Shown: positions 1 through 64,000 of the stretch, piece by piece
Numbering within the stretch: position 1 is the stretch's first letter
How the letters are laid out: each line of letters opens with the position of its first letter
From: Streptobacillus moniliformis DSM 12112
GTDB lineage: Bacteria; Fusobacteriota; Fusobacteriia; Fusobacteriales; Leptotrichiaceae
NCBI RefSeq assembly: GCF_000024565.1
Contig: NC_013515.1
Location: 1,222,497-1,286,496 of the forward strand
Direction of reading: 5' to 3'
DNA: 64,000 bases
Program-made: the position numbers and the translations under genes
The notes under the pieces: generated by a model
Seen by the model: the letters and a program-made list of their open reading frames with translations, nothing else
What the model was told of the DNA's origin: nothing
Databases searched by the model: none

Positions 1-979
1 TTAATTTTTTCCCATTTTCATTAATTAAATTATCATCTTTTAAATCAAGTATATCTTTTATTCTACTATATCCAAGTTTCATATCAAAACGACTGATAAA
101 ATAGCTTGCAAAAACAGTATATGGCCAAGGCATTAAAAACATTATAAGGGAAACTGATATTATTGTCCCAAAAGTAATATTTCCATAAATGTATTGATAA
201 TAACCATAAATTATTAAAGAAAAGTATGAAAATCCTACAGCAAGTATATTAATACCATGACTATATATACTTCTTAACGAATAATTTAAATGAAGTTTAG
301 CATATTTTAAAATGTTATCTTTAAATTCATTTGATAGTTTATTTAACATATTATATGATCTAACTATTCTAACTCCTTTAATACTTTCAAGTGTTTTATC
401 AGAAATATCATCAAATTTTTTAGTCATTTCAGCATAAAGATTTTCGTATTTTTCTTTTTGTGATATTATTACATATGTTGCAAATAGATATGGAATATTT
501 ATTAAAACTACAAATATTAAATCTATTTTAAATAATATAAATATGAAAATTATCAATACCCCTAATACTCCTCTTGTAAAGCAATAAAGTCCCCATGAAA
601 AATATACCGCAATATAGTCTTCAACATCTCCTGTAATTCTACTTAAAATCTCTCCAACACTAATTTTTTTAAATATTTGAGGATTTTGTTTCAATACTTT
701 TTCTAATATGATTTTTTGAATTTCATATAGACTTTCATAATAGTTTCTAAAAACATAGTATTCATAAATACCTTGTATGATGTAATAAGCTATTGCCATT
801 ATAAGCATTAATATAACCCTATATTTTATTTCATCTGAACTCATAGTTTTATTATTTACACCATCTACTATCTCCCCTAAATAATCTAAAGGAAGTATTG
901 TAAACAACATTATTATTAAATTTAATATGGCTACAAAAAATAATCGCCATCTTTTTTCCCAAAGTAATTTATTTATCAT
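1..979 (-). CDS. ABC exporter, transmembrane-domain part (cut by window edge)
   Basis: About 326 codons read leftward from ATG 979 and stay open to base 1, so the 3' end lies outside the window. What is visible is a type I ABC exporter membrane domain: N-terminal residues MINKLLWEKRWRLF, several hydrophobic segments, and the cytoplasmic-loop pattern around 'SVGEILSRITGDVEDY' that is typical of exporters with fused membrane and ATPase domains. The nucleotide-binding domain would follow off the edge. The start overlaps the stop of the upstream EamA gene (ATGA), which suggests translational coupling. The substrate is unknown; such half-transporters often work as heterodimers with an adjacent partner. 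Confidence 0.85.
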   Translation of the reverse strand, partial: MINKLLWEKRWRLFFVAILNLIIMLFTILPLDYLGEIVDGVNNKTMSSDEIKYRVILMLIMAIAYYIIQGIYEYYVFRNYYESLYEIQKIILEKVLKQNPQIFKKISVGEILSRITGDVEDYIAVYFSWGLYCFTRGVLGVLIIFIFILFKIDLIFVVLINIPYLFATYVIISQKEKYENLYAEMTKKFDDISDKTLESIKGVRIVRSYNMLNKLSNEFKDNILKYAKLHLNYSLRSIYSHGINILAVGFSYFSLIIYGYYQYIYGNITFGTIISVSLIMFLMPWPYTVFASYFISRFDMKLGYSRIKDILDLKDDNLINENGKKL

Positions 980-1851
980 ATTTTATTCCCCCTTTTTAAA
1001 TTATATCTATATATAAAAATACCTGTTAATGTTATGATTAAATATCCCATAATACTATATTTATCTGGAAATTCTCCTAAAAATATTAGCCCCAAAACAG
1101 AAGAAAATATTACCTGTGAATATTCAAAAACTGAAATTTCTTTTGCAGGAGCAAAATTATATGCAAAAGTTATACCATATTGCCCCATAGCTCCAAATAC
1201 TCCTATTCCAATTAGTAATGTTATAGTTTTTAAGTCTAAAGGAGTTCTATCTATTAACACATATGGTAATAATACAAATGTACTAAATAATGAAAAATAG
1301 AATATTATAATAAGAGGTTTAACCTTACCCCTTATAGCTAGTCCTCTAATACAAATATATGCAAATGATGCACAAAAAGCACCAAGTATTGCAAGTATAT
1401 ATCCGTAAGAAAAGCTAGAACTTCCTGGTTTAACTATTAATATTACTCCCAAAAATGACATTATCAATGCAAAAAATTGAACTTTTGTAAATTTTTCATT
1501 AAAGAATAAATAGGAAAGTAGTAACACAATGAAAGAAGATAATTTCTGTATAGTAGTTGAATCTGCAAGCAATATATATTTTAGGGTATAAAAATTAATC
1601 ATTACTCCTAAAATACCAAAAACTGATCTCGCAAACATTAATTTCCATTCACTTTTTTCTAATTTAAAACTTATTCCTTTTACCCTTATAAGTATGAATG
1701 TAATAAATATTATTACTATATTTCTATAAAACAATTTACTTGCAACAGAAACATGTGGCAACATTTTCACTATCATCTGTAATGTTGAAAACCCTATTGC
1801 TGATAATAATATAAAGAATATTCCTAAATAATATCTTTTTCTATTTTCCAT
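976..1851 (-). CDS. EamA/DMT-family transporter
   Basis: A 291-residue polytopic membrane protein with about ten hydrophobic segments arranged as two EamA repeats; 'FFILLSAIGFSTLQMIVKM' near the N-terminus and 'LGVILIVKPG' at the end of the first repeat are family hallmarks. Members are secondary transporters of metabolites such as amino acids or nucleosides; the substrate cannot be told from sequence. The start is supported by an AAGGAG ribosome site just upstream. Its stop overlaps the start of the ABC exporter gene, and it begins 10 bases after the hemW stop, so the three probably form one leftward operon. Confidence 0.85.
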   Translation of the reverse strand: MENRKRYYLGIFFILLSAIGFSTLQMIVKMLPHVSVASKLFYRNIVIIFITFILIRVKGISFKLEKSEWKLMFARSVFGILGVMINFYTLKYILLADSTTIQKLSSFIVLLLSYLFFNEKFTKVQFFALIMSFLGVILIVKPGSSSFSYGYILAILGAFCASFAYICIRGLAIRGKVKPLIIIFYFSLFSTFVLLPYVLIDRTPLDLKTITLLIGIGVFGAMGQYGITFAYNFAPAKEISVFEYSQVIFSSVLGLIFLGEFPDKYSIMGYLIITLTGIFIYRYNLKRGNKI

Positions 1852-1860
1852 TTTAACTCC

Positions 1861-2943
1861 TTAAACAAATTCAACAAAAACTTCATTAGATAATAGCACA
1901 CCTTTGCTAGTAAGTTTTATTCTATCATCAAATCTTTCTATTAAACCTCTTTCTATTAATTTATCTATTTTTTCATTAGGTGTGTATTCTACACCTTTTA
2001 TTAACATTCTAAGACCTAAAATATATTTTAGGTTTTCAAGTTCTACATCATCTACTATTTCTATAGTTTTTTCTTCTATTGGTATAATATTTTGATCTAT
2101 TAACCTATAATACCTGGCTAAAGATTTAACCTTTGCAAATCTTTGATTGTTATAAAAACTTGTTGCATTTACCCCAACACCTATATATTCTGTATTATTC
2201 CAATATTTAATGTTATGTTTACTCTCTTTTCCATCTTTACAAAATGAAGATATTTCATAATGATTATACCCACTTTTAACAAGTCTTTCTTGTATTTTAA
2301 GGAACATATCTGCTTCTAAATCTTCATCTAATGCTTTTAATTCACCTTTTTCAAGTCTTTTTGTGAAGTTAGTTCCTTCCTCCCATATCAATGAATATAT
2401 AGAAAGATGTTCAGGTGAAAGTTCTAAAAACTTATCTAAATCATTTTCTAACATTTCCATATCTTGATTAGGTACTGAAAATATTAAATCAAGTGATATA
2501 TTATCAAATCCTGCAATTCTAGCATTTCTATAAGTTTCTATAGCTTTTTTAGAACTATGATCTCTATTCATAAATTTAAGCATATCATCATTAAAACTTT
2601 GAAAACCTATACTTAATCTATTTATTCCTGCATTTTTAATATATTTAAGTTTTTCTAAATCCATATCACTAGGATTTAATTCTAAAGTTATTTCAGCATT
2701 ATCAGTTTTCTTTAAATTATCTAGTATTTTTCTTATTTGCTCTCCATTAAGTAAAGAAGGTGTTCCTCCTCCAAAGTATATAGTATCGTATATATATTCT
2801 GGATATAGTTTTATTTCCTTAATAACATATTCTACATATCTTTCTATCTTATCATTCATATTTATGAAGACATGAAAATCACAATAATGACATCTCTTAT
2901 TACAAAAAGGCACATGTATATATATTCCTGTTATATTTTTCAT
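1861..2943 (-). CDS. hemW: HemW-like radical SAM protein (coproporphyrinogen oxidase-like)
   Basis: A 360-residue radical SAM enzyme. The N-terminus reads 'MKNITGIYIHVPFCNKRC' and the cluster motif is CNKRCHYC (C-x3-C-x2-C) followed by the DF that is typical of HemW. 'FGGGTPSLL', 'ELNPSDM' and 'NRLSIGFQSFND' are the SAM-binding motifs of the HemN/HemW family. It lacks the longer N-terminus of true HemN, so the likely role is haem chaperone/insertion rather than coproporphyrinogen decarboxylation. The start at 2943 is chosen because GGAGAA precedes it; an upstream in-frame ATG at 2994 has no ribosome site. Confidence 0.88.
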   Translation of the reverse strand: MKNITGIYIHVPFCNKRCHYCDFHVFINMNDKIERYVEYVIKEIKLYPEYIYDTIYFGGGTPSLLNGEQIRKILDNLKKTDNAEITLELNPSDMDLEKLKYIKNAGINRLSIGFQSFNDDMLKFMNRDHSSKKAIETYRNARIAGFDNISLDLIFSVPNQDMEMLENDLDKFLELSPEHLSIYSLIWEEGTNFTKRLEKGELKALDEDLEADMFLKIQERLVKSGYNHYEISSFCKDGKESKHNIKYWNNTEYIGVGVNATSFYNNQRFAKVKSLARYYRLIDQNIIPIEEKTIEIVDDVELENLKYILGLRMLIKGVEYTPNEKIDKLIERGLIERFDDRIKLTSKGVLLSNEVFVEFV

Positions 2944-3225
2944 ATTTCTCCAATATATAAAAATATACCATAATTTTCTACAAAAAACATACAAAATCTT
3001 ATGGTAATTTTTAAATTTTTCTCTATTTTTAATAATTTATTTATATAGTTTTTACTATATTATTATACTCTTTTATCTTTTTTATGTCAAATGTTAGAAT
3101 GAATTAAAAAAGGCTTTATATCCTAATTTATTAATATTATAATATTTTATAAAATCAGCTATAATTTAAATGTAGTATATATAATTTAATTTTAAATTTA
3201 AAGAAAAATAAATATATCTAAATAC

Positions 3226-3300
3226 AAAAAGGGGTATATTTTGCAAAGCACACCTTAATCTCTATACAAGATTTTGTACAATGCACAATATCCCCTTTTT
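3226..3300 (-). terminator. Long-stem terminator downstream of the CPBP gene
   Basis: AAAAAGGGG (3226-3234) pairs with CCCCTTTTT (3292-3300), and the stem continues with imperfect pairing (GTATATTTTGCA against TGCACAATATC). The loop is long, about 36 bases. On the minus strand it follows the CPBP gene and ends in T5. The 367-bp gap 2944-3310 otherwise shows only AT-rich DNA and, presumably, the hemW promoter. Confidence 0.55.
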
Positions 3301-3310
3301 AGGTATATGT

Positions 3311-3970
3311 TTATATCAAATATTTAATGATAGCAAAACAATTAAATAACATATGAAATATACAATTCACTTTTAAAGAATTTGTCTTATAATAAATTAA
3401 TGAAATTATTATAGAAATAGGTAAAAATAAAATAAAAATTTCTAAATTAAAATATGAATGAGCAAATGCAAATAAAATTATTGAAACAATCAGAGCTAAT
3501 TTACGATTTTCTAAATATGTGAAAATAATTTTCCTAAAAAATAATTCTTCTTCTATTGGAGAAAATACTATTATCTGTAATATCAACAGTAATTTATTAA
3601 CTGATTTATAATAATTCATACGTTTATGAAAAATAATTGTTTGTTCTGTTGAGTCCAAAAAAAGACTTAAACTTACTTCTAAAACCAATGTTATTATTAT
3701 AACAATAATGATTATCAATATACTTTTTAAATTTAATTTATAATATTCTTTATTATTTTTTGATAAATAACTAAATAAAGTAATTAAAATAGTTGAACCA
3801 ATTAAATTAATAATAAAAACTAAATCTAATGTTATTAAATCTTTATTCACAAAAAATTCTACTACCTTAAATAAAAATAAATTTAAATAATTTAAAAGAA
3901 AAAATAATAATAAAATTTTTAATAAGTTTACAATTATTTTCATTTTATTATTCTGTATAACAAGTTCCAT
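3311..3970 (-). CDS. CPBP-family intramembrane metalloprotease
   Basis: A 219-residue, very hydrophobic protein with about six membrane segments. The C-terminal half carries the CPBP (CAAX protease / bacteriocin-processing, Abi) motifs: EE followed by LFFR ('SPIEEELFFRK') and 'FAFAHS' with the second metal-binding His. Members act as membrane glutamic/metalloproteases; some give self-immunity to bacteriocins, others process small membrane-anchored peptides. It overlaps the 3' end of the preceding small secreted-protein gene by 23 bases, so the two are probably co-translated. No good ribosome site of its own is visible, consistent with coupling. Confidence 0.8.
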   Translation of the reverse strand: MELVIQNNKMKIIVNLLKILLLFFLLNYLNLFLFKVVEFFVNKDLITLDLVFIINLIGSTILITLFSYLSKNNKEYYKLNLKSILIIIIVIIITLVLEVSLSLFLDSTEQTIIFHKRMNYYKSVNKLLLILQIIVFSPIEEELFFRKIIFTYLENRKLALIVSIILFAFAHSYFNLEIFILFLPISIIISLIYYKTNSLKVNCIFHMLFNCFAIIKYLI

Positions 3971-4283
3971 TTAATTCAGGAGGACAAACTTTCTTTTCTT
4001 CATGAATTTCTTTTTCAGTTTCTTTTTTTTCAGACTCAGTACCATTGAATCTTTCAGAAATTTCGTTTGAAACTTTATCAACAACAACATCAACAACTTT
4101 ACTTACAACAACTTCAATAATTTTTTCTTTTAATCCTGTATTTTCAATATCTTTTAGGCTAATTTGATTATCTTCTTTAAATTCAATATTAGTACTTTTT
4201 TTAAATTCAATACCATTTGACTCCTCACTAAAATTAATAGTTCCTAAAAATAAAATAGACAAAATAACAAATATTTTTTTCAT
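3948..4283 (-). CDS. Small secreted protein of unknown function
   Basis: A 111-residue protein starting MKKIFVILSILFLGTINFS, a clear Sec signal peptide. The mature part is acidic and charged, with a valine-rich stretch (KIIEVVVSKVVDVVVDKV) that could form an amphipathic helix, a Lys/Glu-rich section, and two cysteines near the C-terminus (CPPELNGTC) that might form a disulphide. Start 4283 is preferred because AAGAAGG lies 6-7 bases upstream; an in-frame ATG at 4316 lacks such a site. It is transcribed with the CPBP protease, which might act on it, but that is inference. I do not recognise the family. Confidence 0.65.
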   Translation of the reverse strand: MKKIFVILSILFLGTINFSEESNGIEFKKSTNIEFKEDNQISLKDIENTGLKEKIIEVVVSKVVDVVVDKVSNEISERFNGTESEKKETEKEIHEEKKVCPPELNGTCYTE

Positions 4284-4481
4284 AAAAAACCTTCTTTCTT
4301 TTTTTGAATGTGCCACTCATTCTTCTATATTCATTAGAACATATAAATTTATAAAAACAAAAGTTCTTTTTTTATTTTTGTTGTATGATTATTTAGTTAT
4401 CCAATGCATGTAATAAAAAATTAAATTAATATCTGAGTATTTCATCAAAGTCATATTTTTTACTTATTTTTAATCGTTAAA

Positions 4482-4809
4482 TTGGCATCCCTATAAGCCA
4501 AATTCTGTATTTGCTAATCATTTTTCTAGGCTTGTATTTACATACAAGCTCAAGCGAATAACCAAAAGAAGGACGAGCAGCCCTATATTCTTTTTTTACA
4601 TTCTTGCTTCTGGTGGGGTTTACAAGCAAATATAGTTGCCTATATCTCTGGTGAGCTCTTACCTCACCCTTTCACCCTTACCTATACAGGCGGTTTACTT
4701 TCTGTTGCACTTTCCTTAAAATTACTTTCAGCAGTCGTTAACTGCCACCATTGCTCTATGAAGTTTGGACTTTCCTCAAGATAAATCTTGCGATTAGCTG
4801 GGATACCAA
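4482..4809 (-). ncRNA. rnpB: RNase P RNA (type A)
   Basis: The minus strand contains the diagnostic RNase P RNA elements: GAGGAAAGTCC near the 5' end, the ACAGAATTTGGCTTATAG block near the 3' end, and the central GGTAAGGGTGAAAGG region. The two ends pair as helix P1 (TTGGTATCCC with GGGATGCCAA), which sets the limits used here. This ribozyme removes the 5' leader from pre-tRNAs. It lies directly downstream of the terminator of the nif3-like operon, so it probably has its own promoter; a TATAGAAT sequence just upstream is a weak candidate. Confidence 0.93.
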
Positions 4810-4834
4810 CATATATATTCTATAACAAAAGAAT

Positions 4835-4860
4835 AAAAAAGGCAAGCCTTAACTTGCCTT
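4835..4860 (-). terminator. Terminator of the OMP / sigma-like / nif3 operon
   Basis: On the minus strand AAGGCAAG, a six-base loop, CTTGCCTT and a T6 run follow the stop codon of the Nif3-like gene, which it overlaps by two bases. It separates that operon from rnpB. Confidence 0.85.
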
Positions 4861-5626
4861 ATAGATATTCAAATACTTCTTTAGAATCAAATTTAATTAT
4901 TTCAATCTCTTTATTTATTTCCCTCAAACTTTTTTCAAAAAGTTCAACAACTAATTTTTCACTTCCATAATGATCTATGTCTAAAAGATGTAAATTTTCT
5001 TCTCCCATATCAAGTGAAATATGATGTTTTAAATCTCCTGTAATAAATAGATCTACCTTACCTCTAATCAAAGGAATAAAACTATCTCCAGAACCTGTAG
5101 TTATGGCAATTTTCCTTACCATTCTATTATCCATAGCTCTACTTAATCTAACATTTTTTATTTCTAACTTTTCCTTTATTATAGATATAATATACTCAAT
5201 AGATTTTTTCTCTTTTAAATTAAATCTTCTTAATGCTATCTCTTCAGTTTCTAACATTTGCCCATCTAAATTCATTTTTTCTAATATATATTCATTTAAT
5301 CCACCCTTAGCTGCATCTACATTGGTATGAGCTGAATATACTGCTATATCATTTTTTATTACATCAATGATTTTAGAACCAATGACATTATCTGATAGTA
5401 TCTTTTTTTGCCCTTTGAAAATGAATGGATGATGAGATATTATCAGATCAACTTTTTCCTTAACAGAAAAATCTACTGCCTCTCTTGTTATATCTAAACA
5501 TAACATTACTTTATTTATCTTTTTTCTAATATCACCAACAAGTAATCCAACATTATCCCATTCTTCAGCTAATTCTCTTGGAAATTTTTCTTCAAACTCT
5601 TTAATTAATTTAGATAAGCTTATCAT
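4859..5626 (-). CDS. Nif3-like dinuclear metal-centre protein
   Basis: A 255-residue protein of the Nif3/YqfO/YbgI family (GTP cyclohydrolase I type 2-like fold). N-terminal 'EEWDNVGLLVGD', 'IISHHPFIFKG' (metal-ligand HHP), 'AHTNVDAAKGGLNE' and C-terminal 'DIDHYGSEKLVV' supply the conserved His/Asp/Glu ligands of a dinuclear metal site. The length fits the short form without the inserted PII-like domain. The biochemical role of the family is unsettled. Its start overlaps the end of the sigma-like gene by 17 bases, so the two are translated together. Confidence 0.88.
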   Translation of the reverse strand: MISLSKLIKEFEEKFPRELAEEWDNVGLLVGDIRKKINKVMLCLDITREAVDFSVKEKVDLIISHHPFIFKGQKKILSDNVIGSKIIDVIKNDIAVYSAHTNVDAAKGGLNEYILEKMNLDGQMLETEEIALRRFNLKEKKSIEYIISIIKEKLEIKNVRLSRAMDNRMVRKIAITTGSGDSFIPLIRGKVDLFITGDLKHHISLDMGEENLHLLDIDHYGSEKLVVELFEKSLREINKEIEIIKFDSKEVFEYL

Positions 5627-6551
5627 TTATACCCTCCAAATCAGTTTGTATTCTTTCTAAGTAATCTAATATGTCCATATTGAAGATTAAAGATAACTTC
5701 ATTATACTTAAATTTATAAGCTCTTGTATATTTTCTTTATTTGTATCATTCTTTTTAGCAATATCTGATATAGACAATTTTTCTCCATCTAGTCCTAAAT
5801 ACATAGATAATACTGTTTCCTCTAAGAATGTTAATCTATTTGTATTTAAAGCTATTTCATATTTTCTTTTTACTCTTTCTGTTTCTTCTTTTATATCATC
5901 ATAGCTTAATGAAAAATCTTTATTTTCATATACCCTAGCTAACTTTTCATAATATTCTTTATTTATTCCAACCCTATTTAATATATCATCTAAATTTTCA
6001 CCTTCATTAACTTCACTAACAATTTTAATATATAGTAAAGATAGGTATTCTTGTTCTGAATATATTGAAAGTTCATTATATTGATAACTTATTAAAGCTC
6101 TTCTAACAAAAAGTCTTAATACATTTTTCAAAAATTCTTTATCATAATTTTTAGAAAGCTTATCATAGTATTCATTTTTAAATTTTATAATAGAAAATAA
6201 GGCTTCTTGTTTTACATCATTAAATGAAAAATTGATTTTAGTATTTTTTATACTTTCATGTATAGCTATTTTCACAAATTCATTTAAAACATCATCTAAA
6301 TAATCTTCTTCAGTTTCATTATAGTTTTTTAAGTAATCTTCAATTTCTCCATCATTAAAATATGTATTTTCTATATCTGCATAATTTAAATCATATGATT
6401 CATTTACATCATCTACATTATTTTTCAAACAATATATTATAGTTCCTAAAACATCTAAATCACTTATATCTTTTCTTATAAATATAGAATTATAGTTAAC
6501 TTTATTATTTTTTTCTATATCTGATATTATCTTCGCTAATTTATTTTCCAT
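5610..6551 (-). CDS. Divergent sigma-70-like protein
   Basis: A 313-residue acidic protein. The C-terminal part, around 'LTFLEETVLSMYLGLDGE' then 'SISDIAKKNDTNKENIQEL', has the layout of sigma region 4: a helix, the conserved [LF]-GL-[GD] turn, then a helix-turn-helix. The middle ('NFSFNDVKQEALFSIIKF') weakly resembles region 2.1-2.2. The DNA-melting residues of region 2.3-2.4 are not evident. Because of the operon position beside a Nif3-like gene, which I recall for RpoD-like genes in Fusobacterium, I read it as a degenerate or specialised sigma factor. GAGGGAATA precedes the start. It could instead be an unrelated HTH protein. Confidence 0.5.
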   Translation of the reverse strand: MENKLAKIISDIEKNNKVNYNSIFIRKDISDLDVLGTIIYCLKNNVDDVNESYDLNYADIENTYFNDGEIEDYLKNYNETEEDYLDDVLNEFVKIAIHESIKNTKINFSFNDVKQEALFSIIKFKNEYYDKLSKNYDKEFLKNVLRLFVRRALISYQYNELSIYSEQEYLSLLYIKIVSEVNEGENLDDILNRVGINKEYYEKLARVYENKDFSLSYDDIKEETERVKRKYEIALNTNRLTFLEETVLSMYLGLDGEKLSISDIAKKNDTNKENIQELINLSIMKLSLIFNMDILDYLERIQTDLEGINDKLI

Positions 6552-6563
6552 TATTCCCTCACA

Positions 6564-7838
6564 TTAAAATTTTATACCAGCATTTAATCCACCTAATGTA
6601 CCTACTTTTTTATTTGAATTAAATCCTAAACCTAAATAAGCATTCAAATCTACAGGTAGAAATTTACTTTTTATTCCTACACCCATACCATTTGTAAACA
6701 TTGCATTTACACCAAAATTTTTATAGACTATCAAATCATTAAAAAAGTATAACTGCGAATCAAAAACTTTAAAACTATCTAAATTAGTTTTAAAAACAAA
6801 TGCTAAATCTCCACCTATATCCTTATCTTTTATTATTCTAGCATCATATACCTTAATTTTATTTCTATCTTTTAAAGGTATAGTTGCAAACTTAAGAAAT
6901 AGTTCATTATTAAGTTTAGCATCATTTGAAAGGTCTATAGAACTATTAAGTTTACTTTCAAAAAATATATTATAGTCATTAGTTAAAAATCTATTTTCAT
7001 ATTTTATATTAGTATTTAAATTAACTTTTAGACCTGAAATTACTTTCATTTTATAATTCATACCCATACTAGCTGTTAATTTATGAGTATCATAATATGA
7101 ATATTTTAAACTTATATCTGGTTTAATAAAGTATTCATATGACTTTATTTTATTACTTAATGCATATTTTTGTGCCTCTGCTTTGATAAATAAGCCATCT
7201 TCTTTATTTAATCCACCACTAATTATATATTTTTCATTCCTCTTAAAATCAAATATTGTATATCCAATATTAATATCAGTGCTTATATCTCTAAAATATA
7301 TATTTGTCATAAAATTTAAAACATCATTTTCTCTAAAATTACCCTTAATATATTCAATAGTCGCAACACTTTCATTATTATCAAATCCTACAGATAATTT
7401 TACATCATCACTATTTTCGTTAACTTCATCTATTGCTACTCCTACACTTCCATTATCATCAATTACAACTCTGTAGTATAGATTAACAATTTTTTGTTCC
7501 TTTAATAATTCTACTGTCTTAGAGTCAACTAAAAAATCCACATCTCTTAATATTTTACCTATGTATATATCAGGCAAAGCCTTTAAAATACTATTCATAT
7601 TATATTCATTAGAAACTAATTTAATATATTCTATTCTAGGATATACATATATTACATCTCCTAATTTTTCAGCATAATATTTACCTGGGTATTTCTTCTC
7701 TAAATATTCATTTACCTCTTCTTGTTGTTCTATTTTTTTTATTTCATCTTCACTTAAATATGTAATAAATCCTTTTACCTCTACCGAAAAAGTAATAGTC
7801 GATAAATATATAAATAATATTAATATATACTTTTTCAT
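6564..7838 (-). CDS. Outer-membrane beta-barrel protein (TPSB/BamA-like)
   Basis: A 424-residue exported protein: signal peptide MKKYILILFIYLSTITFS, a soluble N-terminal part of roughly 130 residues with alternating charged beta/alpha pattern (possible POTRA-like domain), then repeated amphipathic strands to the C-terminal '...GGLNAGIKF', with the terminal Phe used as an outer-membrane insertion signal. The barrel begins near 'VKLSVGFDNNESVATIEY', which resembles the first strand of FhaC/ShlB-type translocators. It is shorter than typical TPSB proteins (about 550). It heads a leftward operon with the sigma-like and Nif3-like genes and has a strong AAGGAG site. The substrate is unknown. Confidence 0.7.
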   Translation of the reverse strand: MKKYILILFIYLSTITFSVEVKGFITYLSEDEIKKIEQQEEVNEYLEKKYPGKYYAEKLGDVIYVYPRIEYIKLVSNEYNMNSILKALPDIYIGKILRDVDFLVDSKTVELLKEQKIVNLYYRVVIDDNGSVGVAIDEVNENSDDVKLSVGFDNNESVATIEYIKGNFRENDVLNFMTNIYFRDISTDINIGYTIFDFKRNEKYIISGGLNKEDGLFIKAEAQKYALSNKIKSYEYFIKPDISLKYSYYDTHKLTASMGMNYKMKVISGLKVNLNTNIKYENRFLTNDYNIFFESKLNSSIDLSNDAKLNNELFLKFATIPLKDRNKIKVYDARIIKDKDIGGDLAFVFKTNLDSFKVFDSQLYFFNDLIVYKNFGVNAMFTNGMGVGIKSKFLPVDLNAYLGLGFNSNKKVGTLGGLNAGIKF

Positions 7839-7903
7839 TTTTTTCTCCTTTTTGTAGCTTTAGTATAAGTTTATCAAATTTATCGCTTTTTTTCTAGTCT
7901 TAC

Positions 7904-7932
7904 TTGAATTAAAATAGAAAAAACTGTATAAT
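7904..7932 (+). promoter_or_regulatory. Promoter of the MFS gene at 7963
   Basis: TTGAAT (7904-7909), a 17-base spacer, then a perfect TATAAT (7927-7932). An AAAGGAG ribosome site and the ATG follow about 30 bases later. Confidence 0.7.
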
Positions 7933-7962
7933 AATTTATAAAATTTATAAAGGAGAATTAGA

Positions 7963-9258
7963 ATGTTAAATCCAAAAATAATTACATCAATTTTTATGAT
8001 AGTAATTATTCTTTATTTAATATATTTTTTAACAAAAAAGTATAAATTAACAAAAAAACAGATCATTATATTTTGGATATTAGTCCTATTCTGGTCTAGT
8101 GTTAGTATAATTAGAGCATATAGGAAAGCATATGCAATAGATCCTGTAGATATAGGGGGATTAGGGCTTAATCTAATAGTTGCAACACAAATTACAGCAG
8201 CTTATGGTCTTATTAGTTTCATGCTTAGACTACCTCTATTTTTTATTAGCGATATGTTAAATAGAAAAAAAATATTCATACAACTTGGTATGATATTTAT
8301 GATGATAGCCTCTATTTCAGTATATTTAAAACCTAGTTACAATACACTGTATTTATCATCATTATCTATGGGGGCTTGTGCTTCAATGCTTGCTATATTT
8401 AATGTTATTTTTTCTGAAACATTTGCAAAAGAACAGGCAGCAGTTTCTACTTCTATACTTGCATCTGCACCATTGCTTGCCGAGTTTATAGCAGCTCCTA
8501 TACAATATATAGGCACATCAAATAGTATAAAAAATTATTCATTACTTTGGCTTACATCAACAATTATAGCCTTTATAACTTTACTATTAACTACATTTAT
8601 AAGGGATATAGAATATACAAAAATTTCATTTTCAATGCAAAAAGTTAAAAAAGTTATTATAAATAAAGCTTTTATATATATTTGTTTAATAGCATTTTTA
8701 CAATCTTTTGTTAAATTTGCAACTAGTGGTCCTAATATGATAGTGTATAATAAAAGTATAGGTATGTCTCCACTTTTATTAGCATATAATGATGCGATGT
8801 TTGCAGCACCTCAATTATGTGCAAGTGTACTTGTAGGTACATATTTTATAAAAAAATATTCTATCGAAAGAATACTACAATTTGGAATTATTTCAACTAT
8901 AATTTTTTATATTTTTGTTATAACAACAAATAATCCTAATATAGTTTTCTTTGCATATATATTTAATGGATTTGGATATGGATTAATTTATACATCAATA
9001 ATATCTATTGCATTACAATACTTTGATAAAGAATATATAAATATTAGTATGGGTATATTTCAAGCTTTCTTCTCTGCTGGAATATATTTTGGAGATAGCA
9101 TACATAAATCTATACATACTTTAATACCTCAAAATGTAATTAATATAGATATTAATAAAAATATATTTATAATAGCAATATTTTCATCATTATTTACTAT
9201 AATATTATGTCAAATTAGTATATTTTTTAAAAATAAGGGATTTATAAATATAAGATAG
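7963..9258 (+). CDS. MFS transporter
   Basis: A 431-residue protein with about twelve hydrophobic segments. The loop after segment 2 reads 'FFISDMLNRKKIFIQLG', a version of the MFS signature D-x-x-[GN]-R-[KR]. It has a single-gene transcription unit: a good promoter upstream and a strong hairpin terminator right after the stop. The neighbours give no hint of substrate. It resembles generic drug/metabolite exporters more than sugar importers, but this is not safe to call. Confidence 0.82.
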   Translation: MLNPKIITSIFMIVIILYLIYFLTKKYKLTKKQIIIFWILVLFWSSVSIIRAYRKAYAIDPVDIGGLGLNLIVATQITAAYGLISFMLRLPLFFISDMLNRKKIFIQLGMIFMMIASISVYLKPSYNTLYLSSLSMGACASMLAIFNVIFSETFAKEQAAVSTSILASAPLLAEFIAAPIQYIGTSNSIKNYSLLWLTSTIIAFITLLLTTFIRDIEYTKISFSMQKVKKVIINKAFIYICLIAFLQSFVKFATSGPNMIVYNKSIGMSPLLLAYNDAMFAAPQLCASVLVGTYFIKKYSIERILQFGIISTIIFYIFVITTNNPNIVFFAYIFNGFGYGLIYTSIISIALQYFDKEYINISMGIFQAFFSAGIYFGDSIHKSIHTLIPQNVINIDINKNIFIIAIFSSLFTIILCQISIFFKNKGFINIR

Positions 9259-9279
9259 AAAATAAATTTAGTTAAAACA

Positions 9280-9325
9280 AAAAAGGAGAATTTTTCAATC
9301 ATTTTGAAAAACATCTCCTTTTTTT
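9280..9325. terminator. Bidirectional terminator between the MFS and oppA genes
   Basis: AAAAAGGAG ... TTTTTCA and TGAAAAA ... CTCCTTTTTTT form a long, nearly uninterrupted hairpin with A/T runs on both sides, placed between two converging genes. Confidence 0.85.
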
Positions 9326-9390
9326 AACTATCCTTAATCACATATTTTTATATTCTATGATTAAATATAGTCATTTATAAGAACAAATAT

Positions 9391-11181
9391 TTAGTTAGTT
9401 GCTTTAATTGGTGCACTTACAACACCTTCAAATATTACATTTCTTGCAGTATCTGTATATGAATTAGCACTCTTTATTGCTTTATTAACTGGTGATATCT
9501 TGTAATTAAACATTAATGGTACTTCAGCTGCTTGATCTAAATAATATTTATGCCATTTCTTATATGCTTCTGCCTTATAATTTGGATCTTCTAATCCTTT
9601 GTCATCTGAAATTGCAGCAAGTAATTTATCATTTTCTTCACTTACAAAACGTGTCATATTAAATGCAGCATATCTTGAATTTGATTGTGAAGGATCAAGT
9701 GATGTTCCTACTCCCCATGCAGCAGCATACATATCAATATCTGGATCATTTGCTTTTACTTTTTCATAGAATAATTGAAATTCAAGTAATCTTCCGTTTG
9801 TTAACTCAACATCAACACCAATTTCTTTCCAATTTTGTATATAGAATTGTGCTAATGGTTCAGCGACATCTGATCCAGACATAGATGCAAATTTAAGTTT
9901 TAATCTCTTACCATCTTTATCAACAAATCCATCTCCATCTGTATCTTCATATCCTGCTTTCTTTAATAATTCTTTTGCCTTTTCAGGATTATATGGATAT
10001 CCAACATTTGTTGAATCATAGAATTTTTTAAATATTGGTGGAGTTTGCCCATTAGCTCTAGTTCTTAATCCATTATAGAAAGCTTGAGCTGCTTGATCAA
10101 CATCTAATGCATAAGCTAAAGCCTTTCTTAAATTAACATCTTGTAATGGTGTATCTCTATCCATTATATTTTCTTTTTTCTCATTATCTCTATGACCTAA
10201 ATTGAATCCTAAATATGAATAATAAAGATCTGGTCTACCAATAAGTGCTAAGTTATCTAAAACAGAATATTTATCATAAGAACTACCAGGCACTCCTATA
10301 TATGAATGATACTCCCCTTGTTTCATACTTTCAACTACTAATTGTGGTGCAATAGTCTTAATTGTTACCTTTCCAACTTTTACTTTTCCTAAATGATAGT
10401 ATTCATTAGGTACTAATTCTACTGCTTCTCCTGGTACTATGTTTTTTATAACAAATTGTCCATTTGAAAGAGGATTTTTTCTTAATTTATCAGAACTTTC
10501 TAAATCTTTCATAGGTATATCTGATAAATAATGTTTTGGAAGTATACTTCCTATACCTGTAATCGGTCCTCCACTAGTAACAACTTTAGCATTATTCTCT
10601 GTTAATTGTATATGTACTTCTGTATCAGAAACTTTAGTAACTCCTGAAATTTTATTAGCCTTACCTAAATGGTATTCAGTCATTCCAACTATTTTACTAT
10701 GTTCAGATTCATCATATCTAATTCCTGTATAATCTTTATGCCCTAAAACTTCTAAAGTATAGATTAAATCATCTGCTCCTAAAGGATGTCCATCTGACCA
10801 TTTTAATCCTTCCTTAAATTTAAATATTACTTTTTTATTCTTTAAATCTAATGATAATGTTGCTAATCCACCTTCAACATTTAATGTTTCAAAATCTTCA
10901 TTTTTCCATAAGATTTCTTCGTTTATGAAAGCTAATATTTCTAAATCATAAGCATCAGTGTAATGTAAACTAGATAATAATCCTTTAAAAGGTGATGAAA
11001 CAACAAGTGCAACTTTATATTCTGCATTTTCATCAACTATTCCTGGATTTTTATACTCTCTTGGAAAACTTAAACTAATTTTAGAATCTTCTCCTGATTC
11101 TGATTTAGATTTTCCTATACCACACGATACCAAAAGTCCTAAACTTGCAAGTGCTAAACTCGCTGTTAATATTTTTTTCAT
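9391..11181 (-). CDS. Oligopeptide ABC transporter substrate-binding lipoprotein
   Basis: A 596-residue family 5 extracellular solute-binding protein (OppA/DppA type). The N-terminus is a lipoprotein signal with lipobox LVSC (Cys20). 'GLKWSDGHPLGADDLIYTLEV' marks lobe I of SBP_bac_5, and 'LRKALAYALDVDQ' with 'YNPEKAKELLKKAGYEDTDG' mark lobe II. Anchored on the outer face of the inner membrane (or the outer membrane), it captures peptides for an ABC importer; no opp permease or ATPase genes are in the window. It is a close paralogue of the next gene (11368-13146), but each has its own promoter, and a terminator lies between them. Confidence 0.92.
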   Translation of the reverse strand: MKKILTASLALASLGLLVSCGIGKSKSESGEDSKISLSFPREYKNPGIVDENAEYKVALVVSSPFKGLLSSLHYTDAYDLEILAFINEEILWKNEDFETLNVEGGLATLSLDLKNKKVIFKFKEGLKWSDGHPLGADDLIYTLEVLGHKDYTGIRYDESEHSKIVGMTEYHLGKANKISGVTKVSDTEVHIQLTENNAKVVTSGGPITGIGSILPKHYLSDIPMKDLESSDKLRKNPLSNGQFVIKNIVPGEAVELVPNEYYHLGKVKVGKVTIKTIAPQLVVESMKQGEYHSYIGVPGSSYDKYSVLDNLALIGRPDLYYSYLGFNLGHRDNEKKENIMDRDTPLQDVNLRKALAYALDVDQAAQAFYNGLRTRANGQTPPIFKKFYDSTNVGYPYNPEKAKELLKKAGYEDTDGDGFVDKDGKRLKLKFASMSGSDVAEPLAQFYIQNWKEIGVDVELTNGRLLEFQLFYEKVKANDPDIDMYAAAWGVGTSLDPSQSNSRYAAFNMTRFVSEENDKLLAAISDDKGLEDPNYKAEAYKKWHKYYLDQAAEVPLMFNYKISPVNKAIKSANSYTDTARNVIFEGVVSAPIKATN

Positions 11182-11229
11182 AATTTTCCTCCTAAATATT
11201 TGTTTTTATTTTTCTTATAATTTAATGTA

Positions 11230-11258
11230 AGTATATCACTCTTTACACTATTAAGCAA
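11230..11258 (-). promoter_or_regulatory. Promoter of the first oppA-like gene
   Basis: On the minus strand TTGCTT (11253-11258), 17 bases, TATACT (11230-11235), with TAGGAGG just before the start codon at 11181. Confidence 0.75.
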
Positions 11259-11310
11259 ATATATATTATTTATTAAGTTGATATATTTTATTAATATATG
11301 ATTTGGATAT

Positions 11311-11346
11311 AAAAAAACTATCCCAACTTTAATAATTAGGATAGTT
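11311..11346 (-). terminator. Terminator of the second oppA-like gene
   Basis: On the minus strand AACTATCC, a loop, GGATAGTT and a T-run, 22 bases after the stop codon at 11368. It insulates the two paralogues. Confidence 0.8.
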
Positions 11347-11367
11347 ATTAACATTATATATTTTATA

Positions 11368-13146
11368 TTATTTTGCCTTTTCAGGTAAAGAATTTACAAC
11401 AGATTCAATTATATTAGATCTCTTAGTATCTGTATATAAATTATCATGTTTAACATTTTTATTTACAGGTGATACCTTATATCTAAACATTAATGGTACT
11501 TCTACTGCTTGTTCAACGAAATATTTTTGCCAATCTTTATATGCCTTAACCTTATATTCTAAGTCAGAAAGACCTTTAGAGCTTGAAACTGCTTCTAATA
11601 ATTTATCATTTTCTTCACTAGTGAAACGAGTAAAGTTAAACATAGCATCTCTAGCTTTTGAAGCTGAAGGATCTAAAGATGTTCCTACTCCCCATGCTGC
11701 CATATATATATCTATATCATCTTCATTTGCTTCTAATTTATCATAGAATAAATTAAAGTCTAGTAATCTTCCTGTAGTTAATGTAACATTAACTCCAATT
11801 TCTTTCCAATATTGTAAAAATGCTTGTGCAATTGGTTCAGCAACATCTGAACCTGCCATAGTTGCAAATTTCAATTCTAAATTTTTACCATCTTTATCAA
11901 CAATTCCATCTCCATTAGTATCTTCATACCCTGCTTTTTTCAATAATTCTCTTGCTTTTTCTGGATTATATGGATATCCTTCTAAAGTTTCATCATAATA
12001 TTTTTTAAATATAGGTGGAGTATGACCATTAGCTCTTTGTCTTAGACCATTATAGTAAGCTGTAGCTATTTCATCTATATTTAATGCATATGATAAAGCT
12101 TTTCTTACATTAATATCTTGTAATGGTGTATCTCTGTCAGTTACACTTTCATTTTTACTTTTATCAAAATGCCCTAAATTAAATCCTAAATATTGTATAT
12201 ATAAATCAGGTCTTCCTATTACAGTTATATTACTTAAATCCTTATATTTATCATATGAATCTTGTGGTAAATCTAAATATTGGAAGAAATCTCCATTTTT
12301 TAAAGATTCAACAGCTAATTGTGGATTAATTGTTTTTAAAATAATTTTTGCAACTTTTGGTTTTCCTAAATGATAATATTCATTTGGAACTAATTCTATA
12401 GATTCTCCAGGAACTATATTTTTAATTACATATTTACCATTTCCTACAGGATTTTTTCTAATTTTATCTGAATATTCTAAATCCTTAACAGGTATATTTT
12501 CTAAATCATGTTTTGGTAATAAGTTAGGAACTAATGGACCTCCACCAGTAATTACTTTAGATGATATTTCATCTACATTAATTCTTAATTCAGTATCTGA
12601 AATTTTCTCTAATCCTGAAATCTTAGAAGCTTTACCTTCATTATATTCTTTTAATCCCTTTATCTTATAATAATCTATTGGTGAAAATCTAACTCCTGTA
12701 TAATCAGGATGAGCAACTACCTCAAAAGTATAAATTAAATCATCAACACCCATAGGATGTCCATCTGACCATTTTAGACCTTCTTTAAATTTAATAACCA
12801 TTTGATTTTTTTCAGTATCTAATGATAAAGTAGCAATTCCACCTTCTACATCTAATATTTCAAAATCTTCATTTTTCCATGTATATTCCTCATTTATCAA
12901 TTGAATAATGTTTCCATCATTATTATCTTGATAATGTAATGGTGAAAAAATTCCTTTAAATGGACTAGATGTAACCATAGCAATTGTATATGTTGCTCCT
13001 TCTATTTCTGGTGCTTCATTTGTATATTCTAATGGAAAGTTTAAGTCTACCTTACTTATTTTTTCTGTTCTTGAATTACCTGGTGAACAAGACATTAACA
13101 ATCCTAAAGAAGCTAATATTAAACTTACTGATAATCCCTTTTTCAT
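11368..13146 (-). CDS. Oligopeptide ABC transporter substrate-binding lipoprotein (paralogue)
   Basis: A 592-residue SBP_bac_5 protein, strongly similar over its whole length to the protein at 9391-11181, so the pair is a tandem duplication that has diverged. The lipobox is LMSC (Cys20). The same landmarks are present: 'GLKWSDGHPMGVDDLIYTFEV', 'VRKALSYALNIDE', and the C-terminal 'EVPLMFRYKVSPVNK'. The divergence in the middle lobe suggests different peptide preferences. The 5' leader sequences of the two genes (AAACAAATATTTAGGAGG) are also nearly identical, which shows that the duplication included the translation signals. Confidence 0.92.
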   Translation of the reverse strand: MKKGLSVSLILASLGLLMSCSPGNSRTEKISKVDLNFPLEYTNEAPEIEGATYTIAMVTSSPFKGIFSPLHYQDNNDGNIIQLINEEYTWKNEDFEILDVEGGIATLSLDTEKNQMVIKFKEGLKWSDGHPMGVDDLIYTFEVVAHPDYTGVRFSPIDYYKIKGLKEYNEGKASKISGLEKISDTELRINVDEISSKVITGGGPLVPNLLPKHDLENIPVKDLEYSDKIRKNPVGNGKYVIKNIVPGESIELVPNEYYHLGKPKVAKIILKTINPQLAVESLKNGDFFQYLDLPQDSYDKYKDLSNITVIGRPDLYIQYLGFNLGHFDKSKNESVTDRDTPLQDINVRKALSYALNIDEIATAYYNGLRQRANGHTPPIFKKYYDETLEGYPYNPEKARELLKKAGYEDTNGDGIVDKDGKNLELKFATMAGSDVAEPIAQAFLQYWKEIGVNVTLTTGRLLDFNLFYDKLEANEDDIDIYMAAWGVGTSLDPSASKARDAMFNFTRFTSEENDKLLEAVSSSKGLSDLEYKVKAYKDWQKYFVEQAVEVPLMFRYKVSPVNKNVKHDNLYTDTKRSNIIESVVNSLPEKAK

Positions 13147-13180
13147 TTCTCCTCCTAAATATTTGTTTTACTTATATATC

Positions 13181-13209
13181 ATTATATCAAAAAATATGAT
13201 TTATTACAA
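13181..13209 (-). promoter_or_regulatory. Promoter of the second oppA-like gene
   Basis: On the minus strand TTGTAA (13204-13209), 17 bases, TATAAT (13181-13186), then TAGGAGG before the start at 13146. Confidence 0.75.
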
Positions 13210-13226
13210 ATCCTTTAAAAATATAT

Positions 13227-15296
13227 TTATCTATTTTCATATAAGTTATCTACATCAATTTTAAGTATTTTATCTTTTATCAAACCTAAGTTTTTATCCA
13301 AATATTCTTCTGAAAATTTCTTAGCATTTAAAATTACTTGAATATCATTAACTATATCTAATAATTTTAATTCAGATATACCACTTTGTTTTATACCAAA
13401 TATTTCTCCAGTATCCCTTAATTTTAAATCTTCTTCTGCAATTTTAAAACCATCTAATGTTTCTTCCATAACTTGAAGTCTTTTTTGAGATATTTCATTT
13501 TGTGTTTCAGATAAAAGAAAACAATATGATGAATGTTCTCCTCTACCTACCCTACCTCTTAATTGATGTAGGGAAGATAGTCCAAATCTTTCTGAATTAA
13601 GTATAACTATTATACTTGAATTAGGAACATTAACTCCTACTTCAACTACAGTAGTTGAAACTAAAATATCTATTCTTCCTTCCTTAAACTCGTTCATTAT
13701 ATTTTCTTTTTCTTTAGATTTAATTTTTCCATGTAATAATCCTACAGTATATTGAGGGAATTTTTCACAATATTTTTCATATGTTTCAACAGCAGATGAT
13801 ATATTTAATTTATCGCTTTGTACAATTAAAGGTGAAACAACATAAACTTGTCTTCCTTCTTTTATTTTTTTATCTATAAATTCATACATTGAATTTTCTT
13901 CTTCTTTATTTTTTATCCACTTAGTTTTAATAGGTTTTCTACCTAAAGGCATAGTGGTTAATAAGGAAACATCTAAATCACCATATATAGTTAAAGCAAG
14001 AGATCTTGGTATAGGTGTTGCAGTCATAACTATAAGGTTTGAATATATTCCTTTATCTCTTATCTTATTTCTTTGATCTACTCCAAATTTATGTTGCTCA
14101 TCTATTATAATTAATCCAAGATTATTAAATTTTAAGTTATCTTCTAATAATGAATGTGTTCCTATTGAAATATTAATATTACCATTTTCAACATTTTTGT
14201 ATATTTCTTCTTTTTTCTTTGCTCTAGTAGATCCTGTAAGTAATTCTACACGAATGTTTAATTTATCAAATTCCTTTACTACCTCTAAATAATGCTGAGT
14301 TGCAAGTATTTCAGTAGGTGCCATTATAACACCTTGATAGTTATTTTCAGCCATATATAGTAATAAAATCAAAGATATTATTGTTTTTCCAGAACCTACA
14401 TCTCCTTGTATCAATCTATTAATTATCTTACCATTATTTAGTTCCTTATATATCTCAGCTATAATCTTTTTTTGATCCTTTGTTAATTCAAAAGATAATC
14501 CTGATACATATTTTTTTACTAAATCCTTATTATCATCTAAAAAATATAGGTTGTAATTTTTAATATTTTCATTATATCTATTTTTTAGTATTTTCATTTC
14601 AAGTATAAGTGCTTCTTCAAAAAGTATTCTTTTTTTTGCTTCTTCATACATAAAATTATTTCTCGGAAAATGAATGTTTGCTATAGCTTCTGTTCTACTT
14701 ATCAGCTTATTTTCTACTATATATTTTTGTGGTAAATTCTCTTCAAATAAAAATAAATACTTTTTAAGTACTTCTTCTACTATTTTTTTCATATTTTTTT
14801 GATCTATACCACTACTTAGTGAATATACTGAATCAAGTTTATCTTCTTCATTTAAAACAATATTTCTATTACTACTATTAATCTTACTATAACTAGGATT
14901 AATAATTTGTAAATTTCTACTTTTTCTTATCTTACCAGTTATCCGTAATTCCATTCCAACTTCTAATACTCTTAATATATATGGTGAATTGAACCAAACT
15001 AGTTCTATTAGCCCTTCTCCATCAGTAAATAGGACTTTAATTAATTTTTTTTTACCAAAAAAAGCATTATTAATAATTAGTACTTTTCCTTCGATTATAA
15101 CATTTTCTCCATCTATTAATTCAGATATTGGTTTGTGTTTAGCCTTATTTTCATAAGTACGAGGAAAAAAATACACTAAATCATAAAGACTATGTATTCC
15201 TAATTTTTTTAATGCTTTTATTTTAGATTTATTTTTATCATTTTTTAAAGTTTTAATATCAAATTCTTCAAGAGTATCATATATTCTTAAATACAT
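13227..15296 (-). CDS. recG: ATP-dependent DNA helicase RecG
   Basis: A 689-residue superfamily 2 helicase that regresses stalled replication forks and migrates Holliday junctions. The N-terminal wedge/OB part (to about residue 240) includes 'LGIHSLYDLVYFFPRTYE'. Then come Walker A 'RLIQGDVGSGKT', DEQH box 'LIIIDEQHKFG', motif III 'VMTATPIPRSLALT' and the RecG-specific C-terminal 'QLRGRVGRGEHSSYCFLL'. The length is normal. It is the last gene of the leftward recA-recX-rdgB-recG operon, beginning 10 bases after rdgB. Confidence 0.95.
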   Translation of the reverse strand: MYLRIYDTLEEFDIKTLKNDKNKSKIKALKKLGIHSLYDLVYFFPRTYENKAKHKPISELIDGENVIIEGKVLIINNAFFGKKKLIKVLFTDGEGLIELVWFNSPYILRVLEVGMELRITGKIRKSRNLQIINPSYSKINSSNRNIVLNEEDKLDSVYSLSSGIDQKNMKKIVEEVLKKYLFLFEENLPQKYIVENKLISRTEAIANIHFPRNNFMYEEAKKRILFEEALILEMKILKNRYNENIKNYNLYFLDDNKDLVKKYVSGLSFELTKDQKKIIAEIYKELNNGKIINRLIQGDVGSGKTIISLILLLYMAENNYQGVIMAPTEILATQHYLEVVKEFDKLNIRVELLTGSTRAKKKEEIYKNVENGNINISIGTHSLLEDNLKFNNLGLIIIDEQHKFGVDQRNKIRDKGIYSNLIVMTATPIPRSLALTIYGDLDVSLLTTMPLGRKPIKTKWIKNKEEENSMYEFIDKKIKEGRQVYVVSPLIVQSDKLNISSAVETYEKYCEKFPQYTVGLLHGKIKSKEKENIMNEFKEGRIDILVSTTVVEVGVNVPNSSIIVILNSERFGLSSLHQLRGRVGRGEHSSYCFLLSETQNEISQKRLQVMEETLDGFKIAEEDLKLRDTGEIFGIKQSGISELKLLDIVNDIQVILNAKKFSEEYLDKNLGLIKDKILKIDVDNLYENR

Positions 15297-15306
15297 AACT
15301 CATCCT

Positions 15307-15888
15307 TTACATATTTTCTAAAAATTCTCTTAATTTCTTAAAAGCACGACCTCTATGACTTACAGTATTTTTAAGTTCTGTTCCTGCTTCTGCAAAATTC
15401 ATTTTTAAATCTTTAGAATAAAAAATTGGATCATATCCATGACCTAAATTTCCTTTTAATTCATGTGATATACTTCCTTCAGTTTCACCTCTAAATATAT
15501 ACTTTTCTCCATTAGGGAAATAAAGTGTAATAACAGAGATAAACTTTGCATCTCTATTTGTATTTTTTTTATCTACTAATTCAATCATTTTTTTACATCT
15601 ATCATTATAGTTTTCAAATTCATTAAACCATCTAGCTGTATGCACTCCTGGTTTGCCGTCTAAGGCATCAATACATAATCCTGAATCATCTGAGATTGCT
15701 GGTAACCCTGATATTTCACTTACTGCTTTTGCTTTAATTAATGAATTTTCTTCAAAAGTTAGACCATCTTCTACTATTTCTCCAACATTAAATTCTTTTT
15801 CAGAAAGTATTTCTATATTTAAATCCTTAAACATAGATCTAAATTCTTCAAGTTTTCCTTCATTTTTTGTAGCCAGTACTATTTTCAT
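15307..15888 (-). CDS. rdgB: XTP/dITP pyrophosphatase (RdgB/HAM1)
   Basis: A 193-residue house-cleaning nucleotidase that hydrolyses XTP/ITP/dITP to monophosphates and so keeps deaminated purines out of DNA. The N-terminus 'MKIVLATKNEGKLEEF' carries the T/S-x-N-x-x-K substrate-binding motif; 'AISDDSGLCIDALDGKPGVHTARW' and 'GYDPIFY' are the conserved HAM1 blocks. It overlaps recX by four bases (ATGA), so translation is coupled. Grouping with recA, recX and recG makes the operon a DNA-maintenance unit. Confidence 0.94.
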   Translation of the reverse strand: MKIVLATKNEGKLEEFRSMFKDLNIEILSEKEFNVGEIVEDGLTFEENSLIKAKAVSEISGLPAISDDSGLCIDALDGKPGVHTARWFNEFENYNDRCKKMIELVDKKNTNRDAKFISVITLYFPNGEKYIFRGETEGSISHELKGNLGHGYDPIFYSKDLKMNFAEAGTELKNTVSHRGRAFKKLREFLENM

Positions 15889-16451
15889 TCATCCTCCCCA
15901 TAATTTAAACAATTTAATATAGAACTATATTCAAAACCTTTATTTATAAGTTTTCTGAAAAGTTTTTGTTTATCTAACTTTGAATTTTTTAAAATAAATT
16001 TTTTAATTAATTCTTCTTGATTTTCATTCAGATCTAATTCTGAAAGTACTTCATTTATAATATCAATTGAAATTCCTTTTGAAATCAGCTTAGATTTTAA
16101 CTTATTAGTTGAATAATTAGGATTAATATTCACATATCTGAATACAAATTCTTTATCATCTAATAGGTTCAATTTTTTCAATTTTTCTATTACATCATTA
16201 ATAATAAAATGATTTTCTTTATTATATTTTGATTTTAATTTTTGGATTAATTCAAATACAGTTCTATCTTTTAAGGTTATTATATATATTGACTTTGACA
16301 TCATAGATTCATGAATTATATCATGATATATCCCTGTTATATCCATACCTTTTTTAAGTTTAAACATAGCTTTAATATCTAAGTTTATATCTATAATTTC
16401 ACCATTATTGACATATACCTTATTTTTTAAAATATTTTCTATTATCTTCAT
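15885..16451 (-). CDS. recX: RecX-like regulator of RecA
   Basis: A 188-residue protein made of three-helix RecX repeats: 'DVIEKLKKLNLLDDKEFVFRYV', 'NKLKSKLISKGISIDIINEVL' and 'KLFRKLINKGFEYSSILNCL'. RecX binds along the RecA filament and limits its extension. The sequence is diverged, but the position 3 bases after recA in the same operon supports the call. Residues 1-60 form an extra N-terminal part with a basic strand pattern, also seen in longer RecX proteins. Confidence 0.85.
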   Translation of the reverse strand: MKIIENILKNKVYVNNGEIIDINLDIKAMFKLKKGMDITGIYHDIIHESMMSKSIYIITLKDRTVFELIQKLKSKYNKENHFIINDVIEKLKKLNLLDDKEFVFRYVNINPNYSTNKLKSKLISKGISIDIINEVLSELDLNENQEELIKKFILKNSKLDKQKLFRKLINKGFEYSSILNCLNYGEDE

Positions 16452-16454
16452 TTC

Positions 16455-17501
16455 TTATTTTTTCTTATTTCTCACAAATTCAGGATCTTTAAGTTTTGTC
16501 ATAACCTCTTCTTCAATTTTAGAAAATAATTCTATATTAGTAGTTAATAGATTCTCAACATTAACTTTACCTTGACCTAATTTTTCAGTTCCATAACTAA
16601 ACCATGAACCACTTTTTTTACATATATCAAATTCTAATGCCAAGTCAAACACTTCTGTAATATGAGAAATTCCTTTTCCATATAAAATAGCAAATTTTGC
16701 TTCTTTATGTGGAGGAGCAACCTTATTTTTTGTAATTTTAGCTATAGTTTCAGTCCCTATAACATCATCACCTTGTTTAATAGATAAAGCTTTTTTGATT
16801 TCCATTCTAACACTAGAAAAGAATTTTAATGCTCTTCCTCCAGAAGTAGTAGTCTGTACTCCAGGAGTAAATGAAAATCCACCAATCTTTTCTCTAATTT
16901 GATTTATAAATATCATAACTGTATCAGATTTAGAAATACTTGATGTTAATTTTCTTAAAGCCTTAGACATTAATCTTGCTTGAAGCCCCATTTGTTGATC
17001 AGACATTTCTCCTTCAATTTCAGCTTTTGGTACAAGTGCTGCAACTGAATCAACTACAACAACATCTACTGCACCACTTCTTACTAAAGTATCTGCAATA
17101 TCTAACGCTTGTTCACCAGTATCAGGTTGTGAAATTAAAAGTTCATCAACATCTACACCTAAAGCTTTTGCATAAACTGGATCAAGTGCATGTTCAGCAT
17201 CAATAAATGCAGCAAGTCCACCATTTTTTTGTGCTTCTGCTATAATATGAAGTGCTATAGTTGTTTTCCCTGAAGATTCAGCTCCATAAATCTCTATTAT
17301 TCTTCCTCTAGGTACTCCACCTATCCCCAATGCTAAATCAATGTTAATACTTCCTGTTGAAATAACTTTAACATCCATTTTTTTGTTTTCACCAAGTTTC
17401 ATTATAGATCCTTCACCATACTCTTTAGTAATTTGATCTAATGCAACTTTTAACCCTTTTAATTTATCATCATTCATTGTAGCGTTTTCTTTTTTAGCCA
17501 T
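16455..17501 (-). CDS. recA: Recombinase RecA
   Basis: A 348-residue RecA with a complete core: Walker A 'GAESSGKTT', Walker B region '[12 protein letters not shown]', loop L1 '[22 protein letters not shown]' in part, and 'INQIREKIG...[11 protein letters not shown]' covering L2. It forms filaments on ssDNA for homologous recombination and stimulates LexA-type cleavage where present. GGGGAGG precedes the ATG. It heads the recA-recX-rdgB-recG operon and has its own consensus promoter just downstream of the 5S rRNA gene; I see no GAAC-N4-GTTC-type SOS box there. Confidence 0.97.
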
Positions 17502-17535
17502 GAGTTCCTCCCCTATTTTAATAAATTATTAATTA

Positions 17536-17564
17536 ATTATATCATTTTTGTTTTTTAATGTCAA
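17536..17564 (-). promoter_or_regulatory. Promoter of the recA operon
   Basis: On the minus strand a perfect TTGACA (17559-17564), 17 bases, and a perfect TATAAT (17536-17541). It lies between the 5S gene and recA. Confidence 0.85.
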
Positions 17565-17604
17565 TATCCTTGTTGCATTTTTATTACAGTAAGAATAAAA
17601 AAAA

Positions 17605-17714
17605 GTTTGGCAACTACCTATTTTCCCTATTACTAAGTATCTTCAGCGTACACAGACTTAACTACTAGGTTCGAAAAGTAACTAGGTGTATCCCTGTGGC
17701 TAACATCACCAAAC
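17605..17714 (-). rRNA. rrf: 5S ribosomal RNA
   Basis: A 110-base 5S rRNA. The ends GTTTGG and CCAAAC pair as helix I, and the internal CGAACC/ACACC blocks match the 5S core. On the minus strand the 3' end runs straight into T8 (17597-17604), so the terminal helix plus this T-run probably terminates the rRNA operon before the recA promoter. Confidence 0.92.
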
Positions 17715-17726
17715 AAAAAGCAAGAA

Positions 17727-17768
17727 ATATAAGACAATCAAAAATGAATAGTAAAGTAAAGAATAAAA
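17727..17768 (-). repeat. 3' half of the 23S processing stem
   Basis: In the transcript this segment is complementary over about 40 bases (few mismatches) to 20744-20784, upstream of 23S. Together they would form the long helix that RNase III cuts to release pre-23S rRNA. Confidence 0.75.
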
Positions 17769-17774
17769 ATACAA

Positions 17775-20680
<2,906 letters not shown>

Positions 20681-20743
20681 TCTATATATTTTCTCTTACA
20701 GTTTAACTACTCTATCTTTTCTTTCGTCTCTGTTTAAAGTTGT

Positions 20744-20784
20744 AATTCTTTACTCTCTACTATTCATTTCTCATTGTCCTATAC
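20744..20784 (-). repeat. 5' half of the 23S processing stem
   Basis: Complementary to 17727-17768 (shared core AAATGAATAGTA). It lies in the 16S-23S spacer. The spacer 20681-20885 contains no tRNA gene. Confidence 0.75.
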
Positions 20785-20815
20785 TCTTAAATAAAAGAAC
20801 TCCTTAAAGATTAAA

Positions 20816-20835
20816 GGAATAAATAAAGCAAACAA
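20816..20835 (-). repeat. 3' half of the 16S processing stem
   Basis: This 20-base segment is the exact reverse complement of 22499-22518 upstream of 16S. The pair would close the pre-16S RNase III helix. Confidence 0.8.
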
Positions 20836-20885
20836 AAGAGTAAAAGTAAGTATAAGTGTGTTTATGTATATATATTCTCCTTAGA

Positions 20886-22403
<1,518 letters not shown>

Positions 22404-22498
22404 TATTTATTTTAAATATTTCTTGTTCTTCACCTTTTGTCTCTTATTCTTAACTTACTAAAGCTATTTTACTCTAAATAAAATTGACTTGTCTTTAC

Positions 22499-22518
22499 TT
22501 GTTTGCTTTATTTATTCC
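22499..22518 (-). repeat. 5' half of the 16S processing stem
   Basis: Exact 20-base reverse complement of 20816-20835. It lies between the rRNA promoter and the 16S gene. Confidence 0.8.
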
Positions 22519-22558
22519 TTCTCTTTCCATTGTCCTTTGTTCTTAATCGAACTCAATC

Positions 22559-22587
22559 ATATTATCATATCATTTATTCTTTGTCAA
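22559..22587 (-). promoter_or_regulatory. rRNA operon promoter
   Basis: On the minus strand a perfect TTGACA (22582-22587), 17 bases, TAATAT (22559-22564), about 155 bases upstream of 16S. The rest of the gap 22588-22832 is AT-rich with A/T runs upstream of the -35, as in UP elements; I see no gene in it. Confidence 0.8.
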
Positions 22588-22821
22588 CATATTTTTTTTA
22601 CTTTTTTTGTTTTCCCCTCAAAATCATTTCATGAAAAGGTTGCTTTTACTATGTTTCTGACAATCAAAAAAAATAAAAAATTTTTCAGATATTTATATTT
22701 TTTAACTCCTCATCTAAAAATTATCTCAAAAAATATTTTAAAAACAAAAAATTATTATCAAAAAAATATTTAAATATATTTATATATCAGATATTTATAT
22801 AAAGGTAAATATTAAAATATG

Positions 22822-22878
22822 AGAATATAAAACATGTACCTCAAAATATGCTTTTTGGCTTATTTATTCGGTACATGT
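22822..22878 (-). terminator. Putative terminator of pepF
   Basis: ACATGTACC (22832-22840) and GGTACATGT (22870-22878) form a 9-bp stem with a long loop just after the pepF stop. On the minus strand it is followed by TTTTATATT, a weak T-tract. Confidence 0.55.
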
Positions 22879-22889
22879 ATATTTTCACA

Positions 22890-24692
22890 TTATATTTCTT
22901 TTAATACTTTTTGTAATTCTTCTAATTTTTCTTGGAAAGTTTCAAGACAAGCATAAACTGGTGCATTAGTATTCATATCCACTCCTGCGTTCTTTAATAT
23001 ATTTAATGAATAATCACTTGCTCCTGATTTTAAATAATTAATATATTTTTCTACTGCTGGTCTACCTTCTGTTAATATTTTTTTAGCAAATGCTGATGCA
23101 GCAGACATACCTGTAGCATATTGATAAACATAGAAATTATAGTAAAAATGAGGTATTCTTGCCCATTCATATCTAATGTTATCATCATATGTTATTGCTT
23201 CACCATAATATTTTTTATTTAGGTTTTCATATAAATTTGAAAGATATTCAGCAGTTAATGGTTGCCCTTCTTCTACTGATCTGTGAATTTCATATTCAAA
23301 TTCTGCAAATTGTGTTTGTCTAAATACAGTTCCTTTTACTTTATCTAAGTAATGGTTAATAATATATGCTTTTATAACAGGATTATCTTCATATTTTTTA
23401 ATTAAGAAATCATTTAATATTAATTCATTAGTTATACTTGCAACTTCTGCTAAAAATATTGTGTAATGTCCATAAATATATGGTTGATAATTTCTTGTAT
23501 AATAGCTATGTATACTATGCCCTAACTCATGTATTAATGTAAATAAGTTATCTAAAGTTCCACGCCAGCTTATTAATATAAATGGATTAGTTCCATAAGT
23601 ACCACTTGAATATGCTCCTGATCTCTTACCTTCATTTTCAGCATAATCTATCCATCTTTCATCAAATGCTTTTTTAATTAATTTAACATAATCTTGCCCA
23701 AGAACTTGAAGAGCTTCTATTATTATTTCTTTTGCTTCTTCATATGTAAAATTAAGTTCTACTTCTTTTAAAAGAGGCGTATACATATCATACATTTTAA
23801 GTTCTTCAAAACCTAACTGCTCTTTTCTAAATTCTACATATTTATGTAATGTAGATATTTTATCATTAACTGCTGATAATAAAGAATCATATACTCCCTC
23901 ATCTATAAAGTTTGATGAAACAGCTGCATTTCTAGCACTAGAATAATTTCTTAATTTAGCATTAGTTGTATGTGCTAGCACTTGTCCTTCAAGAGTTGTT
24001 GCAAAAGTATTTTTTAACCCTTTATATGTTTTATACATTGAATTATATGCATTTTCTCTAAGTTTTCTATCACTTGATTCCATGTACATTCCATATCTTG
24101 CATGATTTAAAGATAATTTTTCTCCTTTTGAATTTTCTATTTCTTCAAAAGTAATATCAGCATTATTAAGCATAGAAAATGCTTTACTTGAAACGCCTGT
24201 AATTTGAGCCATATTAGCTAATAGCTCTTCTTCTTTTTGAGAAAGTTGATGTTTTTTAGTTTTGAATAATTTTTCCATTTCAAATTTACGTTCAACTAAT
24301 CTTTCATGAGAAAAATATTCTTCTACTTTTTCCTCAGATAATTCTAATAATTTTATTCTAATGAAAGTAGATCTTGCATCATAATCTGAATACATCTTCA
24401 TAATCTTAGCATTATATTCTTGATATTTAGAATTACCTGTATCTTCATCTCCTTTTAAATGTGCGTAAGTATATAGTAACATTATTCTTTGATTTAATTT
24501 ATCATCTAAATCTAAAGTATCTGCTAATGTATTTACATCATCTATCATAGTTTCTTCAAATTTAGATATACTCTCTATTTCACTATATAGCTTTTCAAAT
24601 TCCTTTTCCCAAGAAGCATCATTTTCAAATATTGTTGTTAAATCCCAAGTTTTGTTTATATCAACTTCACTTCTTTTTAAAATTTTTTCCAT
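22890..24692 (-). CDS. pepF: Oligoendopeptidase F (M3B)
   Basis: A 600-residue cytoplasmic zinc metallopeptidase that cleaves peptides of roughly 7-17 residues. The C-terminal M3 domain has the HEXXH site 'HELGHSIHSYY' plus 'FLAEVASITNE', which supplies the third zinc ligand Glu. The N-terminal M3B domain precedes it. The start at 24692 (MEKILKRSEVD) has AAGAAGGA upstream; an in-frame ATG at 24731 has none. Together with the two OppA-like lipoproteins it fits a peptide-using lifestyle. It starts 62 bases after the phosphomevalonate kinase gene on the same strand. Confidence 0.94.
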   Translation of the reverse strand: MEKILKRSEVDINKTWDLTTIFENDASWEKEFEKLYSEIESISKFEETMIDDVNTLADTLDLDDKLNQRIMLLYTYAHLKGDEDTGNSKYQEYNAKIMKMYSDYDARSTFIRIKLLELSEEKVEEYFSHERLVERKFEMEKLFKTKKHQLSQKEEELLANMAQITGVSSKAFSMLNNADITFEEIENSKGEKLSLNHARYGMYMESSDRKLRENAYNSMYKTYKGLKNTFATTLEGQVLAHTTNAKLRNYSSARNAAVSSNFIDEGVYDSLLSAVNDKISTLHKYVEFRKEQLGFEELKMYDMYTPLLKEVELNFTYEEAKEIIIEALQVLGQDYVKLIKKAFDERWIDYAENEGKRSGAYSSGTYGTNPFILISWRGTLDNLFTLIHELGHSIHSYYTRNYQPYIYGHYTIFLAEVASITNELILNDFLIKKYEDNPVIKAYIINHYLDKVKGTVFRQTQFAEFEYEIHRSVEEGQPLTAEYLSNLYENLNKKYYGEAITYDDNIRYEWARIPHFYYNFYVYQYATGMSAASAFAKKILTEGRPAVEKYINYLKSGASDYSLNILKNAGVDMNTNAPVYACLETFQEKLEELQKVLKEI

Positions 24693-24754
24693 AACTGTCC
24701 TTCTTTCTAATTTCGTATCTTCCACAATCATTCTATCATTTTATATCTTTTTTA

Positions 24755-25621
24755 TCAACAATGAACAAAAACTTTCAAATCTTCTAATATATCTGATTTC
24801 GAAAAAGAAAGTATAAAATCTCCTCCACCTGCTCCTGAAATTTTAGAGTGTTTATACTTATTTAAAAATTCATTTATTAAAGGTGTATGAATAACAATGT
24901 CATTGTTTTTTTCTAAAAAATGTAAATTTTCATTTAATTTATCTATTTTTTCTAATATTTCATCAACTTTATTTTCTTTAAAATCTTCAAATATCCCCAA
25001 AGTTAATATATTAGAAATGTTTTTAAACTTTTCAAATTCACTATTATTCATATCAATTTTAGAAATTAATTTAGAGCTACTTGAAGGACATGTTGTCCAT
25101 ATAGCCTCTACTTTCAAATTAGTTTTCACATTAATTTTTTCTATAATATATTTTCTATCTATTCTATTAGATGATTTAAAAAGTATATTACTTTCATAAC
25201 AAATACAAGCTATATCTCCAAAAGATCCACTTATATCATTTTCTATCATAAAATCTATGGCAATATCAAAAAGATGTTTTTCTGAAATGATGTAATCATT
25301 CATCTTTAATATAGCCTTAATCGTAACTACAATTAAAGACGCAGAAGATCCAAGTCCATATTTTTTATTGTTTTTATAAAGTTCACTATAATATTTAAGT
25401 TTTCCCCTTTTTTTAATTTCAAAGTTTTTTTCAAGATAACTTAAAACTCTCCCTATTATATTATCTTTATCTTCAATTTCTGACACTATTTTCCAAATAT
25501 CATTTTCTTCTATATTTAAATAGGTGTATTTAGGAATAAATGACACTATAGCATAAGAGTTTTCACTTAAAATAGCATATTCTCCTGCAAGATATAGCTT
25601 AGAACCTGCTTTTTCTAACAT
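24755..25621 (-). CDS. Phosphomevalonate kinase
   Basis: A 288-residue GHMP kinase converting mevalonate 5-phosphate to the 5-diphosphate. N-terminal 'GSKLYLAGEYAIL' is the substrate-side motif, 'YGLGSSASLIVVT' the GHMP ATP-binding loop, and C-terminal 'KISGAGGGDFILSF' motif 3. It is somewhat shorter than the usual 330-360 residues. It overlaps mvaD by 7 bases and is the third of three consecutive mevalonate-pathway genes, which supports the call over other GHMP kinases. Confidence 0.87.
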   Translation of the reverse strand: MLEKAGSKLYLAGEYAILSENSYAIVSFIPKYTYLNIEENDIWKIVSEIEDKDNIIGRVLSYLEKNFEIKKRGKLKYYSELYKNNKKYGLGSSASLIVVTIKAILKMNDYIISEKHLFDIAIDFMIENDISGSFGDIACICYESNILFKSSNRIDRKYIIEKINVKTNLKVEAIWTTCPSSSSKLISKIDMNNSEFEKFKNISNILTLGIFEDFKENKVDEILEKIDKLNENLHFLEKNNDIVIHTPLINEFLNKYKHSKISGAGGGDFILSFSKSDILEDLKVFVHC

Positions 25622-26502
25622 AGAAGTATCTTCCCTTCAAAATATTTATTTAATTCTTTCAATACTTTTTCTTCATCTTCTTTTAAATAAAGTATTTTCA
25701 CATTAGGTCCTGCATCCATTGTAGTAAAAATATTAATACCTTTCATTCTTAATCTTTTAACAATTTTAATAACAAAATATGTTTCCTTAGTTAAAAAAGA
25801 AAATGAAGGATTAGATCTAAAAGTAGTATTGTGCATAATTATTGTATTTTTTTCCATAATATTTCCTATTTTTATAAAATCATTTTCTAATAATGCTGAC
25901 TTCATTTTTTCAAAATCTTCATTTGCTCTTTTTACCCACATAGGATATATAGGGGAGTTTTTAGAAATTTCCATAGCATTTCTTGATGAAATTTCTTTTT
26001 TCTTATCATTAAGAACTATAGCCAGCATAGAAAGATTAAGCTCTGTTTTTAATTCATATATTTTACCATTTTTATCAAAAGCTGCTATGTTATAGAAACT
26101 TCTACCTGCTGAACCTGAACCCATAGTAGAGATTTTAGCCATTTCTTCTGTATTTAAATTTAATTTAAAAAAATCATTTAAAGCCTTAGTAAGTGTACAA
26201 TAAGCACTTGCACTAGATGCAAGACCTGCTGCTGTTGGAACAAAATTTTTACTATCTATACAAATACATTTTCTTTTTTTTATTACCTTATCAACAAAAG
26301 AAAATATCTTCTTAGTTTCATTTTCACCTTGAATTTCACCATTTAATATGAATATATCTTTATCACTTTCTGATATATTAGTTTCTGTATAAAGTCTTTT
26401 TGATCTAATAGATATACTTCCTTGAATAGGCACAAGATATGGATTAAATTCTTTTTTCCCCCAATATTTAACTATAGCTATGTTTATATATCCTCTAGCC
26501 AT
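25615..26502 (-). CDS. mvaD: Diphosphomevalonate decarboxylase
   Basis: A 295-residue GHMP-fold enzyme that makes isopentenyl diphosphate from mevalonate 5-diphosphate with ATP. Diagnostic are N-terminal 'NIAIVKYWGKK', 'PTAAGLASSASAYCTLTKAL' (phosphate-binding loop), 'GSGSAGRSFYNIAAF' and 'TMDAGPNVKILYL' with the catalytic-region Asp. It overlaps the mevalonate kinase gene by 19 bases and the phosphomevalonate kinase gene by 7, so all three are co-translated. Confidence 0.94.
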   Translation of the reverse strand: MARGYINIAIVKYWGKKEFNPYLVPIQGSISIRSKRLYTETNISESDKDIFILNGEIQGENETKKIFSFVDKVIKKRKCICIDSKNFVPTAAGLASSASAYCTLTKALNDFFKLNLNTEEMAKISTMGSGSAGRSFYNIAAFDKNGKIYELKTELNLSMLAIVLNDKKKEISSRNAMEISKNSPIYPMWVKRANEDFEKMKSALLENDFIKIGNIMEKNTIIMHNTTFRSNPSFSFLTKETYFVIKIVKRLRMKGINIFTTMDAGPNVKILYLKEDEEKVLKELNKYFEGKILLC

Positions 26503-27314
26503 ACTTTTTTCGCTCCTTTTTTAATTAATAATTTCTTAAGCTCTAGTGCTTTTTTTTCATTTTCAACTAGTGATATTATGCAGCCTCCAAGACCTGCTCC
26601 AGTTATTTTAGAACCTAGTGAGTTTTCTTTTGACACATTAATAAGCTCATCAATCATATCATTTGATAAATTCATTAATTTCAAATTATTCTGTGCTAAA
26701 TTCATTAAATTTCCAACCATTTTCAAATCAGAATTTTTTAATGCAATTATAGCATCATCAGTAATTTTTCCTAAATCTTCTATATATTTTTCAAATTTAT
26801 TATAGTTTTTCGCAACCATAGATACAGCTTTTTTGGTATTACCTCTAATTCCACTATCCGAAATTACAAGTTTAGCATTTAGATGAAAATCAATATTTTT
26901 TATTCCTTCTTTTTTATTAAACAAAACATTTTGATTGTTAAATATAACTGCAAGATCTATTCCACTAGGATTACCATGAGCCCACTTTTCAGCTTCAAAA
27001 ACAATAGTTTTAACTATTTCATCACTAATATTATATCTTTTCTTAAAAGCCATTGCTATAGAAACTGCAAGTGCTGCTGAAGAACCTAATCCTCTTGAAC
27101 TAGGAATAGTTGATTTTATTTTAATATATACTCTATCTTTAATATTAGATTTTTCAATTATATTTTTCTTTATAAACTTAACATGTTCATTTTCAAATAC
27201 ATATTCATATACTATATCAGCTTCTATTTTAACGGATTTTAAAAGTAGTGCTATAGCATTTTTACCATATACTACTGAATGTTCTCCAAATAATATTACT
27301 TTACCGTAAGCCAT
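26484..27314 (-). CDS. mvk: Mevalonate kinase
   Basis: A 276-residue GHMP kinase that phosphorylates mevalonate. N-terminal 'AYGKVILFGEHSVVYG', ATP loop 'IPSSRGLGSSAALAVSIA', then 'GNPSGIDLAV' and C-terminal 'KITGAGLGGCIISL' match the family. The start at 27314 is chosen for the TAGGAGA site; the in-frame ATG at 27341 lacks one. It is the first gene of the mvk-mvaD-pmk cluster. HMG-CoA synthase, HMG-CoA reductase and IPP isomerase are not in this window. Confidence 0.93.
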   Translation of the reverse strand: MAYGKVILFGEHSVVYGKNAIALLLKSVKIEADIVYEYVFENEHVKFIKKNIIEKSNIKDRVYIKIKSTIPSSRGLGSSAALAVSIAMAFKKRYNISDEIVKTIVFEAEKWAHGNPSGIDLAVIFNNQNVLFNKKEGIKNIDFHLNAKLVISDSGIRGNTKKAVSMVAKNYNKFEKYIEDLGKITDDAIIALKNSDLKMVGNLMNLAQNNLKLMNLSNDMIDELINVSKENSLGSKITGAGLGGCIISLVENEKKALELKKLLIKKGAKKVWLEDI

Positions 27315-27430
27315 TATTTCTCCTATTAAACTTTTATACATTTATACATATTATATCATTAAAAATATATATATTATAGCTTTATTTAAAAAACTTATTC
27401 ATTTTAAATTAATCAATTCACAATTTCCCC

Positions 27431-27471
27431 TTGACAAATATTGTATATGAGAGTAGTATTGTAATGAATAC
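27431..27471 (+). promoter_or_regulatory. ahpC promoter with overlapping palindrome
   Basis: TTGACA (27431-27436), 17 bases, TAGTAT (27454-27459). The palindrome GTATT-6-AATAC (27456-27471) overlaps the -10 and the start region; in position and AT-rich character it resembles a peroxide-regulator (PerR-like) operator, which is inference. Confidence 0.6.
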
Positions 27472-27507
27472 AAAAAAAAATCAATTCAATTTAATTAGGA
27501 GGTAGAC

Positions 27508-28074
27508 ATGTCATTAATTGGAAAAAGAATCCCTGAATTTAAAGTTAGTGCTTTTAAGAAAGGTGAAGAAGATTTTATTACTATAACAGATAAGGATGTA
27601 TTAGGAAAGTGGTCAGTATTTGTATTTTATCCTGCTGATTTCACATTTGTTTGTCCTACTGAATTAGAAGATTTACAAGACAATTATGAAAACTTCAAAG
27701 CAGAAGGTGCAGAAGTATATAGTATTTCATGCGATACTTCTTTTGTTCATAAAGCTTGGAACGATCATTCACCTAAAATATCTAAAGTTGAATATCCTAT
27801 GATAGGAGATCCTACAGGATTTTTAGCTAGAGAATTTGGTGTAATGATAGAAGAAGAAGGATTAGCTTTAAGAGGAAGTTTTGTAATTAACCCTGAAGGT
27901 AAAATCGTAGCTTATGAAATTCATGATAACGGAATAGGTAGAGAAGCTTCAGAATTATTAAGAAAATTACAAGCTGCTAAATTTGTTGCTCAATATGGAG
28001 AAGTTTGCCCTGCTAAATGGAAACCTGGTAAAGAAACTTTAAAACCAAGTATAGACTTAGTTGGAGAACTTTAA
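27508..28074 (+). CDS. ahpC: Alkyl hydroperoxide reductase C (peroxiredoxin)
   Basis: A 188-residue typical 2-Cys peroxiredoxin that reduces hydrogen peroxide and organic peroxides. The peroxidatic Cys is in 'YPADFTFVCPTE', the resolving Cys in 'YGEVCPAKWKPG' near the C-terminus, with 'RGSFVINPEGKI' between. AGGAGG lies upstream. It is a single-gene unit with a strong promoter and terminator. No ahpF partner is adjacent, so electrons must come from elsewhere. Confidence 0.96.
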   Translation: MSLIGKRIPEFKVSAFKKGEEDFITITDKDVLGKWSVFVFYPADFTFVCPTELEDLQDNYENFKAEGAEVYSISCDTSFVHKAWNDHSPKISKVEYPMIGDPTGFLAREFGVMIEEEGLALRGSFVINPEGKIVAYEIHDNGIGREASELLRKLQAAKFVAQYGEVCPAKWKPGKETLKPSIDLVGEL

Positions 28075-28076
28075 AA

Positions 28077-28104
28077 AGAGGCTGTTAAACAGCCTCTTTG
28101 TTTT
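28077..28104. terminator. Terminator shared by ahpC and the small convergent gene
   Basis: AGAGGCTGTT / AACAGCCTCT with almost no loop, followed by TTGTTTT. It overlaps the last base pairs of the convergent small gene. Confidence 0.85.
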
Positions 28105-28303
28105 AATATCTATCTTTTTCTATTGCTTCTATACCTAAAAGAAGTATATCTGCTATTGTATAATTAATTTTTTTCTTAGCATTAGTTAATCTCTCATATT
28201 CCTCTTTATTTAACCTAATTCCTATATTAATATTTCTAAATTCACTTTCATCTCTATGTTTCCATATATCCCAAGGTCTTTTACTACCTTTTTTTATACC
28301 CAT
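28103..28303 (-). CDS. Small RHH-like protein
   Basis: A 66-residue basic protein. The segment 'NINIGIRLNKEEYERLTNAKK' has the strand-then-helix pattern of ribbon-helix-helix (Arc/CopG-type) DNA-binding proteins, and 'TIADILLLGIEAIEK' would be the second helix. The start at 28303 has a strong GGAGG site; an in-frame ATG upstream at 28384 has none. No toxin-like partner is adjacent, so it is not called an antitoxin. It could be a small orphan regulator. Confidence 0.6.
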   Translation of the reverse strand: MGIKKGSKRPWDIWKHRDESEFRNINIGIRLNKEEYERLTNAKKKINYTIADILLLGIEAIEKDRY

Positions 28304-28417
28304 AATCATCCTCCTACTATGCATTTCCTTTTCAATATATATTATACACTTTTTAATTAAATTTGCAAACTTTTTAAAAATCATTTTTTCACTTTATTTC
28401 ACCATAATCTTGCATAG

Positions 28418-28446
28418 TTGTATTTTAAAAATATATATAGTATAAT
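28418..28446 (+). promoter_or_regulatory. Promoter of the HAD-mnmG-ywaF-like operon
   Basis: TTGTAT (28418-28423), 17 bases, TATAAT (28441-28446), 28 bases before the ATG. Confidence 0.7.
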
Positions 28447-28474
28447 TATGTATATTAAATAAAAAGGGAGTTTT

Positions 28475-29431
28475 ATGTGGAAAGAAAATATTAAAAACAG
28501 ATTAGATGAGTTTATTAAAAAGAACAAAAATAATGGTCATTATGCTGTATTTGATTGTGATAATACCATTTTAATGAATGATATACAATTTGCACTTGTT
28601 CATTATACATTGAAGTTTAAAAAATTTAAAACCACTCCAAAAATGCTTAAAGATTTCTTATACAGAAATTTCCCAAATGAAAAAGTAATATTAGATGAAT
28701 TTTTAGAAATATTTGAAAATGCATATATTTCAGAAAGTAATAGCGATGCCTATTTAAAATTTTTAGCAAATGTTGAAGATCTAGTTGAATATATTTTTTC
28801 AAAATATGATTCTTTTGATATTACGAGTGTTTTTTTCATTGATATGAAAGAAGATGAGTTAAGAAAGTTAATACAAAAAGCTATTAATTATCACAACTTA
28901 GTTGAATTTAGTTACGAAAATTGGATATATGAAAACAATATTTCTTCATACAAAACAGGTCTTTCAATAGCAAAAGAAATGGAAGAATTAATAAAAGAGT
29001 TTTATCATAATAATATAGATGTATATGTAATTTCTGGTTCACCAAGATTTCAGGTTGAAGAAGTTTTAAAGCCTTTAAATCCGTATATTAAAAAAATATA
29101 TGGTAAGGAATTAGAAATTAAAGATGATAAAATCACTGGTGAATTTGAAAAAGGAAGTATAAAAACATTTTATGAGGGCAAGATAGAGGTAATTGAAAAA
29201 TATATTTACCCAAAATACAGTAAAGCTCCAGCATTTATAGCTGGTGATAGTATGGGTGATTATCATATGTTGACAAAATATGAAGAAACTGAAATTTCAT
29301 TAATTATAGATAGGAACAGAACAGGGAAATTCAAAGAACTTCTTATGTTAGACAATGATAAATATTTAAGTCAAACTGTAGATGAAACTACAGGAATTTT
29401 TATTGATGCTGAAAAAAGTATCACATTATAA
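28475..29431 (+). CDS. HAD-superfamily phosphatase
   Basis: A 318-residue haloacid-dehalogenase-type hydrolase. Motif I is 'VFDCDNT' (Asp27 nucleophile, Asp29), motif II 'VISGSP', and motif IV 'IAGDSMGDYHML'. The large helical insert between motifs I and II is a C1-type cap like that of phosphoserine-phosphatase-type enzymes. The substrate is not known. It is the first gene of a rightward operon, 12 bases before mnmG. Confidence 0.85.
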   Translation: MWKENIKNRLDEFIKKNKNNGHYAVFDCDNTILMNDIQFALVHYTLKFKKFKTTPKMLKDFLYRNFPNEKVILDEFLEIFENAYISESNSDAYLKFLANVEDLVEYIFSKYDSFDITSVFFIDMKEDELRKLIQKAINYHNLVEFSYENWIYENNISSYKTGLSIAKEMEELIKEFYHNNIDVYVISGSPRFQVEEVLKPLNPYIKKIYGKELEIKDDKITGEFEKGSIKTFYEGKIEVIEKYIYPKYSKAPAFIAGDSMGDYHMLTKYEETEISLIIDRNRTGKFKELLMLDNDKYLSQTVDETTGIFIDAEKSITL

Positions 29432-29443
29432 CAAGGAGGATTT

Positions 29444-31303
29444 ATGCAAAACTATGATATTATAGTAGTGGGAGCAGGTCATGCTGGTGTTGAAGCTTCA
29501 CTTGCAGCAGCAAGATTAGGTAAAAAAGTCGCTCTATTTACTATATACCTAGATAATATTGCAATGATGAGTTGTAATCCTGCCATAGGTGGACCAGGTA
29601 AATCACATATAGTTAGTGAAATAGGTATGCTTGGTGGTCAAATGGCAGTACATATAGATAAGTATAATTTACAACTTAAAAACTTAAATCATACTAAAGG
29701 TCTTGCAGCTAAAATAACTAGAGCTCAAGCTGATAAATATTGGTATAGAATTAAAATGAGAGAAATTATAGAAAAAGAAGATAATCTTGATGTAATACAA
29801 AATATGGTTGAAGATTTAATACTTGATGATAATAAAAAAGTTATAGGGGTAATTGATGCTCTAGGTCTTAAATATTCTGCAAAAGCTGTAATACTTTGTA
29901 CAGGTACTTTCTTAAATGGAGAATATATTATAGGGGATGTTAAATATTCTGCTGGAAGACAAGGAGAGAAAGCAAGTAATTCTTTACCAGATAATTTAGT
30001 AAAATATGGAATAGAAATGGATAGATACCAAACTGCTACTCCACCTAGAATAGATAAAAAAAGTATAAATTTAGACATATTAGAAAAATTATATGGGGAA
30101 ACTAATCCAAGATATTTTTCATATATGAGTAATAAAACAGATGAGAAACCTCTTGAAACTTGGTTAACATTTACAACAGAGGAAACTATAAAAGTTGGGC
30201 AAGAATTACTTAAATATTCACCAATAGTTACAGGAATTGTATCAACTAAAGGACCAAGACATTGTCCATCACTTGATAGAAAAATTATGAATTTTCCTGA
30301 TAAAACTGATCATCAAATATTTCTTGAACAAGAATCAAGAGAAAGCGATGAAATTTATGTAAATGGATTTACAACAGCTATGCCTCCATTTGCACAAGAA
30401 AAACTTATTAAAACTATTAAAGGTTTAGAAAATGCTAAAATTTTAAGATATGGTTACGCTGTTGAATATGATTTTATTCCAGCAAGACAATTAAATTTTT
30501 CTCTTGAATCTAAGATTATAGAAAATCTTTTCCAAGCTGGGACTATTAATGGTACTAGTGGATATGAAGAAGCTGCTGCTCAAGGATTTATTGCTGGGGT
30601 AAATGCCGCTAGAAAAATAGATGGAAAAGAGCCTATTATAATCTCTCGTGATGAAGGATATATAGGCGTATTAATAGATGATATTATAAATAAAGAAACT
30701 CCAGAACCATACAGAGTTCTTCCATCTCGTGCAGAATATAGGCTAACTTTAAGACAGGATAATGTATTCATTAGATTACTTGAAAAATCTAAAGAAATAG
30801 GTCTGTTAGATAAGTCTAAATTAAAAGAACTTGAAGATAATATACAGATTATTTCTGATGAAATAGAAAGATTAAAAGAAATAAAAATCTATCCTAATAA
30901 AGAAAATAATGATATAATTAAGAAGATAGATAAAAATACTTCACATAATAATGTAATGACAGCATTTGAATTTTTAGCAAGACAAGAAATAACCTATGAT
31001 AATTTAAAATTATTTATTGAAACAAAGGATTTACCTGAAATTTCTAAAGAACAAGTTGAAATAGAGGCTAAATATAGAATATTTATCGAAAGAGAAAGAA
31101 ATCAAATTGAAAAATTTAAAAAACTTGAAAATATTGCTATACCAGAAGACTTTAATTATGAAATAGTAAAAGGATTATCTAATATAGCTATAAGTGGTCT
31201 GAGTTATACTAAACCAAAAAACATCGGACAAGCAACTAGAATAAGTGGCGTTACATACAATGATATAGCCATACTAGTTTCTATACTAAAGGAGGTTAAA
31301 TAG
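29444..31303 (+). CDS. mnmG: tRNA uridine-5-carboxymethylaminomethyl modification enzyme MnmG
   Basis: A 619-residue FAD protein that, with MnmE, modifies the wobble uridine (U34) of several tRNAs. N-terminal 'DIIVVGAGHAGVEA' is the FAD-binding GxGxxG; 'SCNPAIGGPGKSH', 'TGTFLNGEYIIG' and 'INGTSGYEEAAAQGFIAG' are diagnostic blocks; the C-terminal helical MnmE-binding domain follows. The length is normal. An AAGGAGG site precedes the ATG. The stop TAG shares its G with the GTG start of the next gene. mnmE is not in the window. Confidence 0.96.
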   Translation: MQNYDIIVVGAGHAGVEASLAAARLGKKVALFTIYLDNIAMMSCNPAIGGPGKSHIVSEIGMLGGQMAVHIDKYNLQLKNLNHTKGLAAKITRAQADKYWYRIKMREIIEKEDNLDVIQNMVEDLILDDNKKVIGVIDALGLKYSAKAVILCTGTFLNGEYIIGDVKYSAGRQGEKASNSLPDNLVKYGIEMDRYQTATPPRIDKKSINLDILEKLYGETNPRYFSYMSNKTDEKPLETWLTFTTEETIKVGQELLKYSPIVTGIVSTKGPRHCPSLDRKIMNFPDKTDHQIFLEQESRESDEIYVNGFTTAMPPFAQEKLIKTIKGLENAKILRYGYAVEYDFIPARQLNFSLESKIIENLFQAGTINGTSGYEEAAAQGFIAGVNAARKIDGKEPIIISRDEGYIGVLIDDIINKETPEPYRVLPSRAEYRLTLRQDNVFIRLLEKSKEIGLLDKSKLKELEDNIQIISDEIERLKEIKIYPNKENNDIIKKIDKNTSHNNVMTAFEFLARQEITYDNLKLFIETKDLPEISKEQVEIEAKYRIFIERERNQIEKFKKLENIAIPEDFNYEIVKGLSNIAISGLSYTKPKNIGQATRISGVTYNDIAILVSILKEVK

Positions 31304-32019
31304 TGTTTAATATTATTACTAGAGGTGAATATCATTTAAAGTTTTTTTCACCCGAACATCTAAGACCCATTTTTGTATTAATAATTATATCTATCATTTT
31401 ATTATTAATACCATATTTATTTAAAGGAATAGAAAAAGGAAAATATACAACATTTATAGGTATTTTATGTCTAGCAGTAAAACTTGGAGATTCTCTTTAC
31501 AGAATTCATTTTGAAAATGATGTTTGGTATAATACTATGCCGTTTAATCTATGTAATGTTTCTCTTATTTTTGCAGGTATATACTTTATTACAAGAAAAA
31601 GACTTTATTTTAATTTCGTGTATTTTTGGTTTTCAGGAGCTATAATAGCTGTAATAATACCTGGATTTTCAGTGTATCATTCTTCTCTTTATATTTATTC
31701 TTTCATTGCAAGTCATATGTTTGAAATATTTGCAGTATTTTATGCGTTCATACATTTAGATGAAAGAGTTACATTTAATGGATTAATTACATCTATAATA
31801 GGATATATGGGATTAATAGGATTAGCATTTTTATGGAATGGAATTTATGGTACTAACTTCATGTTTATGGCAGATTATATAATAGGAGCAGTAAGCTTTA
31901 TCAAACCATTCTGGTTTTATCAAATAGCTCTAACAGGACTATTTACTTTATCTATACTACTTATGTATCTGCCATTTGTAAACAATCAAAAAGAAGATTT
32001 AGAAGAAGTTATAATATAA
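31303..32019 (+). CDS. YwaF-like (TIGR02206) integral membrane protein
   Basis: A 238-residue membrane protein with about seven hydrophobic segments, of the family that includes Bacillus YwaF (function unknown). 'YNTMPFNLCNVSLIFAGIY' is the characteristic central motif (H/Y-x-x-PLHLC-like). It begins with GTG in the TAGTG overlap with mnmG, so translation is coupled. Its last 26 bases are part of a 40-bp direct repeat whose second copy lies 7.9 kb away at 39926, beyond the RiPP island. Confidence 0.8.
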   Translation: MFNIITRGEYHLKFFSPEHLRPIFVLIIISIILLLIPYLFKGIEKGKYTTFIGILCLAVKLGDSLYRIHFENDVWYNTMPFNLCNVSLIFAGIYFITRKRLYFNFVYFWFSGAIIAVIIPGFSVYHSSLYIYSFIASHMFEIFAVFYAFIHLDERVTFNGLITSIIGYMGLIGLAFLWNGIYGTNFMFMADYIIGAVSFIKPFWFYQIALTGLFTLSILLMYLPFVNNQKEDLEEVII

Positions 32020-32033
32020 AATAAGGGGCTGTT
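31994..32033 (+). repeat. Left copy of the 40-bp direct repeat flanking the RiPP island
   Basis: Matches 39926-39965 with one mismatch (C/T at 32029). It covers the 3' end of the ywaF-like gene and the first arm of its terminator and stops exactly where an IS3-type inverted repeat begins (TGTACTAACCCC, 32034). Confidence 0.9.
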
Positions 32034-32215
32034 TGTACTAACCCCAAAAAGTTGGACAAAATTAATTTAATCTACTAATAAGGATTGACTTCTATAAGAA
32101 GTAGGAGTTAATCCTTTTAATTTTTCTTTAATTCTTTTATTGTTGTAATAATATATATAATCCTCTATTGCTTTTTTCAATTCTTCCAATGTTTTATATT
32201 TTTCTTATAAAGTTT
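32034..32215 (-). mobile_element. IS3-family (IS150-like) insertion-sequence relic
   Basis: 32034-32058 matches a typical IS3-family end (TGTACT-ACCCCAAAAAGTTGGACA). Inward, on the minus strand, lies the C-terminus of an OrfB transposase: 'LEELKKAIEDYIYYYNNKR' followed by 'KGLTPTSYRSQS', with its stop at 32067-32069. The rest of the element is missing, so it is a dead fragment of about 180 bases. It marks the left junction of the island. Confidence 0.8.
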
Positions 32216-32300
32216 TTTACTTAATTTGATTTATTAATCTTATTATATTAAATCATCTCTTTTGTTACTTTTTGTTATATTTGTATTATCTCACAATATA

Positions 32301-33737
32301 TTAATTTTTTCTCTTATTAATCAATTCTATAATTTTTAATTCTAATGGTTTAGCATAAAAATATGTCTTACATCCTATACCATACTCTAGGCATTCATTT
32401 TCAAATAATATTGTATGTAAATTATATATTTTAGAATTTAATTTATACATAAAATTACATTCCTTATTATAAAATTTAACTCCTAGTTCTATATACTTTA
32501 AAGGAAAAACTTTTTCTTTTATACTAGATTTCTCTCTCTTTATGTCTATATTTATTCGTTTCTCTGAATCAAGTCCAAAATAGAATATATCATTTCCATT
32601 TTTAACAACTAATCCTGCAACAAAATCCGCATCATCAGGATTATATAAAACTTCTATACTTATCCATAATTCAAAATTTTTATTTTTTGAATACATTATC
32701 TTAGGACTTTCATCTAATGACCATGTATTATATATCTTTTTATTATTAAATTTAAATATAATTTCTTTTTCATTTTTATAAATTATATTATCTTCATTAT
32801 TTTCTATATAAATAATTTTTTCTGTATTTTCTTTATATATAATATTATTATCTAAGAAAAGAGATTCATTCTGAAAACAATTCCATAAATCACTCTAATA
32901 TTTTATCAACATATTGTAATCTGAATTTTTAACAGGATAATTTTTATTTTTCAAAAAATGTAAATATGAGCTATAATTATATTTTTTCCATTTTTTTATT
33001 AAGTATTTTTCTTTTTTTATATAATAATTATATTTTTCAAAAGATATCAAATTCAATTCTTTTAATAAGTTAATATATATATTTAAAAATAAATCTTTAT
33101 ATCTATAAATGTTTAATGTTCTTTTTGTAATTTTATTATTGAATAATTCTTCAAAATTTTTATGACTAAATATTTCTTTTATATTTTCATTTATAAAATT
33201 AAATGAATTTTTGTAGACTTCATTACTTATATAAATATTTTCATTAGAATTTTTTTCTAAAATTAATATAAATTTTTCAATTCCTTTTGCAATATAATTA
33301 AAATAAGATTCATATGCATCAAATAAAATTTCATATTTTATAATAAATTCTCTCTCAAGTTCATTTTCACTATTCAATTGTACATTATCTAAAATATAAA
33401 ATATTTTTTTATTTTTATCATACCCTTTTATTATAAAAGGATGTTCCCAATCTTCTTCTAAATAATAATGTGAATAATATATATTTCTTAAATTTACAGG
33501 AATAACAACTGGAAAACCCAATTCTATAAACTTTTCTATTATATTATAAAAATTATTATTTACACTTATTTTAGATAAATTAAAATCTAATATTTTTGAT
33601 ATTAATATTTCTTTTTCAAAAAAAATATTACAGTTAGTTTGAGTATAAATTCTATAGCAGTTATAAAAACTATCTAACATTAAATATAAATCACCTAATT
33701 TATCATTATATGTAGAAAAACATGTAGCAAATTGTAA
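32301..33737 (-). pseudogene. C39-like / BtrH-N-like protein of the RiPP island, interrupted
   Basis: Two stretches in the same frame (33737-32898 and 32894-32301) are separated only by a TAG at 32895-32897; the reading frame between TAG and the ATG at 32696 stays open and reads on as 'SDLWNCFQNESLFLDNN'. The first part has the look of a papain-like BtrH N-terminal/C39-like domain ('EEDWEHPFIIKGYDKNKK' then 'FYILDN'). The second looks like an all-beta concanavalin-type domain ('DADFVAGLVVKNGNDIFYFG'). The N-terminus is lost at the IS481 relic. The original protein may have bound, cleaved or acylated the peptide; the family assignment is tentative. Apparent initiation from within the IS would add unrelated residues. 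Confidence 0.55.
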
Positions 33738-34686
33738 TGTGATAAAACATATGTAACAAAAAAATAAAAAAAGAGAGATACATTTGATATAATAGAGTTT
33801 GACAAAAACTAAAACAATCAAAGGAGTATCTCTCATGAGTATTATAACAGAAGAAATGAAATTTCGCCATAGATTATGTGAATATGCAATAAAAAATGGA
33901 GTAACTAAAGCAGCAAGGCGTTATCATACAAATAGACAATAGGTTCAAGAAAGCCCCATACAAGCCCAAATGCCCATACAGAAGAAGAATTAATACTAAT
34001 AAAGAATATGTTAAAAAAACATGGAAGTTATGGATTAGCCCAAGTATATGTTAGTTGTAAGAATAAGGGGTATAATAGAAGCTTTGGTAGTATGTGTAGG
34101 ATAAATTATCCAAGTGAGAAAGTACAGGTAGATATTAAATATATTCCAAATGAGTGTATAAAGTTTAATTCAAAGGGGATTAGATATTATCAGATAACTG
34201 CTATAGATGAGTATAGTAGGAAGAGGGTATTAAAGGTTGTAAAGGGAAAGAGTACATATGAGACATCAAAGTACATTAAGGAGTTAGAAAGGGCTATAGG
34301 CTTTAAGATAGAGACTATACAGGTAGATAATGGATATGAGTTTGTAAATGATAAAGATGTAACGGATAGGGAAGATGGAAAGATATTGTATAGTAGGAAA
34401 GAATTTAGGAGCGAGGAAGAATTAATAGAAAATGTTAAAAGGCATGAAAGGCTGTATAATAATACGGCAAAGACAGTGCTTAATTTTAAGAGTCCAAATG
34501 AGGTTGTGAGGGAATAGAGGCTTAAAAGGGCAACCCCAATCTCACTTCACACACTCTAACAATCAATTAAACACTAAACATTAAACAACACTTAACTAAA
34601 CTAAACACTTAATTAAACACTTAGACAATTAACTAACTCTAACTTATATTAAATTTATTTCTTATTATGTAACATATGTATTGACA
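33738..34686 (+). mobile_element. IS481-family insertion-sequence relic
   Basis: About 949 bp bounded by imperfect inverted repeats (TGTGATAAAACATATGTAAC and TGTCAATACATATGTTACAT). The transposase is broken: an N-terminal piece from ATG 33835 (MSIITEEMKFRHRLCEYAIK) stops at 33941, then a different frame gives 'RKPHTSPNAHTEEELILIK', then the DDE core 'QVDIKYIP', 'IDEYSRKRVLKVV' and 'IQVDNGYEF', ending near 34517. Two or three internal deletions are evident, including the region of the catalytic Glu, so it cannot transpose. The 3' tail (34555-34630) has degenerate repeats of TAAACACT. No clear target duplication is seen. Confidence 0.8.
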
Positions 34687-34687
34687 A

Positions 34688-37600
34688 TTAAGAACCTAAT
34701 TCAATTATTTCATCAAAATAATCTTTACTTTCATCATATAAATGATGTGATACAATTATTACTGTTAAATCTTTTTGAGATAAAATATTTTTTTCAATTT
34801 CTATTGCACATTTTTTATCAATGTTAGCATTAATTTCATCTAAAATTAATATTTCTTTTTCTCCCATTAATTCTCTTGCTATACCTATTCTTTGTTTTTG
34901 ACCACCAGATAAATCATCTTCATAAACTCTATCTAATTTATCTAATACAAATTCATCAACATAAGATAATTTTATAACTTTTTGAAATACTTCCTCATTT
35001 ATGTTACGACCTATCAATAAATTATCTCTTAATGTTTCAGATAAAATATATGGTTTTTGCATTACTATTCCTATTATATTTTGCAAACATTTAAAATCTA
35101 TATTTCTATAATTTATACCATCCAATAAGATGTCTCCATCATAATTTAATATTTCTCCTGTTAATATTTTAAGTAAAGTAGATTTTCCAGTACCTGAAGC
35201 TCCTGTTATTACAATTTTCATACCTTTTTTAATTTCTATATTAGGATATTTTATTATATTATCATTAAATTCAACTTTTACATTATTAATGATTAACTTA
35301 TCATTAAATTTTGATATTTGTGTTTTTGGTTCTTTTACATATATGAATGGATATTTTTCTAACAATTTAAAACATGCTCTAAATGTAACTATATTATATG
35401 CAGCACCTCTTGTATAGTTAAATAAAGTACTAGTTAAATTTGCTACTGAAAATATTACTCCTGTTGTTATTTCTCCCTTAATTATTAAATAACCCGTTAC
35501 TATGAATATAATAACCTGAGATATAATACTTGCAAACATTGAAGATGAATTTGCAATAGTCGAATATTTAACTAATCTCACTTTAGGTATTATCATTTTT
35601 TCAAAACTTAATAAAATTTTATTTTTAAAATATTCTGTTTGATTATTATGATAAAAAATTTCAAATCCATTTATATAATCATCTGTTTTCTTAAGAACTC
35701 TACCTGAATGTTCCGAAACATCTTTTGTTGCATTTTCAACTTTTTTTTGAAATATTTTAGGACTATAATATACAAATACTGTCATTATTATAGAAACTAA
35801 TAATATTATCCAGTGGAAATATATTATTGCAAAAGCATTTAAAATTACTGTAATAATACTTTCTACAGCTCCATAAAATTGAATAAATCCATTATCTCTT
35901 AATAAATTCATATCATTTACTAACCATGAAATATATTCAGATTTTGTATTTTTTTTAAATTCTGAAAAATCTACTTTTGTTAATGGTTCTAATATATCTT
36001 GTCTTATAGCATTTAATTCTTTTTGTATCAAATTTTCTTTTATAATATCTTTAGTTGCTTGAGCATAACTAACTCCTAACCAACATAATATATCGACTAT
36101 TGAAAATATTAAAAATGTATTTATATTTTTTGATATTATTGCATCTAATACATATGTTAATATTACAGATGATGCAACTGTCATTGATGCCCACACTATT
36201 ATCCAAAATAATAACCAAATATTTTGTAATTTAAATTTTAAAATATATGTAATAAATTTATTTTTATACATAATTTTATACCTCTTTTCCAAAAAAACTA
36301 TTACTTCATTAAATATTTTTTCTATTTCTTCTTCACTATCAAAAATAAAACATTTTTTTAAAGTTAATTTTTCTATTTCTTTTTTAAATTTTTTAATTTC
36401 ATTTATATCACTTTTTTGATATATATTTCCTAAAACAGACCATTTAATAGTTTTGTTAATAGGAAAAAGTACTAACGCAATTACTTTGCTTTCATATACA
36501 ACTTCTAAATTTATAATTGTTCGTTGAATATATTCAAATGTGTCAGTAGGATTTATTACTAGTAAAATTCCGTCAGGATCACTCCCTAAAATTAGTTCTA
36601 TATTTTTTAATGTATAACAATTAAGATTTCCTGTATTATAATGTATAGTTTGAGATTGAGTCCCTAAAATTATTATATCAGGATTTTTTAATTCAATATC
36701 TGATAATAATTTATTGATGAAATATATAGAATTATTACCATTTATTCTTACAGTTGAGTTATACCCCGTTGGATATATTTCATCAAAATTAAATAAAAAA
36801 CCTGTACCTTCAGTTCCTAATTGACCTACTTTATATCCTTTATCTAAAAAGACTTTTCTTAATGCTAATTGTAAAGTATATTTACCTTGTTTTGGTGAAG
36901 TTCCCATTACAGCTAGTATAGGTTTACTTATACAACGTAATTTCCCAAATGTATTATTATTTACCATATTTTCTTCGATTAAAGGATAATAAAAATTTAG
37001 ATTTTTTATATTTAGTTCATTTAAATATTTAGAAATATCTTCAATAGCGTATAATTTTTTATTATATTTTATACAATTTTTTATTATATCTTTTGTATAA
37101 TTTTTATTTGTTAAATTTTCTATCTCTTGAATATGCCCTAATATAAATGTATCAAATTCACTTGTCCAATCTAATTTTTCAATATTTTTTATTATCATAT
37201 CATTATTTGTAAATGTCAAAATATCAGATATTTTTTTATTTATTTGACCTAAATATTTAATATCAAATACTTCAATAACTTTAAAATTACATAATTCTAA
37301 ATTAGTTAAAATATTTGTCATTTCTTTATTAAAAGGAAATATAACAGCTTTACTAATTTTTAGATCACATTTATAAGAAGTAACATAATTATTAAATTCA
37401 CTATATATTTCAGTTGCATTTTCTTTTAAAAATTGAAATACCGTAAATTCATTATTTATTTTTTCAAAATTTTTATATATCATACTTGAAATATATGGTG
37501 AAAAAAAACTGCTACCGAGTAAATTTGAATATTCATTATTCAAACTTGGTAAATATTGTTGTCTTGATAAAAATCTTATATTTATTGGGCTATTTTCTAC

Positions 37601-38096
37601 ATATTGGTAACCATTATTAGGAACCTTTTTTACTGCCATATCTACTCCTATTACATTTTTGAATGATGCAGGATATGAAAGGCTGCCTAAATTATCAAAT
37701 GAAGACACAATAAAAATACCATTATTATAGAAATCATCACATATTTCTTCAAATAATTTTCTATTATCACAAAAAGAAATTCCTAAACTCATATGTATAA
37801 TCTTACATTTTATATTTTTTTTATATATTTTAATGCAAATATTACATCATTTAATTCAACTTCTAGATTATTCTCAAATAACTTAATAACAAAGATATTA
37901 GCAGTAGGATTATTTCTTTTTAACAAATAATATATCACTGTTCCATGACCTATTGAATCAGAAATATCATTATTAAGTTCATAACTATTTCTATTTTTTT
38001 TATTGAAATACCTTTGATATCAAAATTTTTTAATGCATCATGATTTTTTTCAACTCCACTGTCTATTAATACAATATCCGTATAAATAAAGTCCAT
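34688..38096 (-). CDS. S8 peptidase - TIGR04066-like P-loop - ABC exporter fusion (two frameshifts near the 5' end)
   Basis: One uninterrupted frame (37792-34688, 1034 residues) holds three units. (1) C-terminal half of a subtilisin domain: 'MSLGI', 'SYPASFKNVIGV', catalytic Ser95 in GSSFFSPY. (2) Residues about 145-490, a P-loop protein (GTSPKQGKYT at 297-306) resembling the TIGR04066 peptide-maturation family. (3) From about 505, an ABC exporter: membrane domain, Walker A GASGTGKST, DLSGGQKQR, Walker B LILDE, switch His. The missing first part of the peptidase lies upstream from ATG 38096 (GGAGAG site): Asp in 'IVLIDSGVE' and His in 'SIGHGT'. It is joined only if two frameshifts, both in A8 tracts (37994-38001 and 37815-37822), are corrected to A9. 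A likely leader protease plus exporter. The stop is two bases from the IS481 end, so the tail may be clipped. Confidence 0.8.
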
Positions 38097-38160
38097 GATT
38101 TATACTCTCCTTTTAAAAAATGCAGTATTAAACTACATTCAAATTTTACTTTAGAATTAA

Positions 38161-38235
38161 TTAACATTGACAATTGTTTTCATTATACAAAACAAAATGT
38201 TTTTTTATTTTTTTTATTTTAAATAATTTTTTCAT
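38161..38235 (-). CDS. Candidate RiPP precursor peptide (24 residues)
   Basis: A short gene with its own strong GGAGAA site, between the carrier-like gene and the S8/ABC fusion, where precursors of such systems are expected. It begins MKKLFKIKKIKKHF, a very basic leader-like stretch, and ends ENNCQC, with both cysteines in the last three residues before TAA. A two-Cys core is smaller than usual for Cys-rich maturase substrates, so the 3' part may have been lost or the gene may be decayed. No similarity claim is made; the call rests on position, ribosome site and Cys-terminal composition. Confidence 0.5.
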   Translation of the reverse strand: MKKLFKIKKIKKHFVLYNENNCQC

Positions 38236-38289
38236 TTATAGTTCTCCTTTCATAATATTAATTAATATTATATATTACATATTAATTTT

Positions 38290-38526
38290 TTATTTATAAT
38301 ATTCTTGTATACAATTAAAAATTTTATTGAAAGTATACTCATCTTTATTTAATTCAAATAATTCATTTATTTCTTCTATTTCAATATTTAGATATTCCTC
38401 TAAATCAACTAATAAAGATAAAAAAGATAATGAATCTAAATCAAGTATTTCATTTTCATTTTCTATTAATAAACCATTGTTTTGAAAAATTTTTTTTATT
38501 TCTTCTTTTTTTAAATTTATATTCAT
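38290..38526 (-). CDS. Acyl-carrier-related protein of the peptide maturation system
   Basis: A 78-residue acidic protein with the four-helix carrier pattern. 'LDLDSLSFLSLLVDLEEYL' contains the DSL motif whose Ser is the phosphopantetheine site in acyl carrier proteins. 'NIEIEEINELFELNKDEYTF' would be helices II-III. Such ACP-related proteins (TIGR04069-type) are known to accompany the CcpM-type radical SAM maturase and TIGR04066 proteins in clostridial Cys-rich peptide clusters. GGAGAA precedes the start, 13 bases after the maturase stop. Confidence 0.72.
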   Translation of the reverse strand: MNINLKKEEIKKIFQNNGLLIENENEILDLDSLSFLSLLVDLEEYLNIEIEEINELFELNKDEYTFNKIFNCIQEYYK

Positions 38527-38539
38527 AATTTCTCCTTTT

Positions 38540-39823
38540 CTATAATGAATTAAATATAAAGTTTTTATAGCCGTAACATATTTTTTTATTTTTAATCATT
38601 CGTCTATATGGACAGTAATGATTGTAACAAATAGGATAAAATTTACAATGTTTACATTCATTGTCAAGTTTATTCCTTTTTATCCATTGATTCTCAATAT
38701 CATTTTTAATAAATATTTCTCCATCTTCTTTTATATATCCGATTATATTCTTTTCTTTAAATTTAAAATTATATATTGCTAATGAATACTTTAGTACATT
38801 TCCATCAGGATCTATATAATATGAATTTTTTTTACAAGATGAACAAAGACCAGCACCAGCTTTTATTAGAGGCTGATTAATAATATTGAAATTATTTTCT
38901 ACTAATGTACTATGAATATTTGCAAAATCTTCTTCCGTAATCATTTCATCAATTAATTTATTTATTGATTCTCCACCATAATTAGACATTTTTTGACAAT
39001 TAAAATTTATTTTATTGTTTCTTTTTAAAAATTTCAATTCATTCATAAATTTTGTAAAATTATTAACAGTAGCTTTAGTTAAATTTATCCTTAAAACAAT
39101 ACTATAATATTGTTTTATTTCAAAATTTATTTTTCTCAAATTATCAATTATTACTTCAAATGAATCTTGCTTATTTTTATGAGGTCTTAGTTTATTATGT
39201 ATTTCTCGTGGTCCATCTAAAGTTATTTGAAATAAAAAAACTTTACATTTTAAAAGTTTTTTGAAATTATCTAATGTTAATAAATATCCATTTGTTGTCA
39301 TCCCTGAAACCAATGAAATTTTATTTTTTTTACAAATTTCTATACATTTCTCCATAAAATAAATAATTTTCTTAAATCCTAACATTGGTTCTCCACCAAA
39401 CCAATTAATTTTTATAGTTTTATATTTTTTAGAATTTTTCTCAATATATTTTAATATACTAATTAAAATATTTTTTTTAATTATTTTATATTCCCTATCT
39501 TCTTGATAGCAATATGCACATTTAAAATTACACCCATCTGTTATTATTATTGTAAATTCTAAATTATTATCAAAAATATTATAATTATAAATTTCTTAAA
39601 CTTTCTCAAATTCATTTTCATTAGCATCAACTAAAAAACCATCTAAATATAATTTTTTTATTAAATTATCATTAGTATTAGTAAAATTCATTTTAGACAT
39701 TAATTTATTGTATATTTCATCTGATATTTGACAGTTTATCTTTTTACCCGTAACAGTATTTAAAATAGTTACTTCATCATTTTTTTTAATTTTAACAATG
39801 TTATAATTGGACACTTTATACAT
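38540..39823 (-). pseudogene. Radical SAM/SPASM peptide maturase with an in-frame stop
   Basis: Residues 1-75 (39823-39599), starting MYKVSNYNIVKIKKNDEVTI, match the N-terminal peptide-recognition region of RiPP maturases. TAA at 39596-39598 ends it, yet the same frame continues directly: 'FTIIITDGCNFKCAYCYQE' with the C-x3-C-x2-C cluster motif (39509-39532), 'INWFGGEPMLGF', and a SPASM domain with 'CSSCKKNSYYIDPDG' and 'CKHCKFYPICYNHYC'. No other lesion is visible over the remaining 352 codons, so this is a single nonsense change or two separately translated parts. There is no good start codon or ribosome site for the second part; the first in-frame ATG (39385) would omit the cluster cysteines. 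Family: SPASM maturases like CcpM (TIGR04068). Confidence 0.78.
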
Positions 39824-39861
39824 AAATACACCCTTTATTAAAAATATTAAATAACATTATT

Positions 39862-39900
39862 TATCCTAATAAAGGATACCTTGATTTTATTATTTGTCAA
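39862..39900 (-). promoter_or_regulatory. RiPP operon promoter with overlapping palindrome
   Basis: On the minus strand a perfect TTGACA (39895-39900), 16 bases, TATCCT (39873-39878). The -10 is one arm of the palindrome TATCCT-N5-AGGATA (39862-39878), a likely operator. It sits 25 bases inside the right direct repeat and drives the leftward maturation genes. Confidence 0.6.
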
Positions 39901-39925
39901 TAATTATTAAAGAGATTGTGAAAAT

Positions 39926-39965
39926 AAGATTTAGAAGAAGTTATAATATAAAATAAGGGGTTGTT
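39926..39965 (+). repeat. Right copy of the 40-bp direct repeat flanking the RiPP island
   Basis: Same orientation as 31994-32033, one mismatch. Here the terminator arm is complete and runs on into its partner arm, so this copy keeps the original downstream junction of the ywaF-like gene. Confidence 0.9.
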
Positions 39966-39985
39966 CTAAAATTTTGAACAATCCC
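39957..39985. terminator. Bidirectional terminator beyond the island
   Basis: GGGGTTGTTC (39957-39966) pairs with GAACAATCCC (39976-39985). It probably served the ywaF-like operon originally and still serves the convergent MFS gene. Confidence 0.8.
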
Positions 39986-39993
39986 TTAATATT

Positions 39994-41184
39994 TTAATTA
40001 TATTTTATCTTTTTTGAATTTAATTCCATTCTTTTTAGTATCAACAATAACATAGATACTAATAATGTAAAAATTAATGAAATTACAAAAAAAGTTGTAT
40101 ACATACTTAAAAATTTTAATATGTAACTTGAAAAAATTAATGTCATAGAAATTAAACCTGTAGTAATAAAGTGTTGTATAGATAAATATGTCGTCCTATA
40201 TTTAGTATTTTCAGGTATTTTCTTATTTACATATATTGTAACTATATTACCCTCAATATATCGTATAACTTGTTGTATACAAATAAATATCATGAATAAA
40301 ATAAAGCTAGATTTTGAATACATTATTAAAAAACTAGTAAATAATATTGAAATATATATCTTCATTATTGATAAATTATTATATTTAATTTTTTTTATGA
40401 AGTATTTTTTTAAAATTTGGTTTGTTATTACCCCTATAATACTAAATAATACTGTAAACATACCAAAATATTTTACATCAATACCAAAGTCTGTATAAAT
40501 AGGTTGATAAAAGTTATATGTACTTCTGAAAAAAACAAAAATAAATGAACCTATCATTAATCCAAGTATTACTTTTATATCAATAATTTCTTTAATTTTA
40601 TTATTATTTTCATTGTTATTATCTTTTTCAATTTTTTCAGATTTGCTTTTCATTTTACTTTCTTCTAAAAAAAATATTGTAGCTAAAATATTAATTGTGT
40701 ATATAATAATATCTAAATAAATTATATATAGTATATTAAATTTAAAAATAATTCCACTTAGAAATGATAGTACAATACCCAATGTTAAACCAATACTACT
40801 AACATTTGCTAAAATAACCTTATATTTATTTAACTCTTCTGAATTAAAAAAATATTCAAATAAAATTGATTCTGTATTTCCAGAGGTTAATGCTCCACCT
40901 ATTGAATATATTACTATAACTACAACTCCATGTGAAAAATTATTTGAAAATAATAGAACTATCATTGAAATTAATATTATAACTTTACCTAAAATTAATA
41001 TTCTTTTTCTACCAAATAAATCTGAAATATATCCACTTGGCATTTCAAAAGCTGTTATTAATACAAATAATAATGTATCTAAATATAGATACTTATCTAT
41101 AGTAATTGATAGTTTAGTTATATAAAATGTTACGAAAATAAAATCAAGCAAAGCATTTCTAGGAAATAAAGAGTTTAAATACAT
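39994..41184 (-). CDS. MFS transporter (drug/peptide-export type)
   Basis: A 396-residue, twelve-segment membrane protein. 'MPSGYISDLFGRKRILILGK' is the MFS motif A (D-x-x-GR-[KR]). 'GGALTSGNTESILFEYF' is typical of a subgroup of Firmicutes/Fusobacteria MFS proteins often found near peptide natural-product genes. The ribosome site is weak. It lies just outside the right direct repeat and shares its terminator. Immediately upstream is the tail of a broken PqqD-like gene, so it may be a leftover exporter or immunity gene of a second peptide locus; this is inference. Confidence 0.8.
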   Translation of the reverse strand: MYLNSLFPRNALLDFIFVTFYITKLSITIDKYLYLDTLLFVLITAFEMPSGYISDLFGRKRILILGKVIILISMIVLLFSNNFSHGVVVIVIYSIGGALTSGNTESILFEYFFNSEELNKYKVILANVSSIGLTLGIVLSFLSGIIFKFNILYIIYLDIIIYTINILATIFFLEESKMKSKSEKIEKDNNNENNNKIKEIIDIKVILGLMIGSFIFVFFRSTYNFYQPIYTDFGIDVKYFGMFTVLFSIIGVITNQILKKYFIKKIKYNNLSIMKIYISILFTSFLIMYSKSSFILFMIFICIQQVIRYIEGNIVTIYVNKKIPENTKYRTTYLSIQHFITTGLISMTLIFSSYILKFLSMYTTFFVISLIFTLLVSMLLLILKRMELNSKKIKYN

Positions 41185-41208
41185 AAATTTTTCTTGTTTA
41201 GTAAGTTT

Positions 41209-41311
41209 TTAATCAAATAATTCCACCAAAATTCCGAGTTCAATTAACTCTTTTAAAAATGTTTCAAAATAATTTTCACCTATATTATCACTTAAATTAT
41301 TATATTTAATT
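41209..41311 (-). pseudogene. C-terminal fragment of a possible PqqD-like peptide-recognition protein
   Basis: An open stretch without start codon that ends 'NYFETFLKELIELGILVELF' and a stop 24 bases before the MFS start. The 'FL-EL-ELGIL' ending is like the last helix of PqqD/RRE-type domains that bind RiPP leaders. Only about 33 codons remain, so the call is weak. Confidence 0.3.
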
Positions 41312-41545
41312 TAAAAAATTTTTTTTACTTAAATATAGCGTTATGTTCATTTTTGTTTCTATATATCCTTCAATATAGTATTACGCAGATTATATCACAT
41401 CATCAATAAATATGTAAAATATATATTTCGAATCATAATCATTAATAATATAAATACTTGAACTAAATTTTATCTTAGAACTTATACACAATCTAATATT
41501 CAAAAAAGTATATATTTATTAAAATCTTGATATAAAAATTTCATC

Positions 41546-41578
41546 AAAAAAAAGAATTTCTATAATTTTAGAAATTCT
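41546..41578 (-). terminator. Terminator of the suf operon
   Basis: On the minus strand AGAATTTC, a ten-base loop, GAAATTCT and T8, 28 bases after the sufS stop. The remainder of the gap 41312-41605 is AT-rich and shows no gene. Confidence 0.85.
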
Positions 41579-41605
41579 CTACTTTTTAGCTATTTCTGAA
41601 CCTAA

Positions 41606-42808
41606 TTATCTTTCAAATATTTTTTTCACTTCAAATAAACCCTCAATAAGTCTATCTATATCCTTTTCATCATTATACACTCCTAAACTAACTCTACAAC
41701 ATGAATTTATTCCCATAAATGAAAGTAATGGAGCTGTACAATGTTGTCCAGATCTAACTGCAACACCTTTATTATCTAGTATAAAAGCCGTGTCATGTGA
41801 ATGAACACCTTTAACATTAAATGCAATTATTCCTACTTTTTCAACATTTTCTGTATAATATGTTTCCACAAAATCTAATGTATTAATTGCAAAAGTAGCA
41901 TACATTATAAGTTTTTCTTCTACTTTTTGTAGTCTTTCATACCCTATTTTTTCTATGTATTCTATAGCCTTTACCAAGCTTAAAATTGCTTCTACATTTT
42001 GAGTTCCACCCTCAAACTTATATGGACTTTCCTTATAACTTGACCCACTTTCTTCTACATATTCAACCATATCTCCACCATAAATAAAAGGTCTAGTATC
42101 TTTTAGTAATTCCATTTTACCATAAAGTATTCCAACACCTTGAGCTGAAAACATTTTATGCCCTGAAAATACTGCAAAATCTACATCCCATTTTTCAAAT
42201 TCATGTTTAAAATGAGCTATAGATTGGGCACAATCAAGCACTACTTTCACATCATATCTATGAGCCATTTCTATAACTTCTCTAAAATTTTGTATTACAC
42301 CAGTTGTATTTACAACACTTGAAATACTTATTATTTTAGTTTTAGAATTAAATAAATAAGGAAGTTCTCTAATATCTAAATTACCAAATTTATCTAAATA
42401 AAGATATCTTATTTTTAATTTCTTTATTCTAGCCACTTCTTGCCATGGAACGATATTAGAATGATGATTAGATATTGCAAGTACTATTTCATCTCCCTCA
42501 CTTAAATTTTCTAGTGCGTAACCAAAAGCTATAATATTTAATCCCTCAGTACTTCCCTTTGTAAAAACTATATTTTTTTCATCGCTTACACCTACAAAAT
42601 TTGCCACTTTTTTTCTAGTAGATTCCATTATAGCTTGATTTATCATAGAAAGTTCATGAGAGCCTCTACCAGCATTACCATTAGTTTCTAAATAGTAATT
42701 ATATATCTCATTTATAACTTCCTGTGGTTTTTGTGTAGTTGAAGCATTATCTAAATATGCTATATCCCTTTTTTTAAATATAGGGAAATCTTTTTTTATT
42801 TCATCCAT
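41606..42808 (-). CDS. sufS: Cysteine desulfurase SufS
   Basis: A 400-residue type II cysteine desulfurase. It is PLP-dependent: Lys in 'FSGHKMFSAQGVG', PLP-contacting 'SNHHSNIVPWQ' and 'VVLDCAQSIAHFKH'. The sulphur-carrying Cys is in 'VRSGQHCTAPLL'. 'DIAYLDNASTTQKP' is the typical N-terminus. It supplies persulphide sulphur to the SufBCD scaffold. Its start touches the sufD stop (one shared base), so it is the last gene of sufCBDS. No sufU or sufE is in the window. Confidence 0.95.
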   Translation of the reverse strand: MDEIKKDFPIFKKRDIAYLDNASTTQKPQEVINEIYNYYLETNGNAGRGSHELSMINQAIMESTRKKVANFVGVSDEKNIVFTKGSTEGLNIIAFGYALENLSEGDEIVLAISNHHSNIVPWQEVARIKKLKIRYLYLDKFGNLDIRELPYLFNSKTKIISISSVVNTTGVIQNFREVIEMAHRYDVKVVLDCAQSIAHFKHEFEKWDVDFAVFSGHKMFSAQGVGILYGKMELLKDTRPFIYGGDMVEYVEESGSSYKESPYKFEGGTQNVEAILSLVKAIEYIEKIGYERLQKVEEKLIMYATFAINTLDFVETYYTENVEKVGIIAFNVKGVHSHDTAFILDNKGVAVRSGQHCTAPLLSFMGINSCCRVSLGVYNDEKDIDRLIEGLFEVKKIFER

Positions 42809-43929
42809 TATAATCTTCTTTCCAAGATTTCTTTCAATTCTCCTACCATGTCCTCATCTTCTATAGCATTAAATACAGGCCCAAACGATGATTCTACCAC
42901 AAGTTTTTTAGCACTTTTAGAATCAAATCCTCTGCTCATTAAGTAAAATAGTTTATCTTGATCTATTTTACCTATACTTGCAGAATGTGCCCCTATTACA
43001 TCATCTTCATCACAGAATAAAGTTGGTATAGAATGAGCGTTGACTGTTTTATCTAAAAGTATAGAAAACTCAGATTCTGAACCAGCAGATTTTGAAGAAA
43101 ATCTTTCAAATACTAAATTACCTCTAAACACTTTTATTGCCCTATCTTTAGTTACTCCTCTTGCATCTATATCTGCAACACATTCTCTCCCATGAAAATT
43201 TAATGTATATTCATAATCTGTTTTTCTTTCCATATCAGATAAATATACTGGTAAAAGAAGTGATTTTGCCCTATTTTCTAATAAATTCGATGATACTGAA
43301 GTTACATTTGCCATACCACCAAATTCTACACTATAGTGTTTAACATCTGCATCTTCTTTAACATCTATATCTACTCCTAAAAAATTTTCAGAATTAACAT
43401 TTAGTGTTTGTATAGTTATTAATTCTAAGTTAGAACCTTTATTTGCTTTAACATTAATATACCCATTATGATAAGTACTTTCATTATCTATCCCTTTATA
43501 AATAATATATATTTTAGCTTTAGCATTTTCTTCAAGTTCTATGTTAAATACATCAACTAAATGTGGATTTTCCTTGCTTAATTCCATAGTTATATATATT
43601 TTTTCTTTAATTTCACCTTTGATTAATATTCTCTTTTTTAAATTTGCATAATTTTCAGATTCATACTTAAAATAATTTGAAATTCTTAATTTTGTAAATA
43701 CATTTTCACTTACTTCTATATTTATATTATCTAAATTTTGAATTTTTAATCCATTAAAATTCTCAATTTTTTCTACACCTTGTACAGTATATTTCATTCT
43801 ATTCCATACAGGTTTATTAAATGACATGTCAACTTCTTTTTTACTTGCTTTCTTAGACTCTTCTGCAACTGCTGATTTTAACAGATCTATAGTTTCTTGT
43901 AATCTTGCTGAATATTTTTTCTCTTTCAT
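42808..43929 (-). CDS. sufD: Fe-S assembly protein SufD
   Basis: A 373-residue SufB/SufD-family protein with the right-handed beta-helix core ('RECVADIDARGVTKDRAIKVFRG') and C-terminal 'DDVIGAHSASIGKIDQDKLFYLMSRGFDSKSAKKLVV' in part, shared with SufB. The HS in 'GAHSAS' includes the His that helps form the SufB-SufD cluster site. It is shorter than SufB and lies between sufB and sufS, as expected for SufD. Confidence 0.93.
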   Translation of the reverse strand: MKEKKYSARLQETIDLLKSAVAEESKKASKKEVDMSFNKPVWNRMKYTVQGVEKIENFNGLKIQNLDNINIEVSENVFTKLRISNYFKYESENYANLKKRILIKGEIKEKIYITMELSKENPHLVDVFNIELEENAKAKIYIIYKGIDNESTYHNGYINVKANKGSNLELITIQTLNVNSENFLGVDIDVKEDADVKHYSVEFGGMANVTSVSSNLLENRAKSLLLPVYLSDMERKTDYEYTLNFHGRECVADIDARGVTKDRAIKVFRGNLVFERFSSKSAGSESEFSILLDKTVNAHSIPTLFCDEDDVIGAHSASIGKIDQDKLFYLMSRGFDSKSAKKLVVESSFGPVFNAIEDEDMVGELKEILERRL

Positions 43930-43938
43930 CTATATCAC

Positions 43939-45354
43939 CTACCCTATAGTCCCTTCTAATTCTAATTCTATTAACTTGTTAAGTTCAACTGCATATTCAA
44001 GAGGTAATTCCTTAGATATTGGTTCTACAAACCCTCTTATTATCATTAATTTAGCCTCATCTTCTGAAAGTCCTCTACTCATTAAGTAAAATATTGCCTC
44101 ATCACTTATTCTTCCTATACTTGCCTCATGACCTATATCTATATCATCAGTATTTACCTCTATTATTGGCATAGTATGAGATGCTGACCCATTATTATCA
44201 AGCATTAATGACTCACATTCTGCTGTTGCTTTACAGTGATGAGCTCCTGGAACCACTTTAAGAAGTGATCTATAAAAAGCTCCACCACCATTTTTTGAAA
44301 TAGATTTTGATGACACATTTGAAGTAGTATATGGTGCTGCATGTACAATTTTACAACCTGTATCTAAAAATTGACCAGCTGCAGCAAAAGTAACTCCTGT
44401 AAATTCACAAGATGCACCAACACCATTTAATATACTCATAGGGTATAGATTAGTAACACGTGAACCAAAAGAACCTGATATCCACTCTATAGTTCCATGT
44501 TCTTCTACTATAGCTCTTTTTGTATTTAGGTTATATAAATTTTTTGACCAATTTTCTATAGTTGAATAACGTAATTTAGCATTTTTAGCAACAAATAATT
44601 CTACTGCTCCTGCATGTAAAGCATTTCTATAATACTTAGGTGCTGAACACCCCTCAATAAAATGTAATTCTGCCCCCTCTTCAACTATAATTAAAGTATG
44701 TTCAAATTGTCCTGACTCTGAAGCATTTAATCTAAAATATGATTGTAATGGTTTTTCAATCTTTACTCCTTTAGGTACATAAACAAAAGACCCTCCTGAC
44801 CAAACTGCACCATGTAATGCAGCAAATTTATGATCTTCTGGTTTAATTAAAGTCATGAAATATTTTTTTATTAATTCCTCATGTTCAACTATAGCTGTTT
44901 CTATATCTGTATATATAACTCCCTTTGATTTTAATTCTTCATTTAAACTATGATAAACTACATTTGAATCATATTGGGCTCCAACTCCTGCAAGAGATTT
45001 TTTTTCTGCCTCAGGTATACCCAATCTATCAAAAGTTTTTTTAATATATTCTGGGACATCTTCCCAAGAAGAATTCATGTTTTCTGACTCAGTTTCTAAA
45101 TAATGAACTATTTCATTTATATCTAAATCTGAAAGGTCAGTACTCCAAGTAGGCATAGGTTTTTCAAAAAATATTTTTAAAGCATGTAATCTTTTTTCAA
45201 GCATCCATTCAGGTTCATTTTTCTTTTCAGATATTCTTTTAACTACATTTTCATCTAATCCTTTTCCTGTAGTAAACTTATGCTTCATTTCATCTTTTAC
45301 ATCATATATTCCACGTTCAATATCAGCAATATATGTCTTTTTTGTAGTTTCCAT
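43939..45354 (-). CDS. sufB: Fe-S assembly scaffold SufB
   Basis: A 471-residue SufB. Conserved blocks include 'DSNVVYHSLNEELKSKGVIY', 'GAVWSGGSFVYVPKGVKIE', 'GCSAPKYYRNALHAGAVELF' and C-terminal 'DIGHEASIGRISDEAIFYL'. It is the scaffold on which clusters are assembled, in a SufBC2D complex. Length and order are normal; it begins next to the sufC stop (one shared base) and ends 9 bases before sufD. Confidence 0.96.
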   Translation of the reverse strand: METTKKTYIADIERGIYDVKDEMKHKFTTGKGLDENVVKRISEKKNEPEWMLEKRLHALKIFFEKPMPTWSTDLSDLDINEIVHYLETESENMNSSWEDVPEYIKKTFDRLGIPEAEKKSLAGVGAQYDSNVVYHSLNEELKSKGVIYTDIETAIVEHEELIKKYFMTLIKPEDHKFAALHGAVWSGGSFVYVPKGVKIEKPLQSYFRLNASESGQFEHTLIIVEEGAELHFIEGCSAPKYYRNALHAGAVELFVAKNAKLRYSTIENWSKNLYNLNTKRAIVEEHGTIEWISGSFGSRVTNLYPMSILNGVGASCEFTGVTFAAAGQFLDTGCKIVHAAPYTTSNVSSKSISKNGGGAFYRSLLKVVPGAHHCKATAECESLMLDNNGSASHTMPIIEVNTDDIDIGHEASIGRISDEAIFYLMSRGLSEDEAKLMIIRGFVEPISKELPLEYAVELNKLIELELEGTIG

Positions 45355-46106
45355 TAATTATCACCTAAAAACTCTTTTCTTAATTTTTCATAACCATGAG
45401 TTTCTATAAATTCAACTAATTCTTTTCCACCAGTTTTAACTATTCTACCGTCCATTAATATATGGACAAAATCAGGTTCTAAATATTCTAATACCTTGTT
45501 ATAGTGTGTAATTATTAACATAGATTTATCAGTAGATTTCAATGTTTTTACACCTTCAAATACAATTTTTGTAGCATCTCTATCAAGTCCTGAATCAGTT
45601 TCATCAAGTATAGCAAGCTTTGGTTCTAATATTGCCATTTGTAGTATTTCATTTTTTTTCTTTTCTCCTCCTGAAAATCCTACATTTAAATATCTATTTG
45701 CATAACTTTCATCCATTTTTAATTGTGCCATTTTTTCTTTTAATAACCTGTTAAATCTTAAAATATATTGTTTTTCTCCACTTACAGCTTCTTTAGCAGA
45801 CCTTAAAAAATCCTCAACTGTAAGCCCTGGTATTTCCTCAGGATATTGAAATGATAAAAATATTCCTTTTCTTGCTCTTTCATCAACGAGAGATTCTTGT
45901 ATTTCCTCTCCCTCTAACACTATTTTCCCTTGACTAACTTCATATTTAGGATGTCCTATTAATATAGAGGCAAGAGTCGATTTTCCTGCACCATTTGGAC
46001 CCATTATAACATGTACTTCTCCCTTATTAATTACTAAATCTAATCCTTTTATTATCTTTTTATCTTCTATTCCAGCATGTAAATTTTCTACTTTTAATAA
46101 TTCCAC
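45354..46106 (-). CDS. sufC: SufC ATPase
   Basis: A 250-residue ABC-type ATPase without membrane domain. Walker A 'GPNGAGKSTLASIL', 'SGGEKKKNEI' signature with the KKK variant typical of SufC, Walker B 'LAILDETDSGLD', and switch His in 'MLIITHYNK'. It powers the SufBD scaffold. It is the first gene of the operon, with AGGAGG before its start and a promoter plus palindrome upstream. Confidence 0.96.
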   Translation of the reverse strand: MELLKVENLHAGIEDKKIIKGLDLVINKGEVHVIMGPNGAGKSTLASILIGHPKYEVSQGKIVLEGEEIQESLVDERARKGIFLSFQYPEEIPGLTVEDFLRSAKEAVSGEKQYILRFNRLLKEKMAQLKMDESYANRYLNVGFSGGEKKKNEILQMAILEPKLAILDETDSGLDRDATKIVFEGVKTLKSTDKSMLIITHYNKVLEYLEPDFVHILMDGRIVKTGGKELVEFIETHGYEKLRKEFLGDN

Positions 46107-46124
46107 ATTTCCTCCTTACTTTTC

Positions 46125-46194
46125 TTATCAAATATTTTGATAATACAAATTTATATATTAACTATATTATATATCATTTTAGTTATAAAATCAA
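46125..46194 (-). promoter_or_regulatory. suf promoter and 19-bp palindrome
   Basis: On the minus strand TTGATT (46189-46194), 17 bases, a perfect TATAAT (46166-46171). Downstream, in the leader, is a near-perfect palindrome TTATCAAATATTTTGATAA (46125-46143) placed where a repressor would block transcription. It could be the operator of an Fe-S sensing regulator; no such regulator is in the window. Confidence 0.6.
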
Positions 46195-46270
46195 AAAACT
46201 AACTTTATTATTATTTATTTTTTTTATTATTTATGCTAATATATTTAAAGAAAATTAAGGAGAGATATAT

Positions 46271-47152
46271 ATGAAAAAATTAGGAATTATTATGGCATTT
46301 ATTGCTGCTTTTTTATGGGGAGTGTCAGGAAGTTTAGCTGAATATATATTTAGTAATTCAAATTTCAATGTAAATACATATACATTTTTAAGAATGTTTT
46401 TAACAGGTATTATTTTAGTTGGATATGGTGTCTATACGAAAGGGACTAAAGGATTAAATAAAATTCTTTTTTCAAAAAAATATTTAAAAAAAATAATTGT
46501 TTATGGTATTTTTGGAATTGCATTATTACAGTATTCTTTTGCTCAGACTATCAACAATTCAAATGCAGCATTTGCAACACTTATGCAATATATTACTCCA
46601 ACTATAGTACTAGTTTATTTAAGTTATGTAACTAAAACTTTACCTAGTATTAAGAAAAGTATACTCGTTAGCGTTGCACTATACGGAATGTTTTTAATGA
46701 TAACTAGTGGTAGTCTTAATAATTTAAATGTTAGTCCAATTTCACTTATTTACGGTTTAATTGCAGCATTTACTTTTGCATTCTATATCCTATATATCAG
46801 TAAGTTTAAAAAGATTGATAATACTATAGTTATAGGGTGTGGAATGATAATAGGTTCATTAATATTTATCCCTTTTATAGACTACAGTAATTTTAGAGAA
46901 CTTTTAAAATTAGATATATTTATTACTTTTTTATCTAATGTTGTTTTAGGTAATGCTATACCATTTTATCTTTTCTTAGAAAGTACTAAATATATTCATC
47001 CTGCAACTACATCTTTACTAGGAGCAGTAGAGCCTATAGTTGCAATAATTATAGGGATAATATTTTTAGGAACACATTTAACTTTAATACAATTAATAGG
47101 TGCTATTTTATTAATAGGGTCTATAACTATTATTTCAATATTTGAAGATTAA
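46271..47152 (+). CDS. EamA/DMT-family transporter
   Basis: A 293-residue membrane protein with ten hydrophobic segments in two EamA halves; 'LWGVSGSLAEYIF' and 'LGAVEPIVAIIIGIIFLG' are typical of each half. It is divergent from the suf operon and transcribed alone, with AAGGAGAG before the ATG and a hairpin terminator after the stop. The substrate is unknown. It is only distantly similar to the EamA protein at 976-1851. Confidence 0.86.
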   Translation: MKKLGIIMAFIAAFLWGVSGSLAEYIFSNSNFNVNTYTFLRMFLTGIILVGYGVYTKGTKGLNKILFSKKYLKKIIVYGIFGIALLQYSFAQTINNSNAAFATLMQYITPTIVLVYLSYVTKTLPSIKKSILVSVALYGMFLMITSGSLNNLNVSPISLIYGLIAAFTFAFYILYISKFKKIDNTIVIGCGMIIGSLIFIPFIDYSNFRELLKLDIFITFLSNVVLGNAIPFYLFLESTKYIHPATTSLLGAVEPIVAIIIGIIFLGTHLTLIQLIGAILLIGSITIISIFED

Positions 47153-47155
47153 AAT

Positions 47156-47193
47156 AGAGGTTCAAAATAGATTTTTCTAATTTTGAGCCTCTT
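47156..47193. terminator. Bidirectional terminator between the EamA and ABC-2 genes
   Basis: AGAGGTTCAAAATAGA and TCTAATTTTGAGCCTCT form a long hairpin with short A/T runs, between convergent genes. Confidence 0.82.
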
Positions 47194-47200
47194 TATTTAC

Positions 47201-47935
47201 TTAATATCTTTGATTATATTTTTCATTATTTTTAATTATTTTCTTAAATAATATATATCCTAAAAGTAGGTATATTATACTATCTATTATTAAGATTAAT
47301 ATTTCATTTAAATTAACCAATTCACCACTTAAAATATGATTACTAATTTTTATTCCTAATGTTAAAGGAAAATAATTTGTAATATATTGAATTATTAAAG
47401 GCATTTTTTCTACTGAATATACTGAACCAGATAAAAACAGCAATATATAACTAATTACAGATTCAAATGATGCAGTTTTAGTATATACAATAGTAAGTGT
47501 CATTAAAATCAAAGAAAATCCATAAATAGAAATCAATGTAATTATTAAAATAGGTATTAATAATATGTTAAACATTAAATTTAACTGAAATACATATTTT
47601 AATATTAGTAATATCAATACTATTTTACTAAAATTTATTATTAACCATGATAAAGTTCTAAATGTCATAATAGTTAGTATAGAATAAGGTTTAACAATTA
47701 AATTTTTTATAGTCCCTGCTTGTTTTTCTGATGAAATAGATGCTGATGCCTCTGATAGCACAGAACTTGCTAATATCCAGTATATATACCCTATATATTT
47801 AGTATTTTCTGTTTCAAATCCAAATAATATTAAGTATAGTATTAAACTTATAACCAAACTTACTATATAATCTGGGTAATAGGTCTTTATTTCTAAAAAA
47901 TACCTTTTAATTTCTCCTAAAAAAATATTATACAT
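47201..47935 (-). CDS. ABC-2-type transporter permease
   Basis: A 244-residue membrane protein with six hydrophobic segments. 'EASASISSEKQAGTIKNLIVKPYSI' corresponds to the amphipathic connector seen in ABC-2 permeases after the second segment. It begins 2 bases after its ATPase partner. Such pairs export drugs, lipids or peptides; an immunity or multidrug role is possible but cannot be shown here. Confidence 0.82.
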   Translation of the reverse strand: MYNIFLGEIKRYFLEIKTYYPDYIVSLVISLILYLILFGFETENTKYIGYIYWILASSVLSEASASISSEKQAGTIKNLIVKPYSILTIMTFRTLSWLIINFSKIVLILLILKYVFQLNLMFNILLIPILIITLISIYGFSLILMTLTIVYTKTASFESVISYILLFLSGSVYSVEKMPLIIQYITNYFPLTLGIKISNHILSGELVNLNEILILIIDSIIYLLLGYILFKKIIKNNEKYNQRY

Positions 47936-47937
47936 TC

Positions 47938-48804
47938 TTACTCCATTTCTAAAATTAATTCTTCTAAACTTTTTTCATACTTTTTAATTTCATATATTTC
48001 ATCAACTTTTTTTGATTTTAAATACATATATATTTCTTCAAAATTTTCTTTTAAAATTTTTTCTTCATATGTTATATCATCTATACTATATTTTACTATA
48101 TATTGTTTAGTCGTATATTTTGTTTTTAAATCATCTATTCTTCCTACATAAACAACCTCACCCTTATCTAACAATATTAATTTACTATCTAAATATTCAA
48201 CAATATCCATTTGATGAATTGTTAATATTATAGTTATATTTTCTTTTTCAGATAATATTTTTATCATATCCATCATTTTTCTTTTAGAATAAACATCTAA
48301 TCCTAGCGTTGGTTCATCTAAAAGTAACAATTTAGGCTTGTTTATTAAGGCAATTATTATACTTAATTTTTGTATCATTCCCCTAGAATAAATTGAAACT
48401 TTTTTATTTATAGCATCTCTTAACTCAAATAAATCTATCCAATTATTTACATTAGTTAAAATTTTTTCTTTATTATATCCATATAGTGAGCCAAAGTACA
48501 GTATATTTTCAAGGCCTGTCATATAGTAATAAATATTTTGACTATTTTCTAAAACTATATTAATGTCTGAATAATATTTTTTGTTATTTATATCCCTTAT
48601 ATCCACATTTCTAAATTTAATATTCCCACTACTAGCTTCTATCATTTTTAAAATTATGCTTAATAAAGTTGTCTTACCAACTCCATTTTTACCTAGTATA
48701 GATAAAATTTCTCCTTGATTTATTTCTAAATTTATATCCTTTAATACTGCTTTATTTCCATAATTTTTAAATAGATGTTCTATTTTTATTATGCTACTCA
48801 TCAT
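47938..48804 (-). CDS. ABC transporter ATP-binding protein
   Basis: A 288-residue ATPase of the CcmA/DRA type. Walker A 'LGKNGVGKTTLLSII', degenerate signature 'YSRGMIQKLSII', Walker B 'LLLLDEPTLGLDV', switch His 'LTIHQMD'. A C-terminal extension of about 70 residues follows the ATPase core, as in exporters paired with ABC-2 permeases. The permease gene follows at once. Confidence 0.9.
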   Translation of the reverse strand: MMSSIIKIEHLFKNYGNKAVLKDINLEINQGEILSILGKNGVGKTTLLSIILKMIEASSGNIKFRNVDIRDINNKKYYSDINIVLENSQNIYYYMTGLENILYFGSLYGYNKEKILTNVNNWIDLFELRDAINKKVSIYSRGMIQKLSIIIALINKPKLLLLDEPTLGLDVYSKRKMMDMIKILSEKENITIILTIHQMDIVEYLDSKLILLDKGEVVYVGRIDDLKTKYTTKQYIVKYSIDDITYEEKILKENFEEIYMYLKSKKVDEIYEIKKYEKSLEELILEME

Positions 48805-48930
48805 TTCTCCTATACATTTCCTTAATTAGTCTTGTATTAAATTATACTTTATTTCTTTTTAAAAAACAATCAACACGGTAAATTTTAAATAAAAATCTTA
48901 ATTTCTATATTACTTTTTTACATAACAATA

Positions 48931-48967
48931 GGTCTTCTTTAATATTTTTATTATATCATAGAAGACC
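48931..48967 (-). terminator. Terminator of the PTS-transketolase operon
   Basis: GGTCTTCT (48931-48938) pairs with AGAAGACC (48960-48967), just after the stop of the transketolase C-terminal gene. The T-tract after it on the minus strand is weak. Confidence 0.65.
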
Positions 48968-48977
48968 CATTTGTTTA

Positions 48978-49937
48978 TTATAAATTATCTTTTATTGCCC
49001 TATAAATATCATCTGCACTTAATTCATATTCTTTTTCTAAAAACTCAAGAGTTCCAACTTGACCGTATCTTTCCTTAACACCTACTCTAACAAGTTTAGT
49101 TGGACAGTTTTCTGAAAGAACTTCTGCAACAGCTGAACCAAGTCCATTAGTTATGCTATGATTTTCAGCAGTTACTACAAGTTTAGTATCCTTACAATAT
49201 TTAATAATTGCATCTTTATCTATAGGTTTTAATGTAAACATATCAAGTAATGTTACATTTATTCCCTCTTCTTCCAATTTTTTAGCTGCAATTCTAGCAT
49301 TATGAACCATCATTCCATTAGCTATAATAGTAACATCTTTTCCATGTTGAATTAAATTTGCTTTACCTATTTCAATTTTAGCATCTTCTTCATATACCTT
49401 AAATACATTTTTTCTTGTAAGTCTTATCCAATAAAATTTGTCATTTTTATTATACACTTCATCAAGTACTGCTTTAAGTACAGTAGAATCTGTAGGTTCT
49501 ATAACTGTAGTTCCTGCAAGTCCTCTTATTAATCCCATATCTTCAAATGACATATGTGTTCCACCATTATGAACAGCTTGTATTCCAGCATCAGAAGCTA
49601 TAATTGTTATTGGATTATCTTGGTAAAGAGAAGACATGAAAATTTGATCTAAACATCTTCTACTTGCAAATGCTGTAAATGTATGAACAAAAGGTTTTAA
49701 TCCAGCTCTTTTCATACCTGATGCACAAGATATTTCTTGAGCTTCCATAATTCCACAGTTAATTATTCTATCACTATATTCTTTTTGAAGTGAAGCCGTA
49801 CCTAAAGAACCCATTAAATCTGCATCTAAAATCACTACATCTTTATCTTTTTGTAAAAATTCATGAAATTTATCAATACAAACCTTTCTTAATTCTATTG
49901 TTTCTTTCATAGCTTCTCCGTTATATACATGTGTCAT
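48978..49937 (-). CDS. Transketolase, C-terminal subunit
   Basis: A 319-residue protein equal to the pyrimidine-binding and C-terminal domains of transketolase: 'DADLMGSLGTASLQKEYSDR', 'NCGIMEAQEISCASGMKRAG' (with the catalytic Glu), 'TAENHSITNGLGSAVAEVL'. With the N-terminal subunit encoded just upstream it forms a split transketolase using thiamine diphosphate. Placement in an ascorbate-type PTS operon suggests use in converting the pentose phosphates produced from the imported substrate. Confidence 0.93.
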   Translation of the reverse strand: MTHVYNGEAMKETIELRKVCIDKFHEFLQKDKDVVILDADLMGSLGTASLQKEYSDRIINCGIMEAQEISCASGMKRAGLKPFVHTFTAFASRRCLDQIFMSSLYQDNPITIIASDAGIQAVHNGGTHMSFEDMGLIRGLAGTTVIEPTDSTVLKAVLDEVYNKNDKFYWIRLTRKNVFKVYEEDAKIEIGKANLIQHGKDVTIIANGMMVHNARIAAKKLEEEGINVTLLDMFTLKPIDKDAIIKYCKDTKLVVTAENHSITNGLGSAVAEVLSENCPTKLVRVGVKERYGQVGTLEFLEKEYELSADDIYRAIKDNL

Positions 49938-50752
49938 TATTTCACCTCACTTTGCAAGTCATTTATTGCTTTTTCTAATTCTTTTTTAACTTCTTCATTA
50001 GCTCTTATATGATGATTTCCTTTAAAAGTTTCAATAAATTTAACTCCTTGACCTTTTATAGTATCAAGTATTATTACTAAAGGTTTTTCTCCTTGTAAAA
50101 GTATAGCTTTTTTAATAGCTTCTATATCATCACCTTTAACAGTTGAAGCCTCTAATCCAAATGATTTAACTTTTTCTTCAAACGAATATGGCTTACATAT
50201 ATCTTCTAAGTATCCATCTAATTGTTGCTTATTATAGTCTATGAAGACTATAAGGTTATTTAGATTATGATGTGCTATAAATTGCATAGCTTCCCAAACT
50301 TGTCCCTCTTGTGCTTCACCATCTCCAATTATGGTAAATACTCTATTTTCTTTTTTCTGTATTTTTAAAGCTTTTGCTATACCTGTAGCTATAGATATCC
50401 CTTGACCTAAAGATCCTGTAGTTATATCTACTCCACTAGTTTTTAATCTATCTGGATGAGATGGTAATTTAGTTCCATTAACATTTAATGTTAATAACTC
50501 TTCTTTTGCAAAAAATCCTTTAAGTGCCAATGCTGAATAAAGTGCAGGCCCTGCATGACCTTTTGAAAGTACAAAATAATCTCTTTCTTCCCAGTTAGGA
50601 TTTTTGTTATCATATTTCATTATATCATTATATAACACAGCAAGTGTTTCAACAACTGATAGTGAACCACCATAATGTCCAAATCCTAAATTATTTAACA
50701 TTTTTAAAACATTTATTCTTATTTCTCTTGCAAATTCTTTTGTAGTAATCAT
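49937..50752 (-). CDS. Transketolase, N-terminal subunit
   Basis: A 271-residue thiamine-diphosphate-binding half: 'GFGHYGGSLSVVETLAVLY', 'LSKGHAGPALYSALA', 'GSLGQGISIATGIA', and the metal/TPP motif 'TIIGDGEAQEGQVWEAMQF' with 'NNLIVFIDYNKQQLDG'. It shares one base with the C-terminal subunit gene, so the two halves are made together. The start follows the PTS IIC gene by 12 bases. Confidence 0.94.
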   Translation of the reverse strand: MITTKEFAREIRINVLKMLNNLGFGHYGGSLSVVETLAVLYNDIMKYDNKNPNWEERDYFVLSKGHAGPALYSALALKGFFAKEELLTLNVNGTKLPSHPDRLKTSGVDITTGSLGQGISIATGIAKALKIQKKENRVFTIIGDGEAQEGQVWEAMQFIAHHNLNNLIVFIDYNKQQLDGYLEDICKPYSFEEKVKSFGLEASTVKGDDIEAIKKAILLQGEKPLVIILDTIKGQGVKFIETFKGNHHIRANEEVKKELEKAINDLQSEVK

Positions 50753-50764
50753 AATTTTTCCCTT

Positions 50765-52114
50765 TTATTCCTTATTTTCTTTAGCAAATATATTATGAAT
50801 AATTAATGCTAATACAACTACTGATATTATTATAGTAATTAGTGTAGGATTTAATAATTTTGCTGCATTTCCTAATATTATTCCAAGTATTGCAAAGTCA
50901 GCATCAGAAAAAGTTGTTCCTATATATCCTAAACTTCCTAATAATGGATATAATACTGCTGGCAAGAATGTTAATAATAGTCCATTTGCAAATGCACCTA
51001 TCATAGCTCCACGTCTTCCACCTGTTGAATTACCAAATACTCCTGCTGTTGCTCCACAGAAGAAATGAGGTACTACTCCTGGTAATATTAATACTGCATT
51101 AAATATTCCTAAAATAAATAATCCTACTAATCCTCCTAAAAATGAAAAGATAAACCCTATTAATACTGCATTTGGTGCATAAGGAAATACTATTGGACAA
51201 TCTAGTGCTGGTTTAGCATTAGGAACTAATTTTTCAGAAATTCCTTTAAATGCTGGAATTATTTCATTTAATATTAATCTAACACCTTGTAATATAATAT
51301 ATACTCCTCCTGCAAATCCTATACCTTTAAGTAAAGCATATATGATATAGTTATCTCCACCTGAAAGGTTAGTTGTTACAAAATCTTTACCTGCAAATAT
51401 TGCTAAAATTACATAAATAATCATCATAGTTAATGAAATAGAAATTGATGAATCTCTTAAAAATGATAAATTTTTAGGTAATTTCATTTCTTCTGTTGAC
51501 TTAGAACCTTTACCAACTAATTTCCCTATATATCCTGATAAAATATATCCTAAAGTTGAAAAATGTCCAAATGCAACCGAATCATCTCCAATAATACCTT
51601 TCATAAAAGGCTGAGCAAGTGCAGGGAATATTGCCATAGTTAAACCTAATAATACAGCTCCTACTACTATTAATAAAGCTCCATTAAATCCAGCTATATG
51701 TAACATAATAGCTATCATGGCTGCCATGTATAAAGTATGATGTCCTGTTAAAAATATATATTTTAACCTAGTAAAACGTGCTATTAAAATATTAGCAAGC
51801 ATACCTAAAGCCATAATTAAAGCTGTAGTTGTTCCAAAATCTTTTAATGCAACTGAAATAATTGCCTCATTATTTGGAATAACTCCCTGAATAGCAAATG
51901 CCTTTTCAAACATTGAAGTCATAGGTCCTAATTGTTCTACTAAAAAGCTTGCTCCAGCTCCTAATACTAAGAAACCTAAAATAGTTTTAATCGTACCTTT
52001 AACAACATCAGTTATAGATTTCTTTTGTAACAATAATCCTATTAATGCTATAAGTCCAACTAATATCGCTGGTGTTTTTAAAATGTCAACAATAAAATTT
52101 AATATTGATTTCAT
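50765..52114 (-). CDS. ulaA: PTS ascorbate-type transporter subunit IIC (UlaA-like)
   Basis: A 449-residue membrane permease of the PTS-AG (ascorbate/galactitol) superfamily. 'ILGFLVLGAGASFLVEQLGPM', 'TTTALIMALGMLANILIARFTRLKYIFLTGHH' in part and 'VVPHFFCGATAGVFGNSTGGRRGA' are characteristic of UlaA/SgaT. The likely substrate is L-ascorbate or a related acid sugar; the ula catabolic enzymes (UlaG, UlaD) are not in this window, so the substrate stays inferred. Confidence 0.9.
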   Translation of the reverse strand: MKSILNFIVDILKTPAILVGLIALIGLLLQKKSITDVVKGTIKTILGFLVLGAGASFLVEQLGPMTSMFEKAFAIQGVIPNNEAIISVALKDFGTTTALIMALGMLANILIARFTRLKYIFLTGHHTLYMAAMIAIMLHIAGFNGALLIVVGAVLLGLTMAIFPALAQPFMKGIIGDDSVAFGHFSTLGYILSGYIGKLVGKGSKSTEEMKLPKNLSFLRDSSISISLTMMIIYVILAIFAGKDFVTTNLSGGDNYIIYALLKGIGFAGGVYIILQGVRLILNEIIPAFKGISEKLVPNAKPALDCPIVFPYAPNAVLIGFIFSFLGGLVGLFILGIFNAVLILPGVVPHFFCGATAGVFGNSTGGRRGAMIGAFANGLLLTFLPAVLYPLLGSLGYIGTTFSDADFAILGIILGNAAKLLNPTLITIIISVVVLALIIHNIFAKENKE

Positions 52115-52133
52115 ATTTACCTCCTAAAATATC

Positions 52134-52400
52134 TTATTTTAATTTTTCTATTAATTTTTCTTCTAATTCTGAAATAGATATTATACTATCAAGTATCACA
52201 ACTTTATCAAGTGGTAATGATGAACTTTCAGCAATATCTTTTCCCATTACAAACAAATCTGCACTATTAATTGTAACTGATGCTAAATCAGAATGTTCTA
52301 CTTCAGCATCAAATCCAATTTTATCAAGAACTTTTTTTATATTCATCTCTAACATAAAACTTGATCCAAGTCCCGAACCACAAACTGCCATAATTTTCAT
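52134..52400 (-). CDS. ulaB: PTS ascorbate-type subunit IIB
   Basis: An 88-residue IIB protein. The phosphorylated Cys is in the N-terminal loop 'MKIMAVCGSGLGSSFMLEM', followed by 'DAEVEHSDLASV' and 'DLFVMGKDIAES'. It passes phosphate from IIA to the incoming substrate. It lies between IIA and IIC in the operon. Confidence 0.92.
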   Translation of the reverse strand: MKIMAVCGSGLGSSFMLEMNIKKVLDKIGFDAEVEHSDLASVTINSADLFVMGKDIAESSSLPLDKVVILDSIISISELEEKLIEKLK

Positions 52401-52412
52401 ATCTTTACCTCC

Positions 52413-52829
52413 CTAAATTATTTTTAATATTTCTTCTAATTTATTAGCTTCTTTAAGTTTTGATATTTTATCATTATCTTGAAATATCTCTAATAGCTCT
52501 GTTATTACATCTATATGAGTATTTTTATCTTTTGCTGCAAGAACAAAAATTAGATGTAATTTATTATCACCAAATTCTACTGCTTCATTTACTTTTAAAA
52601 AAGATACTCCAGTTTCTAAAACTCCATCTTCTGGTCTTGCATGTGGCATAGCTATATCATCAGTTATGACTATATAAAAGCCTAATTTTTTAACTGATTC
52701 TATCATTTTAAAAATATATTCTTCTTTAATGTTCTTACTCTCAACTAAAGGAAGGGCAGCAATTTTTATGGCTTCTTCCCAATCTTTAACTCTTTCTATT
52801 ACAACTACATTATTTTTATTAAATAGCAT
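52413..52829 (-). CDS. ulaC: PTS subunit IIA (mannitol/fructose/ascorbate type)
   Basis: A 138-residue EIIA-2-type domain. The phosphorylated His is in 'DDIAMPHARPEDGV', with 'FVLAAKDKNTHIDVITELLEIF' after it. It closely resembles the IIA-like C-terminal domain of the PRD regulator encoded just upstream ('YDGIALPHAKFEHSV'), which suggests the two respond to the same phosphorylation flow. Operon order: regulator, IIA, IIB, IIC, transketolase. Confidence 0.9.
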   Translation of the reverse strand: MLFNKNNVVVIERVKDWEEAIKIAALPLVESKNIKEEYIFKMIESVKKLGFYIVITDDIAMPHARPEDGVLETGVSFLKVNEAVEFGDNKLHLIFVLAAKDKNTHIDVITELLEIFQDNDKISKLKEANKLEEILKII

Positions 52830-52842
52830 TATTTCTCCTTCC

Positions 52843-54771
52843 TCATATTTTTTCTTTAAAATATGACATTAATTTTTCATAAGTTTTTATCCTACTTATA
52901 TCTTCTAAAAATTTTTCATTTAGTATTAGTTTATAGAAATCACCTAAAAGTTCTAAATGAGAATTATTATCTTTACTAGAAAAACATAATAATACCTTAG
53001 CTTTCTTTCCTTTACCAAAATCTACTGCTTCTTCTAGTATTAATAAGCTTGCATCTGTTTTCATTACAGAATGTTCAAATTTTGCATGTGGCAGGGCTAT
53101 ACCATCATAAATTACTATATATGGTCCTAATTTTTTAACCATTTTTTTCATTTCATCTATATATTCATTAGTTATTGAACATTTAGAAACTAAATTATTA
53201 CCTAATAGTTCAATTGCTTCTTCCCAATTACTAACATTTTTTCTAAAAATAACACTATTTTTATTTAAGGCTTTAATTAATTTACTTTCACTTTTAAAAC
53301 TATCAACTAATATATTAGAAAACTTATCTAGTAATGTATTTTTAAGTTTGTTTCTATCAAAATTTATGTCATTATTTTCTATTTCATCTAATAAATCATC
53401 TACTAAAACTTTGTCTTGTCTTCTTTTTATTCCTAATTTATCTAATTTTTCATAATCTTCAACATTAAGCAATGGATTAATTTTAATAAAATCAAAGTTT
53501 TCTAAATCTATAGTTGAAATTATATAATCTACTGAATTTAAATTTATCTTATCTATCATATATGCTGGAATAACATCTACTATATCTATATCAAATTTTT
53601 CCTTTAAATTATATTCAAGTATTCTTGATGTGCCATAACCTAATCCACATACTAATATGACTTTTTTTCTATTAAAAGTTTTCATTCTTTCTATAGAAGC
53701 TTTAAAATGATAGGCTATAAGTGAAATTTCAATTTCTGTAAATTTAATTTCAAATATTTCCTCCATTTCAACTATGGAAGCTTTAATAATAGGGATTATA
53801 GGGTTATTTTCTAAAACTAATTGTTGGTAAATAGAATTTTTTAATTTAATTCCTTTTTTTAGTCTGTATATAGATACTTTTATATGGGTTAATAAGAAAT
53901 CGTATAAGATCTTATCTTCTGTAAGATCAATTCCTATCTCATCTCCTACACTCTTTATCATTTTCTTTATTAAAAATGATTCATCTAGCCAAGATTCAAA
54001 ATTAGGGTTAATGGATAATCCTATGAGCATTTCTGCTATTTTTTCAAAACTTGAATGAGAGCCAAAATATTCCACAAATATTTCCTTTATATTCCCCATC
54101 TCTTCATCTAAACTAAATTTAGTACTCGTATTATTCTTTTCAGGAAATTTTATCATAGTATATATAGTTATTATTAGTTTTTGATATATTTCCTCATTAA
54201 TATTAAGTTTAATACTTACAGAAAGTGTTTTTAAAAAGTTTTCAACCTTTTTCATAATTTCAAAATCTATAACTTCTTTTATATACTTCTGTAATGACTT
54301 CTTATTATATATTTCATCAAGAAATTCTATTTTTTTATTATTTGTCCAATCTAAAAAATATCCTCTTGAATATATATATTGAAATTTTTCTCCATCTAGT
54401 AAATTCATATCTAATTTAAGAGTATTTCTTGAAATATCTATTTTTTTTGATAAACTTGAAATATTTAATCCATTCTTATTATACAAAGCATAAAGGTATA
54501 TAAGGGTGATTCTATCATCTCTACTTATATATTCTTTATCTTTAATACTTTCCAAAAATTCTTTTAATTCAAGTTTTGAACTAATTAATATATTTCCATT
54601 TTTTATTCCAATTTTAGAAAATCCCTTTTTAGATAAAAAATAATTAATATTATTAAGATTATACTGTATAGTTCTTTTAGATACTCTAAAATACTCACAA
54701 ATATTTTCAAGATTTAAAACATTTTCTTCTAAAAGTCTTTCAAGTATTCTTATTTCTCTTTCATTTATCAT
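52843..54771 (-). CDS. PRD-domain transcriptional regulator with PTS IIB- and IIA-like domains
   Basis: A 642-residue BglG/MtlR/LicR-type activator. An N-terminal HTH ('LENICEYFRVSKRTIQYNL') and a second HTH ('NISSLSKKIDISRNTLKLDM') are followed by PRD modules, a IIB-like domain ('KVILVCGLGYGTSRILEYNL', Cys present) and a C-terminal IIA domain (His in 'IALPHAKFEH'). Phosphorylation at PRD/IIA/IIB sites would set activity according to substrate supply. It is the first gene of the operon it most likely controls. Confidence 0.9.
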   Translation of the reverse strand: MINEREIRILERLLEENVLNLENICEYFRVSKRTIQYNLNNINYFLSKKGFSKIGIKNGNILISSKLELKEFLESIKDKEYISRDDRITLIYLYALYNKNGLNISSLSKKIDISRNTLKLDMNLLDGEKFQYIYSRGYFLDWTNNKKIEFLDEIYNKKSLQKYIKEVIDFEIMKKVENFLKTLSVSIKLNINEEIYQKLIITIYTMIKFPEKNNTSTKFSLDEEMGNIKEIFVEYFGSHSSFEKIAEMLIGLSINPNFESWLDESFLIKKMIKSVGDEIGIDLTEDKILYDFLLTHIKVSIYRLKKGIKLKNSIYQQLVLENNPIIPIIKASIVEMEEIFEIKFTEIEISLIAYHFKASIERMKTFNRKKVILVCGLGYGTSRILEYNLKEKFDIDIVDVIPAYMIDKINLNSVDYIISTIDLENFDFIKINPLLNVEDYEKLDKLGIKRRQDKVLVDDLLDEIENNDINFDRNKLKNTLLDKFSNILVDSFKSESKLIKALNKNSVIFRKNVSNWEEAIELLGNNLVSKCSITNEYIDEMKKMVKKLGPYIVIYDGIALPHAKFEHSVMKTDASLLILEEAVDFGKGKKAKVLLCFSSKDNNSHLELLGDFYKLILNEKFLEDISRIKTYEKLMSYFKEKI

Positions 54772-54791
54772 AGTTATCTCCTTGTATTATA

Positions 54792-54820
54792 AATATACCT
54801 TGATTTTTTTTAAATACCAA
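54792..54820 (-). promoter_or_regulatory. Promoter of the PRD-PTS-transketolase operon
   Basis: On the minus strand TTGGTA (54815-54820), 17 bases, TATATT (54792-54797), with AAGGAGA before the ATG at 54771. Confidence 0.5.
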
Positions 54821-54844
54821 GATGTAAATACTTTCATAAAAATG

Positions 54845-54877
54845 AAAAAAAATGATACTTTCATTTTTTAAAGTATC
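54845..54877 (-). terminator. Terminator after the TpsB-like relic
   Basis: On the minus strand GATACTTT, an eight-base loop, AAAGTATC, then AT8. It lies between the TpsB-like gene and the PTS operon promoter. Confidence 0.85.
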
Positions 54878-54888
54878 ACTTAAAATAT

Positions 54889-55998
54889 TTATTTTATTAT
54901 ATCAAACTTAATAGCAAATAAGGCACGAAATACTTGATTATATTCTAAACATGAATCTATATTTAATCTACTAATATTAAAATTAACACCTAATTTTATA
55001 TTAGGAGAAAAATATTTATAATCTGTACTAAATCCAATATTTGAATATATACTTCTATACTTTAAATTTAAAGACATATCTGTATTTAATTTACCATATT
55101 CTATAATATTAGAAATATCTATCATCTCCTTATACTTATATTCCATATTAAAACTCGGTATATATTTTTTATTTATTACCTTATTATTAAATTTTAAATT
55201 AAGTTTATGTTTCTCTTTTATTCTTGTATTAAATCCAATAGAAATATTATTTATCTTATCATGTGCATTCTTTACATCTTCTACATAACTCTTTCTATCT
55301 ATATGATAATATCCTAAATTTAAATTTATATATCTATTAACTTTTCTATCAATCTTAATCTCATATTTATTACTAACTCCAGAAACATCATATCTATTAT
55401 CATTTTCTGTAAATAGGCTTTTTAAATATATTGAATTTGAATAGATTAAGTATATTTTATTATTCTTTATTGGAAATGATAGGTTTATATTTAAATTCTC
55501 ATTTCTTCTTGCAAACCTTTTATCCTTTATTTCTTCTAATTCTTCTCCTGGTAATAATTCATCTATATCTTTTTTAAATATTTTATTAGGAAGTTTGGGA
55601 GTTATAAAAGTATAACTAATATCTAGTTTTTCATTTAAAATTAATCCCTCTAGTCCTGTATTAATAGTATACCTATATTTTCCCTCTTCAATATTTTTAC
55701 CATGATTATCTAAAGATATTGATAATTTAAAAGGATTAGTTTTTTTGTTGTTTATAACTATATTTGACATTCCCTCATTATCTGATGGTTCTATTTTAAT
55801 ATCAATATTATTATTTTTAACATATTTAAAATTTTCAGCTAAGGTATCTATTTTAGATATATCTAGTTCTTCTCCTCTTTTTATATCACTATTTAAAAAT
55901 ATTGCTTTACTATTTTCTATCCCATTATATATTACTTTATCTACTATTGTAGAATATAGTATTAATGGTGTAAATATTATTGTTAATAAACTTTTCAT
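54889..55998 (-). CDS. Truncated two-partner-secretion translocator (TpsB/FhaC-like)
   Basis: A 369-residue exported protein. After a signal peptide (MKSLLTIIFTPLILYSTI) comes only the second POTRA-like module ('RGEELDISKIDTLAENFKYV' then 'IKIEPSDNEGMSNIVI'), then the start of an FhaC-type barrel ('LSISLDNHGKNIEEGKYRY'). Full TpsB proteins are about 550 residues with two POTRAs and a VRGF motif in the barrel; the first POTRA and the VRGF loop are missing. The terminal '...AIKFDIIK' does not end in an aromatic. It is likely a non-functional or repurposed remnant. Confidence 0.65.
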   Translation of the reverse strand: MKSLLTIIFTPLILYSTIVDKVIYNGIENSKAIFLNSDIKRGEELDISKIDTLAENFKYVKNNNIDIKIEPSDNEGMSNIVINNKKTNPFKLSISLDNHGKNIEEGKYRYTINTGLEGLILNEKLDISYTFITPKLPNKIFKKDIDELLPGEELEEIKDKRFARRNENLNINLSFPIKNNKIYLIYSNSIYLKSLFTENDNRYDVSGVSNKYEIKIDRKVNRYINLNLGYYHIDRKSYVEDVKNAHDKINNISIGFNTRIKEKHKLNLKFNNKVINKKYIPSFNMEYKYKEMIDISNIIEYGKLNTDMSLNLKYRSIYSNIGFSTDYKYFSPNIKLGVNFNISRLNIDSCLEYNQVFRALFAIKFDIIK

Positions 55999-56023
55999 TC
56001 ATTTTTCCTTTTTTAATTTTTTA

Positions 56024-57307
56024 TTACATAAATTTCCATAAATCTACATAGAACTTTGTTTCATCTTTTTTTACAACTTTTTCCTTTATTTCTCCATTAT
56101 TTGATAGCTTTTCTAAACAATAATATAATTTCCCTTTTTCTTCTTCTGTTTCATACAACTTAGAATATGTTAATAAATGTTTCCCTTTTTTATATGAATA
56201 ATAAACATTAAAATCTGTATTTCCATCTTCATCTTTTATAAAGCCTATTACCTCAATCTCATCTCCATCAAATTCAAAATGTGAAATATCTTCATATTCT
56301 CCACTAGGAGTTTTGTAATATATATCTTCTGATGAGTCTGATAAATAAATTATATAATCTCTAATTTTTTCTTTATCTTTAATTATAGTTTTTCTCATTG
56401 TAAGTTCTACTAGTTCATATACTTTTATTTCTTCTATTGATATGTCTAATTCTTCTAAATACTCATCAAAATTAAAATTATCTTTTCCACTTAGTACATG
56501 TGCTACATATCTATCAATTGCTTCTACTGGATTAAGTAATCTTTTAGGTCTTTCATAATCTCCATTTCTTATTACATATATATCTCCATATTTTATTTTT
56601 ATAAATACAAAAAAAGCATAATCATTATCATTCTTTTTTTCACTATATACATTAGTATTCATAAAAGTATATAAATATTCTGCATTTGCATTTTTATTTA
56701 GAAGTTTTGAAAAATATTTAGTGTATGATTTTATTACTTCTATTCTTCTTTTCTTTTTAATTCCTATTTCTTCTAAATATCCATCTAAGTCATCCCATTC
56801 AAATGAAGATTTTGGTAAATTTCTAAATCCTGCATCATATTTTTCATACGGAAACCCTATACCTAAAAATTCACAGTAATATGAATATGATAATTCTTTA
56901 GGTAAAGCTACATCTCTACCAAACCTAAATTTTTCAAAATATTGCTGACCTGGATTTTTACCATAGAATTCTCTGTCTAAAATTAATACTTTACCATTTA
57001 ATTCAAAAGCTAAAAAATCATCAGATATTTTAGCTCTATATTCTAAATAGTCTTCATCATATACACCATACATTAAATTTTTTGCATCTTTTAAAACTTC
57101 ATATGTTCTTGGTTGATATTCTTTAATATATTTAAACAGTCTTTCTAATCCATAATCATCAGATAGAGGCGTTATTAAATCTCTTGAATATCCTATAGAC
57201 CTCTCATTTGAATGTATCATTTTTTTTACATATTCTGGTATTTCTGAGAAATTCCTACATATTCTGTATTTTTCTCTACTTTTTAAAAATTCTTCTATTG
57301 TTTTCAT
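56024..57307 (-). CDS. Protein of unknown function in a TPS-like locus
   Basis: A 427-residue soluble, highly charged protein (many Lys, Glu, Asp, Tyr) with no signal peptide and no membrane segment. It opens MKTIEEFLKSREKYRICRNF. No catalytic motif is recognisable. An AGAGGTAAA site precedes the start. It lies between a truncated TpsA N-terminus (55 bases upstream) and the truncated TpsB gene (25 bases downstream), so it is co-transcribed with both. I do not recognise the family. Confidence 0.6.
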   Translation of the reverse strand: MKTIEEFLKSREKYRICRNFSEIPEYVKKMIHSNERSIGYSRDLITPLSDDYGLERLFKYIKEYQPRTYEVLKDAKNLMYGVYDEDYLEYRAKISDDFLAFELNGKVLILDREFYGKNPGQQYFEKFRFGRDVALPKELSYSYYCEFLGIGFPYEKYDAGFRNLPKSSFEWDDLDGYLEEIGIKKKRRIEVIKSYTKYFSKLLNKNANAEYLYTFMNTNVYSEKKNDNDYAFFVFIKIKYGDIYVIRNGDYERPKRLLNPVEAIDRYVAHVLSGKDNFNFDEYLEELDISIEEIKVYELVELTMRKTIIKDKEKIRDYIIYLSDSSEDIYYKTPSGEYEDISHFEFDGDEIEVIGFIKDEDGNTDFNVYYSYKKGKHLLTYSKLYETEEEKGKLYYCLEKLSNNGEIKEKVVKKDETKFYVDLWKFM

Positions 57308-57362
57308 AATTTTACCTCTTTTTTCAACTTTACTCCCTTATTTTCCAATACATAACTTGCTA

Positions 57363-57608
57363 CTATATATTTAAAAAACTTGCACCATTTAATGTAATTC
57401 CATTAGGATTTGAAAGTATTACATCAAGTTTATCTTTACTTAATGTCTCAAGCATTCCACTTAATTTACTTTCATTTATCCCTGTTACATTTAACAGTGC
57501 AAGTCTTGTTCTCTCTTCTCTTATATTTCCATTATTTATTACTACACCCTTAATTCTTGCAAACGAAAAAAGGCTAACCATTAAAACTATACCAATAAAT
57601 TTCTTCAT
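57363..57608 (-). pseudogene. N-terminal stub of a TpsA (filamentous-haemagglutinin-type) exoprotein
   Basis: 81 residues: signal peptide MKKFIGIVLMVSLFSFA, then the start of a TPS secretion domain, including the diagnostic 'LSNPNGITLNGASFLN' (NPNGI motif). A stop follows at once, whereas real TpsA proteins continue for hundreds to thousands of residues. It is a truncated adhesin remnant. The start at 57608 has AAGGA upstream. Confidence 0.7.
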
Positions 57609-57690
57609 AAATACCATTCCTTTTTAACTTGTTGTTTAATGATATCATGAATAGATTCCTCAAGTCAATTAATATATATTTATTTTTACA

Positions 57691-57718
57691 TTGATTTTTT
57701 GTATTTTTAAGGTATAAT
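57691..57718 (+). promoter_or_regulatory. Promoter of the acid phosphatase gene
   Basis: TTGATT (57691-57696), 16 bases, perfect TATAAT (57713-57718), 35 bases before the ATG. Confidence 0.65.
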
Positions 57719-57753
57719 ATTTACACATTACTAACTAAAGGAAGTGAAAGAAA

Positions 57754-58479
57754 ATGAAAAAACTATTATTATTAACTGCACTAATGAGTATAACTACTTT
57801 TGCAGCAGGTCCTAAAGTTCCATACACTCATGAAGGGTTTTATACTACTGAAAATGTTCAAAAAGCTGTACATTTTGTATCAGTAGAACAAATTGAGAAA
57901 AGTTTAGAAGGACAAGGTCCTATAAATGTAAGTTTTGATATAGATGATACATTATTACATTCAAGTGGATATTTTAGATATGGTATAGATTATTTCCAAA
58001 TACCTAATCACCCTAGAGGAAGAAATAGTTATCTTGATAATCAAAAATATTGGGATTATTTAGCAGAAATGGGAGATGAACATTCTATTCCTAAAATTTC
58101 AGCTCAAAAACTTATAGATATGCACTTAAAAAGAGGAGATAGAATATTTTTTATAACTGGAAGAACTAAGCATTCTAAAGATAAAAATTATAGTTCAACT
58201 AAAACTTCTAAAACACTAAAAAGATTTTTCAACTTACCTTATGAAGTATATATAGAATATGCTGGTGAAAAACAAGTTGGTGGATATAAGTATGATAAAT
58301 CATTTTACATAAAAAAACATAATGTTTCTATTCATTATGGAGATAGTGATGATGATATTTTAGCAGCTAGAGAATTAAATATTCGTGGAATAAGAGTTCA
58401 AAGAGCTTACAATTCTACTAACCCACAAAAATTAAATGGTGGATATGGAGAAGAAGTTTTAATTAATTCTGCATGGTAG
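57754..58479 (+). CDS. aphA: Class B acid phosphatase (AphA-like)
   Basis: A 241-residue exported HAD phosphatase. Signal peptide MKKLLLLTALMSITTFA; motif I 'VSFDIDDTLLHSSGYFRYG' (D-x-D-x-T), motif II 'FFITGRTK', motif IV 'IHYGDSDDDILAARE'. Class B enzymes are tetrameric, metal-dependent periplasmic phosphomonoesterases that free phosphate or nucleosides from nucleotides. It is transcribed alone, with a promoter and terminator. Confidence 0.93.
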   Translation: MKKLLLLTALMSITTFAAGPKVPYTHEGFYTTENVQKAVHFVSVEQIEKSLEGQGPINVSFDIDDTLLHSSGYFRYGIDYFQIPNHPRGRNSYLDNQKYWDYLAEMGDEHSIPKISAQKLIDMHLKRGDRIFFITGRTKHSKDKNYSSTKTSKTLKRFFNLPYEVYIEYAGEKQVGGYKYDKSFYIKKHNVSIHYGDSDDDILAARELNIRGIRVQRAYNSTNPQKLNGGYGEEVLINSAW

Positions 58480-58513
58480 AATTAAGATAGTACAAAAAAA
58501 TTTTACTTTTTAC

Positions 58514-58538
58514 CAGAGGCATTTGTCTCTGTTTTTTT
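58514..58538 (+). terminator. aphA terminator
   Basis: CAGAG, an eight-base loop, CTCTG, then T7, 34 bases after the aphA stop. Confidence 0.8.
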
Positions 58539-58569
58539 GTTTTTATTTATTCTAAATGTTTTAATTAAA

Positions 58570-58749
58570 ATGAAAGGTAATCTGCATTCAATAAGACATA
58601 CATTCATAACAAAGATGCAGCAATTACAAATAAAAGTATCAATAATAAAAAATATAGTTGGTCATGAAGAAAAAAATGTTACTGATGGAGTGTATACCCA
58701 TTGGAGCATAAAAGACCTAAGAGATGCAATTAATCAATTAAAATATTAA
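58570..58749 (+). pseudogene. C-terminal fragment of a tyrosine recombinase (phage/ICE integrase)
   Basis: About 59 codons with the catalytic end of a tyrosine recombinase: 'LHSIRHTFITKMQ' (H-x-x-R box), 'IIKNIVGHEEKNVTDGVYTH' with the third catalytic His and the nucleophile Tyr. Everything upstream of this is gone; the sequence before it is the aphA terminator. Full enzymes are about 350-400 residues. It sits at the left border of the mobile-element region. The 58750-59106 stretch after it holds no gene apart from the terminator at 58863. Confidence 0.75.
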
Positions 58750-58862
58750 TGTAGCCAACAAGTAGCCTTTTAGTAGCTTAAATGTAGCCACTAATTTGGA
58801 AAAGGTTGGAAACACTAGGGAAAATAACCGTGTTTTTGGAAAATGATAAAAATATTGGATAA

Positions 58863-58903
58863 TAAAAAAAATCTGCAAAGCCTTTATTCATCATACTTGC
58901 AGA
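58863..58903 (-). terminator. Terminator of the leftward mobile-element operon
   Basis: On the minus strand TCTGCAA (58903-58897), a long loop, TTGCAGA (58878-58872) and T8-9. It lies about 240 bases after the topB stop. Confidence 0.65.
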
Positions 58904-59106
58904 CATTTAAAATATACTTTTTCACTTTTTAAAAATCATGGTGCCCAGAACATCTTCTCTCTAAGTAATACTATAAGTTTCTATAAATATGATACCTAAT
59001 TATTACCAAAATTAAAAATAATTTACAGCACTCTAAATTATATTATATTTTTCCTTTAAGTTAATTTTTATATAATAAATTTCATAATTTTATTTACAGG
59101 CTCTTT

Positions 59107-59131
59107 TCACTCTATATTAAACATAGAGTGA
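59107..59131. repeat. 25-bp palindrome, copy 1
   Basis: TCACTCTAT-N7-ATAGAGTGA, just downstream of the topB stop. It is identical to copy 2 at 61176-61200. Confidence 0.85.
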
Positions 59132-59138
59132 AATAAAG

Positions 59139-61142
59139 CTAGTTTTTACTTTTAAAATTAATATATTTACCATTCCTTACTATTCTTAATTTCTGCATAT
59201 ATTTTTTACCTTTGTAATCTAACTCAAACTCTACATAATTTCCTTTGCATAATTTTTCTGCAATACTTTTTGTTATTTTTAACTCATTGTTAAAATATTT
59301 CATAATAGGGTATAACCATACTTCTTCATTATTAAATAACCCTTTATAACATTTACCATTTTTAGTGTTAATTTCTACTACCCCTTTAATATCTTCTATT
59401 TTTCTCTCTATATTAGGCATTTTTACATCTTTAGTTCTTTCAACTATAGCTTTTAATTCATATTCTACTTTTTTTATTACTTCTTCTAATTTCATCTCAT
59501 TTTTATATACTTTCTTCTGTAACTTTGAAAATTCAACTGATTTCTCCTTAAAAAAATTAATGTCGTATTCAATTAATTTATTAATAAAGAATATTCCTAA
59601 CTCAGTTACATCAAATACACCATTATCTAATGTTAAATAACCTATCTTAACACATTTATCAATAATACCAGTTCTTGTTGCTTCTGTTCCTATTTCTATA
59701 CCCTCTAATATATCTTTGTATATTTCTTCTTCAGTAGCATTCTTTTCCTTTTTAAATGGATTTTTTAAGAATTTAGATAGCTCACTTTCATTTACTTTAG
59801 ATGGTGGTGTTGTTTCTTTTTCTACAGATCTAAATTCAATATCAAATTCATCATTTAAATTTAAACCAGGTAATTTATCTTTGTATTCTTTAGGTTCATA
59901 TTTCATAAATCCAAGTTGTTTAACAACAAAACCTTTTAATTTAAATTCTTCTTCATCTACTTTAATAATCATTGTAGTTTCAGATACAATACAATCTTCT
60001 TTAACAAAATTAGATAAAAATCTATTATATACCATCTTATATACTTTATCTTGTTCTACAGATAATTCTCCTGGTATTTTTGTAGTAATAGTTATTGCAC
60101 TATGAGATTCAATTTTTGAATCGTCAAATACCTTTTTACTATCTTTAAACTCTAAATCTTCATTATTTAATACACCTAGAATATCATTTACTTTCCCTTT
60201 TTCATTTTCTGATAGATATTCTGTATTAGTTCTAGGGTATGTCAAATATCCCTTTTCATATAGTTCTTGTATTATCTTTAAACTATTTGCAAAATTTATC
60301 TTATATTTCTTACTTAATTCACTTTGCAGAGTTGATAAAGAAAATAGTTTTTTAGATTGTTTTTTAACTTCTTTACTATCAATACCTATTACTTTAGCCT
60401 TTTTACTATTTAATTTATTAGAATAAATTTTTGCTTCTTCAATAGTTTTAAATTTATTGCTTGAAATAAGCTTTACTATGTTTTCATTTTCTACACTATA
60501 ATATTTTTCAACAATAAAATTTTTAATTTCTTTATCCCTATCATAAATATATTTAACGATAGGAACTAAAACTCTACCAGCATTTAACATTTTACCAGAT
60601 AAATTAGTAAACATTATTGTTAAATTATGTCCTAAAAGATAGTCCATATATGCTCTAGCATATCCCTCTTGTTGTAAGTTATAGTAATCACTATTATCTT
60701 TTAAGTTATTTAATTCTTTTCTAATTGTTTCTTCTGTTTGTTCTGGTAGCCATAATCTTTTAACTGGTGCTTTATTAACATTAAATTTTAATAAATTATC
60801 TACTATTATTTGACCCTCTCTATCAGCATCTCCACAATTAATTATTAAATCAGCCTTTTTCATTAGTCCTTTTATTACATTTAATTGTTTCTTTACTCCT
60901 ACATCATCTTTAACTTCATATACAAAATTATTTGGTATAAAAGGCAATGTATATTCTCTCCATTTTTTACCAACATTTTCCTCATAGTCCTTTGGTTGTT
61001 TTAGTTCTAGTAAATGTCCTATAGCATTTGTTACTACAAAATCATTCTTACATTCAATATATCCCTCATTTTTCTTTATTATCCCTATAGCTTGAGCAAT
61101 GTTTCTGCCCAAGCTTCCTTTTTCTGCAATTATTAACTTCAT
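59139..61142 (-). CDS. topB: DNA topoisomerase III (mobile-element TopB)
   Basis: A 667-residue type IA topoisomerase. Toprim 'MKLIIAEKGSLGRNIAQAIG' at the N-terminus, 'LIINCGDADREGQIIVDNLL' (acidic metal site), catalytic Tyr in 'KGYLTYPRTNTEYLS', and 'SHSAITITTKIPG' then 'LEGIEIGTEATRTGIIDKC'. It relaxes and decatenates DNA; copies like this are common on plasmids and integrative conjugative elements. The start at 61142 has GAGGAGAGG upstream, preferred over ATG 61175, which lies inside the palindromic repeat. Confidence 0.94.
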   Translation of the reverse strand: MKLIIAEKGSLGRNIAQAIGIIKKNEGYIECKNDFVVTNAIGHLLELKQPKDYEENVGKKWREYTLPFIPNNFVYEVKDDVGVKKQLNVIKGLMKKADLIINCGDADREGQIIVDNLLKFNVNKAPVKRLWLPEQTEETIRKELNNLKDNSDYYNLQQEGYARAYMDYLLGHNLTIMFTNLSGKMLNAGRVLVPIVKYIYDRDKEIKNFIVEKYYSVENENIVKLISSNKFKTIEEAKIYSNKLNSKKAKVIGIDSKEVKKQSKKLFSLSTLQSELSKKYKINFANSLKIIQELYEKGYLTYPRTNTEYLSENEKGKVNDILGVLNNEDLEFKDSKKVFDDSKIESHSAITITTKIPGELSVEQDKVYKMVYNRFLSNFVKEDCIVSETTMIIKVDEEEFKLKGFVVKQLGFMKYEPKEYKDKLPGLNLNDEFDIEFRSVEKETTPPSKVNESELSKFLKNPFKKEKNATEEEIYKDILEGIEIGTEATRTGIIDKCVKIGYLTLDNGVFDVTELGIFFINKLIEYDINFFKEKSVEFSKLQKKVYKNEMKLEEVIKKVEYELKAIVERTKDVKMPNIERKIEDIKGVVEINTKNGKCYKGLFNNEEVWLYPIMKYFNNELKITKSIAEKLCKGNYVEFELDYKGKKYMQKLRIVRNGKYINFKSKN

Positions 61143-61175
61143 TATCCTCTCCTCATAGTATTTCCTAGCTTTCAT

Positions 61176-61200
61176 TCACTCTATATTAAACATAGAGTGA
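61176..61200. repeat. 25-bp palindrome, copy 2
   Basis: Identical to copy 1. It covers the last codons of the 61176-61541 gene and lies about 35 bases before the topB start. Confidence 0.85.
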
Positions 61201-61541
61201 ATATTTCTATTATAATACTTTCCATTTAATAAATTTTCATTTAATTTTTCTATTTCACAATCACTACCAAAATATTCAAATTGAATTTCATTAAATTTAT
61301 CGACTTTTTGAATACAATAATAAAATTTATTTTCTAAATCAAAATAATCAAAATCATCATACTTAAAATACATTGAATATATTGTTGATTTTAATTCATC
61401 TACAAATTCATTATTATACACTTCTCCAAATTTATATTCAATTTGTTCTAATAAAAACTCAACACTTCTATATAAATTTTCATCATTAAATTCAATACCA
61501 TTAATCATTCCACAAAATTTACTTATTATTTTTAATTCCAT
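61176..61541 (-). CDS. Small protein of unknown function (mobile element)
   Basis: A 121-residue acidic, tyrosine- and phenylalanine-rich protein beginning MELKIISKFCGMINGIEFND. No motif is recognised. AAAGGAGAG precedes the start, 14 bases after the ArdC-like gene. The last codons and the stop (TGA) are formed by the 25-bp palindrome, so the repeat has become coding. Likely an accessory protein of the integrated element. Confidence 0.6.
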   Translation of the reverse strand: MELKIISKFCGMINGIEFNDENLYRSVEFLLEQIEYKFGEVYNNEFVDELKSTIYSMYFKYDDFDYFDLENKFYYCIQKVDKFNEIQFEYFGSDCEIEKLNENLLNGKYYNRNIHSMFNIE

Positions 61542-61555
61542 AAAAATCTCTCCTT

Positions 61556-62725
61556 TTATCTTTCTAAATTCTTATATTCTTTTTTATTATCCCAGTTACT
61601 AGAAATTTCCTTATCTTTTTCTTTACTTACATTTATTTCAAGAATATCTACATAATCTTTTCCTAATTCTTTTCTTTTTTCCTTATATCTTTCCATAATT
61701 AAATTTGCTGATTTACTTGCTTCAGATAATGCTTTAAACAATTCATTTTCTGGCTTATAATTATCCTCATGTGTTCTATCTTTTGTTACTTTAATCCAAT
61801 TTTGTAAATATGCTGTATGATTATTTTTACTATTTTCTCCTAACTTAATCCCTAATCTTCCTTGAACCATAATGCTTGTAAATTCTGCAACTAGTTCTTC
61901 TTTAGCATAATCTAAACTCCCCTTAACCCCTTTATCTCTTTTCAGATTTTCATTACCTGTTTCATGTCCCATCTCATGAAGTAAGGCTGCTAAAAAATCT
62001 TGTGAATTTTTAAATGTTTCCCTTGGTGGCAATACAATTTTTTTTGTTACTAAATTAGATGAAGAAAAGACTTTATCTTGTGCTGCTTCTATAACCTTAA
62101 CAGGACAACTTGCTATAAGATCATCTGCTATATCCCATAAATCACTTTTTTCAACTCCTGGATATTTAAATTCTTCTAATCCCTCTATATCTTTTGCATT
62201 AAATACATTAAAATATCCTGGTAAAGGAGTATTTTCAACATATTTTGCTACTAAATTAAAATCTTTATGATTTCTATCTATAGGAGTAGCTATCTTATTA
62301 CCAAAACCATCTTCAAATTCCCAACCTTTTTTAACTCTTAATGCTATTTTATTCTCTATTCTTTTTATTTCTTTTTCACTTAATTCTTTTAATTTATCAT
62401 CTGTTAGCTTCTCTTTTGGAAATGACCAGTACTCCATCTGTATTGAAGAAGCTCCTTTTTTAAGTTTTAATCCTGCTTCTTTTATTTGTAAAAATGTAAG
62501 CCATCTCGGATCTTTACTTTCTAATTCTTTACATGTAATAGCAGCTTTTAAAACATTACCTCCAGAATAATAATTTTTTGTTATAGGATTAAAAGGGGCT
62601 ACCATACTAGGATTCCAACTTTTTGACCAATTTAAGGGATCTTTATCAATTGCTTTTACTATTTCATCTAATATTTCTAATCTACTTTCTTTTAAAATTT
62701 CGTGAATATCTTTCTTTTTATTCAT
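61556..62725 (-). CDS. ArdC-like antirestriction / ssDNA-binding zincin protein
   Basis: A 389-residue protein. The N-terminal domain (about residues 10-130, 'WSKSWNPSMVAPFNPITKNY' then 'YYSGGNVLKAA', 'WLTFLQI') matches the ArdC-type ssDNA-binding domain; the C-terminal domain has a zincin HEMGHETG with downstream Glu in 'AKEELVAEFTSIMVQGRLG'. ArdC proteins on conjugative elements shield incoming DNA from restriction. The start overlaps the stop of a 33-codon gene by 8 bases. Confidence 0.85.
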   Translation of the reverse strand: MNKKKDIHEILKESRLEILDEIVKAIDKDPLNWSKSWNPSMVAPFNPITKNYYSGGNVLKAAITCKELESKDPRWLTFLQIKEAGLKLKKGASSIQMEYWSFPKEKLTDDKLKELSEKEIKRIENKIALRVKKGWEFEDGFGNKIATPIDRNHKDFNLVAKYVENTPLPGYFNVFNAKDIEGLEEFKYPGVEKSDLWDIADDLIASCPVKVIEAAQDKVFSSSNLVTKKIVLPPRETFKNSQDFLAALLHEMGHETGNENLKRDKGVKGSLDYAKEELVAEFTSIMVQGRLGIKLGENSKNNHTAYLQNWIKVTKDRTHEDNYKPENELFKALSEASKSANLIMERYKEKRKELGKDYVDILEINVSKEKDKEISSNWDNKKEYKNLER

Positions 62726-62819
62726 TATCTACACCTACTATTTCTTCTACAGGAATTTTAACTTCTTCTTCAAAAGCCATTTCTACTAAATCAATAACTT
62801 CAATTTTTTCTTTTTCCAT
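62718..62819 (-). CDS. 33-residue peptide upstream of the ArdC-like gene
   Basis: Starts MEKEKIEVIDLVEMAFEEEV, very acidic. It has an AAAGG/AGAGG site and overlaps the ArdC-like start (ATGAATAA), which suggests translational coupling rather than an independent function. It could be a leader peptide. Confidence 0.45.
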   Translation of the reverse strand: MEKEKIEVIDLVEMAFEEEVKIPVEEIVGVDNE

Positions 62820-62824
62820 AACCT

Positions 62825-63222
62825 CTACCTTTCTAAATCTTTTTCTTTATTATGTATTCTATCCTCAAAATGAAGATTATTTATTATTTCTTCTCCTATT
62901 TCTCTTAAATTGTCAAATAATTCTGTATTCATATTTAATGATTCAAGTTCTTTCCATTCATTTTGAGTTTTAGAGTATTTAATATAGCTATTTTCTCTAA
63001 CTAAAATCAATTCATTTTTTGTATATACTAAATATTCATTGTCATAACAATCACTAGTTATATCATACATATTACTTTTTATTTTTTTAGCTTCTTCAAA
63101 GGTTGAAGCTAATCCTAAATCATATAGATAATCTGATTCTTAACATCTTCTGTATTTAAATCAATAATATTATCTCCATTATCTTCTCTAATATTTATAT
63201 CAATAACATCTCTAACATTCAT
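62825..63222 (-). pseudogene. Frameshifted small gene of the mobile element
   Basis: ATG 63222 (AAAGG site) opens a frame reading MNVRDVIDINIREDNG that stops near 63118. From about 63140 a second frame continues without a gap in sense: 'SDYLYDLGLASTFEEAKK', then the open frame through ATG 63070 to 62825. One base is missing around 63136-63142 (GTTAAGAATCAG). The joined product would be about 132 residues, acidic, of unknown function. The gene lies between the Toprim gene and the ArdC-like gene. Confidence 0.6.
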
Positions 63223-63238
63223 TTTTACTACCTTTCAT

Positions 63239-63263
63239 TCACTATATATTGAATATATAGTGA
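63239..63263. repeat. 25-bp palindrome, copy 3 (variant)
   Basis: TCACTATATATT-G-AATATATAGTGA; same length, ends and flanks (CTTTCAT before, ATATT after) as copies 1 and 2, with changed inner bases that keep the symmetry. It lies just downstream of the Toprim gene. Confidence 0.75.
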
Positions 63264-63266
63264 ATA

Positions 63267-64000
63267 TTATCTTTCTATTTCAATATTTTTATTATCATTT
63301 TCATACCATTTATTACGATTTATTAACAAGTCTTCATTCCAATCTTTTTTTAACGATTTTTCTCTATAAAAATTTATACCCTCATATTTTTCCTTAACCT
63401 TTTCATAAAAATTTTCTCCTGCAACATCATTATCAACACATACATATACATTTTCTATATTTTCAATATATTGTTTAAAAATATCTTCTCTCAGTCCTGA
63501 CAATGTTAAAAACCTTACATTCTCATCTTTCCATTTATCATTTATTTCCATTTGAAATGTCTGTAGATATGAAAGCATATCAATTGTACTTTCAAATACA
63601 TATAAGTTTTTAATAATAGGATTTTCTTTAATATCTCTTCTAGTTAAATTAAATCCATTACACTCTGTAGTATTACTTTTAAATTTAATATCTCCAGTTC
63701 CAATAACTTCTTCTCCAAGATAATTTCCATTATCATCTTTTATAGAAAATACAATATTATTTTTATAAGTCATATAAAGAAAGTCATTATGATATAGGGC
63801 TTCAACAAATTTTTCATCAATCCCTCTTTTATTACATAAATAATCTTTTATTTTATCTAATGAGCATTTCATCTTAACCTTATAATTAATTTTATTTTTT
63901 TCTTCTCTTTTTACATCAACTGAAGGAGCATAATCTCCATATTCTACAGCATCTAAAAAGTTTTGAGTTACATTCCATATATTTTTATTACTTAATCCAT
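63267..64000 (-). CDS. DUF3991/Toprim-domain protein (5' end outside window)
   Basis: The frame is open to base 64000, so the ATG at 63872 is not the start. 'CNKRGIDEKFVEALYHNDFLYM' and 'NIVFSIKDDNGNYLGEEVIGTG' match the DUF3991 region; 'LYVFESTIDMLSYLQTF' and 'NVYVCVDNDVAGENFYEKV' form a Toprim fold with E and DxD. Proteins of this architecture are primase-like factors of plasmids and conjugative elements. The stop precedes the third palindrome copy. Confidence 0.82.
   Translation of the reverse strand, partial: GLSNKNIWNVTQNFLDAVEYGDYAPSVDVKREEKNKINYKVKMKCSLDKIKDYLCNKRGIDEKFVEALYHNDFLYMTYKNNIVFSIKDDNGNYLGEEVIGTGDIKFKSNTTECNGFNLTRRDIKENPIIKNLYVFESTIDMLSYLQTFQMEINDKWKDENVRFLTLSGLREDIFKQYIENIENVYVCVDNDVAGENFYEKVKEKYEGINFYREKSLKKDWNEDLLINRNKWYENDNKNIEIER

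Follow-up and report, generated by a model that had tools for sequence, protein, structure and literature searches.

The rat-bite-fever bacterium Streptobacillus moniliformis carries what is probably a decayed, non-producing copy of a RiPP cluster. The explanation that best fits the data as a whole, and that we favor with some confidence, is that this cluster is of a new type, whose intact relatives would cross-link, cleave, cap and export their peptide. We analyzed a window of 64,000 nucleotides from strain DSM 12112, corresponding to positions 1222497-1286496 of the 1662578-bp chromosome (whole genome, 1673280 bp). The published size for S. moniliformis 9901T (= DSM 12112) is 1,662,578 + 10,702 bp (PMC3035246). 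On the minus strand of the window, the genes lie in the order rSAM/SPASM maturase, carrier protein, 24-aa peptide, S8-P-loop protein, ABC exporter and C39-like gene. An earlier note on the same DNA had listed these parts as running leftward from a promoter at 39900, and we could locate each of them on the minus strand; the promoter was also confirmed as a promoter-like TTGACA (39900-39895), present as well in the congener G096. The genes themselves, however, are not intact, and their lesions were absent from that note. The locus is composed of the following features:

31989..32033, no strand assigned: 45-bp direct repeat, left copy; lies at the 3' end of gene 31303-32019
32301..32894, minus strand: open frame of 197 codons after the TAG, in the same frame as the C39-like gene
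32895..33725, minus strand: C39/BtrH_N-like gene; the IS boundary has removed its start, and TAG 32897-32895 terminates it
33729..34693, plus strand: IS copy with fragmented transposase; a 100% identical copy lies at G000 C1:93811-94775 (G000 being the S. moniliformis genome)
34688..36271, minus strand: ABC exporter of 527 aa with its own SD and ATG (Pfam ABC_tran and ABC_membrane)
36275..37375, minus strand: TIGR04066-like P-loop domain (DUF1611/DgcN-like), fused to S8, with GTSPKQGKYT intact
37376..38096, minus strand: S8 (subtilisin-like) protease domain, broken, with D, H and S motifs in three frames
38161..38235, minus strand: precursor peptide gene, 24 aa, MKKLFKIKKIKKHFVLYNENNCQC, with 16/24 identity to the L160 peptides
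38290..38526, minus strand: acyl-carrier protein (ACP), intact, with a DSL motif bearing the phosphopantetheine serine (HMM of relatives)
38540..39823, minus strand: rSAM/SPASM peptide maturase, broken (read-through frame against maturase profiles)
38786..38788, minus strand: Tyr codon TAT at a SPASM-region Cys position (vYKC/vYPC; from the alignment)
39895..39900, minus strand: -35-like element TTGACA in the promoter region, of which congener G096 has kept the stretch 39834-39911
39921..39965, no strand assigned: 45-bp direct repeat, right copy; 95.6% identity to the left copy

The window locus very probably belongs to a sister type of the CcpM clusters, which is intact in Clostridia. The earlier note had placed it among the CcpM-type clusters themselves, but this membership fails, as all parts compared with the TIGR04066, TIGR04068 and TIGR04069 profiles remain under the cut-offs. 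The maturase reaches 90.7 bits with TIGR04068 (cut-off 500; canonical control L165, 660) and the P-loop domain 77.2 bits with TIGR04066 (cut-off 200; canonical control, 497.5), while the carrier is unmatched by TIGR04069 up to E 1 (cut-off 70; canonical controls, 119.8 and 88.3 bits). The broader reading of the locus as one for rSAM RiPP maturation holds, with a CxxxCxxC/SPASM maturase beside a short precursor kept in syntenic relatives. Likewise, the proposed comparison of genome neighborhoods returned the same gene order, intact, in Clostridia, though in clusters of the sister type and not of the CcpM type. It is therefore very improbable that the locus functions as a clostridial cluster of the CcpM type, even if its parts list equals that of the CcpM clusters of Paenibacillus (PMC10731318) and Roseburia (PMC4573289) and its maturase and TIGR04066 domain are homologous to theirs. 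Besides the scores under the curated cut-offs, as compared to the 660/497/120 bits of real CcpM clusters, and the family membership thus refuted, the fused S8, the other precursors, the other carrier and P-loop motifs and several independent lesions all argue against it.

The CcpM/CLI_3235 clusters (TIGR04065/66/68/69; SacP23 of P. polymyxa, Roseburia intestinalis) share with this sister type the rSAM/SPASM, TIGR04066-like, ACP-fold, S8 and ABC components, and precursors starting with MKKL are common to both. Unlike CcpM clusters, the sister type has S8 and TIGR04066 in one protein of around 600 aa, which we refer to as the fused type, and it has kept the carrier serine and an intact P-loop; its closest members have 24-26-aa precursors with only two Cys. 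We identified fused-type loci at L160, L161, L158, L010 and L011, the first four as intact syntenic clusters. The intact cluster at L160 is composed of rSAM, ACP, two 24-aa peptides, the S8-TIGR04066 fusion and two ABC proteins. The window also has the rSAM, a Ser-bearing ACP, a short precursor, an S8-TIGR04066 fusion with intact P-loop and an ABC protein, and its fusion protein is 35-45% identical to the fusions of the intact relatives. In a tree of the TIGR04066 domain, the window groups with L160 as its sister (support 0.957), and both fall within the fused clade (0.987).

The fused type is not described in the profile libraries and literature that we searched. The related loci were found by using an alignment of two maturases as query, and the same search with the P-loop protein of the window alone returned nothing. 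Few S8-TIGR04066 fusions were detectable in nearly 800 sampled Clostridia/Bacillota genomes, and the fused type therefore looks rare, with no bound on how rare. Plasmids and phages gave partial matches only, mainly to the S8 half, and viral contigs gave S8-half matches only; these candidates were rejected. When 98 Fusobacteriota genomes were searched with the fusion, only a distant two-domain relative (G063) and a weak S8-type match (G041) were found beyond the remnants in G096. This near-absence suggests that the cluster was probably acquired from Clostridia.

The syntenic homologs in intact clusters indicate that the 24-aa peptide is, as had been supposed, a genuine precursor. Its gene has 24 codons and a good Shine-Dalgarno sequence. 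At the equivalent place, L160 (Clostridia) has two 24-aa genes, encoding MKKLVKPMKEKMNFALYNENNCWC and MKKLVKPMKEKMTFALYNENNCWC, both of which end in LYNENNCWC. The peptides MKKLFKIKKIKKHFVLYNENNCQC of the window and MKKLVKPMKEKMNFALYNENNCWC are identical at 16 of 24 positions and have the LYNENNCxC-stop end in common, whereas the best of 2,163 further short ORFs, taken from 324 kb of sequence of the genus, reaches 7 identities. Given this difference and the syntenic position, we can exclude a chance ORF. At L161, three genes encode the 26-aa peptides MKKKLLKPKKSSSKITLYKEKG(IW/VH/VV)CC, whose sequences vary solely at the residues preceding the final two Cys, and the precursors are longer at L158 (35 aa) and L010 (51 and 61 aa). 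With the precursor profile TIGR04065, the window peptide is unmatched up to E 1 and the L160 peptide up to E 10, and the L010 peptide scores 18.2 bits (cut-off 26; canonical control, 62.8). The LYNENNCxC pattern had two matches in viral contigs, which we discarded as neither translates to a plausible MKK-type peptide gene.

An HMM that we derived from the ACPs of four relatives, without that of the window, recognizes the window ACP (41.5 bits, E 8e-11), and the D and S of the DSL motif are invariant in the alignment. With PF00550 it scores 17.4 bits, under the cut-off of 20.8; the carriers of L160, L161, L158 and L010 are over gathering. The phosphopantetheine serine is kept in 6/6 carriers of the fused type (six rows from five loci, since the L010 locus was counted twice under two locus names), as compared to its loss in 25/25 canonical CcpM-cluster carriers, which have P, A or T instead. 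Similarly, the P-loop reads GTSxxQGKxTLQL in the fused type and G..E(K/R)TNKFEIQL in most canonical TIGR04066 proteins, the rest being more divergent. Across the loci compared, carrier serine and P-loop are both intact or both degenerate, with the exception of L007. This locus has intact P-loops and an S8 neighbor, and an ACP was looked for and not found, which shows that the two are not strictly linked.

Carrier-like proteins next to rSAM maturases are a standing puzzle, and these data split it into two testable lineages, one with serine and P-loop intact (fused type), the other with serine gone and P-loop degenerate (CcpM). We consider it possible, rather than probable, that the fused clusters make N-acylated radical-cross-linked mini-peptides and that CcpM is derived, the catalytic residues of carrier and P-loop having been lost together to leave non-catalytic maturation factors. 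If true, this scenario would explain the presence of an 'acyl carrier-related protein' beside an rSAM enzyme.

The P-loop domain of the window resembles DUF1611/DgcN N-acetyltransferases (2G0T, 2OBN, 7XRJ) in sequence and fold, and may act in acyl transfer; it is distinct in being fused to S8 and in lying beside a carrier gene. It scores 27.8 bits with PF07755 (cut-off 25; relatives, 28.6-42), and the DUF1611_C gathering score is exceeded by the domains of the window, L160, L158 and L010. By sequence it matches PDB 2G0T with E 8e-6. A Foldseek search with the predicted structure placed the DUF1611 structures 2OBN/2G0T first, followed by DgcN 7XRJ and cDPG synthetase, at TM-scores of 0.3-0.4 and from an AlphaFold model with pLDDT 60. 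Among the putative fold neighbors, which also include dethiobiotin synthetase and cyclic-2,3-diphosphoglycerate synthetase, DgcN is one of several. The DUF1611 profile matched neither of two canonical TIGR04066 proteins, and our literature search returned no link of DUF1611/DgcN to TIGR04066.

The Rosetta-stone fusion of a leader protease with a DgcN-like domain leads to a concrete hypothesis. In the intact relatives, a precursor of 24-26 aa (also 35-61 aa) would begin with a leader rich in Lys and end in a short tail with Cys. The rSAM/SPASM maturase would cross-link the Cys tail, most likely to form a thioether from Cys, possibly to a conserved Glu. The S8 domain would then remove the leader and free an N-terminus, which the fused DUF1611/DgcN-like P-loop domain would cap with an acyl group from the ACP, before the ABC protein exports a product that may be bioactive. 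We propose this cleave-and-cap chemistry tentatively, and no acyl-activating or acyl-loading gene was recognized in fused-type clusters. Since the precursors of the closest members have only 24-26 aa, the substrates are easy to synthesize.

The C39-like gene offers another route. In butirosin synthesis, BtrH transfers an acyl or aminoacyl group that is carried by BtrI, and the C39/BtrH_N-like protein could similarly deliver an ACP-bound group of this kind to the peptide, with the P-loop domain activating a carboxylate, for example in ACP loading. The intact ACP fits this route, as does the fact that dethiobiotin and cDPG synthetases, the predicted fold neighbors of the P-loop domain, act on carboxyl or phosphate groups. 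C39-like genes also adjoin the cluster in the window, L010, L157 and L158, but none is present in the stretch read at L160 and L161. The earlier note had recognized a C39-like protein, and a C39-like piece is indeed found at 33725-32895; however, its match is weak. It scores 15.4 bits with BtrH_N (gathering, 29.7; E 0.022), the start with the expected catalytic-Cys region is missing, Peptidase_C39_2 is also under its cut-off (E 0.025), and the C39/BtrH_N similarity is absent in L010/L158. The local match to the C39-like protein of L010 has E 0.007, and the predicted structure (pLDDT 41) is too poor to use. The frame at 32301-32894 encodes either the C-terminus of the C39-like protein or a domain of its own, and none of the family profiles matches it. 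Overall, we regard transfer by the C39-like protein as unlikely, and prefer cleave-and-cap because protease and P-loop domain are fused and because P-loop and carrier serine tend to be kept or lost together.

The closest maturase profiles, CefB (NF038107, 166 bits), TIGR04463 (164 bits) and Clo7bot (TIGR04334, 150 bits), match the read-through frame over almost its whole length, as compared to cut-offs of 525-600 bits. The Clo7bot cluster of Paraclostridium has no annotated ACP, S8 or TIGR04066. The PapB ranthipeptide maturases (NF047865) are of the same SPASM superfamily, and the window maturase scores 106 bits against their cut-off of 340. PapB is reported to form Cys-Asp/Glu thioethers (PMC9413430). 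In the fused-type peptides, a Glu precedes the Cys tail, with a Cys-Glu spacing that differs from that of PapB. The genome has a second rSAM gene (L001/L009), which lies in other surroundings and whose sequence resembles that of an anaerobic sulfatase maturase.

The S. moniliformis copy of the cluster has very likely lost its function, as judged from lesions compared in one strain per species. The maturase, 40% identical to the intact one of L160, is interrupted in frame by a TAA (39598-39596) that follows 75 N-terminal aa, and the sequence from this stop to the CxxxCxxC motif contains none of the start codons ATG, GTG and TTG. As the read-through frame matches the profiles over nearly the whole length, we consider it one gene with a nonsense codon. 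The SPASM-region position with Tyr in the window maturase only is Cys in 5/5 aligned relatives. The S8 domain is frameshifted at two A8 tracts (38001-37994 and 37822-37815), and its motifs LIDSGV (D), GHGT (H) and GSSF (S) are still present across three frames. An IS of around 965 bp, with many further copies, sits at the stop codon of the exporter and against the C39-like gene.

We also considered that these lesions are errors of sequencing or assembly, or are bypassed through transcriptional slippage at A8 or stop read-through, the locus being functional. Both frameshifts lie in A8 tracts of a Sanger+454 genome and could be homopolymer errors, homopolymer runs of at least 9 are slightly rarer in G000 than in congeners, and the exporter is in frame with the upstream P-loop domain, their joint frame staying open over 1,034 codons at around 20% GC. 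However, the TAA, the TAG, the Cys-to-Tyr change and the IS are not of the homopolymer-error class, the error rate given for the genome lies below 1 in 100,000 (PMC3035246), and G096 lost the maturase independently. Depletion of runs above 8 is also seen in three congeners, so this depletion is not specific to the G000 assembly, although single-base errors may still be present. A functional locus is thus quite improbable, and we retain decay as the explanation. Part of the locus may nevertheless still function, as both the ACP and the exporter remain intact, the latter under purifying selection.

The locus is an insertion of around 7.9 kb, with a membrane-protein gene (31303-32019) on one side and an MFS gene (39994-41184) on the other. 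The 45-bp repeat that flanks it occurs only once at the empty site in G096. Elsewhere in G096, beside an rluD-like gene, we found a remnant composed of the promoter stretch (87% identity over 78 bp on C21, pairwise alignment), the last 45 or so TIGR04066 codons and an intact exporter. Maturase, ACP, peptide and protease were deleted. The exporters of G000 and G096 are 91.5% identical (dN/dS 0.21, dS 0.21), and dS of the core genes checked is 0.205-0.30. This similarity suggests that the locus was already in the common ancestor and moved in at least one lineage. From these comparisons, the biosynthetic genes appear to be lost while the exporter stayed constrained. Conceivably, the remaining genes now serve the exporter, as a relic kept for immunity to a related peptide or for other export. 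Both the dN/dS, at a dS near that of the core genes, and the retention of promoter and exporter in G096 would agree with such a role, which we nonetheless hold to be doubtful: recent decay with a still-intact exporter gives the same signal, and the dN/dS is pairwise, not branch-specific. If decay is the right explanation, the Streptobacillus copies represent one cluster that is being lost along separate routes in two species, both of which retain the exporter.

The entire RiPP locus of the window is enclosed by a 45-bp direct repeat, present there in two copies and only once at the empty site of the Streptobacillus congener. No integrase was found at the repeat-flanked locus, and the left copy adjoins a transposase fragment.

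31989-32033: direct repeat, left copy
About 32034-32206: transposase fragment, IS3-type
39921-39965: direct repeat, right copy

The 7.9-kb RiPP region contains 12 A8/T8 runs, compared with 36 across the full 64-kb window, and both frame changes of the broken S8 protease lie inside such runs (38001-37994 and 37822-37815). In the remnant retained by the congener (L008), a deletion has fused the conserved promoter to the TIGR04066 domain's final part and the ABC gene.

L008 (contig C21) 369-2180: exporter-only relic, ABC gene intact
L007 4364-9772: further fusobacterial cluster
L161 7771-9171: beta-lactamase-family protein (PF00144), between maturase and S8 fusion
L162 7368-9032: S8-TIGR04066-like fusion adjoining a maturase
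L163 6476-8146: S8-TIGR04066-like fusion adjoining a maturase

The L007 cluster, from the Fusobacteriota genome G063, encodes a radical SAM maturase, an S8 protease separate from the TIGR04066-like protein, which has two domains, each with an intact P-loop, and two near-duplicate Cys/His-rich short ORFs (N-terminus MKDKIKEL).

A single Clostridiales MAG hosts four TIGR04066-type loci (L010, L156, L157 and L158); in one of them, L157, the S8 fusion is split and no maturase lies close by. The PF00144 protein of L161, an intact relative, may have a role in resistance or processing. The L162 and L163 fusions have neither the GHG protease motif nor a P-loop and are apparently non-catalytic versions; L163 also contains short precursors with CHCGC.
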